From contig NZ_JANUHB010000002.1 of NCBI RefSeq assembly GCF_024756255.1, positions 992,001 to 1,056,000 of the forward strand: DNA of 64,000 nucleotides, in the 5' to 3' direction. Of this stretch, positions 1 through 64,000 are shown in pieces. This DNA is from Massilia agilis. Its GTDB lineage: Bacteria > Pseudomonadota > Gammaproteobacteria > Burkholderiales > Burkholderiaceae_D. Both the position numbers and the translations under genes were made by a program. The notes under the pieces were generated by a model. That model was not told the origin of the DNA, did not search any database, and worked only from the letters and a program-made list of their open reading frames with translations. The stretch's first letter is position 1. Each line of letters starts with the position of its first letter.

Positions 1-2104
1 CCGCGCCCTTCAAGTAGAACGCGCCGTGGTCCTCGGTCACGCCGGACTTGGGCGCGGGACCGGTCCACTTGCCGAAGGTGGCGCTGTTGTTCAGCGAGCG
101 CACGCACACCGACTGGTTGCCTGCCGCGATCTTCACCGACAGCGGGTTTTCCACCGTCATCACCACCGGCGCGTGCAGGTTGAACTCGTAGGTGTGGGCA
201 GCGGTCGCGGACAGCTTGTCGCGCACCAGGATCGCGTCGTTGGCGCCGCGCAGGTGCCAGACCTGTCGCTTGGCCATCGTCAGCGCGCCGGCATAGGCCG
301 GAGTGGCGTCGCCCTCGGCGTAGTCATAGGCCGCGTTGACCGCAAAGCCGGTGACCTTGCCGTTGTGCTGCAGCTCCTCGCGGTAGCCGGCCACGTTCTG
401 GCCCTGGCCGCCGTCGAAGGTGATGGCGTTGGTCGAGCGCGTGGTGCGGTACCAGTCGGTCCACAGCGGCGAGCCGTACCAGTCGTACCAGCCGGCCTTG
501 ACCAGCAGCGGCTGGCCGGCCACCGACAGCAGCAGGCCGTTCTGGTCGCCGTGGCTGTGGTTGAACGAGCCGTACGGGCTGGACTTGAAGTACAGCGAGA
601 CCCGCGAGGGACTGGTGATGTCGCTGTGCATGGAGGCCCAGCCGATGCTCGGGAAATAGGCCGAGTTGCCCGGCGCGATCTTGGTCGGGTTGGTCACCAG
701 CGGGTACGGCAGCTGCAGGTAGGACAGCGCGTCCTCGAAGCCCGGAAGCTGGCTCATGTACCAGGAGGCGCGCGGGTTGACCAGGCGCGAGGCGAACGCG
801 CGCCAGACGCGGTAGTCCGGCTCGGTGTCGTCGCCGTCGCCAAACGCGTGCACCTTGGAACCAGGCGGCACGAACTGCATCGCGTAGTCGAGGAAGCCGA
901 TCGCCCACGGCTTGGCGTACAGGTTCACGCCGGACACCTGCGACAGCGGGTCCCACAGCGAGATCGAGTAGCCGGCCGTGTATTCGGCATAGGCGGTGCC
1001 CTGGGCGTAGCCGCCTTCCGGGCCGCTCCACGGCTCGGGAATGTTGGCGTAGGCGCGGAACGAGAAGTCGAACCACTTCGGCGCGTCGGCGATGTCGCCC
1101 AGCGACAGGGTCGAGATCAGGGTCAGGAACACCATCGCGGTGTTGCCGTGCGAGTCGAACGGGTACTGGTCGAGACGGCCGCTGCCGCCGGACAGGTCGT
1201 CATAGATCTGGCCGGTGCGCACCTTGACGATGTTCAGCCACTTGGCCTTGCGGGTGGCGTCCAGGTCGCCGGCCAGCAGGTCCACCGACTTGATCAGCGA
1301 CAGCGCGATCTGGCGCGTGGCCTGGTCCTGGTTGGTGTAGCTGGTCGGGCCGTTCGGGTCCAGGTTGGCAAGCTGGTCGCCGCGCTTGAGCGCTTCGTTC
1401 AGGAAGATGGGGTCGCGCTTGACGCGCCACATCAGGCTGGCGGCCTCGAGCTGGCGGCTGGCTTCGTTGATGCGCTGGCGGATGTCGGTCAGCTGGGCGG
1501 CCATGGCAGCCGTCAGCGGGGTGCCGATCACCACCGGCCAGCGGGCGTCCGACAGGTCGGGCAGCGCGCCGATCTGCAGCTTGACTTCGTTGGTCAGGCG
1601 GCTGGCGAACGGGTCGAGGTCGGTGTGCTTCTGGGCGCTCCAGTCCGAGTACGGGCTGAACGAGGACGGCAGCATGCGCGGGTGCGCCTTGGCCGTGATG
1701 CGGGCACGCAGGGTGGCGTTGTCAGGCACTTCCCACACCACCGAGCGGCTGGTGATCGAGAACGCGCGCGGGGTGCTCCAGTCGGTGGTGTTGACCGGGC
1801 GCACGCGCCAGGTGTAGTTGCCCAGCGCCAGGGCCTTGGTCGGCAGGTACCAGTTGCGGGTAACGACGGCGCGGGTGGCGCTGCCGCCAACCGGGGTGAT
1901 TTCGATTTCGTACTGCGCGGGACCGGTGGGGTGACGCGCCCACGCGAAGCCGGGCGGGTTCTGCGGCTGCACCTGGTTGTTGGACGGGGCCGGCTGGACA
2001 ACCAGCGGATCGGTGGACTGGGCCCAGTCGGCGTGCGCGTTCATCGACAGCAGCAGCGACGCCAACGCCACACCAAGGGTCAGGCCTTTCCGGGGAAATT
2101 TCAT
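1..2104 (-). CDS. Heparinase II/III-like (DUF4962) secreted polysaccharide-degrading protein, 3' end cut by window edge
   Basis: Read from an ATG at 2104 (reverse CAT 2102-2104) the frame stays open to base 1, so about 700 residues are visible and the C-terminus is missing. Residues 1-25 form a Sec signal peptide (MKFPRKG start, hydrophobic core, AHA before DWAQ). A fibronectin-III-like segment follows (about 45-105, PPGFAWARHP), then an alpha/alpha-toroid-like region and the typical FNHSHGDQNG stretch of heparinase II/III-like enzymes, with a beta-rich end containing VRDKL. The family includes polysaccharide lyases acting in the periplasm or outside the cell. Being last in the exopolysaccharide operon, it may trim or release the polymer; this role is inferred. 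The earlier start frame near 2297 belongs to another frame. Substrate cannot be read from sequence. Confidence 0.8.
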   Translation of the reverse strand, partial: MKFPRKGLTLGVALASLLLSMNAHADWAQSTDPLVVQPAPSNNQVQPQNPPGFAWARHPTGPAQYEIEITPVGGSATRAVVTRNWYLPTKALALGNYTWRVRPVNTTDWSTPRAFSITSRSVVWEVPDNATLRARITAKAHPRMLPSSFSPYSDWSAQKHTDLDPFASRLTNEVKLQIGALPDLSDARWPVVIGTPLTAAMAAQLTDIRQRINEASRQLEAASLMWRVKRDPIFLNEALKRGDQLANLDPNGPTSYTNQDQATRQIALSLIKSVDLLAGDLDATRKAKWLNIVKVRTGQIYDDLSGGSGRLDQYPFDSHGNTAMVFLTLISTLSLGDIADAPKWFDFSFRAYANIPEPWSGPEGGYAQGTAYAEYTAGYSISLWDPLSQVSGVNLYAKPWAIGFLDYAMQFVPPGSKVHAFGDGDDTEPDYRVWRAFASRLVNPRASWYMSQLPGFEDALSYLQLPYPLVTNPTKIAPGNSAYFPSIGWASMHSDITSPSRVSLYFKSSPYGSFNHSHGDQNGLLLSVAGQPLLVKAGWYDWYGSPLWTDWYRTTRSTNAITFDGGQGQNVAGYREELQHNGKVTGFAVNAAYDYAEGDATPAYAGALTMAKRQVWHLRGANDAILVRDKLSATAAHTYEFNLHAPVVMTVENPLSVKIAAGNQSVCVRSLNNSATFGKWTGPAPKSGVTEDHGAFYLKGA

Positions 2105-2393
2105 GTGGATACTCCGAGAATCGTTTTGACTGGGCTGGCGGACAGCGTGCCGGCGGGCGGCACGAGTTTGCATTTGACCGCTGCGCGCCGAGGGCAGTGC
2201 AGCGGCCGTCACCAACGAAAATGATGGTACAGCAAACCCAGTTGATTGGCGGAAAATTCCCCTTAGAAATCAAAGATTTTTCACAGATATCGCACAAATC
2301 CCACGCAAAGAAAACAACATTGTTCGGGCAATATTTTCAGTTCGACAAAGCCTGTTTTTAAACCTGAAAGACAAGCTGATAATGAACGGATAT

Positions 2394-3152
2394 TTAACAC
2401 TTGGCGTCGCGTTGCAGCTCGCGCATGCGTTTCATGTAGCGCAGGCAGTAGATGCCGAAAGCCAGCGGCGCGTGGCGCAGGTAGCGGCGGCGCACCCGGA
2501 ACTCTTCCTGGCGCGCCTTGATCTTGTTGGCGGACGACACGCTGCCGGCATGGTCGCGGAACACCGTGAGCGCGCGGTCGATCGCCGCCGGGCGCGCCAC
2601 CCTGCCCAGCCGCAACCACAGGTCCACGTCCATCGCGTACTTGAGGTTCTCGTCGAACATGCCGACCCGGCGGAAGGCCTCGCGGCGCACGAACACGGCC
2701 GGGTGCGCCACCCAGGCGCGGCCGGCGGCGAACGAGCGGTAGCTGTACGGCGGCATCGGGTACGGCGGCACCAGCTCGCCGTCGCGCAGCACCTGCACCT
2801 TGCCGAACACCCAATCGACCTGCTCGCGCTCGAAGCGCTCGGCCACGGTGGCCAGCACGTCATCGCTGGCGTAGTAGTCGTCCGAGTGCAGGTGCGCGAC
2901 CACCTCGCCGCGCGCGGCCTCGATGCCCTGGTTCATGGCGCGGCTGATGCCGCCGCCGACGTCGCGCAGCACGCGCTTGTTGCCGGGATAGGCGGCGATC
3001 ATGTCGAGCGTGGCGTCGGTCGAGCCGCCGTCCACGAAGATATGTTCGACATCCTGGCAGGTCTGGCGCTGCACCGAAGCGAGGGTGTCGGCCAGCGTGG
3101 CGGCGCTGTTCCAGGTGCAGGTGACGATGGTGAATTTGGGCTTAGCCGGCAT
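2394..3152 (-). CDS. Family 2 glycosyltransferase
   Basis: A 252-residue GT-A enzyme that transfers a sugar from an activated nucleotide donor onto the growing lipid-linked repeat unit at the cytoplasmic membrane. The N-terminus KFTIVTCTWNSAATL and the following VDGGSTDATL are the family 2 nucleotide-binding motifs, and HSDDYYA (about residue 95) supplies the DxD metal site. A WVFGKV and MDVDLWLRL block is typical of the WcaA-like subgroup. The start is the ATG at 3152, which overlaps the end of the upstream glycosyltransferase by 11 bp, so the two are translationally coupled. A longer in-frame extension to 3599 is a shadow of that neighbour and is not used. Donor and acceptor sugars are unknown. 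Confidence 0.9.
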   Translation of the reverse strand: MPAKPKFTIVTCTWNSAATLADTLASVQRQTCQDVEHIFVDGGSTDATLDMIAAYPGNKRVLRDVGGGISRAMNQGIEAARGEVVAHLHSDDYYASDDVLATVAERFEREQVDWVFGKVQVLRDGELVPPYPMPPYSYRSFAAGRAWVAHPAVFVRREAFRRVGMFDENLKYAMDVDLWLRLGRVARPAAIDRALTVFRDHAGSVSSANKIKARQEEFRVRRRYLRHAPLAFGIYCLRYMKRMRELQRDAKC

Positions 3153-4353
3153 AGCACTCCAGTATTTTCGGGATGGTTTGGTACACGTCCATCGGGAATT
3201 GGTCGGGAAGCGGCGCCGTATGCGGCGCGCGCGCAAGCTGCCCGACCAGGTGCGCGACCAGTTCGGGCATGGTGGCGGCCAGCTGCAACTGGCCCGGGTA
3301 GCAGGCGCAGGCCGCCAGTTCGGGCGTGCCGCCACGCGCCAGCGCCAGGCACGGCTTGCCCAGCGCGAGCGCCTCGATGACGGTGGTGCCGCAGGGCTCC
3401 TCCCACACCGACGGCACCACGCACAGGTGGGCGCGGGCGGCGCGGCGAACCACCTCGTCGTACGGCCGCCAGCCAAGAAAGCGGATGGCCGGCCCGGCGT
3501 GGCGCTGTTCCAGGCCGGCCTTGAGCGGCCCGTCGCCGACGATGGCGACGCGACTGCCGGCCGGCAGGTGGCCGTCGAGCCAGGCCAGGAATTCGCCAAA
3601 GCCCTTGCCGGCGTCGATGCGCCCGGCCAGCAGCACTTCGCCGCGTCGCACCTGCCCTGCCGGCACGGCGCGCGCCTTCAAATAGGGATAGCTGACGAAG
3701 TTGTGGATCACGCAGGCGCGCGACAGGTCGGCGCCGGGCACCGCGCGCAGGAAGGCGCGGCGCAGGAAATGGGACACGAAAATGGTCTTGTGGCGCGCAA
3801 AGGCCTCGGCCGTCTCCATGCGGTAACGCCGCACAGCGCGGCCGGACAAGGCACGCCGCAGCGGGCCGGGGCCGGGATGGATGCAGCCGGCGCACTCGCG
3901 CGCATCGAGCGCCGCGCACGGCTGGCCGTCCTTGAAGCGCAACGCGATCAGGCATTCGCTGCCCTGGTCGTGGCGGGTCTGCACGAAGTTCAAGGTGCCG
4001 GGCAGGTAGCGCCCGGTCATGGGCAGGTGGCCGTGGTAATGCACCACGTCGTAGCCCCCTGCCACGCGCTCGATGGCGCGCGCGATGCGGTGCGCGAACC
4101 ACGGCCGCTTGAGCGGGTTGAAAAACCCGAGCTGCGCTTCTTTCCAGCCGGGACGGCGGAACGCAAAGCCGGGCAGCACGCGGCCGCGAAAGCCGATTTG
4201 CGCGGCGCTGCCCGGGCCGTGGCGGTCACTCCGGCCCATGATGTCCACCGTGTGTCCCAGTTCGAGCAGTGCATTGGCCAGGGTCACGACGTGCTGGCCC
4301 AGTCCGCCGATCCGCTCCCCCGGCAAGTCCTCGCTGACCATCAGGATGTTCAC
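3142..4353 (-). CDS. Family 4 (GT-B) glycosyltransferase
   Basis: A 403-residue retaining glycosyltransferase. The N-terminal domain opens with MNILMVSEDLPGERIGGLGQ, the usual glycine-rich acceptor-side loop. The C-terminal half carries VAIVGDGPLK, then PSVWEEPCGTTVIEALALGKP, the E-x7-E region that holds the nucleotide sugar. The start is a GTG at 4353, with a GAGAGG Shine-Dalgarno five bases upstream; an in-frame ATG lies four codons later at 4341. Its first 128 bp overlap the end of the flippase frame. It sits in the exopolysaccharide operon and presumably adds one sugar of the repeat unit. A short cysteine-containing stretch (ECAGCIHPG, about 150) resembles that of other WcaL/RfaG-type enzymes. 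Specificity cannot be predicted. Confidence 0.9.
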   Translation of the reverse strand: MNILMVSEDLPGERIGGLGQHVVTLANALLELGHTVDIMGRSDRHGPGSAAQIGFRGRVLPGFAFRRPGWKEAQLGFFNPLKRPWFAHRIARAIERVAGGYDVVHYHGHLPMTGRYLPGTLNFVQTRHDQGSECLIALRFKDGQPCAALDARECAGCIHPGPGPLRRALSGRAVRRYRMETAEAFARHKTIFVSHFLRRAFLRAVPGADLSRACVIHNFVSYPYLKARAVPAGQVRRGEVLLAGRIDAGKGFGEFLAWLDGHLPAGSRVAIVGDGPLKAGLEQRHAGPAIRFLGWRPYDEVVRRAARAHLCVVPSVWEEPCGTTVIEALALGKPCLALARGGTPELAACACYPGQLQLAATMPELVAHLVGQLARAPHTAPLPDQFPMDVYQTIPKILECYAG

Positions 4354-5863
4354 GCTGGCCTCTCGACAGCAAGCTTCTCAGCTTGGACAGGGCCAGCGCC
4401 TTGTCGTTCCGGTCGAGGACAAACAGCGCGCCGCCGGCGGCCAGCAGCACGCCGGTGAGCAGCACGAGCAACACCAGGTCAAGCACGCCCGGCCGCGCCA
4501 GCGGGCGCAGCAGCAAGGCGGCCAGCGCCACCAGGCCCACGCCGAACAGGCTGGGCAGGTAGGCGTGCCTGAGCAGGTCGGACAGGCGGCTGGGCACGGT
4601 GCGCCCGTGCACCACCACCAGGAGGCCGGCACTGAGCACGGCGGAGGTGACCAGGTGGCCCCAGGCCGCGCCGTCGATGCCAAAGCGCGTCACGCCCAGC
4701 CAGACCAGCAGCGTGCCCAGCACCGCACGCGCCAGCGCAAACATGCCGGAGATGCGCGGGTGGCCCATGCCGTCGTTGACCAGGGTGGGCAGGTTGGTGA
4801 GCGAATCGATGAACTGCGACAGCGCGATCAGTTGCAGCACCAGCGCGCCATTGCGGGCAAAGTCGGCGTTCATCCAGTACAACAGGATCGGCTGGGCGAA
4901 CACCGCCACCAGCACCAGCACCGAGGCGTTGATGAACACGATGTAGCGGTTGGCCTTGAGGTAGATGCGGTTCAGGCGCTCGTGCTCGCCGCGCGCGGCC
5001 AGGCTGCTGGCGGCCGGGAAGAACACGCCGGCCAGCCGGTAAGTCAGGCTCAGGATGCGGTTGGCCAGCGTGGCGGCCACCGTGTACCAGGCCAGCGGCG
5101 CCACGCCGGCGAGCGCGCCGACGATCATCTTGTCGGCGTGGGCATAGGTGAGCGTGGCAAAGCGCGAGAAGAAGGAGTAGGCGGAAAAGCCGAGCAGCTC
5201 GCGCTTCAGGCGCGCGGTGGGCATGCGCCACGTCAGGTCCGGCACCAGGTTGCCGATCGCCTGCCACAGCATCAGGCAATTGAGCGCGCTGGCGGCCACG
5301 CGCACCAGGATCACTTCCACCAGGCCATAGCCGAACATCAGCACCACCACGGTGGAGAGCGGCACCAGGATCCCGAACAGCACCTCGAAGCGGCTCGAGA
5401 TGTCAAAGCGCATCAGCGCCTGCGGCACGCTGCCCAGGTAGTTGTCGAGCTGGGTGATGAAAAAACCGAGCGCGGCCACCTTGAGCGTGGTCACGGCTTC
5501 CTCGTGCAGCGCGGGCGGCACCGCGTACAGCCGGGTGACGAAGGCTTCGGCGCCGAAATACAGCGCCAGCGCGCCGGCCAGGCCCAGCGCCGCGTACACC
5601 AGCACGCCGAAGGTGATGGTCTCGCTGATGCGCTCGCGCTCGGCGCTGGCGTTGTACTGCGCGATGTACTTGACCGAGCCGGCCGTCACGTTGATGTCGA
5701 GCACCGCGAAATAGCCGACGATGGCGGTGACCAGCGAGTACAGGCCGTAGCCGGCATCGCCCAGTCCCTTGACCACCAGCGGCACCGTGAGCAGCGCCAC
5801 CGCCGCGGGAATCACGGCGCCGGCCAGGTTGGACAGCGCGTTCTTCGCCAGGTCCAGCTTCAT
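4226..5863 (-). CDS. Wzx-type oligosaccharide flippase (MATE/PST family)
   Basis: A 545-residue polytopic membrane protein that would flip undecaprenyl-diphosphate-linked repeat units to the periplasm. The start MKLDLAKNALSNLAG and the next segments (VPLVVKGLGDAGYGLYSLVT) are the characteristic entry of polysaccharide flippases, and roughly 12-14 hydrophobic helices follow up to about residue 500. It begins with an ATGA overlap (5860-5863) with the polymerase gene. The last 43 or so residues (after LRSLLSRG) are charged, low in hydrophobicity and read out of frame over the start of the next glycosyltransferase. They are probably not part of the conserved fold, so either this is a real 128-bp overlap or the natural stop has been lost. 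Function is inferred from family and operon position. Confidence 0.85.
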   Translation of the reverse strand: MKLDLAKNALSNLAGAVIPAAVALLTVPLVVKGLGDAGYGLYSLVTAIVGYFAVLDINVTAGSVKYIAQYNASAERERISETITFGVLVYAALGLAGALALYFGAEAFVTRLYAVPPALHEEAVTTLKVAALGFFITQLDNYLGSVPQALMRFDISSRFEVLFGILVPLSTVVVLMFGYGLVEVILVRVAASALNCLMLWQAIGNLVPDLTWRMPTARLKRELLGFSAYSFFSRFATLTYAHADKMIVGALAGVAPLAWYTVAATLANRILSLTYRLAGVFFPAASSLAARGEHERLNRIYLKANRYIVFINASVLVLVAVFAQPILLYWMNADFARNGALVLQLIALSQFIDSLTNLPTLVNDGMGHPRISGMFALARAVLGTLLVWLGVTRFGIDGAAWGHLVTSAVLSAGLLVVVHGRTVPSRLSDLLRHAYLPSLFGVGLVALAALLLRPLARPGVLDLVLLVLLTGVLLAAGGALFVLDRNDKALALSKLRSLLSRGQREHPDGQRGLAGGADRRTGPARRDPGQCTARTGTHGGHHGPE

Positions 5864-7320
5864 GCGGGCACCAGCCTGAGGCGCCGCCCGCTCGGTGCCG
5901 GCACGGGCGCGGCCGGCTGGAACACGCCCGCCGCCAGGTAAGGCAGCGCCAGGCAGATCGCAATCATCTGGGTGCCGCGCACCTGCGGGATCGGGGTGCC
6001 GATCAGCATTTCGGGAATCAGGAAGGCGATCCCGGCGACGCCGGCAGTGGCCAGCGGCAGGTGCTCGGGCGGCAGGCTCTTCAATGCGCGGCGCGCGAAC
6101 ACGATGAAGGCCGTGACCAGCCCGGCCAGCAGCACCAGCCCGGGCAGCCCGGTCTTGAGGGCGATGTGCAGCACCCCGCTGTGGACAAACGTACCGCCGT
6201 CGGCATTGTTCTGCCAGCCGATGCGCTCGTACCCAGTGTAGCGCCCCCAGGCGCCGATGCCGGTGAACGGCTTGGACACGAAGTCGGCCAGCGCCAGCTT
6301 GAGCTCGAGCACGCGCTCGCTCTCGGCGCCGGTGCGGCCCGATTGCATGTCGTACAGCAGGCGCGAGACCACGCCGTGCGCGCCCTTGGTCTGGCCGAGC
6401 CGCTTGGAAGCGGCGTACAGCAAGCCGGCGCCGAGCAGCGGGCCGACGAACACGGCCACCTTGAGCCGCCGCTCGCGCGGAAAACGCATCATCACCACCG
6501 CCGCCGCCAGCGCAAAACCGAGCCAGCCGGAGCGGCGCATCGCCAGCATTACGCACAGCGCGGTGGCGCACACGGTGGCCCACTGGACGGCAAACCAGAA
6601 CTGCGACTGGCGCAGGCGCCCGGCCTGGCCCAGGCGCACCGCCGCCACCGCGAACGCCAGCGTGCAGACCAGGCTGTCGTTGATGTCGAAGAAGGTGAGC
6701 TTGATCGGCACCTCGTTCATGTTGGCGTACACGTTGTTGGGGTCGCCACCGAACGCGGCCCAGCGCACCAGCCCGAACAGCGCGCGCGCCAGCCCGACCA
6801 GCACGATGAAGTCGCCCAGCTCGCGCGTCTGCTCCGGGGTGCGGAACGACAGCAGCAGCAGCGCCACGAGCGGTCCCATCCACACGACGTTGGAAAAGCC
6901 GGCCACCGACAGCGCGTCCACCACCTTCACGCCCGAGAACACGGCGGCGGTGGCGTGCGCCACCAGCAGCAAGAACCAGCCCCAGAACCAGGGCTTGAGG
7001 TTGCACGGCGGCTCGCGCCAGCCCTGGTAGCCTGCCGACACGCGCGCGCAGCACCAGGCGCCCAGCACGTAGTAGAACACCAGCGGGAACACCAGCACAC
7101 CGGAACCGCGCACGTACACGCTGGACATGACCGGGCTGGTGATGATGCTGCCGTAGCTGGTGGAATTCATGGTAAAGAACACCAGCAGGTAGGGGTAGGC
7201 CAGGAAGCGCGGCTGCACCACGCCTACTCCGATGCCCACCACCATCAGGAGCGCGATCAGCACGACGATGATGAACGGCAGCGAGGTGTAGATCGCGATC
7301 AGGAGCGTGTCCAGGTTCAT
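5860..7320 (-). CDS. O-antigen ligase/Wzy-like polysaccharide polymerase
   Basis: A 486-residue membrane protein with about 11 hydrophobic segments beginning MNLDTLLIAIYTSLPFIIVV. The long periplasmic loop contains RTGAESERVLELKLAL and the FTGIGAWGRYTGYER stretch followed by HSGVLHIALKTGLPG, the layout of the Wzy_C/O-antigen ligase superfamily. Such proteins either polymerise lipid-linked repeat units or ligate glycan to an acceptor; with Wzx, EpsF and EpsE alongside, polymerase is the better guess. The ATG at 7320 lies two bases after the epsI stop. The longer frame reaching 7683 reads antisense to nothing conserved and runs in a different frame over epsI, so it is rejected. Confidence 0.83.
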   Translation of the reverse strand: MNLDTLLIAIYTSLPFIIVVLIALLMVVGIGVGVVQPRFLAYPYLLVFFTMNSTSYGSIITSPVMSSVYVRGSGVLVFPLVFYYVLGAWCCARVSAGYQGWREPPCNLKPWFWGWFLLLVAHATAAVFSGVKVVDALSVAGFSNVVWMGPLVALLLLSFRTPEQTRELGDFIVLVGLARALFGLVRWAAFGGDPNNVYANMNEVPIKLTFFDINDSLVCTLAFAVAAVRLGQAGRLRQSQFWFAVQWATVCATALCVMLAMRRSGWLGFALAAAVVMMRFPRERRLKVAVFVGPLLGAGLLYAASKRLGQTKGAHGVVSRLLYDMQSGRTGAESERVLELKLALADFVSKPFTGIGAWGRYTGYERIGWQNNADGGTFVHSGVLHIALKTGLPGLVLLAGLVTAFIVFARRALKSLPPEHLPLATAGVAGIAFLIPEMLIGTPIPQVRGTQMIAICLALPYLAAGVFQPAAPVPAPSGRRLRLVPA

Positions 7321-7322
7321 GT

Positions 7323-8015
7323 TCAGCCCTGTTTGCCGCTCGCGCCCAGCAGGCGCGCCCGGTCGCGCGCGGCCATGGCGTCGAGCATGTCGTTGACGAA
7401 GCGGTCCTGCACCTTGTAAGCCTCGGTGTCGCCGGGCTGGATGGTGGACACGCGCACCAGCATGCCGTCCGGGATCTTGCCGGACAGGCCGTAGGCGAGC
7501 CGCTGCAGCTTTTGCTCGATGCCCGACAGGACCGCCTTGTCGCCGATCGTGACCCAGTAGGTGATCGGCTCGTTGCGCTGGTCCTGGCGCGCCACCAGGC
7601 GCTTGACCGGCAGCGGGCCGAAGCGGGTGGGCAGCGTGCCGCTTTGCTCCTTGACCATCTGGAAGCCCTGGGCCACATAGCACACCTCGGGCAGGTGCAG
7701 CTGCAGCGCCTTGCTCTGGTCGCCGCCGTAGGCTATCGACAGCATCACGCGCTGGCCCTCGGCGTTCACGTAGGTGCGCGCCAGGGTCTGGTCGTAGATT
7801 TTCTCGAGCACGGTCTGCTGCTCGGGGTTCGGTTTGAGCGGCACCATGCTGTCGTCCACGCTCCAGCCGCCAAAGCGCTTGGGCACCATCGCCTCCAGGC
7901 TGAATTGCTCGGCGGCGCTGGCCACGTGGACGGTCGGCGTGAGCGCCCCGGTCAGGGCCGAGGTCAGCGCCATGGCGGCGCCGAGCACGCAGCTGGCAAC
8001 GAAGCGGCGGTTCAT
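7323..8015 (-). CDS. epsI: EpsI family exosortase-associated protein
   Basis: A 230-residue secreted protein of the EpsI (methanolan biosynthesis) family, which accompanies exosortases. The signal segment spans about residues 1-35 (MNRRFVASCV start, ending ASAAEQ). The mature part shows the family landmarks FGGWSVDD, LSIAYGGDQSKALQLHLPEVCY and GFQ. The ATG at 8015 overlaps the xrtB stop as ATGA, and its own stop is two bases before the polymerase start, so it belongs to one tightly coupled unit. In many exosortase loci EpsI-like sequence is fused to the exosortase or follows it. Its biochemical activity is not established; it is probably periplasmic or membrane-anchored and is needed for polymer or sorting steps by association. 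Confidence 0.9.
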   Translation of the reverse strand: MNRRFVASCVLGAAMALTSALTGALTPTVHVASAAEQFSLEAMVPKRFGGWSVDDSMVPLKPNPEQQTVLEKIYDQTLARTYVNAEGQRVMLSIAYGGDQSKALQLHLPEVCYVAQGFQMVKEQSGTLPTRFGPLPVKRLVARQDQRNEPITYWVTIGDKAVLSGIEQKLQRLAYGLSGKIPDGMLVRVSTIQPGDTEAYKVQDRFVNDMLDAMAARDRARLLGASGKQG

Positions 8016-8920
8016 GCCGGCACCTTGTCGCGCGCGAGCGCAGCGTCGCGCCGCCGCAGGTACCACTGCAGGCTTGAGTCGACCGACAGGATCAGCGTGA
8101 GCGCGGTCAGGAACAGCACCATGCCGGCAAAGCCGTGCAGGAAGCCCTGCCCTGCGGCATCGCCGAAATAGTAGGTGATCAGCGTGAGCGCGATGACGCG
8201 GATCACGTTGGCCGAAAACGAGATCGGGATGATGAACAGCGCCAGGCCGATGTTGCGGAAGGCCGAGGGGTGGCGCATGAAGTTCAGGTAGAACAGCCCG
8301 AGCGCCTCCAGCGTGAGCAGGGTTTGCAGGCCGGCGCAGGCGTCGGCCACCAGCAGCTGGTACTGGCCGATCTGCAGGATCACCCCGGTGCGGCTGATCG
8401 GGTAGCCGGCCGCGAACAGCAGGTGCTCGGTGGCCCACGACACCGCCATCTTCATCGGCAGCGTGACGGCGGCCACGAATTCGCTGGGCAGCGGCACCAT
8501 GAAGATCATGAAGAAGAACGGGAACCACAGCACGGCCAGCGCGCGCGCGCCGCGCTTGATCAGCAGCACCGCGGCCATCACGGCGATGATCGAGCCGATC
8601 TCGAGCATCAAAATGTGCTGCGAGCGCCCCAGGAGGTGCGCCAGCAAGCCGATGGCCAGCACCGGCCAGCCGGCCCAGCTCGCGCGCGGCGGGGTGGTGG
8701 CAGCGAGCACCTCTGGCCACTTGCGCCAGATGAGCCACAGCGCCAGGCCAAAGATGATCGGGCCGTGGCCCTGCTCCTCGCCGATCCAGGCGCCGGTGAA
8801 CAGGTCGTAGAAAGTGGGCACGAACAGGATCGCCAGCCCGGCGAACACCGGCCACCACTCGGGCAGCACGGCGCGCGCGGCGCTCGCCTGCGGCATGCGG
8901 GGGCGCACCTGAACGTTCAT
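8012..8920 (-). CDS. xrtB: Exosortase B
   Basis: A 302-residue polytopic membrane cysteine transpeptidase-like protein (EpsH/XrtB). About eight transmembrane helices are visible. The catalytic trio seen in exosortases is intact: Cys195 in VADACAGLQTL, Arg241 in SANVIRVIAL and His262 in GFLHGFAG. Exosortases cleave PEP-CTERM sorting tails from exported proteins at the inner membrane, and the B type is found inside eps clusters as here. It begins at an ATG at 8920 immediately after the epsG stop and ends in an ATGA overlap with epsI. No complete PEP-CTERM substrate is encoded in this window. Confidence 0.93.
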   Translation of the reverse strand: MNVQVRPRMPQASAARAVLPEWWPVFAGLAILFVPTFYDLFTGAWIGEEQGHGPIIFGLALWLIWRKWPEVLAATTPPRASWAGWPVLAIGLLAHLLGRSQHILMLEIGSIIAVMAAVLLIKRGARALAVLWFPFFFMIFMVPLPSEFVAAVTLPMKMAVSWATEHLLFAAGYPISRTGVILQIGQYQLLVADACAGLQTLLTLEALGLFYLNFMRHPSAFRNIGLALFIIPISFSANVIRVIALTLITYYFGDAAGQGFLHGFAGMVLFLTALTLILSVDSSLQWYLRRRDAALARDKVPA

Positions 8921-9793
8921 TCAGAACTCCACCACCACCGAGCCGAGCACCTCGGCGCCGGCGTCCACCAGCTGCTCGACCGCGCGGGTGATCGCGGCGA
9001 CCCGGGTGCGGTGCTTGCGCGCCACCAGCAGCACGCCGCCGGCGCGCCCGGCCACCGCCAGCGCGTCGGCGCCGCGCGCGAACGGCGGCAGGTCGTACAG
9101 CACCACGTCGTAGCGGCTTTCGAGCTGGGTGTTGAGGTTGCGGAAGGCTTCGCGCGCGAGCAGCTCCTGCGGGTTGGGCGGCAGCGTGCCGGACGGCATG
9201 ACCGACAGGTCGACGAAGGCCGGGATGCGCGCGATCACGTCCAGGTCGGCGCGCCCGGCCAGCAGGTCGGACAGGCCCTGGCGCGGCTTCAGGCCGAAGG
9301 CTTCCTGCTGCTGCGGGCCGCGCAGGTTGGCGTCCACCAGCAGGGTCTGCTCGCCCAGCTGCGAGAACACCACCGCCAGGTTGGACGCGAACAGGCTGGC
9401 GCCGTCGTCCTCGTCCATGCCGACGATGGCCAGCGCGCGCCGCCCGCGCGCGAACCAGCGCAGCATCAGCTGGCTGCGCACCGCGCGCAGCGACTCGACC
9501 TGGGGCGCGAACGGCTCGTAGGCCGCCACCAGCCGCGGCGACAGGTTGGCCTGCCCTTTCTGCAAATACGGATAGGCGAACTGGCGCGCCAGCGCCTGCT
9601 GGATGTCGTCCTCGGAAACCAGCCCGAGGCGCACGGCCGCCTCGCCGAAGCGCAGGCCGAGCTCCTTCTGGGTGCGCAGCACGCGCTCGGCATTCTCGGG
9701 AGTCAGCTTGCCAGAATCGAGCAGCAACGCGCCCATGCGCGATTCAGCGGCGGAATGGTCGGCCGACAGCGCCGACAGCACGGGTGAGTTCAT
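8921..9793 (-). CDS. epsG: EpsG-type chain-length BY-kinase-like protein
   Basis: A 290-residue cytoplasmic protein of the EpsG family, partner of the Wzz-like EpsF. Residues 15-85 form an MshEN-like N-terminal domain (GALLLDSGKLTPENAERVL, GLVSEDDIQQALA). Residues 100-290 are the P-loop kinase fold: ESLRAVRSQLMLRW, LAIVGMDEDDGASLFASNLA in the Walker A position, LLVDANLRGP in the A' position and VVLYDLPPFA in Walker B. The usual glycine-rich phosphate loop and the second Asp of A' are altered, and there is no C-terminal tyrosine cluster, so kinase activity is doubtful. It lies 16 bp after epsF and abuts xrtB. Confidence 0.87.
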   Translation of the reverse strand: MNSPVLSALSADHSAAESRMGALLLDSGKLTPENAERVLRTQKELGLRFGEAAVRLGLVSEDDIQQALARQFAYPYLQKGQANLSPRLVAAYEPFAPQVESLRAVRSQLMLRWFARGRRALAIVGMDEDDGASLFASNLAVVFSQLGEQTLLVDANLRGPQQQEAFGLKPRQGLSDLLAGRADLDVIARIPAFVDLSVMPSGTLPPNPQELLAREAFRNLNTQLESRYDVVLYDLPPFARGADALAVAGRAGGVLLVARKHRTRVAAITRAVEQLVDAGAEVLGSVVVEF

Positions 9794-9809
9794 GGTCGTA
9801 TCCCTTTGG

Positions 9810-11219
9810 TTAGTTCAGGCGCAGCAGGCGGCGCGGCGCCATCAGGGCGGCCAGCCGCCCTCCCTGGCCGCGCCCGGGCTTCCATTCGATGGTGCCGAGC
9901 ACGGGAATGCCCAGCATGTCTTTCAGGTCGGAGCTGGAGCGGATCGGCCGGTTGAGCAGCTCGAGCAGCATCGCCAGCCCCACGCCGAGGATGGTGCCCA
10001 GCATGATCGACACCAGCGTGTTGAGCAGCACGCGCGGGCCGGACGGGTCCACCGGCGCCACCGCCGGGTTCAGGATCGCCACGTCGGACTGCTCGGACTG
10101 GGCCTCGATGCGGGTCTGCGAGAAGCGCTGGCTGGCGGCGTCGAACGCGCGCTGGGCCGAGTCCAGGTCCTTGAGCAGCACGCCGAGCTCGTCACGTGCG
10201 CGGTTCAGTTCCAGCACGCGGGTTTTCTGGGCGGCCACCGCGTTCTTCAGGTCGGCTTCGCGCTGGCGCAGCACGGCCGCGTTGTTGCCCACGCTTTTGG
10301 TGACGTTGCCCATCGCGGTGTTGAGCTCGGCGCGCAGCTTGTCCACCTCGGCGCGCGCGGCCTGGTATTGCGGGTGGTTACGCCCGTAGCGGGCCGAGGT
10401 GTCGGCCAGCTTGCCCTCGGCACTGGCCAGGCCCACGCGCAGGTTCTGCACCAGCGCGTTGTTGGCGACATCGGGCGAGTTGGCGCCGGCGCCGGCCACG
10501 TGCTCGCGCGAGTTGGCCTCCATCGCGGCGGCCTGCGCCGCCACCAGCTGCGCCGACAGGTCGTTCAGGCGTTGCAGCTCCACGTCCACCCGGTTCATGT
10601 CCAGGCTGACGATGCCCTTTTCCTGCTGGTACTTGGACAGGCGCGCCTGGGCCGCCTCGAGGTTGTCGCGCAGCTGCTTGGTCTGCTCGTTGAAGTAGGA
10701 CGAGGTCTTCTTCATCGGCTCGGTCTTGAGCTGCACCGTCAGCTTCTGGTATTCCTCGGCAAAAGCGTTGGCCACGGCCGCCGCGAACGCCGGGTCGCTG
10801 CCCTTGAAGCTGACCTCCACCACCGACGACTCGCGGGCGGGCACGATGTCGAGCTTGCGCAGCAGCAGGTCGGCCAGCCAGTCGCGCACGTCGCCCTTGC
10901 CGTTGGTGGCGTCGTTGAACTGCTGCACCACGGCCGGGCTTTGGGCCAGGTGCAGCGCATCGACCACGTGCCGCGCCACGTTCTTGCTGCCGATGATGTC
11001 GATCTGGGTGGCCATGTAGCCGGGCATCAGCTGGCTCGGCACGGCCATCCCGGTCAGCGGGTCGATCCCCTTGTAGTTGAGCAGGACCGAGGCCGTGGCC
11101 TTGTAGGTCTTCGGCTGGATCAGGCTCCAGCCAAGGGCCAGCGCGACCGTGGCAAGCAGGGTCCACAGGATGATCTTTTTCCTGGCGTACAGGATCAGCA
11201 AGAATTGACGGACGTTCAT
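9810..11219 (-). CDS. epsF: EpsF chain-length determinant (Wzz/PCP family)
   Basis: A 469-residue polysaccharide co-polymerase in the inner membrane that sets polymer length and links polymerase to export. It has the expected two membrane helices: residues 17-36 (IILWTLLATVALALGWSLI) and about 400-420 (TLVSIMLGTILGVGLAMLL). A long periplasmic coiled-coil region lies between them (about 180-375), ending in the PVAPVDPSGPRVLLN proline-rich approach to the second helix. The kinase domain is not fused but encoded next as epsG. The ATG at 11219 follows a GGAAGC-type ribosome site. The order epsE-epsF-epsG-xrtB matches the methanolan-type cluster. Confidence 0.93.
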   Translation of the reverse strand: MNVRQFLLILYARKKIILWTLLATVALALGWSLIQPKTYKATASVLLNYKGIDPLTGMAVPSQLMPGYMATQIDIIGSKNVARHVVDALHLAQSPAVVQQFNDATNGKGDVRDWLADLLLRKLDIVPARESSVVEVSFKGSDPAFAAAVANAFAEEYQKLTVQLKTEPMKKTSSYFNEQTKQLRDNLEAAQARLSKYQQEKGIVSLDMNRVDVELQRLNDLSAQLVAAQAAAMEANSREHVAGAGANSPDVANNALVQNLRVGLASAEGKLADTSARYGRNHPQYQAARAEVDKLRAELNTAMGNVTKSVGNNAAVLRQREADLKNAVAAQKTRVLELNRARDELGVLLKDLDSAQRAFDAASQRFSQTRIEAQSEQSDVAILNPAVAPVDPSGPRVLLNTLVSIMLGTILGVGLAMLLELLNRPIRSSSDLKDMLGIPVLGTIEWKPGRGQGGRLAALMAPRRLLRLN

Positions 11220-11254
11220 GGCACGCTTCCTTTATCGGGGGATTCAGAAAACGG

Positions 11255-12043
11255 TCAGAACCAGCTCTCGCGCACCGTGATCACGTCATCGGTCTGCACC
11301 AGGTCGCTGGCCTTGACGTCGATGGTCTGCACCTGGCCGCTGGGGTCGCGCCGGGTGATGCGCCAGCCGTTGCTGCTGCCGCGCGCGGTCAGGCCGCCGC
11401 CGGCCGACACCGCCTGCTGCACGGTCATGCCGCGTTCGACACGGAACGCGCCCGGACGCTGCACCTCGCCCATCACGTAGGCACGCGGGGCGCGCTGCAC
11501 GTAGATCACGTCGCCGCCGGTCACTTCATAGTCGCGGTCCAGCTCGCCCTTGCGCACCATGTCCACGATGTCGATGGTCTCGCGGGTGGTCTTGCCGTCG
11601 CGGGTGCGCACCAGGTCCACGGTGTCGCCGCCATCCACCGCAATGCCGCCGGCCAGCGCCAGCAGGTCGAGCACCTTGCGCTTGCCCTCGACCGGATAGC
11701 GGCCCGGGCGGTTGACCTGGCCCAGCACCGACACCTGGTTGCTGGTGAGCGTGGTGATCAGGAGATTGACCTGGGCCTTCTTGAGATAGCCGCCCTTCTC
11801 CAGCGCGTCGCCGATCTTTTTCTCGGCCGCGGCCACCGACAGGCCGCCCACCTTCACTGGGCCCAGCAAGGGCACGGTCATCGCGCCGGTTTCGGACACC
11901 CGGGTCTCGACCGACATGTCAGGGCTGCCGTACACCGACATCTTGACCACGTCGCCCGGCCCCAGCAGCACCTCGGCGGCCACACCCAGGCCCGCCGCCG
12001 TGGCCAGCACGGCCGCCATCATCCATCGCACCATTCGTTTCAT
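11255..12043 (-). CDS. epsE: EpsE outer-membrane polysaccharide export protein (Wza-like)
   Basis: A 262-residue exported protein. A signal peptide covers residues 1-24 (MKRMVRWMM, then AAVLATAAGLGVAA). A polysaccharide biosynthesis/export domain follows (LGPGDVVKMSVYGSPDMSVE, about 27-110), then SLBB-type domains (NQVSVLGQVNRPGRYPVEG and AYVMGEVQRPGAFRVERG). It should form the periplasmic and outer-membrane channel through which the polymer leaves. The start is the ATG at 12043, with GAGGGAG five bases upstream; a GTG two codons earlier (12049) would overlap that site. No lipobox is seen, unlike many Wza proteins. It lies between epsD and epsF in the same operon. Confidence 0.92.
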   Translation of the reverse strand: MKRMVRWMMAAVLATAAGLGVAAEVLLGPGDVVKMSVYGSPDMSVETRVSETGAMTVPLLGPVKVGGLSVAAAEKKIGDALEKGGYLKKAQVNLLITTLTSNQVSVLGQVNRPGRYPVEGKRKVLDLLALAGGIAVDGGDTVDLVRTRDGKTTRETIDIVDMVRKGELDRDYEVTGGDVIYVQRAPRAYVMGEVQRPGAFRVERGMTVQQAVSAGGGLTARGSSNGWRITRRDPSGQVQTIDVKASDLVQTDDVITVRESWF

Positions 12044-12079
12044 GTTCACTCCCTCTCGTTCGGTTTCAAATCACTGCCA

Positions 12080-13081
12080 TCACTTCAGTCCGGCCACGCC
12101 ACGGTCGAGCGCAGCCTTGTCCACCCCGGCCTGGCCGGCGGCCGGCGCAGCCGGCGCCGCTGCGCCAGGCGCCGGCGCCGCCTGCGCGGTGCCGGCCACC
12201 GCCTGCGCCGGGTTGGCGGCCGGGGCGTTCGGGTCCATCGCCAGGTCCTTGTTCAGGTATTCGATCTTGGCGTTGGTGCGCAGCCGCTTGATCTCGGCGG
12301 CGGCCAGCGCCTTGTTCTTCTCGCCCGCCAGCGCCTGCTCGATCTGTGGGCCGGCCACGTCCAGCGTCACCGGTGCGTCCTTGACGTCGGCGATCGAGAT
12401 CAGCATCGCGCGGTCGCCCTCGTTGACCACGAAGATCTGGCCCTTGGGCAGCGAGAGCAGCTTCTGCGACACCTGCGGCGGCAGGTCGCTGCTGGTGCGC
12501 GACACCTGGCTGCGCGCGTACTTGACCTTGTGCGCGTCCAGCCACACCGCCACCTCCTCGAGCGACTTGGCGCCGTCGGCCGCCTTGCGCAGGTCCGGCG
12601 TGAGGCTGGCGGCCGGAATCACCAGCTCGTTCATGTCAAAGCGCTTGCGGTTGGTGAAGAACTCGGGATGCTTGTTGAAGTACTCCTCGACCTCGGTGCT
12701 GTTCGGGCGCTGGGTGCCGCCGACCTTCTTGGCCATGTAGGCCTGGGCGATGATCAGGGCGCGCGCGCGGTCGATCGCTTGCATCACCTTGGGGTCGCGG
12801 TCCAGCTTTTCCTTGGCCGCCTCGTTTTCCAGCAGCTGGCGGTCGATCAGCGCCTGCAGCAACTGCTTGCTGGCGGCCTGCTGCTGGCTGGCCGGCACCC
12901 CGGCGCGCGCCAGCTCCTCGTTCAGCTGCAGCACCGTGATTTCGTTGCCGTCCACGCGCGCGAGCGCCTGCCCGGGCTTGGATTCCTTGGCCTTGTCGCC
13001 GCAGCCGGCCAGCAGCGCCGCCAGCAGCACCAGCGCCGTGCACGCGGCGCGCTTGTGGGTGGATTTGGACGTGTTGTTCAT
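12080..13081 (-). CDS. epsD: EpsD family peptidyl-prolyl cis-trans isomerase lipoprotein
   Basis: A 333-residue lipoprotein of the EpsD family (SurA/PpiC-like). A type II signal with lipobox LLAGC ends near residue 27. An N-terminal SurA-like helical domain (VDGNEITVLQLNEELARAGV) is followed by a parvulin-like region around NRKRFDMNELVIPA and PPQVSQKLLSLPKGQIFVV. The last 50 residues are rich in Ala and Pro. It would help fold or stabilise outer-membrane components of the export machine. The ATG at 13081 is used; a TTG eight codons earlier is possible but less likely. The long frame extending to 13747 runs antisense-shifted over fcl and is not coding. Confidence 0.88.
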   Translation of the reverse strand: MNNTSKSTHKRAACTALVLLAALLAGCGDKAKESKPGQALARVDGNEITVLQLNEELARAGVPASQQQAASKQLLQALIDRQLLENEAAKEKLDRDPKVMQAIDRARALIIAQAYMAKKVGGTQRPNSTEVEEYFNKHPEFFTNRKRFDMNELVIPAASLTPDLRKAADGAKSLEEVAVWLDAHKVKYARSQVSRTSSDLPPQVSQKLLSLPKGQIFVVNEGDRAMLISIADVKDAPVTLDVAGPQIEQALAGEKNKALAAAEIKRLRTNAKIEYLNKDLAMDPNAPAANPAQAVAGTAQAAPAPGAAAPAAPAAGQAGVDKAALDRGVAGLK

Positions 13082-13134
13082 GGTGGACAGGGTGTTGTTG
13101 TTCAAGATTTTTTCCTCGGACGGTGCGGGCCCAA

Positions 13135-14193
13135 TCAGGCCGCGCTGTTGGGTCGGGACACATTCATCATTCTGGGATTGGCGCGATTGAGCCTCTGTTC
13201 GTGAACTAACGTTGATGAGTCCGCTTCGAATCCGCCCTGCAAGGCCTGGAACGCGGCGTAGGTGCGGCGCAATCCTTCCGGCAAGGGCGTGCTGGCCTGC
13301 CAGCCGAGCGCCCTGAGCTTGGACACGTCCAGCAGCTTGCGTGGCGTGCCGTCCGGCTTGCTGGTATCGAACACGATGCGCCCGCGGTAGCCGACCGTCT
13401 GGCCCACCAGCCGGGCCAGCTCGGCGATGGTGACGTCCTCGCCCGTGCCCACGTTGATGTGCGAGTGCATCGGGTCGGTGCAGGCGGCATAGGTGCCGTG
13501 GTCCAGGTTCATCACGTGCACGCAGGCGGCCGCCATGTCGTCCACAAACAGGAATTCGCGCATCGGCTTGCCGCTGCCCCAGATCACCACCTCGGGCGCG
13601 TCCTCTTCCATGGCTTCGTGGAAGCGCCGCATCAGGGCCGGGATCACGTGGCTGTTCTCGGGGTGGTAGTTGTCGCCGGGCCCGTACAGGTTGGTCGGCA
13701 TCACGCTGCGGTAGTCGGTGCCGTACTGGCGGTTGTAGCTCTCGCACAGCTTGATGCCGGCGATCTTGGCCATCGCGTAGGGCTCGTTGGTCGGCTCGAG
13801 CATGCCGCTCATCAGGTATTCCTCGCGGATCGGCTGCGGCGCCAGCCGCGGGTAGATGCAGGAGGAACCGAGAAACAGCAACTTGTGCACGCCGGCGCGC
13901 CAGGCCTCGTGCACCACGTTGGCCTGCACCATCATGTTGTCGTAGATGAACTCGGCCGGGTAGGTGTTGTTGGCGTGGATGCCGCCCACCTTGGCCGCGG
14001 CCAGGTACACCTGGTCGATGCGCTCGGAGCGGAAGAACTCGCGCACCTGGGCCTGGTCGGTCAGCTCGAGCTGGGCGTGGGTGCGGGTGACGATGTTGGT
14101 GTGGCCGCGCGCGGCGAGCGCGCGCACGATGGCTGCGCCGACCAGCCCCTTGTGGCCGGCGACGTAGATGCGGGGCTGTGAGGTATTCAACAC
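13135..14193 (-). CDS. fcl: GDP-L-fucose synthase
   Basis: A 352-residue SDR-type epimerase/reductase that turns GDP-4-keto-6-deoxy-mannose into GDP-L-fucose. The NADP site is [15 protein letters not shown] near the N-terminus, the serine of GSSCIYP and the YAMAKIAG tyrosine/lysine pair are the catalytic residues, and [13 protein letters not shown] is typical of WcaG. The start is taken as GTG 14193, or TTG 14190, just behind the gmd stop and a CTGGAG ribosome site. The ATG at 14226 would read 32 bp into gmd and adds unconserved residues. About 25 extra residues at the C-terminus (after EADSS) look nonconserved. With gmd it implies fucose, or a fucose-derived sugar, in the polymer. Confidence 0.92.
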
Positions 14194-14194
14194 T

Positions 14195-15310
14195 TCACTC
14201 CAGAGAAATTGCAACGTCGTAACCATGCGACTTGAGCAGCTTGTGGCGGCGCGCCGTGTCCAGGTCGCACTGCACCATCTCCTGCACCATCGCCTCGAAA
14301 CTGATGCGCGGCTCCCAGCCCAGGCGGCGCTGCGCCTTGCCGGGGTCCCCCAGCAGCGTCTCGACCTCCGTTGGGCGGAAGTATTGGGGATCGACCGCGA
14401 CGATCGGTTGCCCTACCGCAACCCCTGGCGCTTTATCCCCCTTGACGGACGCGATAACGCCACGTTCGTTGACGCAGCTCCCCTGCCAGGCGAGCTCGAT
14501 GCCCAGCTCGCGCGCGGCAACCTCGACGAAATGGCGCACCGAATACTGGCGCCCGGTGGCGATTACGAAGTCTTCGGGCGCGTCCTGCTGCAGCATCAGC
14601 CACTGCATGTGCACGTAGTCCTTGGCATGGCCCCAGTCGCGCAGCGCATCCAGGTTGCCGAGGAATAGCTGCTGCTCCAGGCCTTGCGCGATGTTGGCCA
14701 GCGCCCGCGTGATCTTGCGCGTGACAAAGGTCTCGCCGCGCCGCGGGGATTCGTGGTTGAACAGGATGCCGTTGCAGGCATACATGCCGTAGGCCTCGCG
14801 GTAATTCACCGTGATCCAGTACGCGTACAGCTTGGCCACCGCGTACGGGCTCCTCGGATAGAACGGCGTGTTCTCGCGCTGCGGCGTCTCCTGCACCAGG
14901 CCATACAGCTCGGAGGTGGAGGCCTGGTAGAAGCGCGTCTTCTTTTCCAGGCCCAGGAAGCGGATCGCCTCCAGCAAGCGCAGCGTGCCCAGCGCATCGA
15001 CGTCGGCGGTGTACTCGGGCGACTCGAACGACACCGCCACGTGGCTCATCGCGCCCAGGTTGTACACCTCGTCCGGCTGCACCTGCTGGATGATGCGGGT
15101 GAGGTTGGAGGTGTCGCTCAGGTCGCCGTAGTGGAGGAAGAAGTTCTTGTCCGCGGCCTGCGGCGACTGGTAGATGTGGTCGATGCGGTCCGTGTTGAAC
15201 AGCGAGGCGCGGCGCTTGATGCCGTGGACCTCGTAGCCCTTCTCCAGCAACAACTCGGCGAGGTAGGAACCGTCCTGCCCGGTCACCCCGGTGATCAACG
15301 CTTTCTTCAT
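14195..15310 (-). CDS. gmd: GDP-mannose 4,6-dehydratase
   Basis: A 371-residue extended SDR enzyme making GDP-4-keto-6-deoxy-D-mannose from GDP-mannose in the cytoplasm. The Rossmann glycine motif is [19 protein letters not shown] at the very N-terminus; ASTSELYG and the [10 protein letters not shown] tyrosine/lysine pair complete the active site, and [16 protein letters not shown] is a Gmd signature. Length fits the family. The next gene, fcl, starts two bases after its stop and uses its product. GDP-mannose supply genes (manB, manC) are not in the window. A 161-bp AT-richer gap upstream (15311-15471) may hold a secondary promoter but shows no clear one. Confidence 0.96.
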
Positions 15311-15471
15311 GTTCTCGATCCTTGTTGGGCCCGGGAAAGTGCGCCGGAGCCTGCCTTTAAATATTGCAAACTCAACAAAATTCTACGCAGCGTGGAGTGC
15401 TCTGCAACCGATAATCCAATCGTGCGCGCCCCCTTTAAGCCGGACTTAAGCCGGCAACTCAGCCATCAAAC

Positions 15472-16851
15472 TCAGAAAGCGTTTTCACGCGTCAACACCA
15501 CCTTGACCGTCTTCAGAATGATCCACAGGTCCAGCCACACCGACCAATTGCGCAGGTAGTCCAGGTCGTACTGGATGCGCGCCTCCATACGGTCGAGCGT
15601 TGCGGTTTCGCCGCGCAGGCCGTTGACCTGGGCCCAGCCGGTGATGCCCGGCTTGACCTTGTGGCGCAGCATGTATCCCTTGATCAGCTTGCGGTATTGC
15701 TCGTTGTGCGCGACCGCGTGCGGGCGCGGGCCGACAATGCTCATCCGTCCCTGCAGCACGTTGATGAATTGCGGCAGTTCGTCGAGCGAGGTGCGGCGCA
15801 GGAAGGCCCCGATCGGCGTCACGCGCTGGTCGCCGCGGCGGGCCTGCACCACCTTGTCGCCATCCTCAGCCACCGTCATCGAGCGGAACTTGTAGACGAT
15901 GATTTCCTCGCCATACAGGCCATAGCGGCGCTGGCGGAAGATCACCGGACCGGGCGACGTCACCCGCACCGCCAGCGCGACCGCCAGCATCAGCGGCGCC
16001 AGCAGCAACAGGATGATGGACGCGAGCACGATGTCGCTGCCGCGCTTGACCATGCTGTTCAGGCCCATGAACGGCGTCTCGCAGATCGCGATCACCGGCA
16101 TGCCGCCGACGGTATCGAAGCGCGCCTGCATCAGGTCGAAGATGTACACGTCCGGCAAAAAATAGACCGAGGCGGTGGTGTCTTGCAGTTCGTCGATCAG
16201 CTTGCGGATGCGCGGCTGGGCCGAGATCGGCTGGCTGATGAAAATCATCTTGATGTTGTGCTGGCGCACGTAGGCGACGATGTCGCCCATCTTGCCCAGC
16301 ATGGGGTGGGTGAGTTTGGGCGGGTGGCGCTCGTCGCCGCGGTCGTCGAAGAAGCCGTGCACCTGCATGAACAGGTTCGGGTGCTCGTCGCACACGCGTG
16401 CAAAGCGCAGGCCCAGGTCGTTGGCGCCCACCACCAGCACGCTCCTGACCTCATTGCTCTTGTCGGGCGAACCGGCGCGGCGCACGGCGATGTGGCTGGT
16501 GAGCAGGATCAGCGGCACCGCCACCATCCAGGTGCCGACCACGCGCTCGTCGTAGTAGTACTTCAGGCCGCTGGACGAGCCCAGGAACCACAGCACCGCG
16601 ATCGTCACACACCAGCCGAAGATGGTGTCGCGCGCATAGGCCAGCATGCGGCCGCTGCGCCAGGTGCGGTAGGGGTCGATGTGCTGGTACACCGCCGACG
16701 AGATGAAGAAGGCCAGGATCATCAGCACCAGCGAATAGCCCGAGAACGGCTCGCCGAACAGCAGCGAGCACAGGTACAGCGAGCCCATGATGATCAGCGG
16801 GTCGAGCACGCGCTGGAAGAACGAAATGATCGGGATGTCGTTGACCGTCAT
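15472..16851 (-). CDS. Undecaprenyl-phosphate glucose-1-phosphate transferase (polyprenyl glycosylphosphotransferase)
   Basis: A 459-residue initiating transferase that puts the first sugar phosphate on undecaprenyl phosphate at the inner membrane. Four N-terminal hydrophobic helices (about residues 15-125) precede a CoA-binding-like cytoplasmic domain (SVLVVGANDLGLRFAR), a fifth membrane segment (VLASIILLLLAPLMLAVALA) and the catalytic bacterial sugar transferase domain with FRQRRYGLYGEEIIVYKFRSM, RRTSLDELPQFINVLQG and KPGITGWAQVNGLRGET. This layout matches the WcaJ/EpsB type. It ends 161 bp before gmd and follows epsL by 22 bp. The first sugar is glucose in characterised relatives; galactose cannot be excluded. 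Confidence 0.92.
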   Translation of the reverse strand: MTVNDIPIISFFQRVLDPLIIMGSLYLCSLLFGEPFSGYSLVLMILAFFISSAVYQHIDPYRTWRSGRMLAYARDTIFGWCVTIAVLWFLGSSSGLKYYYDERVVGTWMVAVPLILLTSHIAVRRAGSPDKSNEVRSVLVVGANDLGLRFARVCDEHPNLFMQVHGFFDDRGDERHPPKLTHPMLGKMGDIVAYVRQHNIKMIFISQPISAQPRIRKLIDELQDTTASVYFLPDVYIFDLMQARFDTVGGMPVIAICETPFMGLNSMVKRGSDIVLASIILLLLAPLMLAVALAVRVTSPGPVIFRQRRYGLYGEEIIVYKFRSMTVAEDGDKVVQARRGDQRVTPIGAFLRRTSLDELPQFINVLQGRMSIVGPRPHAVAHNEQYRKLIKGYMLRHKVKPGITGWAQVNGLRGETATLDRMEARIQYDLDYLRNWSVWLDLWIILKTVKVVLTRENAF

Positions 16852-16873
16852 GTTCGTCGTCCGGGTGTCATCC

Positions 16874-18088
16874 TCAGAACTGCGCGCTCGCGTTCAGCGT
16901 GATCATGTTCGAGGTGTAGCTGCCGGTCCCGAGCGCGATCGAGCCGCTGCGCGACTGGTGCACGAAGGCCGCCGCCACCTGCACCGCCGGCCGCACCGTC
17001 CAGGTCGCGCGCACGGTGGCGGTGCGCAGCGAGTCGCTGATGTCCGATGGCGCCACCACGCCCTGGCGCGGGTCGTACTGGCGGTGCTCGTACACGGCGC
17101 TGCCCTCCACCTTGAGCTTGGCGGTGGCGTCCCAGATCGCGCCCACGCTGCCGCCCTTGTTGAGGGTGTAGGCCACCAGCGTGCTCTCCAGCGGGGCAAA
17201 GTCGCGCCAGATGGCGGCGTTGTAGCCGATCTTGCCGCGCGGCGTGTATAACAGCGTGATGCGGCCGTTGGCGCCCTTGGTGGTGCCGCTGCCGAACGAG
17301 GGCTGGTCGCGCTTGGCGTAGCCGGCCAGGGCCTGCACGGTGGTCGAGCCAGTGATGATCCAGTTCAGGCGTGCCTTGATCTCGTCCTGGGTGAAATCGT
17401 TGTTGACGATGAAAAAGCCGACCGGGCGGCCATACGGGTAGCGTCCCTTGATCTTGCGCAGCACCAGGCCGACCGTGTTGCCGTTGGCCGGCACGTAGTC
17501 GCCCTCCAGCTCGGTCGTGTCTTCGGTGCGGTTGTTAAACAGCTGGCTGGTGAGCTCGTAGCTCCACTTCTCGCGTGAGAATGCGGCGCGCGCGCGCCAG
17601 CTGGGATGGAAGCTCCACGCGCCGTCGACGAAATTGCGCTTTTGCACGCGCAGGTTGCGTTGGTTGGTGTAGAAGTCGGTGTACGGCGCCAGCACCTTGG
17701 TGTAGGTGCTGCCGGCCTGCCCGGACAGGTGGTTGCCAAGCTGCCAGTACCACGTTGCCGCCAGGTCCTTGCCCTGGTAATTCAGCTGTTTGAAGTGCGA
17801 AAAGCGCACGTCCGACAACTTGGCGACGGCAGTGATGCGCTGCCGGCTGTAGGTGTTATCGAACAGAAAGCCCGCATCGCCCTGCCACCACGAGTCGCCA
17901 CGCGTGTTGTCGAACGCAGGCGCATTGTCGGGCACGCGCAGCAGGTTGTCGTCATGGCCGTAGCCGACCCCGGCGTACAGATGCCATGCATCAAGTGGCC
18001 CGGCCAGGACCGGGGCGGCAAACAGGGCGCCGACGAAGAGCGCCAAGGGACGGAGAGGCAACATGTTATTTGTCTTATCGAATCTCAT
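16874..18088 (-). CDS. epsL: EpsL outer-membrane beta-barrel protein of exosortase-B loci
   Basis: A 404-residue protein with a signal peptide ending near APVLAGPLDAW (residue 30) and a mature part of alternating amphipathic strands ending in the outer-membrane signature LNASAQF (terminal Phe). This matches the XrtB/PEP-CTERM-associated biosynthesis outer-membrane protein EpsL. It probably forms a barrel for polymer export or assembly; the exact role is not known. The ATG at 18088 has no strong ribosome site; an in-frame ATG at 18064 would still leave a workable signal peptide. It follows the CPBP protease gene by 12 bp. Confidence 0.85.
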   Translation of the reverse strand: MRFDKTNNMLPLRPLALFVGALFAAPVLAGPLDAWHLYAGVGYGHDDNLLRVPDNAPAFDNTRGDSWWQGDAGFLFDNTYSRQRITAVAKLSDVRFSHFKQLNYQGKDLAATWYWQLGNHLSGQAGSTYTKVLAPYTDFYTNQRNLRVQKRNFVDGAWSFHPSWRARAAFSREKWSYELTSQLFNNRTEDTTELEGDYVPANGNTVGLVLRKIKGRYPYGRPVGFFIVNNDFTQDEIKARLNWIITGSTTVQALAGYAKRDQPSFGSGTTKGANGRITLLYTPRGKIGYNAAIWRDFAPLESTLVAYTLNKGGSVGAIWDATAKLKVEGSAVYEHRQYDPRQGVVAPSDISDSLRTATVRATWTVRPAVQVAAAFVHQSRSGSIALGTGSYTSNMITLNASAQF

Positions 18089-18100
18089 TAGCTGAAAAAA

Positions 18101-18826
18101 TCACCAGAACGACCAGTTACCGGTCGCCACTACCCACATGCCGAGCATGCCGTTCGTCACCGCGTGGGCGGCGATCGGCGACCACAGCGTGCGCTGCCGC
18201 TGGTAGAGCCAGCCGTAGGCGAGGCCGGCGACAATTCCCGCCAACCACAGGTTGTGCTCAAAGCCGAACAGGACGCTTGTGATAACGAAGCTCTTCAGCC
18301 CCAGTTGTGATGGATCAACGGACTGGAAGTCCGGGGCTGCGATCCACCGCATCAGGAACGAACGCCAGAACAATTCCTCCATGACCGGCACCACCAGCGC
18401 CGCCCCGGCGATGCGCACCGCTGCCAGCAGCCAGTCGATGCGGCCATCCACGCGCGGGTCGTAGCCCTCGGGCGAGCCGACGATCATCCAGCCGGCATCC
18501 AGGTTGATCCACAACACCAGCACCAGCGCACCCGTCGCCACTGCCACCAGCGCCCCCTTCGGACTAAGGCTGGCATGCCTGAGTTCCGCGTAATGCCGCC
18601 AGAACACAGCCAGCAGCAGCGCCACGACCGCCACCTTGGCCGGGTACAGCCAGCGCAGCCGGTCAGGCGCGTAGCCCAGCCGTTCCAGCATGTCACCGGC
18701 AAAGATGAAGCCAACGTAGGCCAGGAACGGCAGGATGCGCACCCACGCAGCCCGGCTGAGCATGGGAGCGTCGACTGGAGCCGGTCCGGGGCCGGTAGCG
18801 AACCTCGTGTCGTCGTGCTCGGTCAT
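18101..18826 (-). CDS. CPBP/CAAX-type intramembrane protease associated with exosortase loci
   Basis: A 241-residue membrane protein with about seven helices. The glutamic-type protease motifs are present: EExxxR-like MEELFWRSFLMRW (about residue 145), FGFEHNLWLAG (about 195) and HAVTNGML near the C-terminus. This resembles the CAAX prenyl protease-related proteins found beside exosortase and eps genes. It is the first gene of the leftward cluster; the 250 bp upstream (18827-19077) has no gene and presumably carries the operon promoter. A substrate is not known; it may process a membrane protein of the export or sorting system. The frame starts at ATG 18826. Confidence 0.82.
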   Translation of the reverse strand: MTEHDDTRFATGPGPAPVDAPMLSRAAWVRILPFLAYVGFIFAGDMLERLGYAPDRLRWLYPAKVAVVALLLAVFWRHYAELRHASLSPKGALVAVATGALVLVLWINLDAGWMIVGSPEGYDPRVDGRIDWLLAAVRIAGAALVVPVMEELFWRSFLMRWIAAPDFQSVDPSQLGLKSFVITSVLFGFEHNLWLAGIVAGLAYGWLYQRQRTLWSPIAAHAVTNGMLGMWVVATGNWSFW

Positions 18827-19077
18827 GTCTCTCCAGGGGCAGTCGAACTGTCTTGATGGAACCGTCCTGACGGCACAGCCGCCGGGCCGGTGCCTCGCTC
18901 AACTCAACTTTACGCGCCTGCCGCGCACGTTCTGTGCGCTAAATGACATAAGCCTGCTTTTAGTCGAGTCCGCTTTGGGAGGGGGTTTTCGATGGGAAAG
19001 AGTAGTGGCGCGAAACCATCGGCGGCATGGCTTGTCTGAACCGGGACAGGCGCCCCGGCGCGATGGAAGGAGACCAG

Positions 19078-19371
19078 ATGAACCGCTACTACACCGAGCG
19101 TCCCGCATCGGGGGCGGGCTACGTGCTTGGCGCGTTTGCGCTGGGTGCGCTGGCGATGTACCTGCTCGACCCGGTCCAGGGCCGGCGCCGGCGCGCGCTG
19201 ATCCGGGACAAGGCCTACAGCGCGGGTGTGAAGACGCGCAAGATCGCGGATGCGGCCTCGACCGACATCAGCAACCGCGCGCGCGGCGCCGTGGCCGAGC
19301 TGCGGCGGGTTGCGCGTGGCATGGGGGTATGGCCGGAGCGGGAGATGCGCTGGCCAGATGGGCCGGGGTGA
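19078..19371 (+). CDS. Small membrane-anchored protein (YtxH-like), function unknown
   Basis: A 97-residue protein starting at ATG 19078 behind a clear AAGGAGA ribosome site. Residues 12-28 form one glycine-rich hydrophobic helix (AGYVLGAFALGALAMYLL), followed by DPVQGRRRRALIRDK, a positively charged cytoplasmic stretch, and an Ala/Arg-rich amphipathic tail. Such proteins occur widely in proteobacteria, often near envelope stress genes, and are described as YtxH-like or hypothetical. It is a single gene reading away from the exopolysaccharide operon. No enzymatic motif is visible. Confidence 0.72.
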   Translation: MNRYYTERPASGAGYVLGAFALGALAMYLLDPVQGRRRRALIRDKAYSAGVKTRKIADAASTDISNRARGAVAELRRVARGMGVWPEREMRWPDGPG

Positions 19372-19431
19372 GAAGGCTGGCAGCTCCCAACGGGTCGTTT
19401 AGCGGAGCTAACGTGACGGGGACTGAGCATG

Positions 19432-19453
19432 CGTCCCGGCTTTCGCCGGGACG
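19432..19453. repeat. REP-like hairpin / possible bidirectional terminator
   Basis: A perfect 9-bp stem (CGTCCCGGC and GCCGGGACG) with a TTTC loop lies between two converging genes, the small membrane protein and the Uup-like ATPase. No T-run follows, so it resembles a REP element more than a classical terminator. Confidence 0.6.
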
Positions 19454-19474
19454 ACGGTGGTCGGGTTACAGGTT

Positions 19475-21391
19475 TTAGCCCGCGCCGCGCGCGCGTGCCT
19501 CGATCTGCTCCCAGCGCTCGAGCGCCTCGAGCAGCTGTTCCTCGATTTCGGCGTAGCGGGCCGTCATGCGCTTGGCGTCGGCCGGATTGGTCTTGTAGAA
19601 GTCCGGCCCGTTCAGCTGCGCGGTGATGGCCGATTGCTCGTCCTCCAGGCTGGCGATCAGCTGCGGCAACTCTTCCAGCTCGCGCTGCTCCTTGTAGCTG
19701 AGCTTGACCTTCTTTCCTGGCGCGCCCTGGGCCGCCTGCGGCGCCTCGGTCGGCTTGGGCTGGTTCTGTTTTGGCGCCGATGCGGCAGCAGGCGCTTCGC
19801 TGCGCACGCGCTCCCAATCGCTGTAGCCGCCCACGTACTCGCGCCACACGCCCTGCCCTTCGGCCACGATCACCTGCGTGACCACGTTATCGAGGAAGGT
19901 ACGGTCGTGGCTGACGAGGAACACGGTGCCGGTGTAGTCCTCCAGCAGTTCTTCCAGCAGCTCGAGCGTGTCGATGTCCAGGTCGTTGGTCGGCTCGTCC
20001 AGCACCAGGCAGTTGGCCGGTTTGGCGAACAGGCGCGCCAGCAACAGGCGGTTGCGCTCGCCGCCGGACAGCGACTTGACCGGCGAGCGCGCGCGCTCGG
20101 GCGCGAACAGGAAGTCGCCCAGGTAGCTCATCACATGCTTCTTCTGGCCGTTGATCTCGACCCAGTCGCTGCCCGGCGAAATCGTGTCCGCCAGCGACGC
20201 CTCTTCATTGAGCTGGGCGCGCATCTGGTCGAAGTAGGCCACGTTCAGGCGCGTGCCCAGCTGTACCTTGCCGCTGTCGGCCGGCTCCTCGCCCAGGATG
20301 ATCTTCAGGAGCGTGGTCTTGCCCGCGCCGTTCGGCCCGATCAGGCCCACCTTGTCGCCGCGCAGGATCGTAGTGCTGAAATTCTTGATGATGATCTTGT
20401 CGCCAAACGACTTGGAGACGTTTTCCAGCTCCGCCACGATCTTGCCGGAGCGCTCGCCGGCAGCCACGTCCAGCCGCACCTGGCCCTGCTGGTCGCGGCG
20501 CGCCACGCGCTGTTCGCGCAGCGCCTCGAGCCGGCGCACGCGCCCTTCGTTGCGGGTGCGGCGCGCCTCCACGCCCTTGCGGATCCACACCTCCTCCTGT
20601 GCCAGGAACTTGTCGAACTTGGCGTTTTCCACTTCCTCGACCGCCAGCAGCTCGCGCTTGCGCTCCTGGTACTTGGAGAAATTGCCCGGGAACGAAAGCA
20701 GCTTGCCGCGATCGAGCTCGATGATGCGGGTTGCCACGTTATCGAGGAAGCTGCGGTCGTGGGTGATAAACAGTACCGAGCCGCGGAAATCGCGCAGCAG
20801 TGCCTCCAGCCACTTGATCGACGTGAAGTCGAGGTGGTTGGTCGGCTCGTCCAGCAGCAGCACGTCCGGCGCGGAGACCAGCGCCACGGCCAGCGCGACG
20901 CGCTTTTGCATGCCGCCCGACAGCGTGCCCATCTTCGCATCGCGCGCCAGGCCCAGGCGGTCGAGCGTGGTATCGACCTTGTTGGTGAGGTTCCAGGCGT
21001 CGGTCGCGTCCAACCGGGCTTGCAGCACGTGCATGCGCTCCATCAGCGCCTCGTCGTTGCCCTGGCCGAACTGGCCGGTCAGCGACTCGTACTCGGCCAG
21101 CATCGCCTGCTGTTCGCCCATGCCGGCCGCCACCGCGTCGAACACGGTGTCGTCCGGGTTGAACACCGGCTCCTGCTCCACATACGCGATCTTGATACCT
21201 TGCTGCATGACCAGCAGGCCATCGTCGAGTTTGGACCGGCCCGACAGGATCTTCAGGAGCGAGGACTTGCCGGTGCCATTGCGGCCGATGAGGCCGACGC
21301 GTTCGCCCGCTTCGAGCGAAAAATCGGCGTGGTCGAGCAGCGCGACGTGGCCAAAAGCGAGCTGGGCGGAACTGAGGGAGATGACTGCCAT
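19475..21391 (-). CDS. uup: ABC-F family ATPase, Uup type
   Basis: A 638-residue soluble protein with two ABC domains and no membrane segments. The first Walker A is GLIGRNGTGKSSLLKIL (about residue 40) with LSGGMQKRVALA and LLLDEPTNHLDF; the second is GLIGPNGAGKTTLLKI (about 350) with LSGGERNRLLLAR and LVLDEPTNDLDI. A linker lies between them and a C-terminal coiled-coil (about 560-635, KVKLSYKEQRELEELPQLI) as in Uup. ABC-F proteins act on the ribosome or on branched DNA intermediates; Uup lowers precise transposon excision in E. coli. It is a single transcription unit; only one ATG (21391) gives the conserved start MAVISLSSAQLAF. Confidence 0.93.
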   Translation of the reverse strand: MAVISLSSAQLAFGHVALLDHADFSLEAGERVGLIGRNGTGKSSLLKILSGRSKLDDGLLVMQQGIKIAYVEQEPVFNPDDTVFDAVAAGMGEQQAMLAEYESLTGQFGQGNDEALMERMHVLQARLDATDAWNLTNKVDTTLDRLGLARDAKMGTLSGGMQKRVALAVALVSAPDVLLLDEPTNHLDFTSIKWLEALLRDFRGSVLFITHDRSFLDNVATRIIELDRGKLLSFPGNFSKYQERKRELLAVEEVENAKFDKFLAQEEVWIRKGVEARRTRNEGRVRRLEALREQRVARRDQQGQVRLDVAAGERSGKIVAELENVSKSFGDKIIIKNFSTTILRGDKVGLIGPNGAGKTTLLKIILGEEPADSGKVQLGTRLNVAYFDQMRAQLNEEASLADTISPGSDWVEINGQKKHVMSYLGDFLFAPERARSPVKSLSGGERNRLLLARLFAKPANCLVLDEPTNDLDIDTLELLEELLEDYTGTVFLVSHDRTFLDNVVTQVIVAEGQGVWREYVGGYSDWERVRSEAPAAASAPKQNQPKPTEAPQAAQGAPGKKVKLSYKEQRELEELPQLIASLEDEQSAITAQLNGPDFYKTNPADAKRMTARYAEIEEQLLEALERWEQIEARARGAG

Positions 21392-21545
21392 AACGTGTAC
21401 AAGGCGCGATCGCGCGGCTGGAAAACCAAAGAAGCAGCATTGTACCGGTAGTCAAGCCGCCGGACGAACCGCGATGGGACCAAGGGCCGATTGCGGCCGG
21501 GCCGCGCGCGGGCCACACTGCTGAAGTTCACCGAGCGAGGCCATC

Positions 21546-21848
21546 ATGAACCAGCGATTGCTTTTGGGGCTCGTGCCTGTCCTCCTGGCCAGCGGCTGCG
21601 CCTCCGGGCCGCCCTTTGTCGACAGGATGGAGCCGCAAGCCGTGGCCGCGGCCGAGCGCCGTGGCCAGTTCCAGCTGGATTGCCCGCAAGCGACGGGGCA
21701 GGTAATCCACCGGCAGGAGCTGCAGCCGCTGGCGTTTAGCGGCTATGTGCGCGCCCAGTATTCGGTTGGCGTATCCGGTTGCGGCAAGCGGATGGTGGTC
21801 GAAATCCTGTGCTCGGAGAACAATAACCAGTGCATCCAGCGGGGCTGA
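21546..21848 (+). CDS. Small lipoprotein, function unknown
   Basis: A 100-residue protein with an N-terminal type II signal: MNQRLLLGLVPVLLASGC, cysteine at residue 18, followed by small residues. The mature part has two further cysteine pairs (LDCPQ, GCGKR, ILCSENNNQC) that could form disulfides in the periplasm. It reads rightward 155 bp from the divergent Uup-like gene start and ends 35 bp before the tRNA promoter. No known domain was recognised. Confidence 0.7.
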   Translation: MNQRLLLGLVPVLLASGCASGPPFVDRMEPQAVAAAERRGQFQLDCPQATGQVIHRQELQPLAFSGYVRAQYSVGVSGCGKRMVVEILCSENNNQCIQRG

Positions 21849-21857
21849 CCCGCGCAT

Positions 21858-21887
21858 TTTCCATTGTGCCGGCCCCTCGGCTATAAT
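21858..21887 (+). promoter_or_regulatory. Probable sigma-70 promoter of tRNA-Arg
   Basis: A perfect TATAAT at 21882-21887 is preceded by TTTCCA (21858-21863, four of six matches to TTGACA) with 18-bp spacing. It lies about 100 bp upstream of the tRNA and within a GC-rich leader. Confidence 0.5.
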
Positions 21888-21984
21888 TGCGGCAGTTCAC
21901 GATCCCGGGCTGCCACGCAGCGTCCGCTCGCCGAACCGCAGGCCCGCCCTGCCCCGCGCGCCGCGCCACGCGGCCGCTCGCGTC

Positions 21985-22059
21985 CTCCCCGTAGCACAAT
22001 GGATAGTGCACATGCCTCCTAAGCGTGGGATACTGGTTCGATTCCAGTCGGGGGGACCA
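21985..22059 (+). tRNA. tRNA-Arg, anticodon CCT
   Basis: A full cloverleaf can be folded by eye. The acceptor CTCCCCG (21985-21991) pairs with CGGGGGG (22049-22055) with one T-G pair, followed by A and an encoded CCA (22057-22059). The D-stem is GCAC/GTGC, the anticodon stem CATGC/GCGTG encloses loop CTCCTAA with anticodon CCT at 22018-22020, and the T-arm is ACTGG-TTCGATT-CCAGT. It reads AGG codons. Type VI secretion genes of atypical composition start right after it, a common place for genomic islands, but no integrase or direct repeat of its 3' end was seen. Confidence 0.95.
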
Positions 22060-22187
22060 GTTCTTCTGCTCGAAGCCGTCTCGCGGTTGGCTCAACGCAG
22101 CTCAAAACGCCCTACCTCTGCAAGACAAACGCTGGCGTGGACTCAGTCAAGCTCAGCCTTAACTAAAGCTTTCCGAGAGCAGCCCCG

Positions 22188-22466
22188 TCAACCCACCGTA
22201 GCGGGAAGGCTCCCAATTAGCCTACAACCACACTCGGTCGTGCAACCCTCGATTGCGACCGGGACACCATCGGCCGTTAGCGTAGCGCTAGCCGTAACAA
22301 TCTTATTCACCCCGTGGGGCTTTCCCCCGGGATAAGACTGAGGGCAATCCACTTGGTCACCTAAACGCGCGACGAGACGTCCTCGCACAGAATGGTTAGG
22401 CGATCCGCTAATGACGGTTCCACCGTGGTCAGTCGCGTCACCAACGGTAATGATTCGCGAAGGCAT
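22188..22466 (-). CDS. PAAR domain type VI secretion spike-tip protein
   Basis: A 92-residue protein that would sharpen the VgrG tip. It shows the PAAR repeats: VGDATDHGGTVISG near the N-terminus, then the LVARLGDQVDCPQ cysteine, HGVNKIVTAS, ADGVPVAIEGCTTECGCRLIG at the end, matching the zinc-site and PAAR-like turn pattern. Length is that of a stand-alone PAAR protein without a toxin extension. It is the last gene of the leftward VgrG module, 46 bp after the small membrane protein. The 128 bp on to the tRNA hold no gene. Confidence 0.85.
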   Translation of the reverse strand: MPSRIITVGDATDHGGTVISGSPNHSVRGRLVARLGDQVDCPQSYPGGKPHGVNKIVTASATLTADGVPVAIEGCTTECGCRLIGSLPATVG

Positions 22467-22512
22467 ATAGAATCGATCGTAATGAGACTAGCGCGGTTGT
22501 AGCGGAACTGAT

Positions 22513-22944
22513 TTACTCATCTGGCCAGTCTCGCACAATCTGGACAAGTTCGGCTTTGGTAATCTTTCTGGCCTTGAGAATTTGGACAAGCTCGTCTTTG
22601 GAGACTGGATAGTCGTTAAGCAACTTCGGCAACTCCTCTGGCTCGACAGTCCGTAGCCATAGTGGCGAGACCATATTTGCGTCCGCAGCTTCCACCTTCA
22701 TGTCGCCTTTAAAGTGAAAGTAGACGTGATACGTCTGATGCCCCTCCGGCCATGCGCGGTCATAATACAGAACCGTACCTGCCGGAAGAAGCGAGTTATA
22801 ACCCTGTTCTCCAGCGATAAGGAGAGGTTCCTTAGTCAAATAAGCGGTTTTGGTTGTCATGCTCAATACTCCCAAGTCAGACAGAATGAACCCGGCCGCA
22901 CCAGCCAGAACAGCAACGATTAAATAACCGAGCCTGCTTCTCAT
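22513..22944 (-). CDS. Membrane-anchored protein, possible immunity protein of the broken effector
   Basis: A 143-residue protein. It has one N-terminal hydrophobic helix (residues 5-28, LGYLIVAVLAGAAGFILSDL) and a periplasmic or cytoplasmic remainder with two short helical repeats (SKDELVQILKA and TKAELVQIVRD) at the end. No known domain was recognised. Its ATG overlaps the stop of the disrupted frame upstream as ATGA (22941-22944), the coupling expected of an effector-immunity pair. A role as an immunity protein against the decayed effector is therefore inferred from position only. Codon use is less GC-biased than in the housekeeping genes around. Confidence 0.65.
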   Translation of the reverse strand: MRSRLGYLIVAVLAGAAGFILSDLGVLSMTTKTAYLTKEPLLIAGEQGYNSLLPAGTVLYYDRAWPEGHQTYHVYFHFKGDMKVEAADANMVSPLWLRTVEPEELPKLLNDYPVSKDELVQILKARKITKAELVQIVRDWPDE

Positions 22945-23438
22945 CTCCGGGCGTTCCCATAAGTGTTAATGGTTTTAGGCGCAATCTTCGTATTGTTTTC
23001 AAGCATCGCCTGCACGTCTGCGGGCATAAAAATGTGAGATGGCCATCCAAAGCTGCGCATCTTGGCTGCTGTCCGCTCCGGGTCAGACATCCCCCGACCG
23101 AGGTTATTGCGCCGCGTCTACATCTAGGCCAGGTAATGCCAACTTGGCGCCTGCAAGAGTCGTCGTCGCACAGTTGTTCTCGATTGCGTCATAGTCTTTG
23201 GTAAGCTTAAACTCTTTCTGGTGCGGATGCTTCGGGCGCCTTTCCTGGCTGCGGAGGTAATGCTTTCGAAGTGTCGTAGTACGGCGACGGCCTTTTCGTT
23301 TGATATCGGGTAGAAGAAACCCTTTGTCGTTCGACCATAAGCGTTCTCACCCGCGATGTACGTCGAGAACTTGATGCTTTTGTGGTAATTGGGGCAACAG
23401 CCTCTGACGGCGCCAGAAAGAAGCCAGTGCTGATCAGG
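22941..23438 (-). pseudogene. Frameshifted type VI effector remnant downstream of PAAR
   Basis: No frame is open across this stretch, yet three minus-strand segments in different frames give plausible protein. Segment A (23438 to about 23221) includes QHWLLSGAVRG and TYIAGENAYGRTTKGFFYPI. Segment B (about 23220-23107) includes EFKLTKDYDAIENNCATTT. Segment C (about 23118-22941) includes NNLGRGMSDPERTAAKM and MPADVQAMLEN. Segment A has no start codon and could be joined to the PAAR frame by removing one base after its codon for the last Thr. Together they look like one PAAR-fused or PAAR-linked toxin broken by at least two, probably three, single-base shifts. The AsnCys pair and an upstream His recall papain-like folds, but the family was not identified. 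Confidence 0.6.
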
Positions 23439-23691
23439 TTACGGAGCTGATCAGCTTGGCACCGCACTCCGTGACATCGCCGTCGTAGGCGTAGGGTTTT
23501 CCTTCATGCTTCGCGCCGGCGCCATCTGGTTTGATAGCAAAATTTCCTTTGCACGCCGGGCAATGGGTCATGTCATCTCGTTGAGCTGCCGCTTTTCCCA
23601 TTACGATCGTTCCAGAGGAAACACTGATCACCTCACCTCCGTGGTCTGTCTTGTCGCTCAGGCGAATAACACCTCGGCCTTGGTGCTTCAT
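23434..23691 (-). CDS. PAAR domain protein, probably truncated from a PAAR-effector fusion
   Basis: An 85-residue PAAR protein. DKTDHGGEVISVSSGTIV, then AAQRDDMTHCPACKGNF and KPYAYDGDVTECGAKLISS follow the usual PAAR order with cysteine and histidine ligands. It starts at ATG 23691, inside an ATGA overlap with the Tli4-like gene, behind GGCGGAAG. The frame ends right after the domain, where a shift of one base would continue into the effector-like segment. It is therefore either a stand-alone tip or the surviving head of a larger toxin. Confidence 0.82.
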   Translation of the reverse strand: MKHQGRGVIRLSDKTDHGGEVISVSSGTIVMGKAAAQRDDMTHCPACKGNFAIKPDGAGAKHEGKPYAYDGDVTECGAKLISSVT

Positions 23692-24824
23692 CTTCCGCCC
23701 CCGTCCGGCTGACTCGCCTTCGGAAAATAGTAGGAACCGGGCGGAGCCCCTGGCACCTTGACTCGAAATTTCAATCCCGAGAGAAGCTTGTCCCAAAGCG
23801 CCACTGCTTCGTCGTCGCTGAGCGATGCCGCCTTCGCAGCGCCAACAATGTTGTGTTCTACTTTTGTGTACAGTTGGGCACCGAACTCAGCGGGGTTGGC
23901 GACGTCTCTCGGCTTCCCGACCAGCGCCCATTCGAAATCATGGGTACCGTCCGTACGTTTAATCATCGATTCCTCGCCGTGCCAGTGCTGAACGTCGCGC
24001 TTCCCTTCACGCAAGACCGTGCGCTTAGGGTAGTGAGCACCTTGCTCGTCTTTCGCCTGCTGGATACGGGCGAGAAGGGATAGTTCGGATCGTTCATTCT
24101 TCTCAAATTCCTCAGGAGAATAATCACCATAGGCGTTCTTATTGGAGCTCAACGAAAAGCTTACATCCGGAAAACTCGGCAAAAACAGCCCGACGTTTAC
24201 AATTTCTTGGTCTGCATATTGGTTACTGGTGAAGAAACCGTGTTCTATGCAATATCCCGGCTCAGCGGGAATTTCATCCAGCGCCCGCAGGCGTAAGCCG
24301 TTGGCTCGCAGCGCTTCCCGAGAAGCCGCGACGTCCTCAGTCTCGCCGTCTTCGACAGAACCGCTTAGAAGAAACGTTAGCTCCCCCTTATTTACATACG
24401 TATTAAAAAAATGCAATCCTTCGATCTTCGCATTGCGACTTTCGTAATAGCGAATTTGCCAACTGTTCGCTATCGGCCCTGGCTGGCTATATGTAATCTC
24501 AGCGGTTCTGTTTTCGCGCTTTAGCTTAGCTACATCATCCTCGACGCGGAGTTTGACGGCATTCAGCCCCCCGGAGAAAAATTCGACCTTGGACGGGAAT
24601 GAGGCGCCCCCCCATATAAGTTGAGCTTCCTGTGGCACTTCCAATGCATAACGGCCGAAGCACACTAGCTTCGTTTTCGAAAACAGCTCGCCTAGGCGGG
24701 CGCTGAGTTGTACGGTTTCAGGCACGGCTTTCTCCTTGTAGGCATAGCTGGGAGAGCAGGATTGCAATAAGGTCATAGTGAGCCACGCGGCGCAATATTT
24801 GGCTTGTCTAGATGACGCAGTCAT
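23688..24824 (-). CDS. Tli4-like type VI immunity lipoprotein
   Basis: A 378-residue exported protein. Its N-terminus has a hydrophobic stretch ending LLQSCSPSY, a probable lipobox with Cys at about 23. The body carries the two-part Tli4-like pattern: KTKLVCFGRYALEVPQEAQL with WGGASF at about 55-75, and a C-terminal half with VLREGKRDVQHWHGEE and DFEWALVGKPRDV. Tli4 proteins bind and block Tle4 phospholipases in the periplasm. It starts three bases after the effector stop and overlaps the PAAR gene as ATGA, so effector, immunity and tip are made together. Assignment rests on pattern and on the adjacent lipase. Confidence 0.82.
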   Translation of the reverse strand: MTASSRQAKYCAAWLTMTLLQSCSPSYAYKEKAVPETVQLSARLGELFSKTKLVCFGRYALEVPQEAQLIWGGASFPSKVEFFSGGLNAVKLRVEDDVAKLKRENRTAEITYSQPGPIANSWQIRYYESRNAKIEGLHFFNTYVNKGELTFLLSGSVEDGETEDVAASREALRANGLRLRALDEIPAEPGYCIEHGFFTSNQYADQEIVNVGLFLPSFPDVSFSLSSNKNAYGDYSPEEFEKNERSELSLLARIQQAKDEQGAHYPKRTVLREGKRDVQHWHGEESMIKRTDGTHDFEWALVGKPRDVANPAEFGAQLYTKVEHNIVGAAKAASLSDDEAVALWDKLLSGLKFRVKVPGAPPGSYYFPKASQPDGGGR

Positions 24825-24827
24825 AGT

Positions 24828-26639
24828 TCATCCCCATTTCGCCGTTTTCGCGATTTGAACGATGGAGTACAGCATTGACTTCAGTACGTCGGGGTCGGAA
24901 TAGCTCGCCTGATGTTCATAGTCATGACCTTTTGTTTTGCCATGCGCAAACAATGTGCCTGGGATCAATCGAGCGGAGCGATCCGCCGGTACTGTCTCAT
25001 CACCTGGCGCAGTTGGGGGCTGCAGCATTAGAAATAGTTTGCGGTCTCCTGCCTGAACTGTAAGTTTTCCTTTAGCGTCATCGTCTAGCGGCGTCCACGT
25101 CTCAGGAGCTGGCAACGGACTTTGGCTCGCCCCCGGCTGCCATAAGAAGTCCTGTGTCTGAAAGACAACTTCGCCGTACGTCAGACGCTCACTAGAGGCG
25201 CAGAAGCTCGCGTAGCAATTCTCGGGATGAAAAGTTCGCTCAATAGATTGAAGGAAATCAGCAGCATCCCGCAAACGGGTACGGACGCTTCTTAGGCCGC
25301 CGCCGTTTGCTTCCTTAATGCCAGCAGGGTTAACCCACTTTGGATTAACAAGACGCCACCATGCGTTGTCAGCTTTTAGGTAGATACTGTCGAGCGCTGT
25401 CTCGATGCTGCGGGGCCAGCTCCATAGCGTCTTGCCTCTATCGTCTATCACACGCAACCAATCGTTGCCGTAGGCGGCGCCCGGGAGCAGCTCTAAAGGC
25501 GCGGGAGTATTGGCCAAAATCGCTGTGGCGTGTTTGCCGTTGATGCCTAAAATTTTGGCCTCGATGGACGCTAGGACCCCGGGCTTCTCCTGAAAACCAA
25601 ACCGCATTCGCTTATACGCACTACCAGCCCCCATCGTTGGCATGACATTATGATAAATGCCAAGCACCTTGACGGTTTTGTCACCGAGCAGGTTGCCGTA
25701 ATTCGGATGAAGTATCGCACGGGCGACCAGACCGCCCATACTGTGCGTTACGATGATCACTTCATCGCACTTGAACCCACGTTTCTGATAGCCCTTTACT
25801 AACCCGCGAATACGCTCTGCAATTGCTACGGCGGACTTGCCGTTGCTCTGCAAAAAGTTGTAGCCCATTGCGTGAACTGGATACCAACAAGCGGAGATCT
25901 TTTTGAGATCGCTTTCCGAAATCGCAGCACCACTTGCCCCGCCAAATGCGCTTGGCTCCACGCAAATAGCGTTCCACATTGGGTTGATGACGTCGCGCTC
26001 GTAATAACTGGAAATCATATTGTTGAGGTAAGCTTCCGCGGTCTTGAGCATCTCGCCATAAGCGCCGTCAAAGAGAACCTCACTCCATCCACGCCAACGC
26101 GCGATCTGTGCCGGAGTTTGCTTTCCGCCAAAGGGGGCGGGCCGGCCAAGCAAGGGCGGGATAGCGCCAAGACTGTCGGGAACGTTCCCATGCCGCAAGT
26201 CCGCTGCCAAAGTTTCCTTTCCGTCAGGATCGAACCGATCATTGCTCTCGGTATAGTGGTAGTACTCCACTTCTGTCTCATTGGGATCGAAGACCAGCTG
26301 CCGCTGCTTAGGTGTGGCATTTTTGAACCAGTTCCCCATGCCATTACCAGCTACGACGTCGATCTTTCCTGAGACGGTCATAAGATCATCCGGACGCCAA
26401 GCGCGGTTATCATCCCGTTTCAACTCGTCTTGACGCATCTTGCTCATGCGCAGGTTGCTACCCATTACGCCCGGCAGGAATATCACTGGGATTACCTTAC
26501 CTGGAGGAACCTTCACATCATGACGTTTGGTGTCGTTGACCTCGGTCATGTGCACGGTGTACTCAGCCCACCCGCCAACTCCTTGGCTAAACTGCCCCTG
26601 ATGGTTCCCTCGTTCGTTCAGGCCATACTGATTGCTCAT
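24828..26639 (-). CDS. Tle4-like type VI phospholipase effector
   Basis: A 603-residue alpha/beta-hydrolase of the PGAP1-like type. IPVIFLPGVMGSNLR (about residue 50) forms the oxyanion region, Ser300 lies in the nucleophile elbow VTHSMGGLVA, and Asp547 (GDETVP) with His576 (YEHQASY) completes a credible triad. There is no signal peptide, as expected for a VgrG-loaded cargo. Relatives of the Tle4 class hydrolyse membrane phospholipids in the target periplasm. It begins in an ATGA overlap with vgrG and is followed directly by a Tli4-like gene. This pairing supports Tle4 over other Tle classes. Composition is less GC-rich than in the tss genes. Confidence 0.85.
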   Translation of the reverse strand: MSNQYGLNERGNHQGQFSQGVGGWAEYTVHMTEVNDTKRHDVKVPPGKVIPVIFLPGVMGSNLRMSKMRQDELKRDDNRAWRPDDLMTVSGKIDVVAGNGMGNWFKNATPKQRQLVFDPNETEVEYYHYTESNDRFDPDGKETLAADLRHGNVPDSLGAIPPLLGRPAPFGGKQTPAQIARWRGWSEVLFDGAYGEMLKTAEAYLNNMISSYYERDVINPMWNAICVEPSAFGGASGAAISESDLKKISACWYPVHAMGYNFLQSNGKSAVAIAERIRGLVKGYQKRGFKCDEVIIVTHSMGGLVARAILHPNYGNLLGDKTVKVLGIYHNVMPTMGAGSAYKRMRFGFQEKPGVLASIEAKILGINGKHATAILANTPAPLELLPGAAYGNDWLRVIDDRGKTLWSWPRSIETALDSIYLKADNAWWRLVNPKWVNPAGIKEANGGGLRSVRTRLRDAADFLQSIERTFHPENCYASFCASSERLTYGEVVFQTQDFLWQPGASQSPLPAPETWTPLDDDAKGKLTVQAGDRKLFLMLQPPTAPGDETVPADRSARLIPGTLFAHGKTKGHDYEHQASYSDPDVLKSMLYSIVQIAKTAKWG

Positions 26640-29263
26640 GGCAGCTCACCCTTATAACGGATAGTGTAGGACTCGAGGCCCCCCGCTTTTTGCAGCCCGG
26701 TACTGCCGCTTGCCGCCGTCTTGCCGTCAATGACGGCACCGTCGTCGCGCACCAACTCGTATGCGATGTTCCTCGCCGGCTTATTGTCAACGTGGATGAA
26801 GTTAACCTCTTGGTCAAAGTGGTAATTCGATGATCGTTCGTTGAACGCCTGCGAAACGCTCTTCGCCGGCAGCGTCTCCAAATTGCCGTGAAATAGAACC
26901 GGCGCAGCAGTGAAGAACTGCACCTTCTCGCCGATCTCGAGCATGTTGTTGACGCCGTGCAGCCGTACGCCCTTCTTGCCGCGAATGTTCACCCAGTCCG
27001 ATTCGCTGAGCAGTTCCAGCACCTTATTGGCGATCACCTCGACGTTGTCGCTCCGGGCCTCGACAGTCACTTTCCCGGCCGCCGCAACCAGTTTCATCCC
27101 AGCCTTGTGTACGAACAGTCTGAACGTCTTGCCGACACTGGCGAACAGCCCGTCGATGCTCGCAATCGAAAGACTCTTCCCGCTCGTGATGGCCGTATGC
27201 CTCGCGCTGGCGATGTGTGTCGACTGCGCCGTGGTTAGCTCGATACCGGCCGGACTGGCCACGACAAGGTGAGGCTCGCCGAGCTCAGGGAAAGCGCCCT
27301 TGGCTCCGCCACGGATGGCGTCAGTTTGAGCTTTCACATCCTCCGCCGCCTCGGACTGTTGGCCGGCTTCCTGTGCGCCGGAGCGTTCGGCCATCGATCC
27401 GAGCTGCTCCTGGATCTCCGCCGCTGACGCCAGGCGCTGCACGGTCTCACTCATGTCCTTCAGGTGTGATGTGGCGTTTGGCCGCGCCTCAGTCGTGATT
27501 AGCATCCCTTGACCGGCCCTCGCAACGCCCCACGCGTTGGTGGCTAGCTCCCACCCCTCACCACGCGAATCCTTACGTCCGCTCGTGTCCTCGATCCGCG
27601 TAATATGCCCGAGCGACAGCTGGCTGCACTGGTGGTCACTCTTTAGCTGCGCCTGAATCTTCTGACTGGTGTCGTCCAGAATGAGGTGATTACCACGCGC
27701 ACCGCCACCGCCCAGCTCCCTGCTGCGCAGACCGCTCAACGCAGCCTGCCCCGGGAGTTCCCAAGGCGGCATGTGGCGCGCGTTGTAGAGCGCGCCAAGG
27801 ATCAGCGGATGGTCGATGTTCCCATCGGGGTAGACGACCGCCACCTCCTCGCCCACGCGCGGTAGCCGCACCTGGCCGAACTGACTGCCCGCCGCCGGCA
27901 CCATCACCCGGATCCATGGCGAGCTGTTCTCGTCATAATTGCCCAGCCTGTCCCAATGGAACTGCACCTTCACGCGCCCGAGGCCATCGGTGTGGATCTC
28001 CTCCCCCGCCGGCCCCACGACAATCGCGGTTTGTACGCCCGGATTCGCGCACGGTTCGCTGTTGTAATTGGGGCCCGGGCGCCAGTGGATGTCTTTGCGA
28101 ATGCAGGTAAAACGGTTCTCGTAGTGCGACGCCGCGCCTCTACCGGCCAGGTAGTTGTTGCTCGCCTCATGATCGAGGGCCAGGATCAGGTAGTCGCGGC
28201 CCGCAATGCTGTGCCGCGGCTCCGGGTCGTACTCGACCGACCGCGGCTCGGCACTGAAATGGCCGCCAAGCTTGAACGTGCGGCCTGGCTGCACCGTTCG
28301 GTCGTTCCCGGCCGCTTCGAAGTACTGCGTGTCCTTGTCCTGCTCCACCATGCGCTGCTGCGCGAGCTTTTCGCCGTCGCTGCGGGTGCGAAAGCCGTAG
28401 GCACCGGCGTTCTCATAAACCTCATGCGGGAAGACGTCACCCTGCTGGTTGGCAGAGCCAACGCTGGCACGCTGCGCCACAGGGTTCTTGTAGTCGAAGC
28501 TGGCCAGCGTCGTCTTGCCCGAACCGAGGCGCCGCACCGCAGTCCACTCGCGGATGCCGTCGTCCTCGAGCGCCCCGCTCTTGTCGCGGAACGGGATCAC
28601 GTCCGGGTCGTCGTGCCGGGTCGCGTCGATCGGCTCGGCCAACACGCTCCTGTCCGACAAGACCAGCTTATGGCCGTCGAAGCGGTGCTCGTACCAATAG
28701 TGCAGCCCGCGCGCCTCCCAACGCCGGTGCAGGTGGTTGTAGTCGCTCTCGTTGTGCTGGTTGGCGACGGTCAGCCTCGGGTCGTCGTCGAACGTGTTCA
28801 TCTGCCAGTCGGCCTGGCGGTAATGCTGCAAGGTCGCCTCGGTGATCTCGCGGACGCTTTTACCGTGGAACGAGACGTTGTCCTTGCGCAGCCGCGCGAA
28901 CGCGAGCCACGGTTCGAGCACCATATGGTAGAAGGCGAACCCGCCATCAGTGCGCACGAACCTGAATTCGGTCACGTAGCCGTTGAAATACCGCAGCGAA
29001 CCATCCTCGCGCACCAGCGAAATGGTCACCATACGCGCCATCATCATCTTCAGCGGAATGCGTGCGTCGTCAGACAGCACCTCCGCGTCGATTCGGAAGT
29101 CGCGCGAGAGCTCCTCATGCGCGCGCAGCGTGTTCACGAGCAGGGTGGCTGTCTGCGGCCCGTCCTGGAACGGGAACTCGAGCCGCAAGAAGCGGTTGTG
29201 CTGCGAGTCGCCGCTAAACGCCGACAGCGCGGCTCCGGCACCGATTACCTGGCTCCCGCTCAT
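26636..29263 (-). CDS. vgrG: VgrG spike protein of the type VI secretion system
   Basis: An 875-residue protein. Residues 20-380 are the gp27-like part (RFLRLEFPFQDGPQTATLLV, then NESDYNHLHRRWEARGLHYW). The gp5-like OB fold follows (GLGRVKVQFHWDRLG, SPWIRVMVPAAGSQFGQ, PRVGEEVAVVYPDGN, about 425-500), then LILDDTS and a DUF2345-type repeat region (about 590-780). A C-terminal beta domain (about 805-875, ELVRDDGAVIDGKT) resembles the transthyretin-like adaptors that dock lipase effectors. Start ATG 29263 has a GGAGG site six bases upstream. It couples to the Tle4-like gene by ATGA, and a 99-bp gap separates it from tssG. Confidence 0.93.
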   Translation of the reverse strand: MSGSQVIGAGAALSAFSGDSQHNRFLRLEFPFQDGPQTATLLVNTLRAHEELSRDFRIDAEVLSDDARIPLKMMMARMVTISLVREDGSLRYFNGYVTEFRFVRTDGGFAFYHMVLEPWLAFARLRKDNVSFHGKSVREITEATLQHYRQADWQMNTFDDDPRLTVANQHNESDYNHLHRRWEARGLHYWYEHRFDGHKLVLSDRSVLAEPIDATRHDDPDVIPFRDKSGALEDDGIREWTAVRRLGSGKTTLASFDYKNPVAQRASVGSANQQGDVFPHEVYENAGAYGFRTRSDGEKLAQQRMVEQDKDTQYFEAAGNDRTVQPGRTFKLGGHFSAEPRSVEYDPEPRHSIAGRDYLILALDHEASNNYLAGRGAASHYENRFTCIRKDIHWRPGPNYNSEPCANPGVQTAIVVGPAGEEIHTDGLGRVKVQFHWDRLGNYDENSSPWIRVMVPAAGSQFGQVRLPRVGEEVAVVYPDGNIDHPLILGALYNARHMPPWELPGQAALSGLRSRELGGGGARGNHLILDDTSQKIQAQLKSDHQCSQLSLGHITRIEDTSGRKDSRGEGWELATNAWGVARAGQGMLITTEARPNATSHLKDMSETVQRLASAAEIQEQLGSMAERSGAQEAGQQSEAAEDVKAQTDAIRGGAKGAFPELGEPHLVVASPAGIELTTAQSTHIASARHTAITSGKSLSIASIDGLFASVGKTFRLFVHKAGMKLVAAAGKVTVEARSDNVEVIANKVLELLSESDWVNIRGKKGVRLHGVNNMLEIGEKVQFFTAAPVLFHGNLETLPAKSVSQAFNERSSNYHFDQEVNFIHVDNKPARNIAYELVRDDGAVIDGKTAASGSTGLQKAGGLESYTIRYKGELP

Positions 29264-29362
29264 TACCTGCCTCCACTGGTCGCTCGGCGTGGCCGTAGCG
29301 AAAAACGAAAAATGTGCAGCAGCTACGTTACCGCGCCGTGCCGACAGGAACCTTGACAGCAG

Positions 29363-30472
29363 TCAACGCGACACGGGCAATCGGAAGCTTCCGACAGCCG
29401 GCACGGCCGGGCGAAGCATTGCGCCGATCTCCGGACGTTGCGCGACGCCGGCGGTCCCTGTCAGAAACGTGTCCCAACCAAGCCGTCTGCTAATGCTGTG
29501 CGTGGACAGCGACATCCGCTTGATGCAGCTGGGCGCCAGCAGCAGGCGAATCTCGTACTGCAAGGTGGGCGTGGCGAACAGCGTGACCATCTCTTCCATC
29601 GCACGCCGCGCAGCGCCGCCGGGCAGGAACTCGGCAAGTCGCGCTTCATCGAGGGGGCCAACATGCAGCCGTGCGCGCAAGTCGTGGCGCCACAGGCGCA
29701 CTCCGAGCACCGTCCCGGCACCCAGCATCGGATTGGTCGTCCCGAGTGTGCTGCGACGGTTCTCGGGGATCAGATCCCAGGCGCCGGCGAACTGCTCCAG
29801 CCGGATCGGCACGCCGAAGTAGTCGGCGAGCACGCGCTCTACCGTGACAGCGGATACTGGTCGGGTTCCCAAGAGCGCTGCATAATAGGCCTTCGTTTCG
29901 GCTCTCACCTCGCCAGCCGCCGCCCTTCCCGCCGGTTGCGTCCTGGCTCCCGCCAGCGCCGTCAGCATCGGCAGCAGGCGATCCTCTCCGCGAACATCGA
30001 TGCCATGTTCGACCCGGTACTTCGCCCAGGCCTCGTAAAACAACCCAATCAGCCGGTTGGAGAAAAGGTCGATCAGTTCGCGCTGGCTTGCGTCGCCGTC
30101 CACCGACTGCCGCGCCGCGACCCGCTCCGTGTCATGCAGCGGAAGCGTTCCGGCAGCGCCGAGCAGCCCAACGAACGCGGGAGTGACCCGGATCTTTCGC
30201 ACCTGGCCGCTCTGCACGGCGCGGGCGCCATCGCGCTTATCCAGCGGTGGCCTGGGCTCGATCTCGACCATTCGAACTTCGCTCGCGGGGAACGCCAGGG
30301 ACAGGCTGTTCTGGAATCGCAGCACTTCCTTGAAGGCGCGTTCGTACGGAACACCGTGGCGCCGAAGTACGCCTAACAGCACATTCACGAGCTGCACAAA
30401 CTGGAAGCGTTGCGGCTCATCCAGCAGCAGGTTGATCAAACCAGCGGCATGTATCCGCTTCGTGGCAGGCAT
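29363..30472 (-). CDS. tssG: Type VI baseplate subunit TssG
   Basis: A 369-residue baseplate wedge protein (ImpH/VasB). The N-terminus INLLLDEPQRFQFVQLVNVLL and the middle LPLHDTERVA and ELIDLFSNRLIGLFYEAW are family landmarks, as is the DYFGVPIRLEQFAGAWDLIP block. TssG dimers form the wedge core with TssF and TssE. The ATG at 30472 overlaps the end of tssF by 37 bp, with the same order as in other T6SS loci, so tssE-tssF-tssG-vgrG read as one operon. Confidence 0.92.
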   Translation of the reverse strand: MPATKRIHAAGLINLLLDEPQRFQFVQLVNVLLGVLRRHGVPYERAFKEVLRFQNSLSLAFPASEVRMVEIEPRPPLDKRDGARAVQSGQVRKIRVTPAFVGLLGAAGTLPLHDTERVAARQSVDGDASQRELIDLFSNRLIGLFYEAWAKYRVEHGIDVRGEDRLLPMLTALAGARTQPAGRAAAGEVRAETKAYYAALLGTRPVSAVTVERVLADYFGVPIRLEQFAGAWDLIPENRRSTLGTTNPMLGAGTVLGVRLWRHDLRARLHVGPLDEARLAEFLPGGAARRAMEEMVTLFATPTLQYEIRLLLAPSCIKRMSLSTHSISRRLGWDTFLTGTAGVAQRPEIGAMLRPAVPAVGSFRLPVSR

Positions 30473-32289
30473 CGGAACAGTTCCTTTCCGCTTTGGTGCG
30501 ACAGGACGACGAGTTCAACAAAGCTGTTCACGTAGACATACAGGCCAAAGAAGTGGTCGAGGACCTGGGCGAACAGGTGCAGGCCCGCGCCAACAAAAGC
30601 CTCCTCGTCCAGCGTAAGGCGTAACTCGACACCATGCGCCAGCGATGCTCCCCGCTTGTGCCGTATCCACGCGGTCGTCTCGTTCTGCTCGAAGCCGACG
30701 ATGCCGCCGATCTGCCGTCGCGATACCGGGGTCTGCGCGAGATCGTAAAGGGCCAGCATCTCGCGCAGGCCGGCGGCACCTTCCTCCAACAGCAAGTGAT
30801 GATCGAGGGCGAGGTGCGAGATAAGCCGCCAGTCGCTATCGGCACCTTTCATCAGCCGAAGGGGACGCGTGGGCCTGCGCAGGAAACGGATCACGTCGCT
30901 GCGCGCGGCGCCTGGCACGAAGAGATCGCCCTCGGAGGCGCCGACCTTGACCGAGCATGGCAGGTCCCGGTTTGTGCAGGTTAGCTCGACCGAGAGCGTG
31001 TTTCGTTCGATCTGAAGCGGATCGCAATCCGAGTTCACAAGCGTGATCGACTTCTCGTGGCCAGGACTGGTAATGGCGAGCGTTTCGTCATGGCGCATCA
31101 GCCAGTAGCGGCCTTTTGGCACGTCCACTTCCTCGCCGTGCCGCATCGAGTAAAACGGGCGAAACTCGACGGCGGACGCCGTGCCGTTCCCGCTTTGGCG
31201 CACCATGTGCACCTTATCGACCGAGTAGACCTCGAACGCCTGCGGGAAAGCGCCGTGGGCCAGTAGCGTGTAGTCGGAAGACACCTGGTCGTACGTGATC
31301 GGCACGCCCGGCTGGCTGAACAGGTTCACGACCGGCGTGCAGCCCGGCAGCAGGTTCTCCGCCGAGAGATTTGCCAGCATGCGCGCTTTGTCGGAGTCGG
31401 GTGGCACGTCGGCCACAGCCAGGCGCAGCGTGACACGGGAGCACCCTTCGGGCACACGCGCAAGGACTGCCGGCAGATCGATGTCGAAGAAGTTGAATTT
31501 TTCAGGGAACGCAAAATATTCGGCGAGGATGCGATATGCGGCATGCGACTTCGCCCTGAAAGGGATTAGCCCTTCGTCGTCCGCAAAACCGACCGGCTTG
31601 ATCGGGACCGCCGGCAACGGCTGCCACGGACCGTCTTCGCCCACCTGCAAGTACGCGCCGGCAGTGTGGATGAACAGGACATCGCGCAGCGTGGCGCAGA
31701 AGGATGAGTCCCCGTCGACGTACAACCGCACGGTGTCGGACTCCTTCGCCGATAGTGGCACGCCTGGCCGGGAGGACTCCAGCACCAGCGTGAGCGACGA
31801 CGCGGCCCCTTCCGGCAAGCGGGTGGCCGCCGGTGCGCAAATCATCGATTCGAAGCTTGCCGCAGCCACCCTCACCCCGCCCGGCGCAACTTCATACACT
31901 GTCTTGAATCTGCACGGCACGTCGCGCACAGGCGCCGTTTCGAGCAGTGTGCCGCGCGGCACCTCGGCGATCGGTGCCACCTGTCCGTGCGCGTCCGGTT
32001 CGCCAAAGAACCGCACGATCGCGCACGATGGAAACGGCCGCAGGAAGTGGGGAAACAGCTGATTGAGCAGCGCTTCGGTGAATTCGGGGTACGAATCGTC
32101 CAGTCGCTTGGTGACGCGGGCGCAGAGCAATGCAACCGCCTGGATCAGGCGCTCGACGTGCGGGTCGTCGCACGCCTCCCCGCCCATCTGCAGCTTGGCC
32201 GCCACTTTCGGGTAGCGCTGGGCATACTCCCGGCACAGCGACCTGAGGTTCACGAGCTCGCGCTCGTACTTTGCAAACAGTTCATCCAT
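30436..32289 (-). CDS. tssF: Type VI baseplate subunit TssF
   Basis: A 617-residue baseplate protein (ImpG/VasA). It opens MDELFAKYERELVNLRSL and continues YPKVAAKLQMGG and DPHVERLIQAVALLCARV, with LLNQLFPHFLRPFPSCAIV, all typical of TssF. The C-terminus, LHLFAQVLDHFFGLYVYVNSF, is also conserved. It makes the baseplate wedge with TssG and TssE in the cytoplasm. The ATG at 32289 lies 20 bp past the tssE stop. The open frame extends to 32451, but those residues read over tssE in another frame and are not conserved. Confidence 0.93.
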   Translation of the reverse strand: MDELFAKYERELVNLRSLCREYAQRYPKVAAKLQMGGEACDDPHVERLIQAVALLCARVTKRLDDSYPEFTEALLNQLFPHFLRPFPSCAIVRFFGEPDAHGQVAPIAEVPRGTLLETAPVRDVPCRFKTVYEVAPGGVRVAAASFESMICAPAATRLPEGAASSLTLVLESSRPGVPLSAKESDTVRLYVDGDSSFCATLRDVLFIHTAGAYLQVGEDGPWQPLPAVPIKPVGFADDEGLIPFRAKSHAAYRILAEYFAFPEKFNFFDIDLPAVLARVPEGCSRVTLRLAVADVPPDSDKARMLANLSAENLLPGCTPVVNLFSQPGVPITYDQVSSDYTLLAHGAFPQAFEVYSVDKVHMVRQSGNGTASAVEFRPFYSMRHGEEVDVPKGRYWLMRHDETLAITSPGHEKSITLVNSDCDPLQIERNTLSVELTCTNRDLPCSVKVGASEGDLFVPGAARSDVIRFLRRPTRPLRLMKGADSDWRLISHLALDHHLLLEEGAAGLREMLALYDLAQTPVSRRQIGGIVGFEQNETTAWIRHKRGASLAHGVELRLTLDEEAFVGAGLHLFAQVLDHFFGLYVYVNSFVELVVLSHQSGKELFRCLPRSGYMPLV

Positions 32290-32309
32290 GACAGCGGCGA
32301 CCTCGAGTT

Positions 32310-32783
32310 CTATCTGCTCCCCTCGACCGAGTACTGCTGCAGCGACGGGCGAAAGACGGCGTTGAAGGACATCGGCCCGGCTTGCGGTGCGCTTTTCAAC
32401 TGCGCCGTGATCAGGAAATCGACACGGTTGATCGCCCCCTTCTTCTGACACAGGCTCACAGCCACTTTTTGCAGGCGGGGCTCATGACGCTCGATGGCCA
32501 GCCGTACCGCCGCGCAGATCTGCTGCTGGTCGGTGTCGCTGGTCATGCACATACCCGCGAAATCGATCAAGCCATAATTGACAACGGAGCCGGCGACGGC
32601 TGGGTAAGAGGCCAGATCGGACGGCAGCAACGCCGAGCGGGTATTGAGGAGTGCTTCGAGGTCGCGCGTGATGCTCCGCTTCGAGTCCTCCAGCGCACGC
32701 GCGCCCGCACCGGCCTTGCTGGCGTGATGTCGTTCGTCATCCTCGTCCAGCCTGTCCAAGAGACCAAGTGAAAAGCCGCGCAT
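32310..32783 (-). CDS. tssE: Type VI baseplate subunit TssE (gp25-like)
   Basis: A 157-residue gp25-like protein. The start FSLGLLDRLDED and the SITRDLEALLNTRSALLP segment, followed by VVNYGLIDFAG, are the family's conserved core; the C-terminal part has the beta-rich FLITAQLKS. It joins sheath to baseplate. Start ATG 32783 is preceded by GAGGAGG four bases away, which decides it over the longer frame to 32900. It is the first gene of the leftward tss operon. Confidence 0.9.
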   Translation of the reverse strand: MRGFSLGLLDRLDEDDERHHASKAGAGARALEDSKRSITRDLEALLNTRSALLPSDLASYPAVAGSVVNYGLIDFAGMCMTSDTDQQQICAAVRLAIERHEPRLQKVAVSLCQKKGAINRVDFLITAQLKSAPQAGPMSFNAVFRPSLQQYSVEGSR

Positions 32784-32968
32784 ACGACCTCCTCGCAATG
32801 TTCCACCGGCGATTATCAGTGCCTTGTTGATGCGCAATTTTGCGCCCTCGCAAGAACTGCACTGGGGAATGGAAAAGCGAACCGATCTGATCAGGATCAA
32901 TAGTGGAATTGCCGCGTGAAGCCATGCTTTTAAGAATCTGTGTGGAAAACAACACGACGGAGGGAATC
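32784..32968. promoter_or_regulatory. Divergent intergenic region between tssE and tssK
   Basis: These 185 bp must hold promoters for both directions. For tssK a weak sigma-70 candidate is TTGCCG near 32909 with AT-rich AAGAAT about 17 bp further. No sigma-54 GG-N10-GC motif was seen. Ribosome sites at both ends are strong (GAGGAGG for tssE, GGAGGGA for tssK). Confidence 0.4.
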
Positions 32969-34300
32969 ATGAGCGCATCGAAGATTCTGTGGTCGGAAGG
33001 CCTGACCTTGGGCCCGCAGCACTTCCAGTGCCAGGACATCTACCACGAAGCGCGGCTGCGCCAGATGGCCAAAGCGCTCAATCCGCATTTCTGGGGCATT
33101 CGCTCGATTCAGTGGAACCTCGATGGCCTCGGCCACGGCCGACTGGGTGCTGATGCGATGTCGGTTATCTTCCCGGACGGTGAGATCTACGAAGCGCCCG
33201 GCACTGACCTGCTGCCTGATCCCGTTGACCTGTCGCGCTTGCCGCAGGATACGCAGACCTTCACCTTCTATATTTCGCTTGCAGTAGTGAAGCCGCATGG
33301 CGGTAATACAGCCGACGACGCCCGCTATGTGCGCTGCGAATCGGAAGTGCTCGACCTGTACAGTGAAGCGCTGGCGATCGAAGTGCCGTTCCTGAAGACG
33401 AAGGCCAGGCTGGTGTCGCAACTCGGTCCGCGCGATCCGCATACCAGCCTACCGGTGGTGCAGGTTCGGCGCACCGCGGAAGGCGGATTCGAGATCGATC
33501 CGTCGTTCATTCCGCCGAGCATTGCGATAGGCGGCACGCCCGTGCTCAAGCGCATGATCGATGGCTTGATCAGCGCACTGACCGCGAAGATCGAAGCGCT
33601 GCAGCGCATGCACCGCAAGACCAGCGCCGACGTGTATGAGGTATCGACCGGTGACATTTCGTCCTGGTGGATGCTCAATATCGTGAGCACCGCGAATGCC
33701 CTGCTGATGCATACGGTGCGATCGGCCGGGCATCACCCGGAGGCGCTGTACGAGAAGCTGTTGTCCCTCGCCGGCGGGCTCATGACCTTCTCGGACAGGT
33801 ACAAGAGCGCCGACCTGCCGGCATACCGGCACGAAGCGCTCGGTGACGTCTTCGGCAAGTTGGACACCATCATCCGCGACCTGGTCGATACCGTCATCGC
33901 GGCGAAGTACTTCCTGATCCCGCTGGTCGCCGACAAGAACCGCCGGGCGTGCTACCGTGGTGCGCTCGATCCATCCCGCGTGACGCGCGACACCCAACTG
34001 GTCCTGGCCGTCAACGCCGACATGCCCCCTCTGGAACTGGTGGCCGCGGTACCAGTGCGGCTCAAACTCGGCGCTCCGGACGACCTGGACAAGATTATCG
34101 GTTCAGCGCTGCCCGGGGTACCGCTCACACACATGCCGCAGGTGCCGCCAGCGGTGCCGGTGCGGCCAAACACCTACTATTTCTCAGTGGCCACGAAGGG
34201 CACCCTCTACGAAAACGCACTGAAGACCGGCGCCGTGGCCGTCTACGCCCCGGATGGAATACCGGGCTTGAAGATCGAGCTGATCGCGGTTACTTCTTAG
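32969..34300 (+). CDS. tssK: Type VI baseplate subunit TssK
   Basis: A 443-residue trimeric protein that links the baseplate to the TssJLM membrane complex. The N-terminus KILWSEGLTLGPQHFQCQD is the strong TssK signature; GELYEAPG-like GEIYEAPG, then NTYYFSVATKGTLYENAL near the end, are also conserved. It is read divergently from tssE, starting at ATG 32969 behind GGAGGGA. Its partners TssJ, TssL and TssM, and TssA/B/C, Hcp and ClpV are not present; the gene to the right is a protease unrelated to secretion. Its stop overlaps the convergent S41 gene by 11 bp. Confidence 0.93.
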   Translation: MSASKILWSEGLTLGPQHFQCQDIYHEARLRQMAKALNPHFWGIRSIQWNLDGLGHGRLGADAMSVIFPDGEIYEAPGTDLLPDPVDLSRLPQDTQTFTFYISLAVVKPHGGNTADDARYVRCESEVLDLYSEALAIEVPFLKTKARLVSQLGPRDPHTSLPVVQVRRTAEGGFEIDPSFIPPSIAIGGTPVLKRMIDGLISALTAKIEALQRMHRKTSADVYEVSTGDISSWWMLNIVSTANALLMHTVRSAGHHPEALYEKLLSLAGGLMTFSDRYKSADLPAYRHEALGDVFGKLDTIIRDLVDTVIAAKYFLIPLVADKNRRACYRGALDPSRVTRDTQLVLAVNADMPPLELVAAVPVRLKLGAPDDLDKIIGSALPGVPLTHMPQVPPAVPVRPNTYYFSVATKGTLYENALKTGAVAVYAPDGIPGLKIELIAVTS

Positions 34301-35381
34301 GCTCGGCGGACGCCAGCGGGGCGGTTCCCTGAAGCCGACGCTGCAGCAGGTCCTGGGCCACCGCAAGCGCCTTGTCCGGCGCCGCTGCGATATCCGGGAT
34401 GACGCCCACTCCCTCCCAGTTGGTATGGGTAATTGGACTGATGCTGCGCCGGCCGGGTATCACGGCAAAAAAATGGTCGCCAAGTCGATAAGGGCGCGCA
34501 GGGTGGGCTCCGCCCCAGGTCCGCTCGCCGATCACCGTCGCGCGTTTCATTGCCTGCATCGTGTAAGCGAAATCTTCCCCCGCGGACATCGTGCCGGGGC
34601 CGGCCAGAATGACGACCGGCTTCTTGCCGCCATAGCGTTTGCCGTCAAGCTTGTCTTGGGTCCAATGCTGCGTGCTGATGCCGGTATCCCGATCCCAGAT
34701 GTCGTTCAGGCGTGTACGCTGGTCCACGAAATAGCTGATCAGTAAGGCCACCGATGCCGGCCCGCCGCCGCCGTTGTCGCGTAGATCCACGATGAGGCCG
34801 TCGGTGTCAGCCAGTTCATCCATCGCTGCGCCGTACCTTTCAGCCATCACGAAATCAGGAGGGAAACCGGAAACCTTCAGGTAGCCGATGTTGGAGCCCA
34901 GGTGATCGACCTTTTCCACGCGCTGGTGTGCCATGCGGCGCATGATCAGCCGCATCACGATGTTGGTGCGCTGCTCCCACTCCGCTTTGGACGCCGGTGG
35001 AGGCCCGACCGCATCGTCGAGCGGAACCGGTTTGGGACTGAACCTCACCGACATATGCTGGTCATGGGCTACGCCGCGAATATCGTCCGTGAGCTGTTTT
35101 GCCAGCTGTTTGCCGTCCGTCACCCCATCGTACTTGCCCTCGTGCTGGCGCTGACGCAGGACCGCTTCAATTTGCTTGGCCTTGTCGGGAAAGACGTAGT
35201 GCTCGTTCAGCCTTGCCACCAGGGTATCGATCGCCTCCACCCGCATTGCGCTGTCGACGACGACCTTTGGCTGCGGCATCTGTTGTTCCCACAAAGGCCG
35301 CCACAGGGGGACGGTGGCATATGCGCCGATGATCACGGTCAGCACCAGCAAAGACGGTATGACAATCCATTTCTTTTTCAT
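34290..35381 (-). CDS. S41 family serine peptidase (interphotoreceptor retinoid-binding-like)
   Basis: A 363-residue exported protease-like protein. A membrane/signal helix covers residues 5-25 (IVIPSLLVLTVIIGAYATV). The N-terminal helical domain (YVFPDKAKQIEAVLRQ, GKQLAKQLTDDIRGVAHDQHMSVRF) is followed by GYLKVSGFPP, LIVDLRDNGGGGPASVALLISYF and GPGTMSAGEDFAYTMQAMKRA, the S41 core with Ser as nucleophile. No PDZ domain is seen, which places it in the tail-specific-like, IRBP-related subgroup. It starts at ATG 35381 and converges with tssK. The upstream 250 bp (35382-35632) hold no gene. Confidence 0.88.
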   Translation of the reverse strand: MKKKWIVIPSLLVLTVIIGAYATVPLWRPLWEQQMPQPKVVVDSAMRVEAIDTLVARLNEHYVFPDKAKQIEAVLRQRQHEGKYDGVTDGKQLAKQLTDDIRGVAHDQHMSVRFSPKPVPLDDAVGPPPASKAEWEQRTNIVMRLIMRRMAHQRVEKVDHLGSNIGYLKVSGFPPDFVMAERYGAAMDELADTDGLIVDLRDNGGGGPASVALLISYFVDQRTRLNDIWDRDTGISTQHWTQDKLDGKRYGGKKPVVILAGPGTMSAGEDFAYTMQAMKRATVIGERTWGGAHPARPYRLGDHFFAVIPGRRSISPITHTNWEGVGVIPDIAAAPDKALAVAQDLLQRRLQGTAPLASAEPKK

Positions 35382-35632
35382 TTTTTCCCTCTGATTGTGG
35401 CACGCGGGTTGCGATGTTTGGTGGATGCATCAGAAACGAACACTTCATCAATAATGCAATGAAGCTGATTTAGCATAGCAATATTAATTTCCCTTTGCTA
35501 GCAAATTTTATTTCCGATTGAGCGCACTCACTCCGAAGAAGACGGCGATCGGGACAAGCCGCGTGTCTGCTCACTTCCGAATCCCTAACCTGGATTATGT
35601 TTTTTGCACTGCGGCAACGTTACCATTAGGGT

Positions 35633-35995
35633 ATGGTTTCCCGTCGCCTTACCCGTCAACTGGTCTGCTGGCTGCTCTGCCTGTACGCGGCCGCGTTGTC
35701 GATTGCCGCGGCGGCCCCGGTTGTGCTGCCGGCGGCGGGGCACCAGACGACGATGGAGATGCACTGCCACGAGCAGCCTTCGCCCGTCAAACAGCACCAC
35801 GTCAACTGCAGCGACAGCTGCCTGCTCGGCTGCCTGCTCGCCACCGCCGTCGGCGCCCCCTATGCCGAGACGCGGCTCGCGGGCGCTGCCTGCACTGCAC
35901 CGCTGCGTGGCCTCATCCCACCATCCCGTCCTGCCTTGCCGGCAGTCGCCCTCTGCGCCCCCTTGCCGCCACGCGGCCCGCCAAGCCTGTCCTGA
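35633..35995 (+). CDS. Small secreted His/Cys-rich protein (DUF2946-like)
   Basis: A 120-residue exported protein starting at ATG 35633. A signal peptide covers about residues 1-28 (RQLVCWLLCLYAAALSIAAAAP). The mature part has a metal-binding-like cluster MEMHCHEQ with HHVNCSDSCLLGC, then a Pro-rich tail. Proteins of this kind commonly precede TonB-dependent copper receptors, as here, 83 bp upstream of the OprC-like gene. A role in copper handling is inferred from residues and context. Confidence 0.7.
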   Translation: MVSRRLTRQLVCWLLCLYAAALSIAAAAPVVLPAAGHQTTMEMHCHEQPSPVKQHHVNCSDSCLLGCLLATAVGAPYAETRLAGAACTAPLRGLIPPSRPALPAVALCAPLPPRGPPSLS

Positions 35996-36077
35996 TTGCC
36001 CACAACCTTACGACTCACCCGATGCGTGCCGTCCCAAGCGGCACGGCACGCATCCGCACACGCAAACAGGATTCAAA

Positions 36078-38240
36078 ATGAACGCGACGTTGAATAAACG
36101 GCTGCTGGCGGTCGCCATTGCAGCTACCCTCCCCTGCCATGCCGCCCTTGCTGGCAACGATCAAGCCAATCTCCCGAAAGTCACCATCACCGGCACCAAG
36201 GCCGACGTGACGCAAGTGGATGTGAGCCGGGCCGGCTTTCCCACCGATACCGCAGGCCTGCTGCAGCAAGTCCCCGGCATGAGCATCGTCAGCGGCGGCG
36301 GCGTCTCGGGCTTGCCTTCGATGCGCGGCCTGGCGGACGACCGCCTGCGCATCCAGGTCGATGGCATGGACATCGTGTCGGCCTGCGCCAACCACATGAA
36401 CCCGGCCCTGTCGTACATCGCGCCCTCGCAGGTGGACTCGGTGCAGGTGCTGGCCGGGATCACGCCGGTCAGCGCCGGCGGCGACAGCATCGGCGGCACC
36501 ATCCGTGTGCGCTCGGCCGACCCGCGCTTCGCGGCGCCGGGCGCGGAACTGCTGAAAGAGGGCCAGGCCGCCCTGTTCTACCGGTCGAACGGCAACGTAC
36601 GCGACGCCAGCCTGTCGGCCACCCTCGCCACCGAACGATTCTCCGCCACCTACAGCGGCGAATCGGTCAAGTCCGACAACTACCACGCGGGTGGCGACTT
36701 CAAGCCGGCCACCACGCCCGCGATCCCGCGCGCGCTGCCGCACGATGAAGTCGGCTCCTCGGCCTACGAATCGCGCAATCAGTCGGTGACCCTCGCCGTG
36801 CGTAGCGAACAGCGCCTGGTCGAACTGCGCATGGGCATGCAGCACATCCCTTACGAGGGTTTTGCGAACCAGCGCATGGACCTGACGCGCAACGACAGCC
36901 AGCAGTTCAACCTGCGCCTGCAGGAGCGCCACGACTGGGGCACGCTTGAAGCGCGCGCCTACCACGAGCACACGCGCCACGGCATGAACTTCGGCGACGA
37001 CAAGCTGTACTGGTACGGCGCCAAGTCGGACATCCCCGGCATGCCGATGGAGACGGAAGGCCGCAACACCGGCCTGTCCGCCAAGGCCAGCGTGAAGCTG
37101 TCCGATCCCGACCTGCTGCGCATCGGCGCCGAGTACCAGCGCTACCGCCTGAACGACTGGTGGCCGCCGTCGGGCGGCGGCATGGCGCCGGACACTTTCT
37201 GGAACATCCGCGACGGCCAGCGCGACCGCCTGGCGGCCTACGCAGAATGGGACCGCCGCTGGAGCCCCGAGTGGTTCAGCCAGTTCGGCATCCGCGGCGA
37301 GAACGTGACCAGCGACGCCGGCGCGGTGCAGGGCTACAGTGCGGCCTATGCCACGGACGCCAAGGCGTTCAACGACCAGGACCGCCATCGTAAAGACCAC
37401 AATCTCGACCTGACCGCACAGGCGCGCTACGCGCCGGACCGCGACGCCACCTACAAATTCGGCTACGCCCGCAAGACGCGCTCGCCCAACCTGTACGAAC
37501 GCTACAGCTGGTCCACGGGCGGCATGGCCATGAACATGGTGAACATCGCCGGCGACGGCAATGGCTATGTCGGCGACGTCAACCTGAGGCCGGAGGTCGC
37601 GCACACCGTCACCGCCAGCGCCGACTGGCACGACGAGGCGCAGGAACGCTGGTTCGTCACGGTCGCGCCCTACTACACCTACGTGAAGGACTACGTGGAC
37701 GCGCGCTGCCTCACCGCACAGTGCGCGCGCAACGCGTTTGTCTTCCTGCGCTTTGCGAACCAGGATGCGCGGCTGTACGGCGCCGAGTTCTCGGGCCGCG
37801 CACTGCTGGCCCGCGGCGCCTACGGCAACCTGAGCGCGAGCGGCCTCGTGAACTACGTGGTCGGCAAGAACAAGACCACGGGCGACAACCTGTACAACAT
37901 CGCGCCGCTCAACGCGCGCCTGTCGCTGGTGCACCAGCTGGGCGCGTGGAGCAACACGATGGAGCTGCAGGCGACGGCGGCCAAGGACCGCGTCTCGCAG
38001 CTGCGCAATGAGCTCAAGACGGGCGGTTTTGCGCTGCTCAACCTGCGCACCAGCTACGCGTGGAAGCACGTGCAGCTCGATGCCGGCGTGGAGAACCTGT
38101 TCGATCGCCGCTACGACCTGCCGCTCGGCGGCGCCTACGTCGGCCAGGGCCGCACGATGTCGCAATCGGGCACGCCGTACGGGATCGCCGTGCCGGGCAT
38201 GGGCCGCTCGGTGTACGCAGGGCTCACGTTCAAGCTCTGA
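36078..38240 (+). CDS. oprC: TonB-dependent copper receptor, OprC/NosA type
   Basis: A 720-residue outer-membrane receptor. The signal peptide ends near residue 26 (ALAGNDQ). The plug domain contains KVTITGTKADVTQVDV and GLLQQVPGMSIVSGG; the barrel ends GRSVYAGLTFKL. The OprC-type copper ligands are present: Cys103 and Met107 within DIVSACANHMNPAL, the CxxxM site known in P. aeruginosa OprC. Such receptors bring copper into the periplasm using TonB-ExbB-ExbD energy; an exbB-exbD pair lies further right in this window. It starts at ATG 36078 and follows a small His/Cys-rich protein. Confidence 0.9.
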   Translation: MNATLNKRLLAVAIAATLPCHAALAGNDQANLPKVTITGTKADVTQVDVSRAGFPTDTAGLLQQVPGMSIVSGGGVSGLPSMRGLADDRLRIQVDGMDIVSACANHMNPALSYIAPSQVDSVQVLAGITPVSAGGDSIGGTIRVRSADPRFAAPGAELLKEGQAALFYRSNGNVRDASLSATLATERFSATYSGESVKSDNYHAGGDFKPATTPAIPRALPHDEVGSSAYESRNQSVTLAVRSEQRLVELRMGMQHIPYEGFANQRMDLTRNDSQQFNLRLQERHDWGTLEARAYHEHTRHGMNFGDDKLYWYGAKSDIPGMPMETEGRNTGLSAKASVKLSDPDLLRIGAEYQRYRLNDWWPPSGGGMAPDTFWNIRDGQRDRLAAYAEWDRRWSPEWFSQFGIRGENVTSDAGAVQGYSAAYATDAKAFNDQDRHRKDHNLDLTAQARYAPDRDATYKFGYARKTRSPNLYERYSWSTGGMAMNMVNIAGDGNGYVGDVNLRPEVAHTVTASADWHDEAQERWFVTVAPYYTYVKDYVDARCLTAQCARNAFVFLRFANQDARLYGAEFSGRALLARGAYGNLSASGLVNYVVGKNKTTGDNLYNIAPLNARLSLVHQLGAWSNTMELQATAAKDRVSQLRNELKTGGFALLNLRTSYAWKHVQLDAGVENLFDRRYDLPLGGAYVGQGRTMSQSGTPYGIAVPGMGRSVYAGLTFKL

Positions 38241-38309
38241 TGCGCTTGCGCCGGGCTGGCAGCCGCCGGCCCGGTTAGTCGGCGGGAATGTGGATCTTCG
38301 CCTTGATGG

Positions 38310-38512
38310 GTGGGTGAAGAGGTTCGCGTAAATGAGGATCGCGATGGCCGCCGCCATCCAGTAAGGCGGATGATGGCGCACGCGCAGGTCGAACAAACGC
38401 CAGGCCTGCACGATGAGATCCCGAAGTACAAGAACTCGATGGCGGCGCGCCGCAGCCTGCCCATGTGCCGGGGCCGGGCGTCCATCAACATCGTGTCCAG
38501 TGCAGCGAGCAT
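38310..38512 (-). pseudogene. DUF817-like membrane protein remnant
   Basis: Between the EAL gene and oprC two minus-strand frames give short membrane-like pieces: RLRRAAIEFLYFG (38470-38420) in one frame and VQAWRLFDLRVRHHPPYWM followed by IAILIYANLFTH (38415-38310) in another. They abut at 38420 and match the start and an inner part of DUF817-type membrane proteins, so the gene seems to have lost its middle and its end. Neither frame has a sensible stop. The family match is from memory of the pattern. Confidence 0.45.
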
Positions 38513-38539
38513 GGAAGAAGTTCAGGCTGGCGCCGCCAA

Positions 38540-39316
38540 TCAATCCCACGCCGCAGGATCGATGACGCCCGCCGCGCGCAGCGCGGGTTTGCCGAACAGG
38601 TAGCCCTGCATCAGGCCCACGCCCGCGTCGCACAGGAAGTCGCGCTCCGCACGCGTCTCGATGCCCTCCGCGAGCACGCGGATACCAAGCTCCGCGCTCA
38701 TCGTAATCACGCCCTTGACGATCGCCTGCTTCGGCTTGCTGGCGTCGATGCCGCGCACCAGTCCCATGTCCAGCTTGATGATGTCCGGCTGGTACTCCGC
38801 CAGCAGGTCCAGGCCAGCATAGCCCGCGCCGAAGTCGTCGATCGCGGTGGAAAAGCCGAAGCGGTGGTATTCGCGGAAGATGTTCACCAGGTGCGGCCGG
38901 TCCTGCACCTTCTCGCCTTCGGTCACCTCGAAGATGATGTGCTCGATCGGGAAGCCGTATTCGCGCGCCGCCGCAAAGGTGCTCTGGATGCAGGCCGCGG
39001 GCTGGTACACGGCATTGGGCAGGAAGTTGATCGACAAGCGCTCGCGAATGCCCAGCTCGGCCGCGCCCTTGATGGCCTGCACGCGGCAAGCCTGGTCGAA
39101 CTGGTAGCGGTTGTCGTCCGTCACCCGCGACAGCACCGACCACGCGCCCTCGCCGTTCGGGCCGCGCACCAGCGCCTCGTGCGCGAAGATCGTGCGCGTC
39201 TGGACGTCAACGATGGGCTGGTAGGCGAACGTGAACTCGAAGTCGAGCGGCGGCGCGGTTTTGCATTTGCCGCAGGCGCGGGATTCTGGCGAGACTTCAG
39301 GCTGGATGGGAGTCAT
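38540..39316 (-). CDS. EAL domain cyclic-di-GMP phosphodiesterase-like protein
   Basis: A 258-residue stand-alone EAL protein. Motifs are intact: the EAL core HEALVRG, NFLPNA, EVTEGE, DDFGAGYAGLDLL, KLDMGLVRG and EGIET, which supply metal ligands and the catalytic glutamate. It lacks GGDEF or sensor domains, but has a short N-terminal CGKC pair (residues 15-18), unusual and perhaps metal-binding. It would hydrolyse cyclic-di-GMP and could influence exopolysaccharide production in this organism. It is a single gene followed by a membrane-protein remnant. Confidence 0.87.
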   Translation of the reverse strand: MTPIQPEVSPESRACGKCKTAPPLDFEFTFAYQPIVDVQTRTIFAHEALVRGPNGEGAWSVLSRVTDDNRYQFDQACRVQAIKGAAELGIRERLSINFLPNAVYQPAACIQSTFAAAREYGFPIEHIIFEVTEGEKVQDRPHLVNIFREYHRFGFSTAIDDFGAGYAGLDLLAEYQPDIIKLDMGLVRGIDASKPKQAIVKGVITMSAELGIRVLAEGIETRAERDFLCDAGVGLMQGYLFGKPALRAAGVIDPAAWD

Positions 39317-39390
39317 GGACGCGGCAGTTGGGGGAAATGGCCTAGTATCCTCTATTTCAAAAGCTCAAGCCACACGCGTGCCCGTCAGGT

Positions 39391-39897
39391 TCAGGCCTTG
39401 TCGTTGGCATCGAGGCGCCGCTTCATCTGCGATAGCAGCTCGATCAGCCGGGCCTTGTCCTCCCCCGGCACGCCCTCCAGCAGTTCCTCGATCCAGCGCT
39501 CGTGCACCGCGGCCATCTCGCCGAACGCACGGCGGCCTTCTTCGGTGAGCTTGACCGCATAGGCGCGCCGGTCCCTGGGATCGGGCACGCGCACGACCAG
39601 CTTTTCCTGCTCCAGCTGGTCGGTGATGCCGGTGACGTTGCCGCCGGTGACCATCATGCGTTTGGATAGCTCGCCCATGCGCAGCCCGTCGGGGTGGCGT
39701 TCGAGCTGCGCCATCAGGTCAAAGCGCGGCAGCGTGATGCCGAAGCTGGCGCGCAGCCGGCTGCGGATCTCGTTCTCGATGCGCACCGTGCAGGAGAGCA
39801 TGCGCAGCCACAGCTTGAGCGACTGGTGGTGTTCGTGGGTGAGGCGGCTGGCCAGGTCCAGTGCGCCGTCATCGTCATCCCGCTCGTCGTCCGCCAT
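39391..39897 (-). CDS. MarR family transcriptional regulator
   Basis: A 168-residue winged-helix repressor. Helices around SLKLWLRMLSCTVRIEN, the recognition part MGELSKRMMVTGGNVTGITDQLE and the wing VVRVPDPRDRRAYAVKLTEEG are classic MarR. It is the second gene after the acyl-CoA ligase, six bases after its stop, so it is likely co-transcribed and may repress the pair through the inverted repeat at 41553-41584. MarR proteins often sense aromatic acids or their CoA thioesters. Confidence 0.9.
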   Translation of the reverse strand: MADDERDDDDGALDLASRLTHEHHQSLKLWLRMLSCTVRIENEIRSRLRASFGITLPRFDLMAQLERHPDGLRMGELSKRMMVTGGNVTGITDQLEQEKLVVRVPDPRDRRAYAVKLTEEGRRAFGEMAAVHERWIEELLEGVPGEDKARLIELLSQMKRRLDANDKA

Positions 39898-39903
39898 CTC
39901 GCC

Positions 39904-41538
39904 TCACTCGAGTGCCTCATCCCGTAGTTTGAAACGCTGCAGCTTTCCGGTCTCCGTGCGCGGCAGCTTGTCCCTGAATTTTACCGAACGCGGGTATTTG
40001 TAGGGAGCGATCTGCTGTTTGACGAAGTCCTGCAGGGCGCACACCAGCGCGTCGGACGGTTCGAATCCGGCCTTGAGCACCACATGCGCCTCGACCAGCT
40101 GCCCGCGTTCCTCGTCGGGCCGGCCGATCACGCCGCATTCGGCCACCGCAGGATGGCGCAGCAGCGCCTCTTCGACCTCGGGGCCGGCGATGTTGTAGCC
40201 GGCCGAGATGATCATGTCGTCGGTGCGCGAGCGGTAGTAGAAATAGCCGTCGGCGTCCATTTCGTAGGCGTCGCCGGTCAGGTTCCAGCCGTCGCGCACG
40301 TACTGGCGCTGGCGCGGGTCGGCCAGGTAGCGGCAGCCGGTTGGCCCCTTGATCGCCAGCCGCCCGATCACGCCGGGACCTACGCGCTGGCCGTCCTTGT
40401 CGAGGATGCAGGCCTGGTAGCCGGGCAGCGGCTTGCCAGTCGCGCCGGGGCGAATGTCGGCGCCCGCCGCCGAGATGAAGATGTGGAGGATCTCGGTGGC
40501 GCCGATCCCGTCGATCATGTCAAGGCCGCTCGCCTCGCGCCAGGCGTCGCGGGTAGCCAATGGCAGCGCCTCGCCGGCCGACACGGTGCGCGTCAGGCTG
40601 GTCAGGTCATGGCGCGCGGCCAGCGGCGCCATCTGGCGGTAGAAGGTGGGCGCGGTAAAGCACACGGTGGCGCGGTGCTGTTCGATTGCCGCCAGCAGGG
40701 ATTCGGGCGTGAGCTTTTCGAGCAGGATTGCGCTCGCGCCCACGCGCAGCGGGAACAGCAGCAGTCCGCCCAGGCCAAAGGTGAATGCGAGCGGCGGCGT
40801 GCCAATGAAGACGTCATCAAGGCGCGAGCGCAGCACATGCGGCGGAAAGCAGTCGCAAATGGCCAGCACGTCGCGGTGAAAGTGCATCGTCCCCTTGGGC
40901 ACGCCGGTGGTGCCCGAGGTGAAGCTGATCAGGCAAACGTCGTCGGCCGAGGTGTCGACCGCGTCGAACGGCTCGCCGTGGCGCCGCATCAGCGCATCCA
41001 GCGCTTGTGCATCGGCCGCGTCGCCGAACAGCAGCACCGGCGGGCATTGGTCCAGGGCGTCCAGTTCGGCGCGCAAGGCGGTGGCGCACAGGACCGCGTC
41101 GACCCTGGCCTTGTCGATGATCTTGCCCAGCTCGGCGGCGCGCAGCAGCGGCATGGTGGGCACGGCGATCAGGCCGGCCTTCTGCACGGCCAGGATGCAG
41201 GCGGCCATCATCGGGCAGTTGGCGCCGCGCAGCAGGACGCGGTTGCCGGTGACGAGCTTCAGGTCGCGCCGCAGGACGTGGGCGATGCGGTCGATGCGGT
41301 CAAGCAGGTTGCGATAGGTCCAGCGCTCGTTGGCGCCGACCAGCGCAGTGCGCTCGCCCCACCCTTTGGCGATGGCGGCGTCGACCAGTTCGGCCACGCA
41401 GTTCAGGCGTTCGGGGTACTGCAGGCCGGGCAGGTCGAACAGGAAGTCGGGCCACTCGTCAAACGGCGGCAGGTTGGCGCGGGCAAAGCCGTCCACGTAG
41501 GCGGAGGGACTCAAGTCTGCAGCGGTCAAGCGTGTCAT
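39904..41538 (-). CDS. Benzoate/2-aminobenzoate-CoA ligase-like AMP-forming acyl-CoA synthetase
   Basis: A 544-residue adenylate-forming enzyme converting a carboxylic acid, ATP and CoA to an acyl-CoA. The AMP-binding motif is SFTSGTTGVPKGTMHFHRD (about 205), with YEMDADGYFYYRSRTDDMI and GYNIAGPEVEEALL (A5-A8 core region) and the catalytic lysine in LPRTETGKLQRFKL at the C-terminus. The N-terminal PPFDEWPDFLFDLPGLQYPERLN segment is typical of the benzoate and 2-aminobenzoate-CoA ligase group. It starts at ATG 41538 with a 98-bp upstream gap carrying an inverted repeat. The precise acid is inferred; it belongs to aromatic degradation. Confidence 0.85.
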   Translation of the reverse strand: MTRLTAADLSPSAYVDGFARANLPPFDEWPDFLFDLPGLQYPERLNCVAELVDAAIAKGWGERTALVGANERWTYRNLLDRIDRIAHVLRRDLKLVTGNRVLLRGANCPMMAACILAVQKAGLIAVPTMPLLRAAELGKIIDKARVDAVLCATALRAELDALDQCPPVLLFGDAADAQALDALMRRHGEPFDAVDTSADDVCLISFTSGTTGVPKGTMHFHRDVLAICDCFPPHVLRSRLDDVFIGTPPLAFTFGLGGLLLFPLRVGASAILLEKLTPESLLAAIEQHRATVCFTAPTFYRQMAPLAARHDLTSLTRTVSAGEALPLATRDAWREASGLDMIDGIGATEILHIFISAAGADIRPGATGKPLPGYQACILDKDGQRVGPGVIGRLAIKGPTGCRYLADPRQRQYVRDGWNLTGDAYEMDADGYFYYRSRTDDMIISAGYNIAGPEVEEALLRHPAVAECGVIGRPDEERGQLVEAHVVLKAGFEPSDALVCALQDFVKQQIAPYKYPRSVKFRDKLPRTETGKLQRFKLRDEALE

Positions 41539-41552
41539 GGACGCCCCGTGAA

Positions 41553-41584
41553 AAAGTATCGGCCGAGAACCCGGGAGATACTTT
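41553..41584 (-). promoter_or_regulatory. Candidate MarR operator upstream of the CoA ligase
   Basis: A perfect 8-bp inverted repeat, AAAGTATC (41553-41560) and GATACTTT (41577-41584), is spaced by 16 bp and lies 15 bp upstream of the ligase start. It fits an operator for the co-encoded MarR repressor. Confidence 0.5.
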
Positions 41585-41636
41585 AAATCTAAACAATCTG
41601 CTCAGCAAGCGGATTTGTGCGGGGCTTGTCCTTTCA

Positions 41637-42359
41637 TCAGGAAGCGGCCAGCGCGCGCGCCAGCTCGCTCTGGCGCAGCGCGCTCTGGCGGGCCTTGTCC
41701 AGCGCGGGCTCGACTTCGCATGGCAACAGCGGGGCGTCCTGCGCTTCGAGCGCCTCGAACGCGGCGGCGGCGCCCAGCAGCCCGAGCGTGCTGCAGCCTT
41801 CGCGCAGGCGCGCCAGCTGCGCACGCGCTTCCGCGGTTTCGCCGCAGGCGAGCAGCTGCTCGATCAAGGGGCTGGCGGCCACCAGCTGCTTGTGCAGGCC
41901 GCCCAGATAGAGCAACAGCCGGTTGGCGTCAATGCCAAGCCGGCGCACGGTTTGCGCAGCCAGCTCGTCGCCGCCGTCCGCCGGTTCCTGCAGGCCGGCC
42001 AGCAAGGCGCGCACTTCTTCCACCTGGAACGGCTTGACCAGGTAGGCGTTGGCGCCCATGTCGCTGGCCTGGTCGGCGACGCTGCCCTCGCTGGCGGCGG
42101 AGGCGAGCACGAAAGGCATGTGCGCAAGCTGCGGATCGGCCTTCACGCGCGCCAGCAGTTCCGTGCCCGACAGGTGCGGCATGCGCAGGTCGCAGAAGGT
42201 GATCGCGGGCCGCAGGCCGCCTTCGAGCTGGCGCCAGGCGTCCTCGCCGTCCTCGGCTTCGTGGACTTCGAAATGTCCGCTGGTGTCGACCAGGTGCATG
42301 AGCACCATCCGCGACACGACGTCGTCGTCCACCACCAAGACCTTCATCCGATCGCTCAT
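41637..42359 (-). CDS. Response regulator with degenerate HPt-like tail
   Basis: A 240-residue cytoplasmic protein. Residues 6-125 are a receiver domain: VLVVDDDVVSRM acid pocket, phosphorylation site Asp57 in ITFCDLRMPHL, and conserved Lys109 in YLVKPF. No DNA-binding or enzymatic output follows. Residues 140-230 are helical and look like an HPt domain, but at the usual histidine position (before LREGCSTLG) an arginine (Arg184) is found. It lies 60 bp after the end of the giant hybrid kinase and reads the same way, so it is likely its partner. Confidence 0.85.
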   Translation of the reverse strand: MSDRMKVLVVDDDVVSRMVLMHLVDTSGHFEVHEAEDGEDAWRQLEGGLRPAITFCDLRMPHLSGTELLARVKADPQLAHMPFVLASAASEGSVADQASDMGANAYLVKPFQVEEVRALLAGLQEPADGGDELAAQTVRRLGIDANRLLLYLGGLHKQLVAASPLIEQLLACGETAEARAQLARLREGCSTLGLLGAAAAFEALEAQDAPLLPCEVEPALDKARQSALRQSELARALAAS

Positions 42360-42419
42360 GCGCGTCTCCCGCTTTCTGTCACACCATTATACCGGCTGGC
42401 CCCGCCGCAGCCGGGCACC

Positions 42420-45400
42420 TCACGTGCATGCCCCGGCAAACGCGTCGAGCATCTCGGCCAGTTGCGGTAACGCGGCGTCCAGTGCCGTCCAGTCGCCATT
42501 GTCGGCGGCCGCTTCCAGTTCCGCGCACAGCTGGTTGAGCGCGATCTCGCCCAAGTAGGCGGCGCTGCCGCGCAGGCCGTGCAGCAGCAGCGCGCAGGCT
42601 TCGCCGTCGCGGCGCGCCAGCGCGTCGTTCAGCTCGCCCCGGCGGCGCGGCAAATCGGCGGCAAACGCAGCGCGCACGCGCTCGCGCAGGTCGCCGCCGC
42701 CCTTCGGTCCGTGTCCGGCCGCCTCGGCCAGCGGAGCCGGTCCGGTGAACACGCCGAACATGGCATCCAGTTCGGCCGTGCTGGGCGGCTTGGCCGCCGC
42801 CGGCGACAGCGGTTCGAGCGCGATCCCGCGCGCAAGCTGCACGCCGATCGCGCGCGTCAGCTTGGCGTGCAGCGAGTCCTCGTCGATCGGCTTGCTCAGG
42901 AAGCCGTCCATGCCGCTGGCAAGATAGCGCGAGCGGTCTTCCTCGCTCGCATTGGCGGTCAGCGCGACGATCATCACCTGCGGGTCGAGCACCGGGCTGC
43001 CCGGCTCGCCGCCGGCGCGGATCAGGCGCGCGGCCGTGATGCCGTCCATCTCGGGCATGCGGCCGTCCATCAGGATCAGGTCGTAGCGCTTGCGCGTGCA
43101 CGCGTCCAGCGCCTGGCGCCCGTTTTCGGCGATATCGACCTCGTGCCCCAGCTCCTCGAGCATGGTGCGGATGATGATCTGGTTGGTCGGGAAGTCTTCG
43201 GCGCACAGCACCTTGAGCTTGTGCGTATGCGGCGCGCGCGGGGCACGCGGCTCCTGCGGCGGGCGCACGCCGTCGGCCAGCGGCAGCACGAAGGTGAAGG
43301 TGCTGCCCTCCCCTTCGGTGCTCTCGACGCTGATCCAGCCGCCCATCAGCTGCACCAGCTGGCGGCAGATGGCCAGCCCCAGTCCGGTGCCGCCGTAGCG
43401 GCGCGTGGTGGTGCTGTCGGCCTGTTCGAACTTCTGGAAGATGCGCGGCAGCGCTTCGGCGGCGATGCCGATGCCGGTGTCCTGCACCGAGAACCGGATC
43501 ATGTTGCGGCCCTGCGCGTCGGCCACCTGGTCTTCAAGCCGGCGCTCGACGCACAGCCTGACCATGCCCTCGTTGGTGAACTTGAAGGCGTTGCCGACCA
43601 GGTTGACCAGCACCTGGCGCAGCCGCGTCGGGTCGCCCACCACGAAGCGCGGCAGGCCAGGCGCCAGCTCGATCGCAAAGTCCACGCCGCACACGGCGGC
43701 CTGCTCCTCGAACAGGCTGACCACGTTCTCGATGGTGGCGTCGAGCGCGAAGTCGATGTTCTCGATGGTGAGCTTGCCGGCCTCGATCTTGGAAAAGTCG
43801 AGCAGGTCGTTGATGATCGACAGCAGCGATTGCGCGTTGGCCTGGCCGCGCACGATCTGCTCGCGCGTGGCGTCCTTGAGCTGGGCGTCGCGCAGCGCAA
43901 AGCCGAGCATGCCGATCACGCCGGCCAGCGGGGTGCGCATCTCGTGGCTCATGTTGGCCAGGAATTCGGACTTCTGGCGCGTCGCGTCCTCGGCGCGCTG
44001 CTTGGCCAGCCGCAGCCGCTCCTCGTTCTCGTGCAGCGCGCGGTTGGCCTGCGCCAGCTCGTGGGTATTCTGGCGCACCTGCTGTTCCTGCTCGCGCAGC
44101 TCCTGTGTCTGGCGCTCGAGCAGCCGGTTCTGCAGTTCGATCTCCTCGGTGCGCGCGCTGACCTGGCGCTCCAGCAGCTCCTTCTGGCGGCGCAGGCCCG
44201 ACAGGCGCGCGAGGATGATCCCGTAGGTGACGCCCGCCAGCAGGATCACGCCCAGGACGCGGAACCACCAGGTCTTCCAGTACGGCGGCTCGATGATGAT
44301 TTCGAGCGAGGCCGGGGTGTCGCTCCAGACCCCGTCCTTGTTCGCGGCACGCACCCGGAACACGTAGTAGCCGGGGTCCAGGTTTGTGTAGGTCGCAAAG
44401 CGCTTGCCGGCATCGGTGCTGACCCAGTCCTGGTCGAAGTTCTCCAGCCTGTAGGCGAAGCGGTTGCGCTGCGGCGCGGCGAAGTGCAGCGCCGAGAATT
44501 CGAGCGAGAAGATCGATTCGCCGGCCGACAGCGTAATGCGCTTGGCCTGCTCGATCGGGCCGGACAAGAGGCCCGGATGGACCTGCGCGATCGGCTGGTT
44601 GAAGATCTGGAAGCCCGTGATGACGGCGCGCGGCGCAATGCTGTTGTCGTGGATCTCGCGCGGGTTGAACGCGGTCATGCCGTTGAAGCCGCCGAAGTAC
44701 AGGGTCCCGTCGGGCATCGCCAGCGCCGACCCGTCGAAGTAGGCGCCGTCCGTGGTGCCGTCGGCCGCACCGTAATTGCGCCAGGCGCCGGTGGCCGGGT
44801 CCAGGCACGACAGGCCGATGCTGGTGCTGGCCCAGATGCGGCCGTCCTGGTCTTCCAGCATGGCTGCCACGTCGTCGTTGGCCAGGCCTTCGTTGGACGT
44901 GTAGCGCACGAAGCTGATCTTGCCGTCCTTGCCTTCGACCATGCGGTTCAGCCCCACCGCGGTGCCGACCCACAGGTTGCCCTTGCGGTCTTCCAGCAGG
45001 TAGTGGACTTCGTCGTGCGACAGCGTGGACGGGTCGGCGTCATCGTGGCGGAAGTGGCGGAACTTGCCGGTGGCGCGGTCGAGCAGGCTCAGGCCGCCGA
45101 ACGAGCCGACCCAGAACCTGCCGCGGCTGTCCTCGAGCACCGGGCGCACCGTGTTGTCCGACAGCGTGGCCGGGTCGGACGGGTCGCGCCGGTAGGTGGT
45201 CAGCTTGCCGCTCGCCGGGTCGAGCCGGTGCAGGCCGCCGGTCGTCGAGATCCAGAGGATGCCCTCGCGGTCGGTGCGCATGAACCGCACGGTATTGGCA
45301 TTGGTATTGCCCGGCACCAGCACGTGCCGGGTGAAGCGGCCGGTGGCCGGGTCGAAGCGCGTGACGCCGGTGTTCGCCCCGATCCACAACACGCCGTTCT

Positions 45401-46661
45401 TTTCGACCGCCAGCGCGTTGCCCGCCTGGTCGATCAGGCTGTTCCGGTTGTTCGGCTGGTGCCGGTACACCTGGGTGGTCACGCCGCTCGACGGGTCGTA
45501 CAGGTTGATGCCATCGTTGGTGGCCATCCAGAGCTTGCCGTCCGGCCCCGCCGCCAGCGCGCGCACCTTGTTGTCGCCCGGGGTCACCCTGGCGTCCGGC
45601 TCGCGCAGGATGCGCGCGAAACCGCCACTGCCCAGGTCCACGCGCGACACGCCGCCGTACCAGGTGCCGACCCAGAGCGTGCCCACACGGTCGCGATACA
45701 GCGCGGGCACGCGGTCGTCGGCCAGGCTGTGGCGGTCGGTGACCAGGTGCGGGTAGTGGGCAAAGCTGGAGCTGCGCCAGCGCCAGCGATACAGGCCGTG
45801 TTCGCGCGAACCGATCCACAGCATGCCGTCCTCGTCGCGGTACAGCGAGTCGATCTCGCCCGGCTTGAGTCCTTCGGCCGGCCCGAACAGATGGCGTTCG
45901 CCGCGCGGCGCCTGCGCCCAGCGCACCAGGCCGCCGGCGCTGCCGACCCACAGGCCATGGTCGCGGTCCAGCAGCAGCGCGTGGATCGTCTCGTAGGCGC
46001 GGCCGAACGGAGAGCGATAGTGTTCGAAGCTGGCGGCGCCGGGCGCCATGCTGTCCAACCCGGCCGCGGTGCCGACCCACAGCCGCCCGCCGGCGTCGAG
46101 CGCAAGCGCGTTGACCAGGTCGTCGGACAGGCTGGACGCGTCGCCCGGCACGCGGTGCCAGGTGTGGAACTTGCCGGTCGCCGGGTCGAAGTGCTGCAGG
46201 CCGTCGCCCGTGCCGAGCCACATGCCGCCCTTGCCGTCGTCAAGGATCTTCATGATGCGGCGGTTGGCGTTGCCCTGCCGCCCCGGCTCGCTCGGCGCAA
46301 AATGGGTGAAGCCCTGGGTCGCCGGGTCGAAGCGATCCAGGCCGCCGTCGGTGCCGACCCACAGCTGGCCCTTGCGGTCCACGAACAGCGCGCGCACGTA
46401 GTTGTGGGCGAGCGTGCGCGGGTCGCCAACCACGTTGCGGTAGTTGGTCATCCGGTAGCCGTCAAAGCGCGACAGGCCGGTCTGGGTGCCGAACCACATG
46501 AAACCGTCGGCGTCCTGCACGATCGCGAGCACCGATTCCTGCACCAGGCCGTCGTCGACCGACAGGTGCTCGAAGCGCAGCGTGGGCGCGGGCGCGGCAT
46601 GCGCGCTCGCGCCGAGCAAGACGGCCAGCGCCAGCAGAAGGAGGCGGGCAAGGGTTCTCAT
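42420..46661 (-). CDS. Two-component hybrid sensor kinase with periplasmic propeller, receiver and HPt domains
   Basis: A 1413-residue one-protein signalling system. A signal peptide (1-22, ASAHA) is followed by two seven-bladed propellers (about 40-690; repeats like [17 protein letters not shown] and [15 protein letters not shown]), a Y_Y_Y domain (about 710-785, [13 protein letters not shown]), a membrane helix (about 800-820), a coiled-coil, HisKA ([19 protein letters not shown], His about 911), HATPase_c ([12 protein letters not shown]), a receiver (Asp near 1195 in [13 protein letters not shown]) and an HPt ([12 protein letters not shown], about 1360). In this class the propeller often senses carbohydrates or metabolites. 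It overlaps the patatin gene as ATGA (46658-46661). Confidence 0.92.
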
Positions 46662-47827
46662 GGTGCGAAGAAGGCCAGCACGTCGTCGCGCCGGGCAAAG
46701 GTGTCGCGCCGGCCAAGTTCGACCAGTTCGCGGGTGTAGCTGCGTTCGAACAGCAGGTAGGACGACAGCGCCGAGCCGCGCGCCTCGGTCGCGCCGATCC
46801 CGGACAGCAGCGTGCGGACCGGTCCCGGCAAGCTTTTGGTGTGGCGCGCGGCGATGTCGTCCAGCCGTTCCGATGGCGCGATCACCAGCAGGCGCACCTG
46901 GCGCAGCGGCGTCTTCTGGTGATGCTCGCGCGGCACCATCGACAGGGTCTGGTTGATGCGGTTCAGGCGCTCGACGTCCACCGCCAGGCTGTCGAGGAAA
47001 ATCGAGGACAGCGCGTGGCCGGCAATCTGCGCCAGGCTCGGGTAGCGCGTCGATGGCGCGGTCGCGCGCGGCGCCTCGCTCATGCGGCCGGCGCCGACCA
47101 CCAGCACGCGCGAGGCGCCCAGGTGGATCGCCGGCGATATCGGCGCCAGCTGGCGCATCGAGCCGTCGCCGCAGTATTCAAGGCGCCCCGCCAGGTACAG
47201 CGGCACGGCCGGGAATACGAACGGGATCGCGGACGACGCCAGCAGGTGCTCGACGCCGATCTGGTCGGCCAGCGCCACGCGCTGGCTGCGCTGCCACGGC
47301 GCGATCTCGGCCGCGCTCTGGTAGAAGGTGATGTGGTGGCCCAGCGTGTACGACGAGGCGGTGACGGCGAGCGCGTGCAGGCGGCCGGAGGCCAGCGCCG
47401 CGTCCAGCCGCGGCAGGTCGAGCATGCGGTGCAGCAGCCCCACCAGCGGCGTGTTGTCGAGCAGGGAACTGGGCGGGGCGGCGTGCCACTTGCGCAGCAT
47501 CCAGCCGAACGACAGCAGCGACAGCCAGCGCGCGCCGGAGCGCAGCACGCCCAGCGGGTCGGCGCGGTACACCTGGTCGGCCGTCACGTTCAGCCACACC
47601 TCGAGCAGCTTGCCAACGCCCTCGGCGAAATCGTCCGCGCGGCAGGCCAGCGCAGTGGCATTGAGCGCGCCGGCCGAGGTGCCGCAGACGATGTCGAACG
47701 GGTTGTGCGCGGCCTTGCGGCCCGCGTCGGCCAGGATGCTGCCCACCGCATCCAGCACCCCGGCCTGGTAGGCGGCGCGCGCGCCGCCACCGGTCAGGAT
47801 CAACCCGGTCTTTTGTTCGATTTCCAT
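46658..47827 (-). CDS. Patatin-like phospholipase
   Basis: A 389-residue cytoplasmic lipase-like protein with no signal peptide. The oxyanion loop [17 protein letters not shown] is at residue 9, the serine hydrolase motif GTSAGALNA at about 50, and the aspartate of the dyad in [15 protein letters not shown] at about 220. Family members cleave fatty acids from membrane lipids. It is upstream of and translationally coupled to the hybrid kinase, an unusual pairing that suggests shared regulation. It starts at ATG 47827. Confidence 0.9.
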
Positions 47828-47870
47828 CCAACAAGATTAGCAAAGTCTGCTGCTCTTGGGGGAGGAAATT

Positions 47871-47905
47871 GTCCCCGCAGGGGACATCCCCGCGCAGGCG
47901 GGGAT
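47871..47905. repeat. REP-like double hairpin
   Basis: Two adjacent hairpins: GTCCCC-GCA-GGGGAC at 47871-47884 (6-bp stems) and ATCCCCGC-GCAG-GCGGGGAT at 47886-47905 (8-bp stems). They sit between ggt and the patatin gene. The second matches the REP pair at 59683-59783, so they belong to one family. Confidence 0.65.
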
Positions 47906-47920
47906 CCAGGGTTACACCTT

Positions 47921-49696
47921 TTAATCCCCCTTGGCGATGCCTTCGCGGCGCGGATCGGCGCCCCCATACCACAGCGGCACGCCGTGCACGTCGATGCGCT
48001 CGATGCCGTGCAGGCCCGAATTCTGCTCGGTGATGCGGATTGCATGGCCTTTGGCCTTCAGCGCCTCGATCTCGGCGGCCGGAAAACGCCCCGCTTCCAG
48101 CTCGGTCGGGCCGTTGCGGCTGCCGAAGTTGGGCAGCGAGATCGCCTGCTGCACGTTCAGGCCCCAGTCGAGGGTCCCGACCAGCACCTTGGCCACGTAG
48201 TTGATGATCGCCGGGCCGCCGGGCGAGCCCACGGTGAGCACCAGCTTGCCGGTCTTCTTGTCGAACACCACGGTGGGCGACATGGCGCTCCTTGGCCGCT
48301 TGCCCGCTTCGACGCGGTTGGCGATCGGGCCGTTGGCGTCGCGCGAGTCGAACGAGAAGTCGGTCAGCTGGTTGTTGAGGATGAAGCCATCGACCATCTG
48401 GCGCGAGCCGAAGGCGTCTTCGACGGTGGTGGTCATCGCAAGGCCCGCGCCGTACTGGTCCACCACCGACATGTGCGAAGTCGAATGTGCCTCGATCGAG
48501 TTGTCCGTGCCCCAGGCCACGTCCATGCCGGGCGGGTGGCCGGCCGGGGCGACGCCCATCGACTTTTCGCCCACCAGCGCGGCGCGCTGGGCCAGGTAGG
48601 TCTTGTCCAGCAGGCTTGGGATACCGCGCCCCGGCAGCGGCACGAAGTCGGTGTCGGCGGCGTAGCGGTCGCGGTCGGCGTAGGCCAGACGGCCCACTTC
48701 CGAGAACACGTGCACGGCATCCACGCCCGGCACGCCGTTCACCGGCGCCAGCGCCTTCATGTTCTTCGTCTCGAACATGCCCAGCATCTGCGCCACCGCG
48801 ATACCGCCGGAGGACGGCGGCGGCATGCCGCACACCGTCCACACGCGGTAGTCGTTGCACACCGGCTCACGCACCTTGGGGCGGTAGCTGGCGATGTCCT
48901 GCGCGGTCAACAGGCCCGGGTTGGTCGGGTGCGCATGCACCTTGGCGTCGATGTCGCGCGCAATGTGGCCGTTATAGAAGGCGTCGGCACCGCCGTCGGC
49001 GATCTCGCGCAGCGTGCTGGCCAGCTTGGGGTTCTTGAGGATGTGCCCGACCGGCCAGGGCTGGCCGGCCGCATCGTAGAAGTAGGCGCGCGCATCCGGG
49101 TCCTTGCGGATGTACGGGTCAAGCGCCAGCAGGCGGTGCAGGCGCTCGCTCACCGCAAAGCCGTTCGCGGCAAGATCGATCGCGGGCTGGAACAGCGTCT
49201 TCCACGGCAGCTTGCCGTGCTGTTTGTGGGCCAGTTCGAGCATGCGCAGCACGCCCGGCGCACCGGTCGAGCGGCCGCCGACGATGCCTTCGGTGCGCGA
49301 CATTGGTCTACCGTCCGGGCGCTGGAACAGGTGTTCGTCAGCTTTGGACGGCGCGGTCTCGCGGCCGTCGAAGGCCTGCACCTTCTTGCCGTCGTAGTAG
49401 ACGAGGAAGGCGCCGCCGCCGATGCCGGAGGACTGCGGCTCGACCAGGGTCAGCACCATCTGCGTGGCGATGGCCGCATCGATCGCGGTGCCGCCTTTTT
49501 TCAGCATCTGGTAGCCTGCGTCCACCGCGAGCGGGTTGGCGGCCGCCACCATGTACTTGCTCGCCGGCCACCCTGCCTTCTCCTGGTAGCCGGTCGCCGC
49601 TTCGGGCGCCCGCTGCAAGGTGTCTTGTGAATAGGCCGGGGCGAGGAAGGCACCGCCAAGGGCGGCAACAAGCGCGAGCAGTCTGAACTTTGACAC
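47921..49696 (-). CDS. ggt: Gamma-glutamyltransferase
   Basis: A 591-residue periplasmic enzyme that cleaves glutathione and transfers its glutamyl group. The signal peptide spans about 1-23 (VSKFRLLALVAALGG, ending AYSQDT). GIGGGAFLVYYDGKK and GRETAP are substrate-binding, and the self-cleavage/nucleophile Thr406 lies in AHSTSHMSVVD, followed by GSPGGPAIIN. The start is a GTG at 49696 with GGAG seven bases upstream; an ATG at 49774 would add a non-signal extension. The gene ends 15 bp from a REP hairpin. It stands alone. Confidence 0.93.
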   Translation of the reverse strand: MSKFRLLALVAALGGAFLAPAYSQDTLQRAPEAATGYQEKAGWPASKYMVAAANPLAVDAGYQMLKKGGTAIDAAIATQMVLTLVEPQSSGIGGGAFLVYYDGKKVQAFDGRETAPSKADEHLFQRPDGRPMSRTEGIVGGRSTGAPGVLRMLELAHKQHGKLPWKTLFQPAIDLAANGFAVSERLHRLLALDPYIRKDPDARAYFYDAAGQPWPVGHILKNPKLASTLREIADGGADAFYNGHIARDIDAKVHAHPTNPGLLTAQDIASYRPKVREPVCNDYRVWTVCGMPPPSSGGIAVAQMLGMFETKNMKALAPVNGVPGVDAVHVFSEVGRLAYADRDRYAADTDFVPLPGRGIPSLLDKTYLAQRAALVGEKSMGVAPAGHPPGMDVAWGTDNSIEAHSTSHMSVVDQYGAGLAMTTTVEDAFGSRQMVDGFILNNQLTDFSFDSRDANGPIANRVEAGKRPRSAMSPTVVFDKKTGKLVLTVGSPGGPAIINYVAKVLVGTLDWGLNVQQAISLPNFGSRNGPTELEAGRFPAAEIEALKAKGHAIRITEQNSGLHGIERIDVHGVPLWYGGADPRREGIAKGD

Positions 49697-49792
49697 AAGG
49701 ATCTCCACAATCAAAAAAGGGCGCGCGGCCTGCGCCGGGCGCCCGATACCATGTGGCATCCTACAACAAATCAAAGTGTCAATACGGCATCT

Positions 49793-50551
49793 TTATTTCG
49801 GCTGCATGCGGATCGCGCCGTCCAGGCGGATCGTCTCGCCGTTGAGCATGACGTTTTCGATGATGCTCTTGGCCAGTTGGGCGTACTCGGCCGGCATGCC
49901 AAGGCGCGGGGGGAACGGCACCATTTTGCCCAGCGAATCGCGCACTTCCTGCGGCATGCCCATCAGCATCGGGGTCTCGAAGATGCCCGGAGCGATGGTC
50001 ATCACGCGGATGCCGTTGCGCGACAGGTCGCGCGCCATCGGCAGGGTCATGCCTGCCACGGCAGCCTTGGATGCGCCGTAGGCCGCCTGGCCGATCTGGC
50101 CGTCGAATGCCGCCACCGAGGCGGTATTGATGATGACGCCGCGCTCGCCGGTGTCCACCGCATCGGTCTTGCTCATCGCGTCGGCGGCCAGGCGGCACAT
50201 GTTGAAGGTGCCGACCAGGTTGATGTTCACGGTGCGCTGGAACACGTCCAGCGGGTGCGGGCCATCCTTGCCGACCGTTTTGACCGCGGGCGCCACGCCG
50301 GCGCAGTTGACCAGGCCGCGCAGCGTGCCCAGCGCCAGCGCTGCGTCGACCACGGCCTTGCCGTCGGCTTCCGAGGTCACGTCGCACTTGACGAATTTGC
50401 CGCCCAGTTCCTTGGCCAGCGCTTCGCCCGCCTCGACCTGCACGTCGGCCAGCACGACCTTGCCGCCGGCAGCCACCAGCATGCGCGCGGTAGCGGCGCC
50501 GAGACCGGACGCGCCGCCGGTGACGATGAACACGTTGCTCTGAATTTGCAT
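49793..50551 (-). CDS. 3-hydroxyacyl-CoA dehydrogenase type 2-like SDR
   Basis: A 252-residue classical short-chain dehydrogenase. The NAD site is [17 protein letters not shown], the active site contains NTASVAAF with the [11 protein letters not shown]yr/Lys pair, and RGVIINTAS and [13 protein letters not shown] are typical of the type-2 3-hydroxyacyl-CoA dehydrogenase subgroup (fatty acid or isoleucine degradation, oxidises 3-hydroxy-2-methylbutyryl-CoA). Start ATG 50551 follows AAGGGG six bases before it; ATG 50575 is weaker. A palindromic operator lies 28 bp upstream, arguing for a LiuR-like control. Confidence 0.9.
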
Positions 50552-50578
50552 GGTTTTCCCCTTTTGAGTTTGCATTTA

Positions 50579-50594
50579 ACGTTTACGTAAACGT
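50579..50594 (-). promoter_or_regulatory. LiuR-like palindromic operator upstream of the dehydrogenase
   Basis: ACGTTTACGTAAACGT is a perfect 16-bp palindrome, extending to 22 bp (50576-50597) with one mismatch. It resembles the LiuR (MerR family) operator class that controls branched-chain amino acid and acyl-CoA degradation in proteobacteria. It lies 28 bp upstream of the SDR start. No liuR gene is present here. Confidence 0.6.
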
Positions 50595-50643
50595 CAACCT
50601 CAACGATTGTAGCGAACTTTTGAAGGAAAAAACCACGACCAGG

Positions 50644-51177
50644 TTAAAAGCATTGCATTGTCGTGCCATTCCGGTTGCACAGCCGGCCCTTGCTGTCGAG
50701 GGCGGCGTTGCCCACGCCGGTCTGGTAGCTGTTGCCGGACGCGTCCGTGCACTGGTTGCCGATGCAGGTGTTGATCGGGGCCGGTGGCGGCAGGTTGGCC
50801 GGCATCGGCGTTTGCGGCGCAGCCGGATGCAGCACCGGGCCATACGCTTGCGGCGCGGTGGGCGCGGGCATGCTGCCGATGATGGCGGGAACGGCGCGGC
50901 GCTTCGGCGGCGGCTTCTTGCCATCCTTGCGCGGCGCCATGTCTTGCGGCTGGTCCTGCGGCTGGCCCTTCACCGGTTGCTCGCCGCTCTTGCGCTGCGG
51001 CTGCTGCGCGGCATTGCCGGCCTGCTCTTCCTGGGCCTGGGGCGTGCCGTCGCGCTGTTCCTTCGCGGTCTTCGCGGCCTGCGCCGCCTCGTGCGACTGT
51101 TGGGCAGCCGCCCCGCCGGCGGCCAGTGCGGCCAGCAGCGCCAGCAGCCCGGCCAGGGGTCGTGCAAGCTGTTTCAT
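50644..51177 (-). CDS. Exported Pro/Gln-rich protein of unknown function
   Basis: A 177-residue protein. A signal peptide of about 25 residues (MKQLARPLAGLLALLAALAA) is followed by a low-complexity stretch rich in Gln, Ala, Pro and Lys (to about residue 100), then a short conserved-looking end with two cysteines per group (NTCIGNQCTDASGNSYQTG and GRLCNRNGTTMQCF), likely disulfide-linked in the periplasm. ATG 51177 with GAGGTG four bases before is preferred over ATG 51189. Function is not known. It reads divergently from the CoA-transferase gene. Confidence 0.7.
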   Translation of the reverse strand: MKQLARPLAGLLALLAALAAGGAAAQQSHEAAQAAKTAKEQRDGTPQAQEEQAGNAAQQPQRKSGEQPVKGQPQDQPQDMAPRKDGKKPPPKRRAVPAIIGSMPAPTAPQAYGPVLHPAAPQTPMPANLPPPAPINTCIGNQCTDASGNSYQTGVGNAALDSKGRLCNRNGTTMQCF

Positions 51178-51339
51178 GTGCCACCTCATGCGAATCGGTT
51201 AGAACAGGCACATTATCCGCTGGCGGGCAGCCGTCAAGCGCACGCGAGCATTGCAATGGCCGCGCTAACGTGTTGTCATCTACGCGTCAGCTTCGCACGC
51301 TAACCTCTCGGGATCGAATTATAAAAGTCAGGAGACACA

Positions 51340-52638
51340 ATGCAGACTGCTCAAGAACTCTACCAGTCCAAACGCGGCACCGCGCGCGACGCGCTCAACC
51401 ACCTGCGCGACGGCGACATGATCATCGTGCCGACCGGCGTCGGCGAGCCGCCTGCGCTGCTGACGGCCCTGTCGGAAGAACGCCGGCGCTTCAACGACAT
51501 CAAGGTGTCGCAGATCCTGGCCATGCGCAAGTACGGCTACTTTGACCCGGAGACCGCGCACCATGTGCGCCACTCGGCCCTGTTCCTGGGCGGCGCCTCG
51601 CGCGCGGGCGGCCAGGCCGGCTGGTGCGAATACATCCCCAACTATTTTTCCGAGATCCCGACCCTGATCCAGCGCGGCCTGATGCCGTCCGACGTGGTGT
51701 TCGCGATGGCTTCGCCGATGAGCCCGCACGGCTTCTTCTCGCTGAGCCTGGGCTGCGACTACACGATGGCCGCGGTGGCCAAGGCACGCGTGGTGGTGCT
51801 GGAGGTGAACCCCAACGTGCCGTTCGCGCACGGCCAGTGCCATGTGCACGTGTCGCAGGTGACTGCGCTGGTCGAGACCGAGGACCCGATCATGGAGGTG
51901 GGCCTGCCCACCATCGGCCCGGTGCAGGAAGCGATCGGCAAATACGTGGCGGACATGATCGAGGACGGTTCGACGCTGCAGATCGGCTACGGCGGCATTC
52001 CCGACGCGGTGGTGATGCAGCTGACCAACAAGCGCGACCTGGGCGTGCACACCGAGATGATCGGCGACGGCATCCTCAAGCTGGTCGAATGCGGCGCGAT
52101 CAACAACACCAAGAAAACGCTGGTGCCGGGCAAGATGGTGGCGACGTTTGCGCTGGGCTCGCGCAAGCTGTACGAGTTCATGCACAACAACCCGATGATC
52201 GAAATGCATCCGTCGGACTTCACCAACGACCCCTACATCGCGGGCCAGAACGACAAGCTGGTATCGATCAACGCCAGCCTGCAGGTGGACCTGCTGGGCC
52301 AGTGCGGCAGCGAGAGCATCGGTCACCTGCCCTACTCCGGCACCGGCGGCCAGGTCGATTTCGTGCGCGCGGCCAACCGTTCGCGCGGCGGCAAGTCGTT
52401 CATCGTGCTGCCGTCCACCGCCAAGGATGGCGCGATCTCGCGCATCGTGCCTTCGCTCACGGCCGGCACGCATTGCACGACCAGCAAGAACGACGTCAAC
52501 TACGTGGTGACCGAATACGGCGTGGCCCAGCTGCGCGGCAAGTCGGCACGCGAGCGCGCCAACGCGCTGATCGCGATTGCGCATCCGGATTTCCGCGGCT
52601 GGCTGCGCGAGGAAGCGCAAAAAATGTGCATGCTCTGA
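51340..52638 (+). CDS. Acetyl-CoA hydrolase/transferase family protein (4-hydroxybutyrate CoA-transferase-like)
   Basis: A 432-residue cytoplasmic class I-like CoA-transferase or hydrolase. It contains GDMIIVPTGVGEP, ASPMSPHGFFSLSLGCDYT and IGYGGIPDAV, and the family's catalytic glutamate lies in VHTEMIGDGI. The C-terminus has GGQVDFVRAANRSRGGKS and YVVTEYGVAQLRGKSARERA. It moves CoA between short-chain acids, such as acetate and 4-hydroxybutyrate. Start ATG 51340 has CAGGAGA seven bases upstream. Its end is followed by a GTAGGGTGGGC inverted repeat. Confidence 0.88.
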   Translation: MQTAQELYQSKRGTARDALNHLRDGDMIIVPTGVGEPPALLTALSEERRRFNDIKVSQILAMRKYGYFDPETAHHVRHSALFLGGASRAGGQAGWCEYIPNYFSEIPTLIQRGLMPSDVVFAMASPMSPHGFFSLSLGCDYTMAAVAKARVVVLEVNPNVPFAHGQCHVHVSQVTALVETEDPIMEVGLPTIGPVQEAIGKYVADMIEDGSTLQIGYGGIPDAVVMQLTNKRDLGVHTEMIGDGILKLVECGAINNTKKTLVPGKMVATFALGSRKLYEFMHNNPMIEMHPSDFTNDPYIAGQNDKLVSINASLQVDLLGQCGSESIGHLPYSGTGGQVDFVRAANRSRGGKSFIVLPSTAKDGAISRIVPSLTAGTHCTTSKNDVNYVVTEYGVAQLRGKSARERANALIAIAHPDFRGWLREEAQKMCML

Positions 52639-52652
52639 ACCGGAAATTATCC

Positions 52653-52736
52653 GTAGGGTGGGCAGGTTTCCTGCCCACGCGTCCAGCCAGAGCACGCTTG
52701 GCCTGAACGCGTGGGCAGACAAGCTGCCCACCCTAC
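52653..52736. repeat. GTAGGGTGGGC inverted-repeat element, copy 1
   Basis: An 84-bp element with outer arms GTAGGGTGGGCAG and CTGCCCACCCTAC (13 bp, perfect) and inner arms CCCACGCGT and ACGCGTGGG. It fills the gap between the converging CoA-transferase and hemerythrin genes; its stem could act as a bidirectional terminator. The same ends occur at 54329 and 54420. Confidence 0.8.
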
Positions 52737-53459
52737 TCAGCTTGCGTCCCGGCGCCCCTTGCTGGTCGGCGGCGGCGCAATCGTGAACGAGGCCAGGTCG
52801 GCCAGTCCCATTTCCCCTTCCAGCTCGGCAATATGCTTGAGCGCGTCCTCGAACCCATCGTGCCCGAACACCTGCTGTTCGATGCGTTCGAACCGCTCAC
52901 CCATTTCCTTGAACGCCGACGCGGACAGCGAATCCTTCCAGGCCGTGAACACCTCGGTATCCTCGCGCGCGGCGTGGTGCGCGTACATGATGGCAAAGTC
53001 GTGCAGCGCGCGCCCGAGCGGCCGGCCCGCCAGCGGATCGATGCGTCCGCGCCGCGTGGTGTCGATGACATAGGCGGTCAGCTCGCGGCCGCGTTCATGC
53101 TGCTGTTGGAGCACATCCGGCAGCCGGGCCGCCTGCCCTTTCAGCTTGCGCACGGCGGGGAAGATGATTTGCTCTTCCAGGCGGCGCTCGTGGTAGTCCT
53201 CGCCAAACGAACGGAACAGCGTGGCGGTGCGCGCCAGCACGGTTGCCGGCACCGGCCCTTTTTGCTGCAGCAGCCGCTCGGACGCGGCCTCGTAGATGAG
53301 GAGCGCGCGCCGCAGTACCCCGTGCTCGCGCATCAGGTCTTCGGTGGCGGAAACCTGCTTGCCGCCTTCTTCCGCTCGCGCGGCCGCCGGGACGTACAAG
53401 GCCGCCACCGCGCCGCCAGCCTGCGCTGCCGTGCGGATAAACTCACGCCGGTTCGCCAT
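52737..53459 (-). CDS. Exported hemerythrin-domain protein (Tat signal)
   Basis: A 240-residue protein. The N-terminus NRREFIRTAAQAGGAVAALY has a twin-arginine signal. The mature part is a four-helix bundle of the hemerythrin HHE type: LMREHGVLRRALLIYE, DYHERRLEEQIIFPAV, QQQHERGRELTAYV and FAIMYAHHAAREDTEVF supply His and Glu ligands for a di-iron site. It probably binds oxygen or nitric oxide, or senses redox, in the periplasm. The ATG at 53459 lies behind GGAGGCGGTG; the longer frame to 53504 is not needed. Confidence 0.85.
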   Translation of the reverse strand: MANRREFIRTAAQAGGAVAALYVPAAARAEEGGKQVSATEDLMREHGVLRRALLIYEAASERLLQQKGPVPATVLARTATLFRSFGEDYHERRLEEQIIFPAVRKLKGQAARLPDVLQQQHERGRELTAYVIDTTRRGRIDPLAGRPLGRALHDFAIMYAHHAAREDTEVFTAWKDSLSASAFKEMGERFERIEQQVFGHDGFEDALKHIAELEGEMGLADLASFTIAPPPTSKGRRDAS

Positions 53460-53519
53460 CACCGCCTCCTTTCTCCACGAAAGGGACTGTACAGCGAACG
53501 GCAAAAAGGCAGCGCCCGC

Positions 53520-53714
53520 CTACTCGGGCGGACGGCCCTCGTGCATCGCCCCCTTGAGCTGCTGGCGCAGCTGCGGCGTGTCCTCGTGCCCGTGCACCTT
53601 CACGGCGTGCTGGGCGGCCACGTCGAGCAGTTCGCTTTCGCTGTCGGCGGCGATGGTGACGCTGCACTTCTTCTCGCTCGGAAACTCGCGGCAGTCGATG
53701 TATTTGCGTGCCAT
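53520..53714 (-). CDS. DUF1059 small protein
   Basis: A 64-residue protein: YIDCREFPSEKKCSVTIAA followed by DVAAQHAVKVHGHE, the pattern of DUF1059. It has no signal or membrane segment, and lies between the hemerythrin and the DsbA-like gene. Members of this family are small and of unknown function. Start ATG 53714 follows AGGAGGGC. Confidence 0.85.
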   Translation of the reverse strand: MARKYIDCREFPSEKKCSVTIAADSESELLDVAAQHAVKVHGHEDTPQLRQQLKGAMHEGRPPE

Positions 53715-53791
53715 GATGCCCTCCTGTCAGGCCGGTTCCGCAAGCGCAGTATAGGTCCGGGCGGCGCGACTTCAAGCATCCGGGAGAAACG

Positions 53792-54322
53792 ATGAACGAA
53801 GCAGTGACAATCGACGAGCACGATCACCTGCGCGGCCCACGCGACGCGCAAGTCGTGATCGTGGAGTACGGCGACTTCCAGTGCCCGTTCACCGCGCGCG
53901 CGTACGCGGCGCTGGATGACCTGGGCGAGCGCTTAGGCGACGACCTGTGCCTGGCCTACCGGCACTTCCCGCTGCCCAAGCATCCGTTCGCCGAACTGGC
54001 GGCGGAGGCGGCCGAAGCGGCGGCGGCGCAGGGCAAGTTCTGGGAGATGCACGACGCGCTGTTCGAGCACCAGGACAGGATCAACCCGGAAACGCTGGTC
54101 GTGCTGGCCGAGAGCATCGACCTGGACATCAACCGCTTTCGCGACGAGATGCTGGCGCGGCATTACCGGCCGCGGGTGCTGGGCGATGCGGCGCGCGCGC
54201 GGCGCGAAGGCGTGGACCAGACGCCGACCCTGTTCATCAACGGGGAACGCTACCGTGGGGACTCGGACGAGCTGTCGCTGGCCAAAGGGATCGAGCAGGC
54301 GCTGGCGCGCAGGCGCGGGTGA
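53792..54322 (+). CDS. DsbA-family thioredoxin-fold protein with CPFT active-site motif
   Basis: A 176-residue protein of the DsbA/FrnE-like thioredoxin fold. VVIVEYGDFQCPFTARAY is the active-site region; the first cysteine is present, but the CxxC partner is replaced by Thr (CPFT). YRHFPLPKHPFAELAAEAAEAA, KFWEMHDALFEHQ and the cis-proline TPTLFINGERYRG follow. No signal peptide is visible, so it acts in the cytoplasm or is a monothiol form. Start ATG 53792 has GGGAGAAACG upstream. It is a single gene ending at two repeat elements. Confidence 0.85.
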   Translation: MNEAVTIDEHDHLRGPRDAQVVIVEYGDFQCPFTARAYAALDDLGERLGDDLCLAYRHFPLPKHPFAELAAEAAEAAAAQGKFWEMHDALFEHQDRINPETLVVLAESIDLDINRFRDEMLARHYRPRVLGDAARARREGVDQTPTLFINGERYRGDSDELSLAKGIEQALARRRG

Positions 54323-54328
54323 GCATTC

Positions 54329-54404
54329 GTAGGGTGGGCACTCGTGCCCACGCGGGCGCACATGGCGCCGCGTATCACCGCGTGGGCACTTGTGCCCACC
54401 CTAC
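54329..54404. repeat. GTAGGGTGGGC inverted-repeat element, copy 2
   Basis: A 76-bp copy with arms GTAGGGTGGGCAC and GTGCCCACCCTAC. It lies seven bases after the DsbA-like gene and 15 bases before copy 3. Confidence 0.8.
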
Positions 54405-54419
54405 AGGCCTGATGCGCAG

Positions 54420-54535
54420 GTAGGGTGGGCGGGTTTCCCGCCCACGCGTTCAGCCAGTGCGTGCCCGGCCACGGCCAAGGCAGCGGCAGCGCCCCTGCCG
54501 GCTGAACGCGTGGGCAGCGAAGCTGCCCACCCTAC
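54420..54535. repeat. GTAGGGTGGGC inverted-repeat element, copy 3
   Basis: A 116-bp copy with arms GTAGGGTGGGC and GCCCACCCTAC and inner CCCACGCGTTCAGCC paired to GGCTGAACGCGTGGG. It ends 17 bp before the hppA stop. The inner arms match copy 1 in part. Together copies 2 and 3 fill the 3' ends of converging genes. Confidence 0.8.
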
Positions 54536-54551
54536 GCACTCCCGCGGCAGC

Positions 54552-56714
54552 TCAGTGCGCCGGCTCGCTGGCCGGCGCGGCCAGCACCGGGGTCTCGGGC
54601 TTGGCCACCGGCGCCACCTGTGCGGCACGCACGGCGGCCGGCGCGTGCGCCATTTCCGGCGCCTTGATCGCGATCCAGCCCGCGGCCGGCAGCAAGGGCA
54701 CCAGCAGCAACGCGACGATGTTGATGATCTTGATGAGCGGGTTCACCGCCGGACCGGCCGTATCCTTGTACGGATCGCCCACGGTGTCGCCGGTCACGGC
54801 CGCCTTGTGCGACTCGGAACCCTTGCCGCCATAGTTACCGTCCTCGATGTACTTCTTCGCGTTATCCCACGCGCCGCCGCCCGTGGTCATCGAGATCGCA
54901 ACGAACAGGCCGGTGATGATCGTGCCCATCAAGAGCCCGCCCAGCGCGGCCGGCCCGAGCAACATGCCGACCAGAATCGGCACCGCGACCGGCAGCAGCG
55001 ACGGCAGCACCATTTCCTTGATGGCCGAAGCGGTCAGCATGTCCACCGCCTTGTCGTATTCAGGCTTGCCGGTGCCGGCCATGATGCCGATGATCTCCTT
55101 GAACTGGCGGCGCACCTCGATCACCACGGCGCCCGCCGCGCGGCCCACCGCTTCCATCGCCAGCGCGCCGAACAGGTAGGGGATCAGGCCGCCGATGAAC
55201 AGGCCCACGATCACCATCGGGTTGGACAGCTCGAACACGATGGTCTTGCCGGTCGACTCGAGCGCGTGGGTGTAGTCGGCAAACAGCACCAGCGCGGCCA
55301 GGCCCGCCGAGCCGATCGCATAACCCTTGGTGACGGCCTTGGTGGTGTTGCCCACGGCGTCGAGCGGGTCGGTGATGGCGCGCACGGACTCCGGCATGCC
55401 GCTCATCTCGGCAATGCCGCCGGCGTTGTCGGTGATCGGCCCGTAGGCGTCGAGCGCGACGATGATGCCGGCCATCGACAGCATCGAGGTGGCGGCCACG
55501 GCAATGCCGTACAGCTCGCCCAGCTGGTAGGCCAGCAGGATCGCGGCGCACACCACCAGCACCGGGTAGGCGGTGGACTTCATCGACACGCCCAGGCCGG
55601 CGATGATGTTGGTGCCGTGGCCGGTGGTCGAGGCCTCGGCAATGTGGCGCACCGGCTTGAAGTCGGTCCCGGTGTAGTACTCGGTGATGTACACCATGAG
55701 GCCGGTCAGCACGATGCCGACCACCGCGCAGCCCATCATGCGCATGCGCATGGCTTCGTCCTGCCACAGCATCCAGGTGACGACCGCAAAGCCGATCAGG
55801 GACAGGCCGGCGGCCCACCACAGCCCGGTGTACAGCGCCGACATGATCTTTTTGCCCGGCTTGGCCTTGACCATCGAGCAGCCGACGATCGAGCCGAGGA
55901 TCGACACCGCGCCCAGCAGCATCGGGTACAGGACCGCCTCGCTGGAGGCGCCGGTGACCATCAGCGCGCCCAGCAGCATGGTGGCGATCAGCGTGACCAC
56001 GTAGGTCTCGAACAGGTCGGCCGCCATGCCGGCGCAGTCGCCCACGTTGTCGCCCACGTTGTCGGCGATCACGGCCGGGTTGCGCGGGTCATCCTCGGGA
56101 ATGCCGGCCTCCACCTTGCCGACCAGGTCGGCGCCAACGTCGGCGCCCTTGGTGAAGATGCCGCCGCCCAGGCGGGCGAAAATGGAAATGAGGGACGCGC
56201 CGAAGGCCAGGCCGACCAGCGGCTTGATCACGTCATGGCGGGTCACGTTGGGGTCGGTGGCCTGCGCGGTCAGCATCCAGTAAAACAGCGTCACGCCCAG
56301 CAGGCCCAGGCCGACCACCAGCATGCCGGTGATCGCGCCGCCCTTGAACGCGACGTCGAGCGCCTCGTTCATGCCCTTGGAGGCGGCCTGCGCGGTGCGC
56401 ACGTTGGCGCGCACCGACACGTTCATGCCGATGAAGCCGCAGGCGCCTGAGAGCACGGCGCCGATGAAGAAGCCGAGCGCGGTCTGGCCGCCCAGCAGCG
56501 CATAGATCGCCACCAGCAGCACCACGCCAACGATGCCGATGGTGCGGTACTGGCGCGCCAGGTAGGCCGAAGCGCCTTCCTGGATCGCCTGCGAGATTTC
56601 CTGCATGCGGGCGTTGCCGCCGTCCTGACGCAGGATCCAGCTGCGCGACCACAGACCATAAAGCACCGCGATGACGCCACAAGCAACCGCAAAACCTAAA
56701 AGATTTGCTGCCAT
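54552..56714 (-). CDS. hppA: K+-insensitive proton-pumping pyrophosphatase
   Basis: A 720-residue membrane pump using pyrophosphate to move protons, with about 16 helices. The active-site stretch [22 protein letters not shown] and [19 protein letters not shown] is present, with [10 protein letters not shown] and [13 protein letters not shown]. Position 459 is Lys in [15 protein letters not shown], with Thr three residues on, which marks the K+-independent class (Ala at this site marks K+-dependent). Start ATG 56714 with a conserved N-terminus. It converges on three repeat copies. Confidence 0.95.
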
Positions 56715-56867
56715 TTCGTCCCCTTAGTTCTTTTATCAAGTAACACAAACACACACTTCGACAGACCGCTGCCTCTCGTTCCAGGACCGGCGGCCAACCT
56801 TACTGCGTACTGCAACACTTTGATGTCAAAACACTGGTGCGACGGATGGCTGCGGCGTCATCCGGAC

Positions 56868-56896
56868 AAAAAAAAGCGGACAGGCTGTCCGCTTTT
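56868..56896 (-). terminator. Rho-independent terminator of adk
   Basis: An 11-bp stem AAAAGCGGACA (56872-56882) and TGTCCGCTTTT (56886-56896) with a GGC loop. On the minus strand it is followed by a run of T residues (plus-strand A run 56868-56875), six bases after the adk stop. Confidence 0.85.
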
Positions 56897-56902
56897 ATTC
56901 GC

Positions 56903-57589
<687 letters not shown>

Positions 57590-57735
57590 TTAGCTTGTCG
57601 CCGCACGGGCGTGATGCATATTTGAATACTTGATACGAAACTTACCACAAAAGTCAGCGAATGAGCACTAGACCACGGTCGGGCATTTTTACTTTTGAGA
57701 TGCCGCAGGCGTGCTCGAATGTGACTGGAAGTGGC

Positions 57736-58488
57736 TCAGGATGCAAACTGCAGCCGTACCCGCGCCAGGTCCTCCGGCGTGTCCACCCCGGCCGGCGGGG
57801 CGCTCGCGGTCACGTGCACTGCAATCGGGTAGCCGTGCCAGAGCACGCGCAGCTGTTCGAGTGCCTCGATGCGCTCCAGCGGAGCGGGTTCGAGTTTTGG
57901 GTAGGCCTGCAAAAAAGCGTTGCTGTACGCATACAGTCCGATGTGGCGCAGCGGCGCGTAGCCGGGCGGCAGCGCCTCGCGGCTGGCGGCAAAACCGTCG
58001 CGGTGCCAGGGGATGGTGGCGCGCGAGAAGTACAGCGCACGGCCGGCCTTGTCCAGGACCACCTTGACCACGTTCGGGTTGAACACGTCGGCCACGTCGA
58101 TGATCGGGTGGGCGCAGGTGGCCATCGGCACGTCGGCCGAAATGCGCGCGGCGCAGGCGGCCAGGAGGCCCGGGTCGATCAGCGGCTCGTCGCCCTGCAG
58201 GTTGACCACCACCGCGTCGGGCGCAAGCCCGATTTTCGCGGCCACCTCGGCGATGCGGTCGCTGCCGGATTCGTGGTCAGCCCGCGTCATGCAGGCTTGA
58301 ACGCCATGCGCCTCGCATGCGGCCAGGATGTCGGCATGGTCGGTGGCCACGATGACGCGCGCGGCGCCGGAATCGCGTGCGCGTTCGGCCACGCGCACCA
58401 CCATCGGTTTGCCGCCAAGATCCGCCAGCGGCTTGTTCGGCAGCCGGGTCGAGGCCAGGCGCGCCGGGATGATGACGGTGAAACTCAT
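57736..58488 (-). CDS. kdsB: 3-deoxy-manno-octulosonate cytidylyltransferase
   Basis: A 250-residue enzyme making CMP-Kdo for lipopolysaccharide. [19 protein letters not shown] is the nucleotide-binding entry; [13 protein letters not shown] [13 protein letters not shown], then [13 protein letters not shown] and [12 protein letters not shown] are KdsB signatures. It starts at ATG 58488, overlapping the Trm112-like gene as ATGA. It lies with lpxK in a lipid A/Kdo operon. Confidence 0.95.
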
Positions 58489-58655
58489 TGCGGCTCGACC
58501 CGCCTTGCCTGGTCGGCCCACATGATCGGAATGCCGTCGCGGATCGGATAGGCCAGGCGGTCGGCGCGGCAGATCAGCTCTTGCGCCTTTTTGTCGTATT
58601 CGAGCGGTCCCTTGCACAGCGGGCAGACCAGGATATCAAGCAGTCGGGCATCCAC
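58485..58655 (-). CDS. Trm112-family small zinc-ribbon-like protein
   Basis: A 56-residue protein with [19 protein letters not shown] and [20 protein letters not shown], the Trm112/UPF0434 pattern with a CxxC pair. In bacteria it lies between lpxK and kdsB; its role is unknown, possibly a partner of a methyltransferase. The GTG at 58655 with GGAG seven bases before is the best start; it overlaps lpxK by 20 bp and kdsB by 4. Confidence 0.92.
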
Positions 58656-59658
58656 GACATTTCTCCACAATTTGTTCGGCCAGCGCGGCATCGATATGCG
58701 CCGCCACCGGCACGACCCACAGGCGCGGGTCGTTCTTCAGGTTTTCAATCTGCCCACATTTTACTGCATCCTTCTCGGTGATCAGGATGACATCGGCCTG
58801 CACGCGATCGAAAGGCGCATCGCGAAAGTCGTGATGGTCGGGCAGCGGCAGTTCAATGATGGCCAGGCCCGCCGCGCGCAGCATGGCAAAGAAGCGGCCA
58901 GGGTTGCCGATGCCGGCGGCGGCAACGATGCGTTTGCCGGACAGATGGGCAAGCGGCACGCGCTGCGCGGGGTTGGACAGCTGCTCGGCGTATTCCCCCA
59001 CCAGCCGCATGCGATGCGGCGCGCCGCCGATGGCGTTTGCCAGCTGCGGCGTGATCTCGGGCGCATTCACGACCGTGAAATCGCGGCGGCGGGTGCGCGG
59101 CTCGCGCAAGGGTCCGGCGGGCAGCAGCCAGCCGTTGCCCACGCCGCGGCCGTCGAACAGCACGATCTCGATGTCGCGCGCAAGCGCATAGTGCTGCAGG
59201 CCGTCGTCGGCAACGAGGATGTCCACCTCCGGGTGCGCGGCCAGCAGGGTCCTGCCGGCCTGCCCGCGCGCACGGCCCACCACGACCGGGCACTTTGCGC
59301 GGCGCGCGATCAGGAGCGGCTCGTCGCCGGCCTGGCTGGCGTCCGACTGCGCCGTGACTTCGCGCGCGTGTTCGCCACTACTGCCATGGCCGCGCGAAAT
59401 GACGCCGGGCGTAAAGCCGGCGGCGCGCAGCGTTTCGACCAGCCAGATGGTGAGCGGGGTCTTGCCGGTACCGCCGATGAAGATGTTGCCGACCACGATG
59501 ACCGGCACCGGCAGGCGCTCGGATTTGAACAGGCCCGCGCGGTACAGGCCCGCGCGCGTTGCGGCGATGGCGCCGAACAGCTGCGAGACGGGCCACAGCG
59601 CGCAGGCCAGCGGGCCGCGGCGCAGCCAGGCGCGAGTGAGCGTGGATTCAAGCGACAC
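58636..59658 (-). CDS. lpxK: Tetraacyldisaccharide 4'-kinase
   Basis: A 340-residue inner-membrane kinase phosphorylating lipid A precursor. An N-terminal membrane-associating helix ([18 protein letters not shown]) precedes the P-loop [19 protein letters not shown] (about 55). [20 protein letters not shown] and [10 protein letters not shown], with ITEKDAVKC near the end, are LpxK motifs. ATG 59658. A REP pair separates it from exbD, yet the order exbB-exbD-lpxK-Trm112-kdsB is the usual betaproteobacterial one. Confidence 0.95.
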
Positions 59659-59682
59659 TAACGTTCTCCCGCGCCATCAGCA

Positions 59683-59783
59683 CGTCGTCCCCGCGCAGGC
59701 GGGGACCCATAATGAGCAACCACAATCGCGCAAGCGGCAGGTCCGCACACTCAGCATGGATCCCCGCCTGCGCGGGGACGACG
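59683..59783. repeat. Inverted pair of REP-like elements
   Basis: CGTCGTCCCCGCGCAGGCGG at 59683-59702 and its inverted copy CCGCCTGCGCGGGGACGACG at 59764-59783 flank about 60 bp. Each half also folds on its own (CCCCGC-GCAG-GCGGGG). The same core is at 47886-47905. They form a BIME-like unit between lpxK and exbD. Confidence 0.8.
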
Positions 59784-59808
59784 GTTTTGGGGCTAGTGGC
59801 CAGCACGG

Positions 59809-60264
59809 CTACTGTTTGCTGCCCGTCTGCGCCGCAAACGTCAGCTTGTCGTAGCCGGCAACGCGGGCCGCCTCCAGCACGTTGATCACCATCTGGTGCA
59901 TTGCGAACTGGTCGGCGTTGACGATGACCACCGGGCTTTGCGCCGGCTGCGCCAGCGGCTTGCCATCCGGGCCGGTCGCCGCCGCGTGCTTCAGGTCCTC
60001 GGCCAGTCCCTGCACGCTGTGGAAGGACACCGGCACGCCGTTGACGGTGTAGTTGCCCTTGGCGTCCACGGTCACGTTGATCTCGAACGGCTTCTCCACC
60101 GCCTTCTCGGCCTCGGCCGTGGGCAGCGTGATCTGCAGCTCGGTGAACTTGCTGTAGGTGGTGGTGACCATCAGGAAGATCAGCACCACCAGCAGCACGT
60201 CGATGAACGGGATCAGGTTGATCTCGGGGTCCTCGCGCTTGCGGCCCCGGCGAAAGTCCATCAT
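59809..60264 (-). CDS. exbD: ExbD/TolR family transport energiser
   Basis: A 151-residue inner-membrane protein. One N-terminal helix (INLIPFIDVLLVVLIFLMV, about 15-35) carries the essential aspartate in FIDVLLV. The periplasmic ELQITLPTA and VIVNADQFAMHQMVINVLE segments follow. With ExbB it feeds proton-motive force to TonB receptors, such as the OprC-like receptor here. It overlaps exbB as ATGA (60261-60264). Confidence 0.93.
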   Translation of the reverse strand: MMDFRRGRKREDPEINLIPFIDVLLVVLIFLMVTTTYSKFTELQITLPTAEAEKAVEKPFEINVTVDAKGNYTVNGVPVSFHSVQGLAEDLKHAAATGPDGKPLAQPAQSPVVIVNADQFAMHQMVINVLEAARVAGYDKLTFAAQTGSKQ

Positions 60265-60866
60265 TTGCGGGCACCGTGCACGACATCGACGAACTTCACC
60301 GCCTGCAGCTCCATGTCCATGATGAAGGTGTCCACCAGCGCGCGGAAGTGACGGTAGAACACCAGCGCCGGCATGGCGATCGCCAGGCCAAAGCCGGTGT
60401 TGTACAGCGCCACCGAAATGCCGTGCGCCAGCTGGGCCGGGTTGGTGCCGGTCGCGTTCTGGGCGCCGAAGATCTCGATCATGCCGACCACCGTGCCGAA
60501 CAGGCCCATCAGCGGTGCGAGCGAGGCGATCGTGCCCAGCGTGGTGAGGAAGCGCTCGAGCATGTGCGCCACGCCCCTGCCCGCTTCCTCGATCGATTCC
60601 TTCATCACCTCGCGCGGCGCATCGACGTTGCGCAGCGCCGCTGCCAGTACGGTGCCCAGCGGAGAGTTCTGCTCCAGGCGCTGCACCACCTCGGGCGTGA
60701 CCTTGCCGTTGTGATAAACGCGGATCACTTCATCGAGGAGCGCGCGCGGCAGGATCTTTTCGCGGCGCAGGTAGATCAGGCGCTCGATGATCAGCGCCAG
60801 TGCAACGATCGAGGCAATCAACAACAGCCAGATGGGCCAGCCTGCGGCTTGGAGAATGGCGAGCAA
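60261..60866 (-). CDS. exbB: ExbB/MotA/TolQ family proton channel
   Basis: A 201-residue protein with three helices (PIWLLLIASIVALALIIERL, about 10-30; LGTIASLAPLMGLFGTVVGM; GFGLAIAMPALVFY). It forms the proton channel with ExbD. The start is a TTG at 60866 with AGGAG six bases upstream (CAGGAGTTCGTT-TTG); no ATG gives a sensible N-terminus, and the extended frame to 60983 is leader sequence holding a DnaA-box repeat. The first DnaA-like repeat unit lies about 75-100 bp upstream of this start. Confidence 0.9.
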   Translation of the reverse strand: MLAILQAAGWPIWLLLIASIVALALIIERLIYLRREKILPRALLDEVIRVYHNGKVTPEVVQRLEQNSPLGTVLAAALRNVDAPREVMKESIEEAGRGVAHMLERFLTTLGTIASLAPLMGLFGTVVGMIEIFGAQNATGTNPAQLAHGISVALYNTGFGLAIAMPALVFYRHFRALVDTFIMDMELQAVKFVDVVHGARK

Positions 60867-60940
60867 AACGAACTCCTGAGGGGTAAAAAATCCAATTCGG
60901 CAATGTAACGTGTTGCCCGCGCGGGGGCAAGACCAGTTCT

Positions 60941-61911
60941 GCACATCTTTTGTGGATAAGACTGTGACCAAGAACGGTGCCATGCGCCAAGCATATTGAT
61001 TCTTAAAGGAAAATTTTGCCTGCTCGAAATGCGGGCAGGGTCTGGAACGGGAAACGGAACATGCGCCTTGGCCCGCGCCGGAGTGTTCGCCCGGGCTTTT
61101 CGGTGCGCCAGCGGGGATCAGGAGTTGTCAGTTGCAAACAACTTCTGTGGATAATGTTGTGAGCAAGGATGTCCGCACAATTGCATCCCCTTGATTTATC
61201 ACGAAAATTCCTTCGCGCCCAAAAATATGGCAGGATTTTTTGTTTCACTTGGGCAATTTCCAGTCCCCAGGTTTCTCACAAATTTTGTGGACAAGATTGT
61301 GAGCAAGGCCCCGCGCACGATTCCAAGCTGTTGATTTTTCGCAAGAAATTCATCGAGCTGAAATTTGTGGCAGCATGGCTGGCTGAGCGTTTTCCACCAA
61401 AACCCCGGCTTTCTCACAATTTTTGTGGAAAAGACTGTGAGCAAGGACATTGAGCAGCATCAAAGTGTCTGATTCCAAAAGGAAAAACACCCGCGCTCAA
61501 AATTTGGGCAAACGGCAGTTTTCCGCAACTCCCTGCCTTCCCCGCCCCCTTTTCTGGCCATATCCGAGCTGTTTTTCAAGGCAACTTGGATAACTCATCC
61601 CGGTTTTCACACATTCTGTGGAAAAGGATGTGAGCAAGGATTAAGTTCGCGTGACAAGACTTTGATTTGAAATGAAAAAGTAGTGCAGGCCCAAATTTTA
61701 GGCACGGCCCTGGCTAGCTCGCACCAACACGGCGGCGCGGCATCTGTGGACCCTGCCGCGCGAAAGCGGCGGCGGGCCTGCGCTGCATTCCCCCTGTACA
61801 GACAGGGCTTTTGCACATCTTTTGTGGACAAGATTGTGAGCAACAACCGATGCGCCAGGGCAAGCCATTGATTCCGTTAAGAAATTTCTCCATGCCCCGT
61901 TTTTAGGCACC
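60941..61911 (+). repeat. Array of six DnaA-box-bearing repeats of about 90 bp
   Basis: A gene-free kilobase between exbB and a pirin gene holds six direct imperfect repeats. Each begins with TTNTGTGGANAAGANTGTGAGCAAGGA (TGTGG at 60951, 61146, 61286, 61424, 61617 and 61823), then about 20 bp of variable DNA, TTGATTY, and an AT-rich end like GCGCCCAAAATTTGGGCA. Spacings are 195, 140, 138, 193 and 206 bp. The cores contain TGTGGATAA (units 1 and 2, identical to the DnaA box TTATCCACA reversed) or one-base variants (TGTGGACAA, TGTGGAAAA), all in the same orientation. Several lie between CTCACA and TGTGAG arms. The array may bind or titrate DnaA, or be another regulatory site; origin activity is not shown. 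Confidence 0.75.
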
Positions 61912-61941
61912 CCGCATGAAGCTGCCCACGTTTTGCGCAAA

Positions 61942-62856
61942 TCAGGGGTAACGCACCGGCCGGCCGACCGTCTCCGGTAACGGAATGAATTCGGTCTCGC
62001 CCGGCACCGACGGAAAGGCCATCTTGCGCCAATCCTCGCGCGCCTGTTCGATGCGCTCCTCGGAACTGGCGACGAAGTTCCAGGACAGGTAGCGCGGGCC
62101 ATCCATCGGTTCGCCGCCCAGCAGCATGACCCGTGCAGGCTTTCCGCCATGCGCGGCCAGCGTGACCGCGGCTTTCGGCTTGAGCACCAGCAGCTGCCCT
62201 GCCGCGAACACGCCGTCGCGGCCCAGGTCGAGTTCGCCCTCGACCACGTACAGCGCCTGCTCGCTGTATTCGGCCGGCATGGCGATGCGCGCGCCCGGCT
62301 GCAGGTTCAGGTCCACGTAGAACATGTCCGACAGCGTCGGCACCGGCGAGCGCTGCCCAAAAAAGCTGCCGGCAACGATGCGCGCGCTGGCGCCCTCGCC
62401 TTCGACCAGCGGCAACTCGTGCGCGCCGGTGTGCGAAAACGTGGGAGCGGTTTCCTCGTGCTGGCGCGGCAACGCCACCCAGCACTGCAGGCCGAACAGC
62501 GACGAGCCGGCCCCGCGCAGCTCCTGCCCGGTGCGTTCGGAATGGACGATGCCGCGCCCGGCCGTCATCCAGTTCACTTCGCCGGGGCGGATCGGCTGCA
62601 CGCTGCCCAGGCTGTCGCGGTGCAGGATCTCGCCCTCGAACAGGTAGGTGACGGTCGCCAGGCAGATATGCGGGTGCGGACGCACGTCCAGGCCGCGGCC
62701 GGGCTGGAACACGTGCGGCCCCATCTGGTCGAGGAAGACGAACGGCCCCACCATGCGCTTGTCGCGGCTGGGCAAGGCGCGCCGCACCTTGAACTGGTCG
62801 CCCAGGTCGTGCACCGGCGGCACCACCACCACCTCGAGTGCGCTTTCATTGTCCAT
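61942..62856 (-). CDS. Pirin family protein
   Basis: A 304-residue bicupin. The N-terminal cupin has [34 protein letters not shown], with HPH and a later His forming a metal site, and [20 protein letters not shown]. The C-terminal cupin has [22 protein letters not shown]. Pirins act as quercetin dioxygenase-like enzymes or transcription cofactors; the actual role here is unknown. ATG 62856, preceded by GGAGG. The 228-bp gap to the next gene (62857-63084) shows nothing else. Confidence 0.92.
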
Positions 62857-63084
62857 CTTCCCCTCCTCCCTGTTGTGATGCAGCGGCGAAAGGCCGCCGG
62901 TTTATTCGTGTACTCATATTACCGAAATGCGGCGCCGAACATGAACTGGTGGATCGCGGGCTGCGTGAACCATCCCCCTGCCGGAAAGTGCCCCGCTGAC
63001 GATTGGTCGAGCTCAAACGGCCGCGCTGGTGCGCTTCGCATCATCGGACGGGCTTTGTCCAGTGATGTTGCGATAGGAGGAAAT

Positions 63085-64000
63085 ATGAACAAGCTCAGCA
63101 CATCCTTGGCCTGCGCCGCGAGCGCACTGGCCCTGTCAGCTGCTCCGTCGGTCCTTGCGAGCGACTTTTACCAGCAGCGCAACCTGGTGTCCGACAGCCC
63201 GGCGGTCCGCGCCGAGCACCGCGACCCCAATTTGGTCAACGCCTGGGGCCTGGCCTTCAATCCGTACGCCGTCGCGTGGGTGGCCGACAACGGGAAGGGC
63301 GTCGCCACGCTCTACGATGGCACGGGCAGGCCACAGAACCTGGTGGTGACCATTCCCGGCGTCGGCGGCAAGCCTGGCAACCCGACCGGAACCGTGTTCT
63401 ACGGCGGGCCCGGCTTCGTGGTCAAGAAAGGCAACGCCTCGGCCCCCAGCCGCTTCCTGTTCGCCAGCGAAGATGGCGGGATTGCGGGCTGGGCGCCCAG
63501 CGTCGAGCGCACCAGCGCGATCCGGGTCATCGACAACAGCGCCTCGCATGCGATCTACAAGGGTATCGCGCTCAGCGGCACCGGGCGCGGGACCGTGCTG
63601 TACGCCACCGATTTCCACAACGGGAAGATCGACGTGTTCGACGCCAACTTCGCGCGCGTCACGCTGCCCGGCCAGCCATTTCGCGATCCCAACTTGCCGG
63701 CCGGCTATGGTCCGTTCGGGATCCAGTCCATCAACGGCGACCTGTACGTGAGCTATGCCAGGCAGGACCCAAACCGCGAAGATGACGTGAAAGGACCGGG
63801 GTTCGGTTTCGTCAGCGTGTTCGCGCCGGACGGACGCTTCCTGCGCCGGTTCGCGTCGGCCGGGCCGCTCAACGCGCCCTGGGGCATGGCGCTCGCGCCG
63901 GCAAGCTTCGGACGCTTCGGCAGCCGCCTGCTGGTCGGTAACTTTGGCGATGGGCTCATCAACGCCTACGACCTGGCCACCGGCAAATGGCTCGGCCAGC
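63085..64000 (+). CDS. TIGR03118 family secreted protein, cut by window end
   Basis: About 305 residues are visible, open at base 64000. ATG 63085 follows AGGAGGAAAT. A signal peptide (1-25, KLSTSLACAASALALSAAPS) precedes DFYQQRNLVSDSP, then beta-propeller-like repeats (NLVNAWGLAFNPY, WGMALAPASFG, LLVGNFGDGLINAYDL). This matches TIGR03118, a family frequent in bacteria with exosortases and often ending with a PEP-CTERM tail. The C-terminal end that would show such a tail lies outside the window. Confidence 0.85.
   Translation, partial: MNKLSTSLACAASALALSAAPSVLASDFYQQRNLVSDSPAVRAEHRDPNLVNAWGLAFNPYAVAWVADNGKGVATLYDGTGRPQNLVVTIPGVGGKPGNPTGTVFYGGPGFVVKKGNASAPSRFLFASEDGGIAGWAPSVERTSAIRVIDNSASHAIYKGIALSGTGRGTVLYATDFHNGKIDVFDANFARVTLPGQPFRDPNLPAGYGPFGIQSINGDLYVSYARQDPNREDDVKGPGFGFVSVFAPDGRFLRRFASAGPLNAPWGMALAPASFGRFGSRLLVGNFGDGLINAYDLATGKWLGQ

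Follow-up and report, generated by a model that had tools for sequence, protein, structure and literature searches.

A probable DnaA-reactivating array of DARS2 type upstream of exbB in Massilia agilis

The closest described counterparts of the locus reported here are the DnaA-reactivating sites DARS1 and DARS2 of Escherichia coli. These DARS lie at 0.81 and 2.97 Mb, and their boxes I to III are described as equally spaced at both sites, with box I opposed to boxes II and III (PMC5742627). Boxes I and II are reported to assist head-to-head dimers of ADP-DnaA (PMC8682772). In DARS2, the core is followed by IHF and then by Fis sites, and ADP release by DARS2 with IHF and Fis has been established in E. 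coli (PMC4245941). Moreover, the DARS2 core is described as conserved in gamma-proteobacteria related to E. coli (PMC4245941), a review of 2017 mentions DARS-like sequences in E. coli-proximal beta- or gamma-proteobacteria (PMC5742627), and a review of 2023 does so for many proteobacterial species (PMC10380432). Thus, DARS-like sites outside the enteric bacteria are not new as such. In the literature that we found, it is in E. coli that the function of DARS has been elucidated. The mostly open-access literature on proteobacterial DARS or on DnaA boxes beside exbB yielded no account of a phased array with several units. The initial annotation knew of no described element with such a layout, which agrees with this literature for the array as a whole but is not right for the single unit, whose layout is that of the DARS core.

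The window, a 64-kb stretch of the M. agilis genome, contains six modules of about 100 bp each that run in one direction at 60937-61909, upstream of exbB. On the plus strand the repeats start at 60937, 61132, 61272, 61410, 61603 and 61809, and the start-to-start distances are 195, 140, 138, 193 and 206 bp. The six direct repeats of about 90 bp in a row that had been annotated are real, since TTGTGGANAANNNTGTGAGCAA with up to three mismatches matched exactly these six places in 64 kb (shuffle mean 0.03), but they are not contiguous, as diverged spacers lie between the modules. Each unit has a 35-bp core with three DnaA-type boxes, in which box I faces boxes II and III. The opposed box I (pattern TTnnnCACA) lies 5 bp upstream of box II, and box III, mostly TGTGAGCAA, lies 3 bp downstream of it; both gaps are identical in all six units and in DARS1 and DARS2. 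The layout with the opposed box I is present in all six units and the strict pattern in four, units 2 and 5 deviating in box I. Thus, the units share one orientation, as the initial annotation stated, whereas the boxes do not. The annotated core TGTGGANAA turned out to be box II inside the three-box core, and the CTCACA/TGTGAG arms noted around several cores are boxes I and III. Two exact DnaA boxes and four with one deviating base had been counted. Box II is indeed the exact TGTGGATAA in two units and TGTGGACAA, one base off, in two others; the remaining two carry TGTGGAAAA, a form compatible with the broader consensus TTWTNCACA as well. From this consensus, box III deviates by two bases in every unit.

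The individual units, all on the plus strand, are composed as follows. Unit 1 has its core at 60937..60971 (box I TTCTGCACA, 5 bp, box II TGTGGATAA, 3 bp, box III TGTGACCAA), an IHF-type site at +52 (60989..61001) with two mismatches to YAANNNNTTGATW and a Fis-like site at +85 (61022..61036) with two mismatches to GnnYAnnnnnTRnnC. The core of unit 2 (61132..61166) combines a degenerate box I, TTGCAAACA, with TGTGGATAA and TGTGAGCAA, and is followed by an IHF-type site at +52 (61184..61196, one mismatch) and a Fis-like site at +85 (61217..61231, two mismatches). Unit 3 (core 61272..61306; TTTCTCACA, TGTGGACAA and TGTGAGCAA) has a perfect IHF-type site at +52 (61324..61336), and no Fis-like site was found in it at up to two mismatches between +83 and +87. 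In unit 4 (core 61410..61444; TTTCTCACA, TGTGGAAAA and TGTGAGCAA), the IHF-type site at +52 (61462..61474) has two mismatches and the Fis-like site at +85 (61495..61509; GCTCAAAATTTGGGC) none. Unit 5 (core 61603..61637; GTTTTCACA, TGTGGAAAA and TGTGAGCAA) carries perfect sites of both kinds, at +52 (61655..61667) and at +86 (61689..61703; GCCCAAATTTTAGGC). Finally, unit 6 (core 61809..61843; TTTTGCACA, TGTGGACAA and TGTGAGCAA) has a perfect IHF-type site at +52 (61861..61873) and a Fis-like site at +85 (61894..61908) with one mismatch. Judged by sequence match, the IHF-type site is therefore exact in three units, one mismatch off in one and two off in two, and three of the six sites start with C and so have one mismatch to the narrower consensus TAAnnnnTTGATW. 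The Fis-like site, for which the consensus is loose, is exact in two units, one mismatch off in one, two off in two and absent from one. The TTGATTY block and the AT-rich end reported by the initial annotation are both real; the units show a TTGATT block at +59 and a GC/AT-rich/GC end at +85.

The three-box idea came from DARS and was checked on E. coli DNA, in a scan that covered the oriC, datA, DARS1 and DARS2 stretches. DARS2 lies upstream of mutH and DARS1 at bioD-uvrB. The layout 9-5-9-3-9 with an inverted box I is common to the array units, DARS1 (TTATCCACT ATTCC TGTGGATAA CCA TGTGTATTA) and DARS2 (TTATTCACC TTTTC TGTGGATAG AGT TGTGAAGAA). Both DARS were found at two mismatches and the datA stretch had one place at four mismatches, while the oriC stretch had no core layout at up to four mismatches. 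In DARS2, IBS1 (+93) has the strand of the IHF-type sites of the array and IBS2 (+109) is inverted, both with one mismatch, and a Fis consensus follows at +145; the two IHF sites are 3 bp apart, which agrees with the published description (PMC4245941).

The array sits between exbB and a pirin gene (61942..62856, minus strand). The exbB/tolQ-type proton channel gene (60261..60866, minus strand, start codon inferred; Pfam PF01618, 3.2e-30) has the array directly upstream; its product scores under the cut-offs of the named NCBIfam models. It is adjoined by an exbD/tolR-type gene (59809..60264, minus strand; Pfam PF02472, 4.6e-30), and lpxK, encoding the lipid A kinase, comes next in the same direction (58636..59658, minus strand; TIGR00682, 228.9 bits, above the cut-off). 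ExbB and ExbD are 99.5% and 98.7% identical to Massilia solisilvae proteins (L032). The array had been placed in a gene-free kilobase. The open frames listed between exbB and the pirin gene are 62-94 aa long, apart from longer frames that enter from both neighbours, and we assume them to be chance frames. An Rfam search of 60300-62600 gave no match up to E 1, and a non-coding RNA was rejected on this ground. A strict tandem repeat was rejected as well, as Tandem Repeats Finder lists nothing at the array. A promoter and terminator scan of the array found nothing above shuffles. The genome encodes a DnaA protein above the cut-off, an IHF-beta subunit (154.4 bits; cut-off 115), a Fis homologue (117.9; cut-off 122 of NF002517; 77 aa matched) and an Hda homologue (157.0; cut-off 194.8 of TIGR03420; matched part 134 aa).

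The composition of the units recurs in related bacteria. The array sample comprised at least 118 stretches from a scan of named genomes together with the M. agilis locus, and it is biased to TGTGAGCAAG. Arrays with at least three units, among the matches listed, number 73 with 437 units, overlapping loci of the own genome (L002-L011) having been dropped. They have 3-8 units, six or seven in 54 of the 73, some being cut by the ends of the loci; the array of Janthinobacterium LM6 is split over two loci (L063 and L084). When these 437 units, from the matches listed, were aligned without gaps on the core, conserved columns were found at 0-34 (core), 53-65 (AAGTCNTTGATT) and 84-100 (TGCGCAAAAATTAGGCA), with moderate conservation at 66-79 (A/T) and none past about +101. 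Thus, among the matches listed, the modules are kept in the 73 arrays while the spacers are not. Columns 52-64 fit the IHF consensus WATCAANNNNTTR (PMC4585315) read backwards, that is YAANNNNTTGATW; the narrower consensus mentioned above is that of PMC4245941. The base at +52 is poorly kept, with A in 39%, T in 32% and C in 22% of the units listed. Columns 85-99 resemble the Fis consensus GnnYAnnnnnTRnnC (PMC4245941). A set of 542 cores from the matches listed, consisting of 477 array cores with a neighbour and 65 solitary ones, was used for counting; L002-L011, L084, the E. coli loci and L195-L223, which had been selected for an IHF site, were dropped from it. Among these array cores, whose counts are inflated by relatedness, an exact IHF consensus occurs at +52 in 170 of 477, the mean per offset being 1.15. 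If one mismatch is allowed, it is found at +51 to +53 in 323 of the 477 listed cores, and 154 still have no such site at +52. The exact but loose Fis consensus lies at +85/+86 in 66 of the 477 listed array cores, as against 0.69 per offset.

The initial annotation had also proposed a mobile-element family, and the units could be a repeat family or mobile element with an incidental resemblance to DnaA boxes. We consider this most improbable. The units are repeated and, in two genera, parted by gaps of 1.2-2.1 kb, as such an element might be; however, the modules are conserved while the spacers are not, the locus is the same across genera, the spacings are helically phased and the own genome holds few copies elsewhere. 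In the 5.16-Mb assembly of 32 contigs, the whole stretch matches once. At up to two mismatches, four copies of the box II-III pair lie outside the array, two of them between hemE and priA, in addition to the six within it; the full three-box pattern, at the same tolerance, has two copies besides the six of the array, and these lie on either side of a UvrD/Rep-like open frame. A mobile repeat is not supported, as the copies are few and bound to the locus, and the array stays beside exbB across genera. The gapped arrays are those of L177, L178, L179 and L186, in which units beside exbB are parted by about 1.2-2.1 kb, perhaps by inserted genes; in L178 and L179 the gaps among exbB, exbD and lpxK are also longer than in the window. 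The number of DnaA-box cores in the hemE-priA gap ranges from one to four, and they are followed at +118 to +120 by an inverted IHF-type site (L191, L187, L188, L189 and L264); L191 represents the own genome (C29, 125500-133500), where one of these cores is degenerate. The cores around the UvrD/Rep-like frame, a 748-residue open frame named by eye, lie on C1 at about 411.9 and 414.4 kb (L190, 3874 and 6369) and have inverted IHF sites at +119.

The constant neighbourhood of the array raises another explanation, in which DnaA, IHF and Fis bound to the array would set the expression of exbB-exbD-lpxK and thereby tie envelope synthesis to the replication cycle. Among the matches listed, exbB is adjacent and divergent in 62 of 72 arrays; the DNA on that side is too short in nine, and the Azohydromonas array (L042) has no exbB. 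The conservation beside exbB thus extends to 62 of the 62 listed arrays in which that side is visible. The distance between the first core and the beginning of the exbB alignment is 12-187 bp in 61 of the listed arrays and 369 bp in one, and single cores in other families of the order are found upstream of exbB (at 72-829 bp, in 14 loci out of 30) or of lpxK (in 6 out of 30). However, a promoter needs no six phased units over 1 kb, and the layout equals that of sites with a known nucleotide-exchange function. Moreover, the module is not confined to one promoter, as similar ones lie at hemE-priA and around the Rep-like helicase frame. A simple sigma-70 scan returned no promoter-like site (0 as against 0.6 in shuffles), which is weak evidence. 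We therefore regard transcriptional control as quite unlikely.

The distances between the units point to an ordered arrangement along the helix. Among the matches listed, 362 spacings of 80-260 bp fall mostly near 117, 128, 138, 149, 160, 170, 182, 192 and 203 bp; off-phase spacings of 123 bp (10 times), 143 bp (10) and 174 bp (7) occur as well. Phasing was tested at periods of 9-13 on 129 spacings, to which 30 spacing clusters contributed their first listed array each; this was the only test in which related arrays were thinned. The resultant reached a maximum R of 0.445, as against a mean of 0.183 and a 99.9th percentile of 0.292 in jittered sets, and none of 2000 such sets reached 0.445; the result is indicative because spacing clusters are not a phylogeny. 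When one array per cluster was drawn at random, the best period averaged 10.9 bp (R 0.441), and R was 0.375 at 10.5. Divided by 10.9, the spacings in the window amount to 17.89, 12.84, 12.66, 17.71 and 18.90 turns.

The position of the array on the chromosome was expressed as a fraction of the arm between dnaA and a dif-like match. The array is intergenic, and in 12 genomes it has exbB beside its units and lies at 0.37-0.65 of this arm: LM6 0.51, H-1 0.63, 9I 0.64 (closure of the record being uncertain), G010 0.57, G059 0.60, G301 0.65, G402 0.37, G448 0.60, G462 0.58, G486 0.65, G506 0.58 and G542 0.59. These fractions are not independent because relatives share gene order. A further genome (G519), which would give 0.56, was left out because no exbB was present in the 9 kb fetched. 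The corresponding fractions of E. coli DARS2 and DARS1 are 0.41 and 0.66, with dif at 1.589 Mb. The gene dnaA is a rough marker of the origin in this family, as became apparent from LM6. Neither the 400 kb around dnaA in LM6 nor 300 kb of C29, a contig of the own genome, displayed a clear skew switch, and three TTWTNCACA boxes grouped within 500 bp were not shown for either region. Sparse sampling of the skew in LM6 placed the origin between about 0.1 and 1.2 Mb, and denser sampling revealed a switch of the GC skew and of GGGNAGGG polarity near 0.35-0.37 Mb. The skew switches again by 3.58 Mb, next to dif, which lies almost opposite the first switch. Of the places sampled between -0.34 and 0.56 Mb, only those at 341 and 354.6-356 kb have three perfect boxes in a stretch of 600 bp. 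These clusters of perfect DnaA boxes in LM6 (G001) are found at L267 1064-1344 and 14598-16054, at about 341 and 355-356 kb. Since they coincide with the skew switch, the replication origin of LM6 is probably not beside dnaA but about 355 kb away from it, and the box clusters and skew switch at 0.34-0.37 Mb leave dnaA as only a rough origin marker in the family. For Cupriavidus metallidurans, a skew switch about 90 kb from dnaA is described (PMC2864759). With the skew-based origin, the LM6 array still lies in mid-arm, at about 0.45.

The same data bear on the idea that the array is a second or cryptic replication origin. DnaA boxes, IHF-type sites and AT-rich stretches would suit an origin. 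However, the E. coli oriC stretch lacks the core layout, and in LM6, the single genome sampled for skew across the chromosome, the skew switches near 0.35-0.37 Mb and by 3.58 Mb and not at the array at 1.79 Mb. An origin function is hardly credible in the light of these observations.

The initial annotation had further suggested a datA-like titration site. Such a site would soak up DnaA or, with IHF, promote ATP hydrolysis on DnaA and thereby delay initiation. The array offers up to 18 box-like sites in 1 kb, with IHF-type sites between successive DnaA clusters, and in E. coli much of the titration of DnaA is reportedly due to DARS1, DARS2 and datA taken together (PMC12371093). However, the head-to-head three-box core is the DARS layout and was matched in the datA stretch only at four mismatches. 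A pure sink would be expected to have strong boxes, whereas boxes I and III are weak. The mid-arm place of the array and the Fis-like site at a fixed position, which is a feature of DARS2, also speak against titration. Thus, datA fits less well than DARS, and we consider a titration or datA-type site unlikely as the explanation of the array; reactivation and titration are not mutually exclusive.

The array is probably an amplified DnaA-reactivating locus of DARS2 type, which would regenerate ATP-DnaA and also hold DnaA. The annotated DnaA-binding, replication-linked regulatory site is thus supported, as far as layout and conservation can indicate it. From these two lines of evidence we infer that the units gather ADP-DnaA and that IHF and Fis take part, and the nucleotide exchange, the stacking and the effect on initiation timing are predicted in the same way. 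In each unit, two ADP-DnaA molecules would face each other on boxes I and II and a third molecule would sit on box III, with the DNA being bent by IHF at +52 and bound by Fis at +85. As at E. coli DARS2, ADP could then be loosened from DnaA and apo-DnaA released, so that ATP-DnaA would be regenerated before initiation. Six units at one mid-arm locus may multiply the rate of reactivation, and their helical phasing may let neighbouring complexes stack. The array, with its up to 18 box-like sites, would incidentally retain DnaA as well. The reading as a DARS is favoured by the core layout, the fixed positions of the IHF-type and Fis-like sites, the conservation on the exbB side, the phasing, the mid-arm place and the presence of dnaA, hda, ihfB and fis homologues. 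Several observations stand against it. IHF-type and Fis-like sites are nearer to the core than in DARS2 (+52/+85 as against +93/+145), for which shifts of the IHF and Fis sites by 5 or 10 bp are reported to have cut activity to varying degrees (PMC4245941). Not all units have all sites, exact IHF-type and Fis-like sites being found in three and two of the six units, and box I of unit 2 is degenerate. Box III deviates from TTWTNCACA in every unit, the best phasing period of 10.9 bp is slightly over 10.5, and the neighbouring genes are unlike those of DARS1 and DARS2. The constant place upstream of exbB would fit a promoter role too. The main doubts come from the reduced distances, from box III, which is weak, and from the constancy of exbB as a neighbour.

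Of 195 genomes sampled from the family, 168 have the box II-III pair (up to one mismatch) and 27 gave no match; each of 13 genomes of the own genus has it four to seven times, and the reversed pattern, used as a control, gave five matches in four of the 195 genomes. At the level of the order, the three-box core (up to two mismatches) was found in 279 of 399 genomes and had no match in 120, and the reversed pattern had no match across the 399 genomes. Of 30 order-level loci from other families, 14 have exbB on the box I side, at the distances given above, 6 have lpxK but no detected exbB, and 10 have neither gene. Solitary cores, among the matches listed, are followed by an inverted IHF-type site at +117 to +122, which is exact in 26 of 65 and found in 33 of 65 when one mismatch is allowed, as against means of 0.07 and 0.39 of 65 in windows of equal width elsewhere. 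In L042, L053, L153 and L154, the +52 and the distal IHF sites are both present or nearly so. A core that is followed between +100 and +130 by an inverted IHF consensus without mismatches was found in 27 of 369 genomes of the class (24 of 272 genera), with no match in 342, and the reversed pattern occurred in none of the 369. This search was a replication rather than a blind discovery, because the inverted IHF site had been noticed earlier and the range set to +100 to +130. The 29 matches lie at +109 (2), +117 to +122 (26) and +130 (1), in steps of about one helical turn, and +109 is also where IBS2 lies in DARS2. The gene priA is nearby in three of these 29 loci (L199, L209 and L220), a Rep-like frame of the own genome in two, and exbB and mutH were detected in none.

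Taken further, Massilia, Duganella, Janthinobacterium and their relatives would control DnaA from a single mid-arm locus with five to eight stacked DARS modules in helical phase; how many units there are and how they are phased would set the speed of ATP-DnaA rebuilding, and a core with IHF at a fixed helical phase (+109, +117 to +122 or +130) would be a class-wide grammar; we hold the chances of this extended proposal to be evenly poised. If true, the shared grammar of core and IHF site would make DARS sites readable from the sequence in many proteobacteria. The rule would offer a way to find such sites where DnaA regulation is unknown, and the natural series of one to eight units with spacers mostly whole turns apart would allow a direct test of DARS dosage and geometry on initiation timing.

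Among the known systems, oriC does not fit, as the E. coli oriC stretch is without the core and the LM6 array lies at 1.79 Mb and not at the skew switch at 0.35-0.37 Mb. The array shares with datA the combination of DnaA boxes and IHF. However, datA lies at about 0.2 of its arm from oriC by coordinates, whereas the array is in mid-arm; the datA stretch approaches the three-box layout only at four mismatches, and the minimal datA is described as boxes 2, 3 and 7 with one IHF site (PMC5742627). The core of DARS1 is laid out identically to that of the array units, but DARS1 is a single copy and is reported to promote ADP release in vitro without added factors (PMC5742627). The single core-plus-IHF modules of other Burkholderiales and Gammaproteobacteria have the same core as the array units and an IHF-type site at a fixed distance, usually inverted and at +117 to +122, in contexts that include exbB, hemE-priA and priA. 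They differ from the array in having mostly one core and in their IHF site, which is distal and inverted instead of at +52; a few loci have both. DARS2 differs from the array by its single core instead of six, by IHF sites at +93 and, inverted, at +109 instead of +52, by a Fis site at +145 instead of +85 and by additional boxes IV-VI (PMC4245941), and the neighbours of the array are exbB and a pirin gene, not mutH. However, the order, orientation and gaps of the boxes are identical in DARS2 and the array units, the IHF-type site lies on the same strand and side, with a candidate Fis-type site beyond it in the array units, and both loci are intergenic and located in mid-arm.
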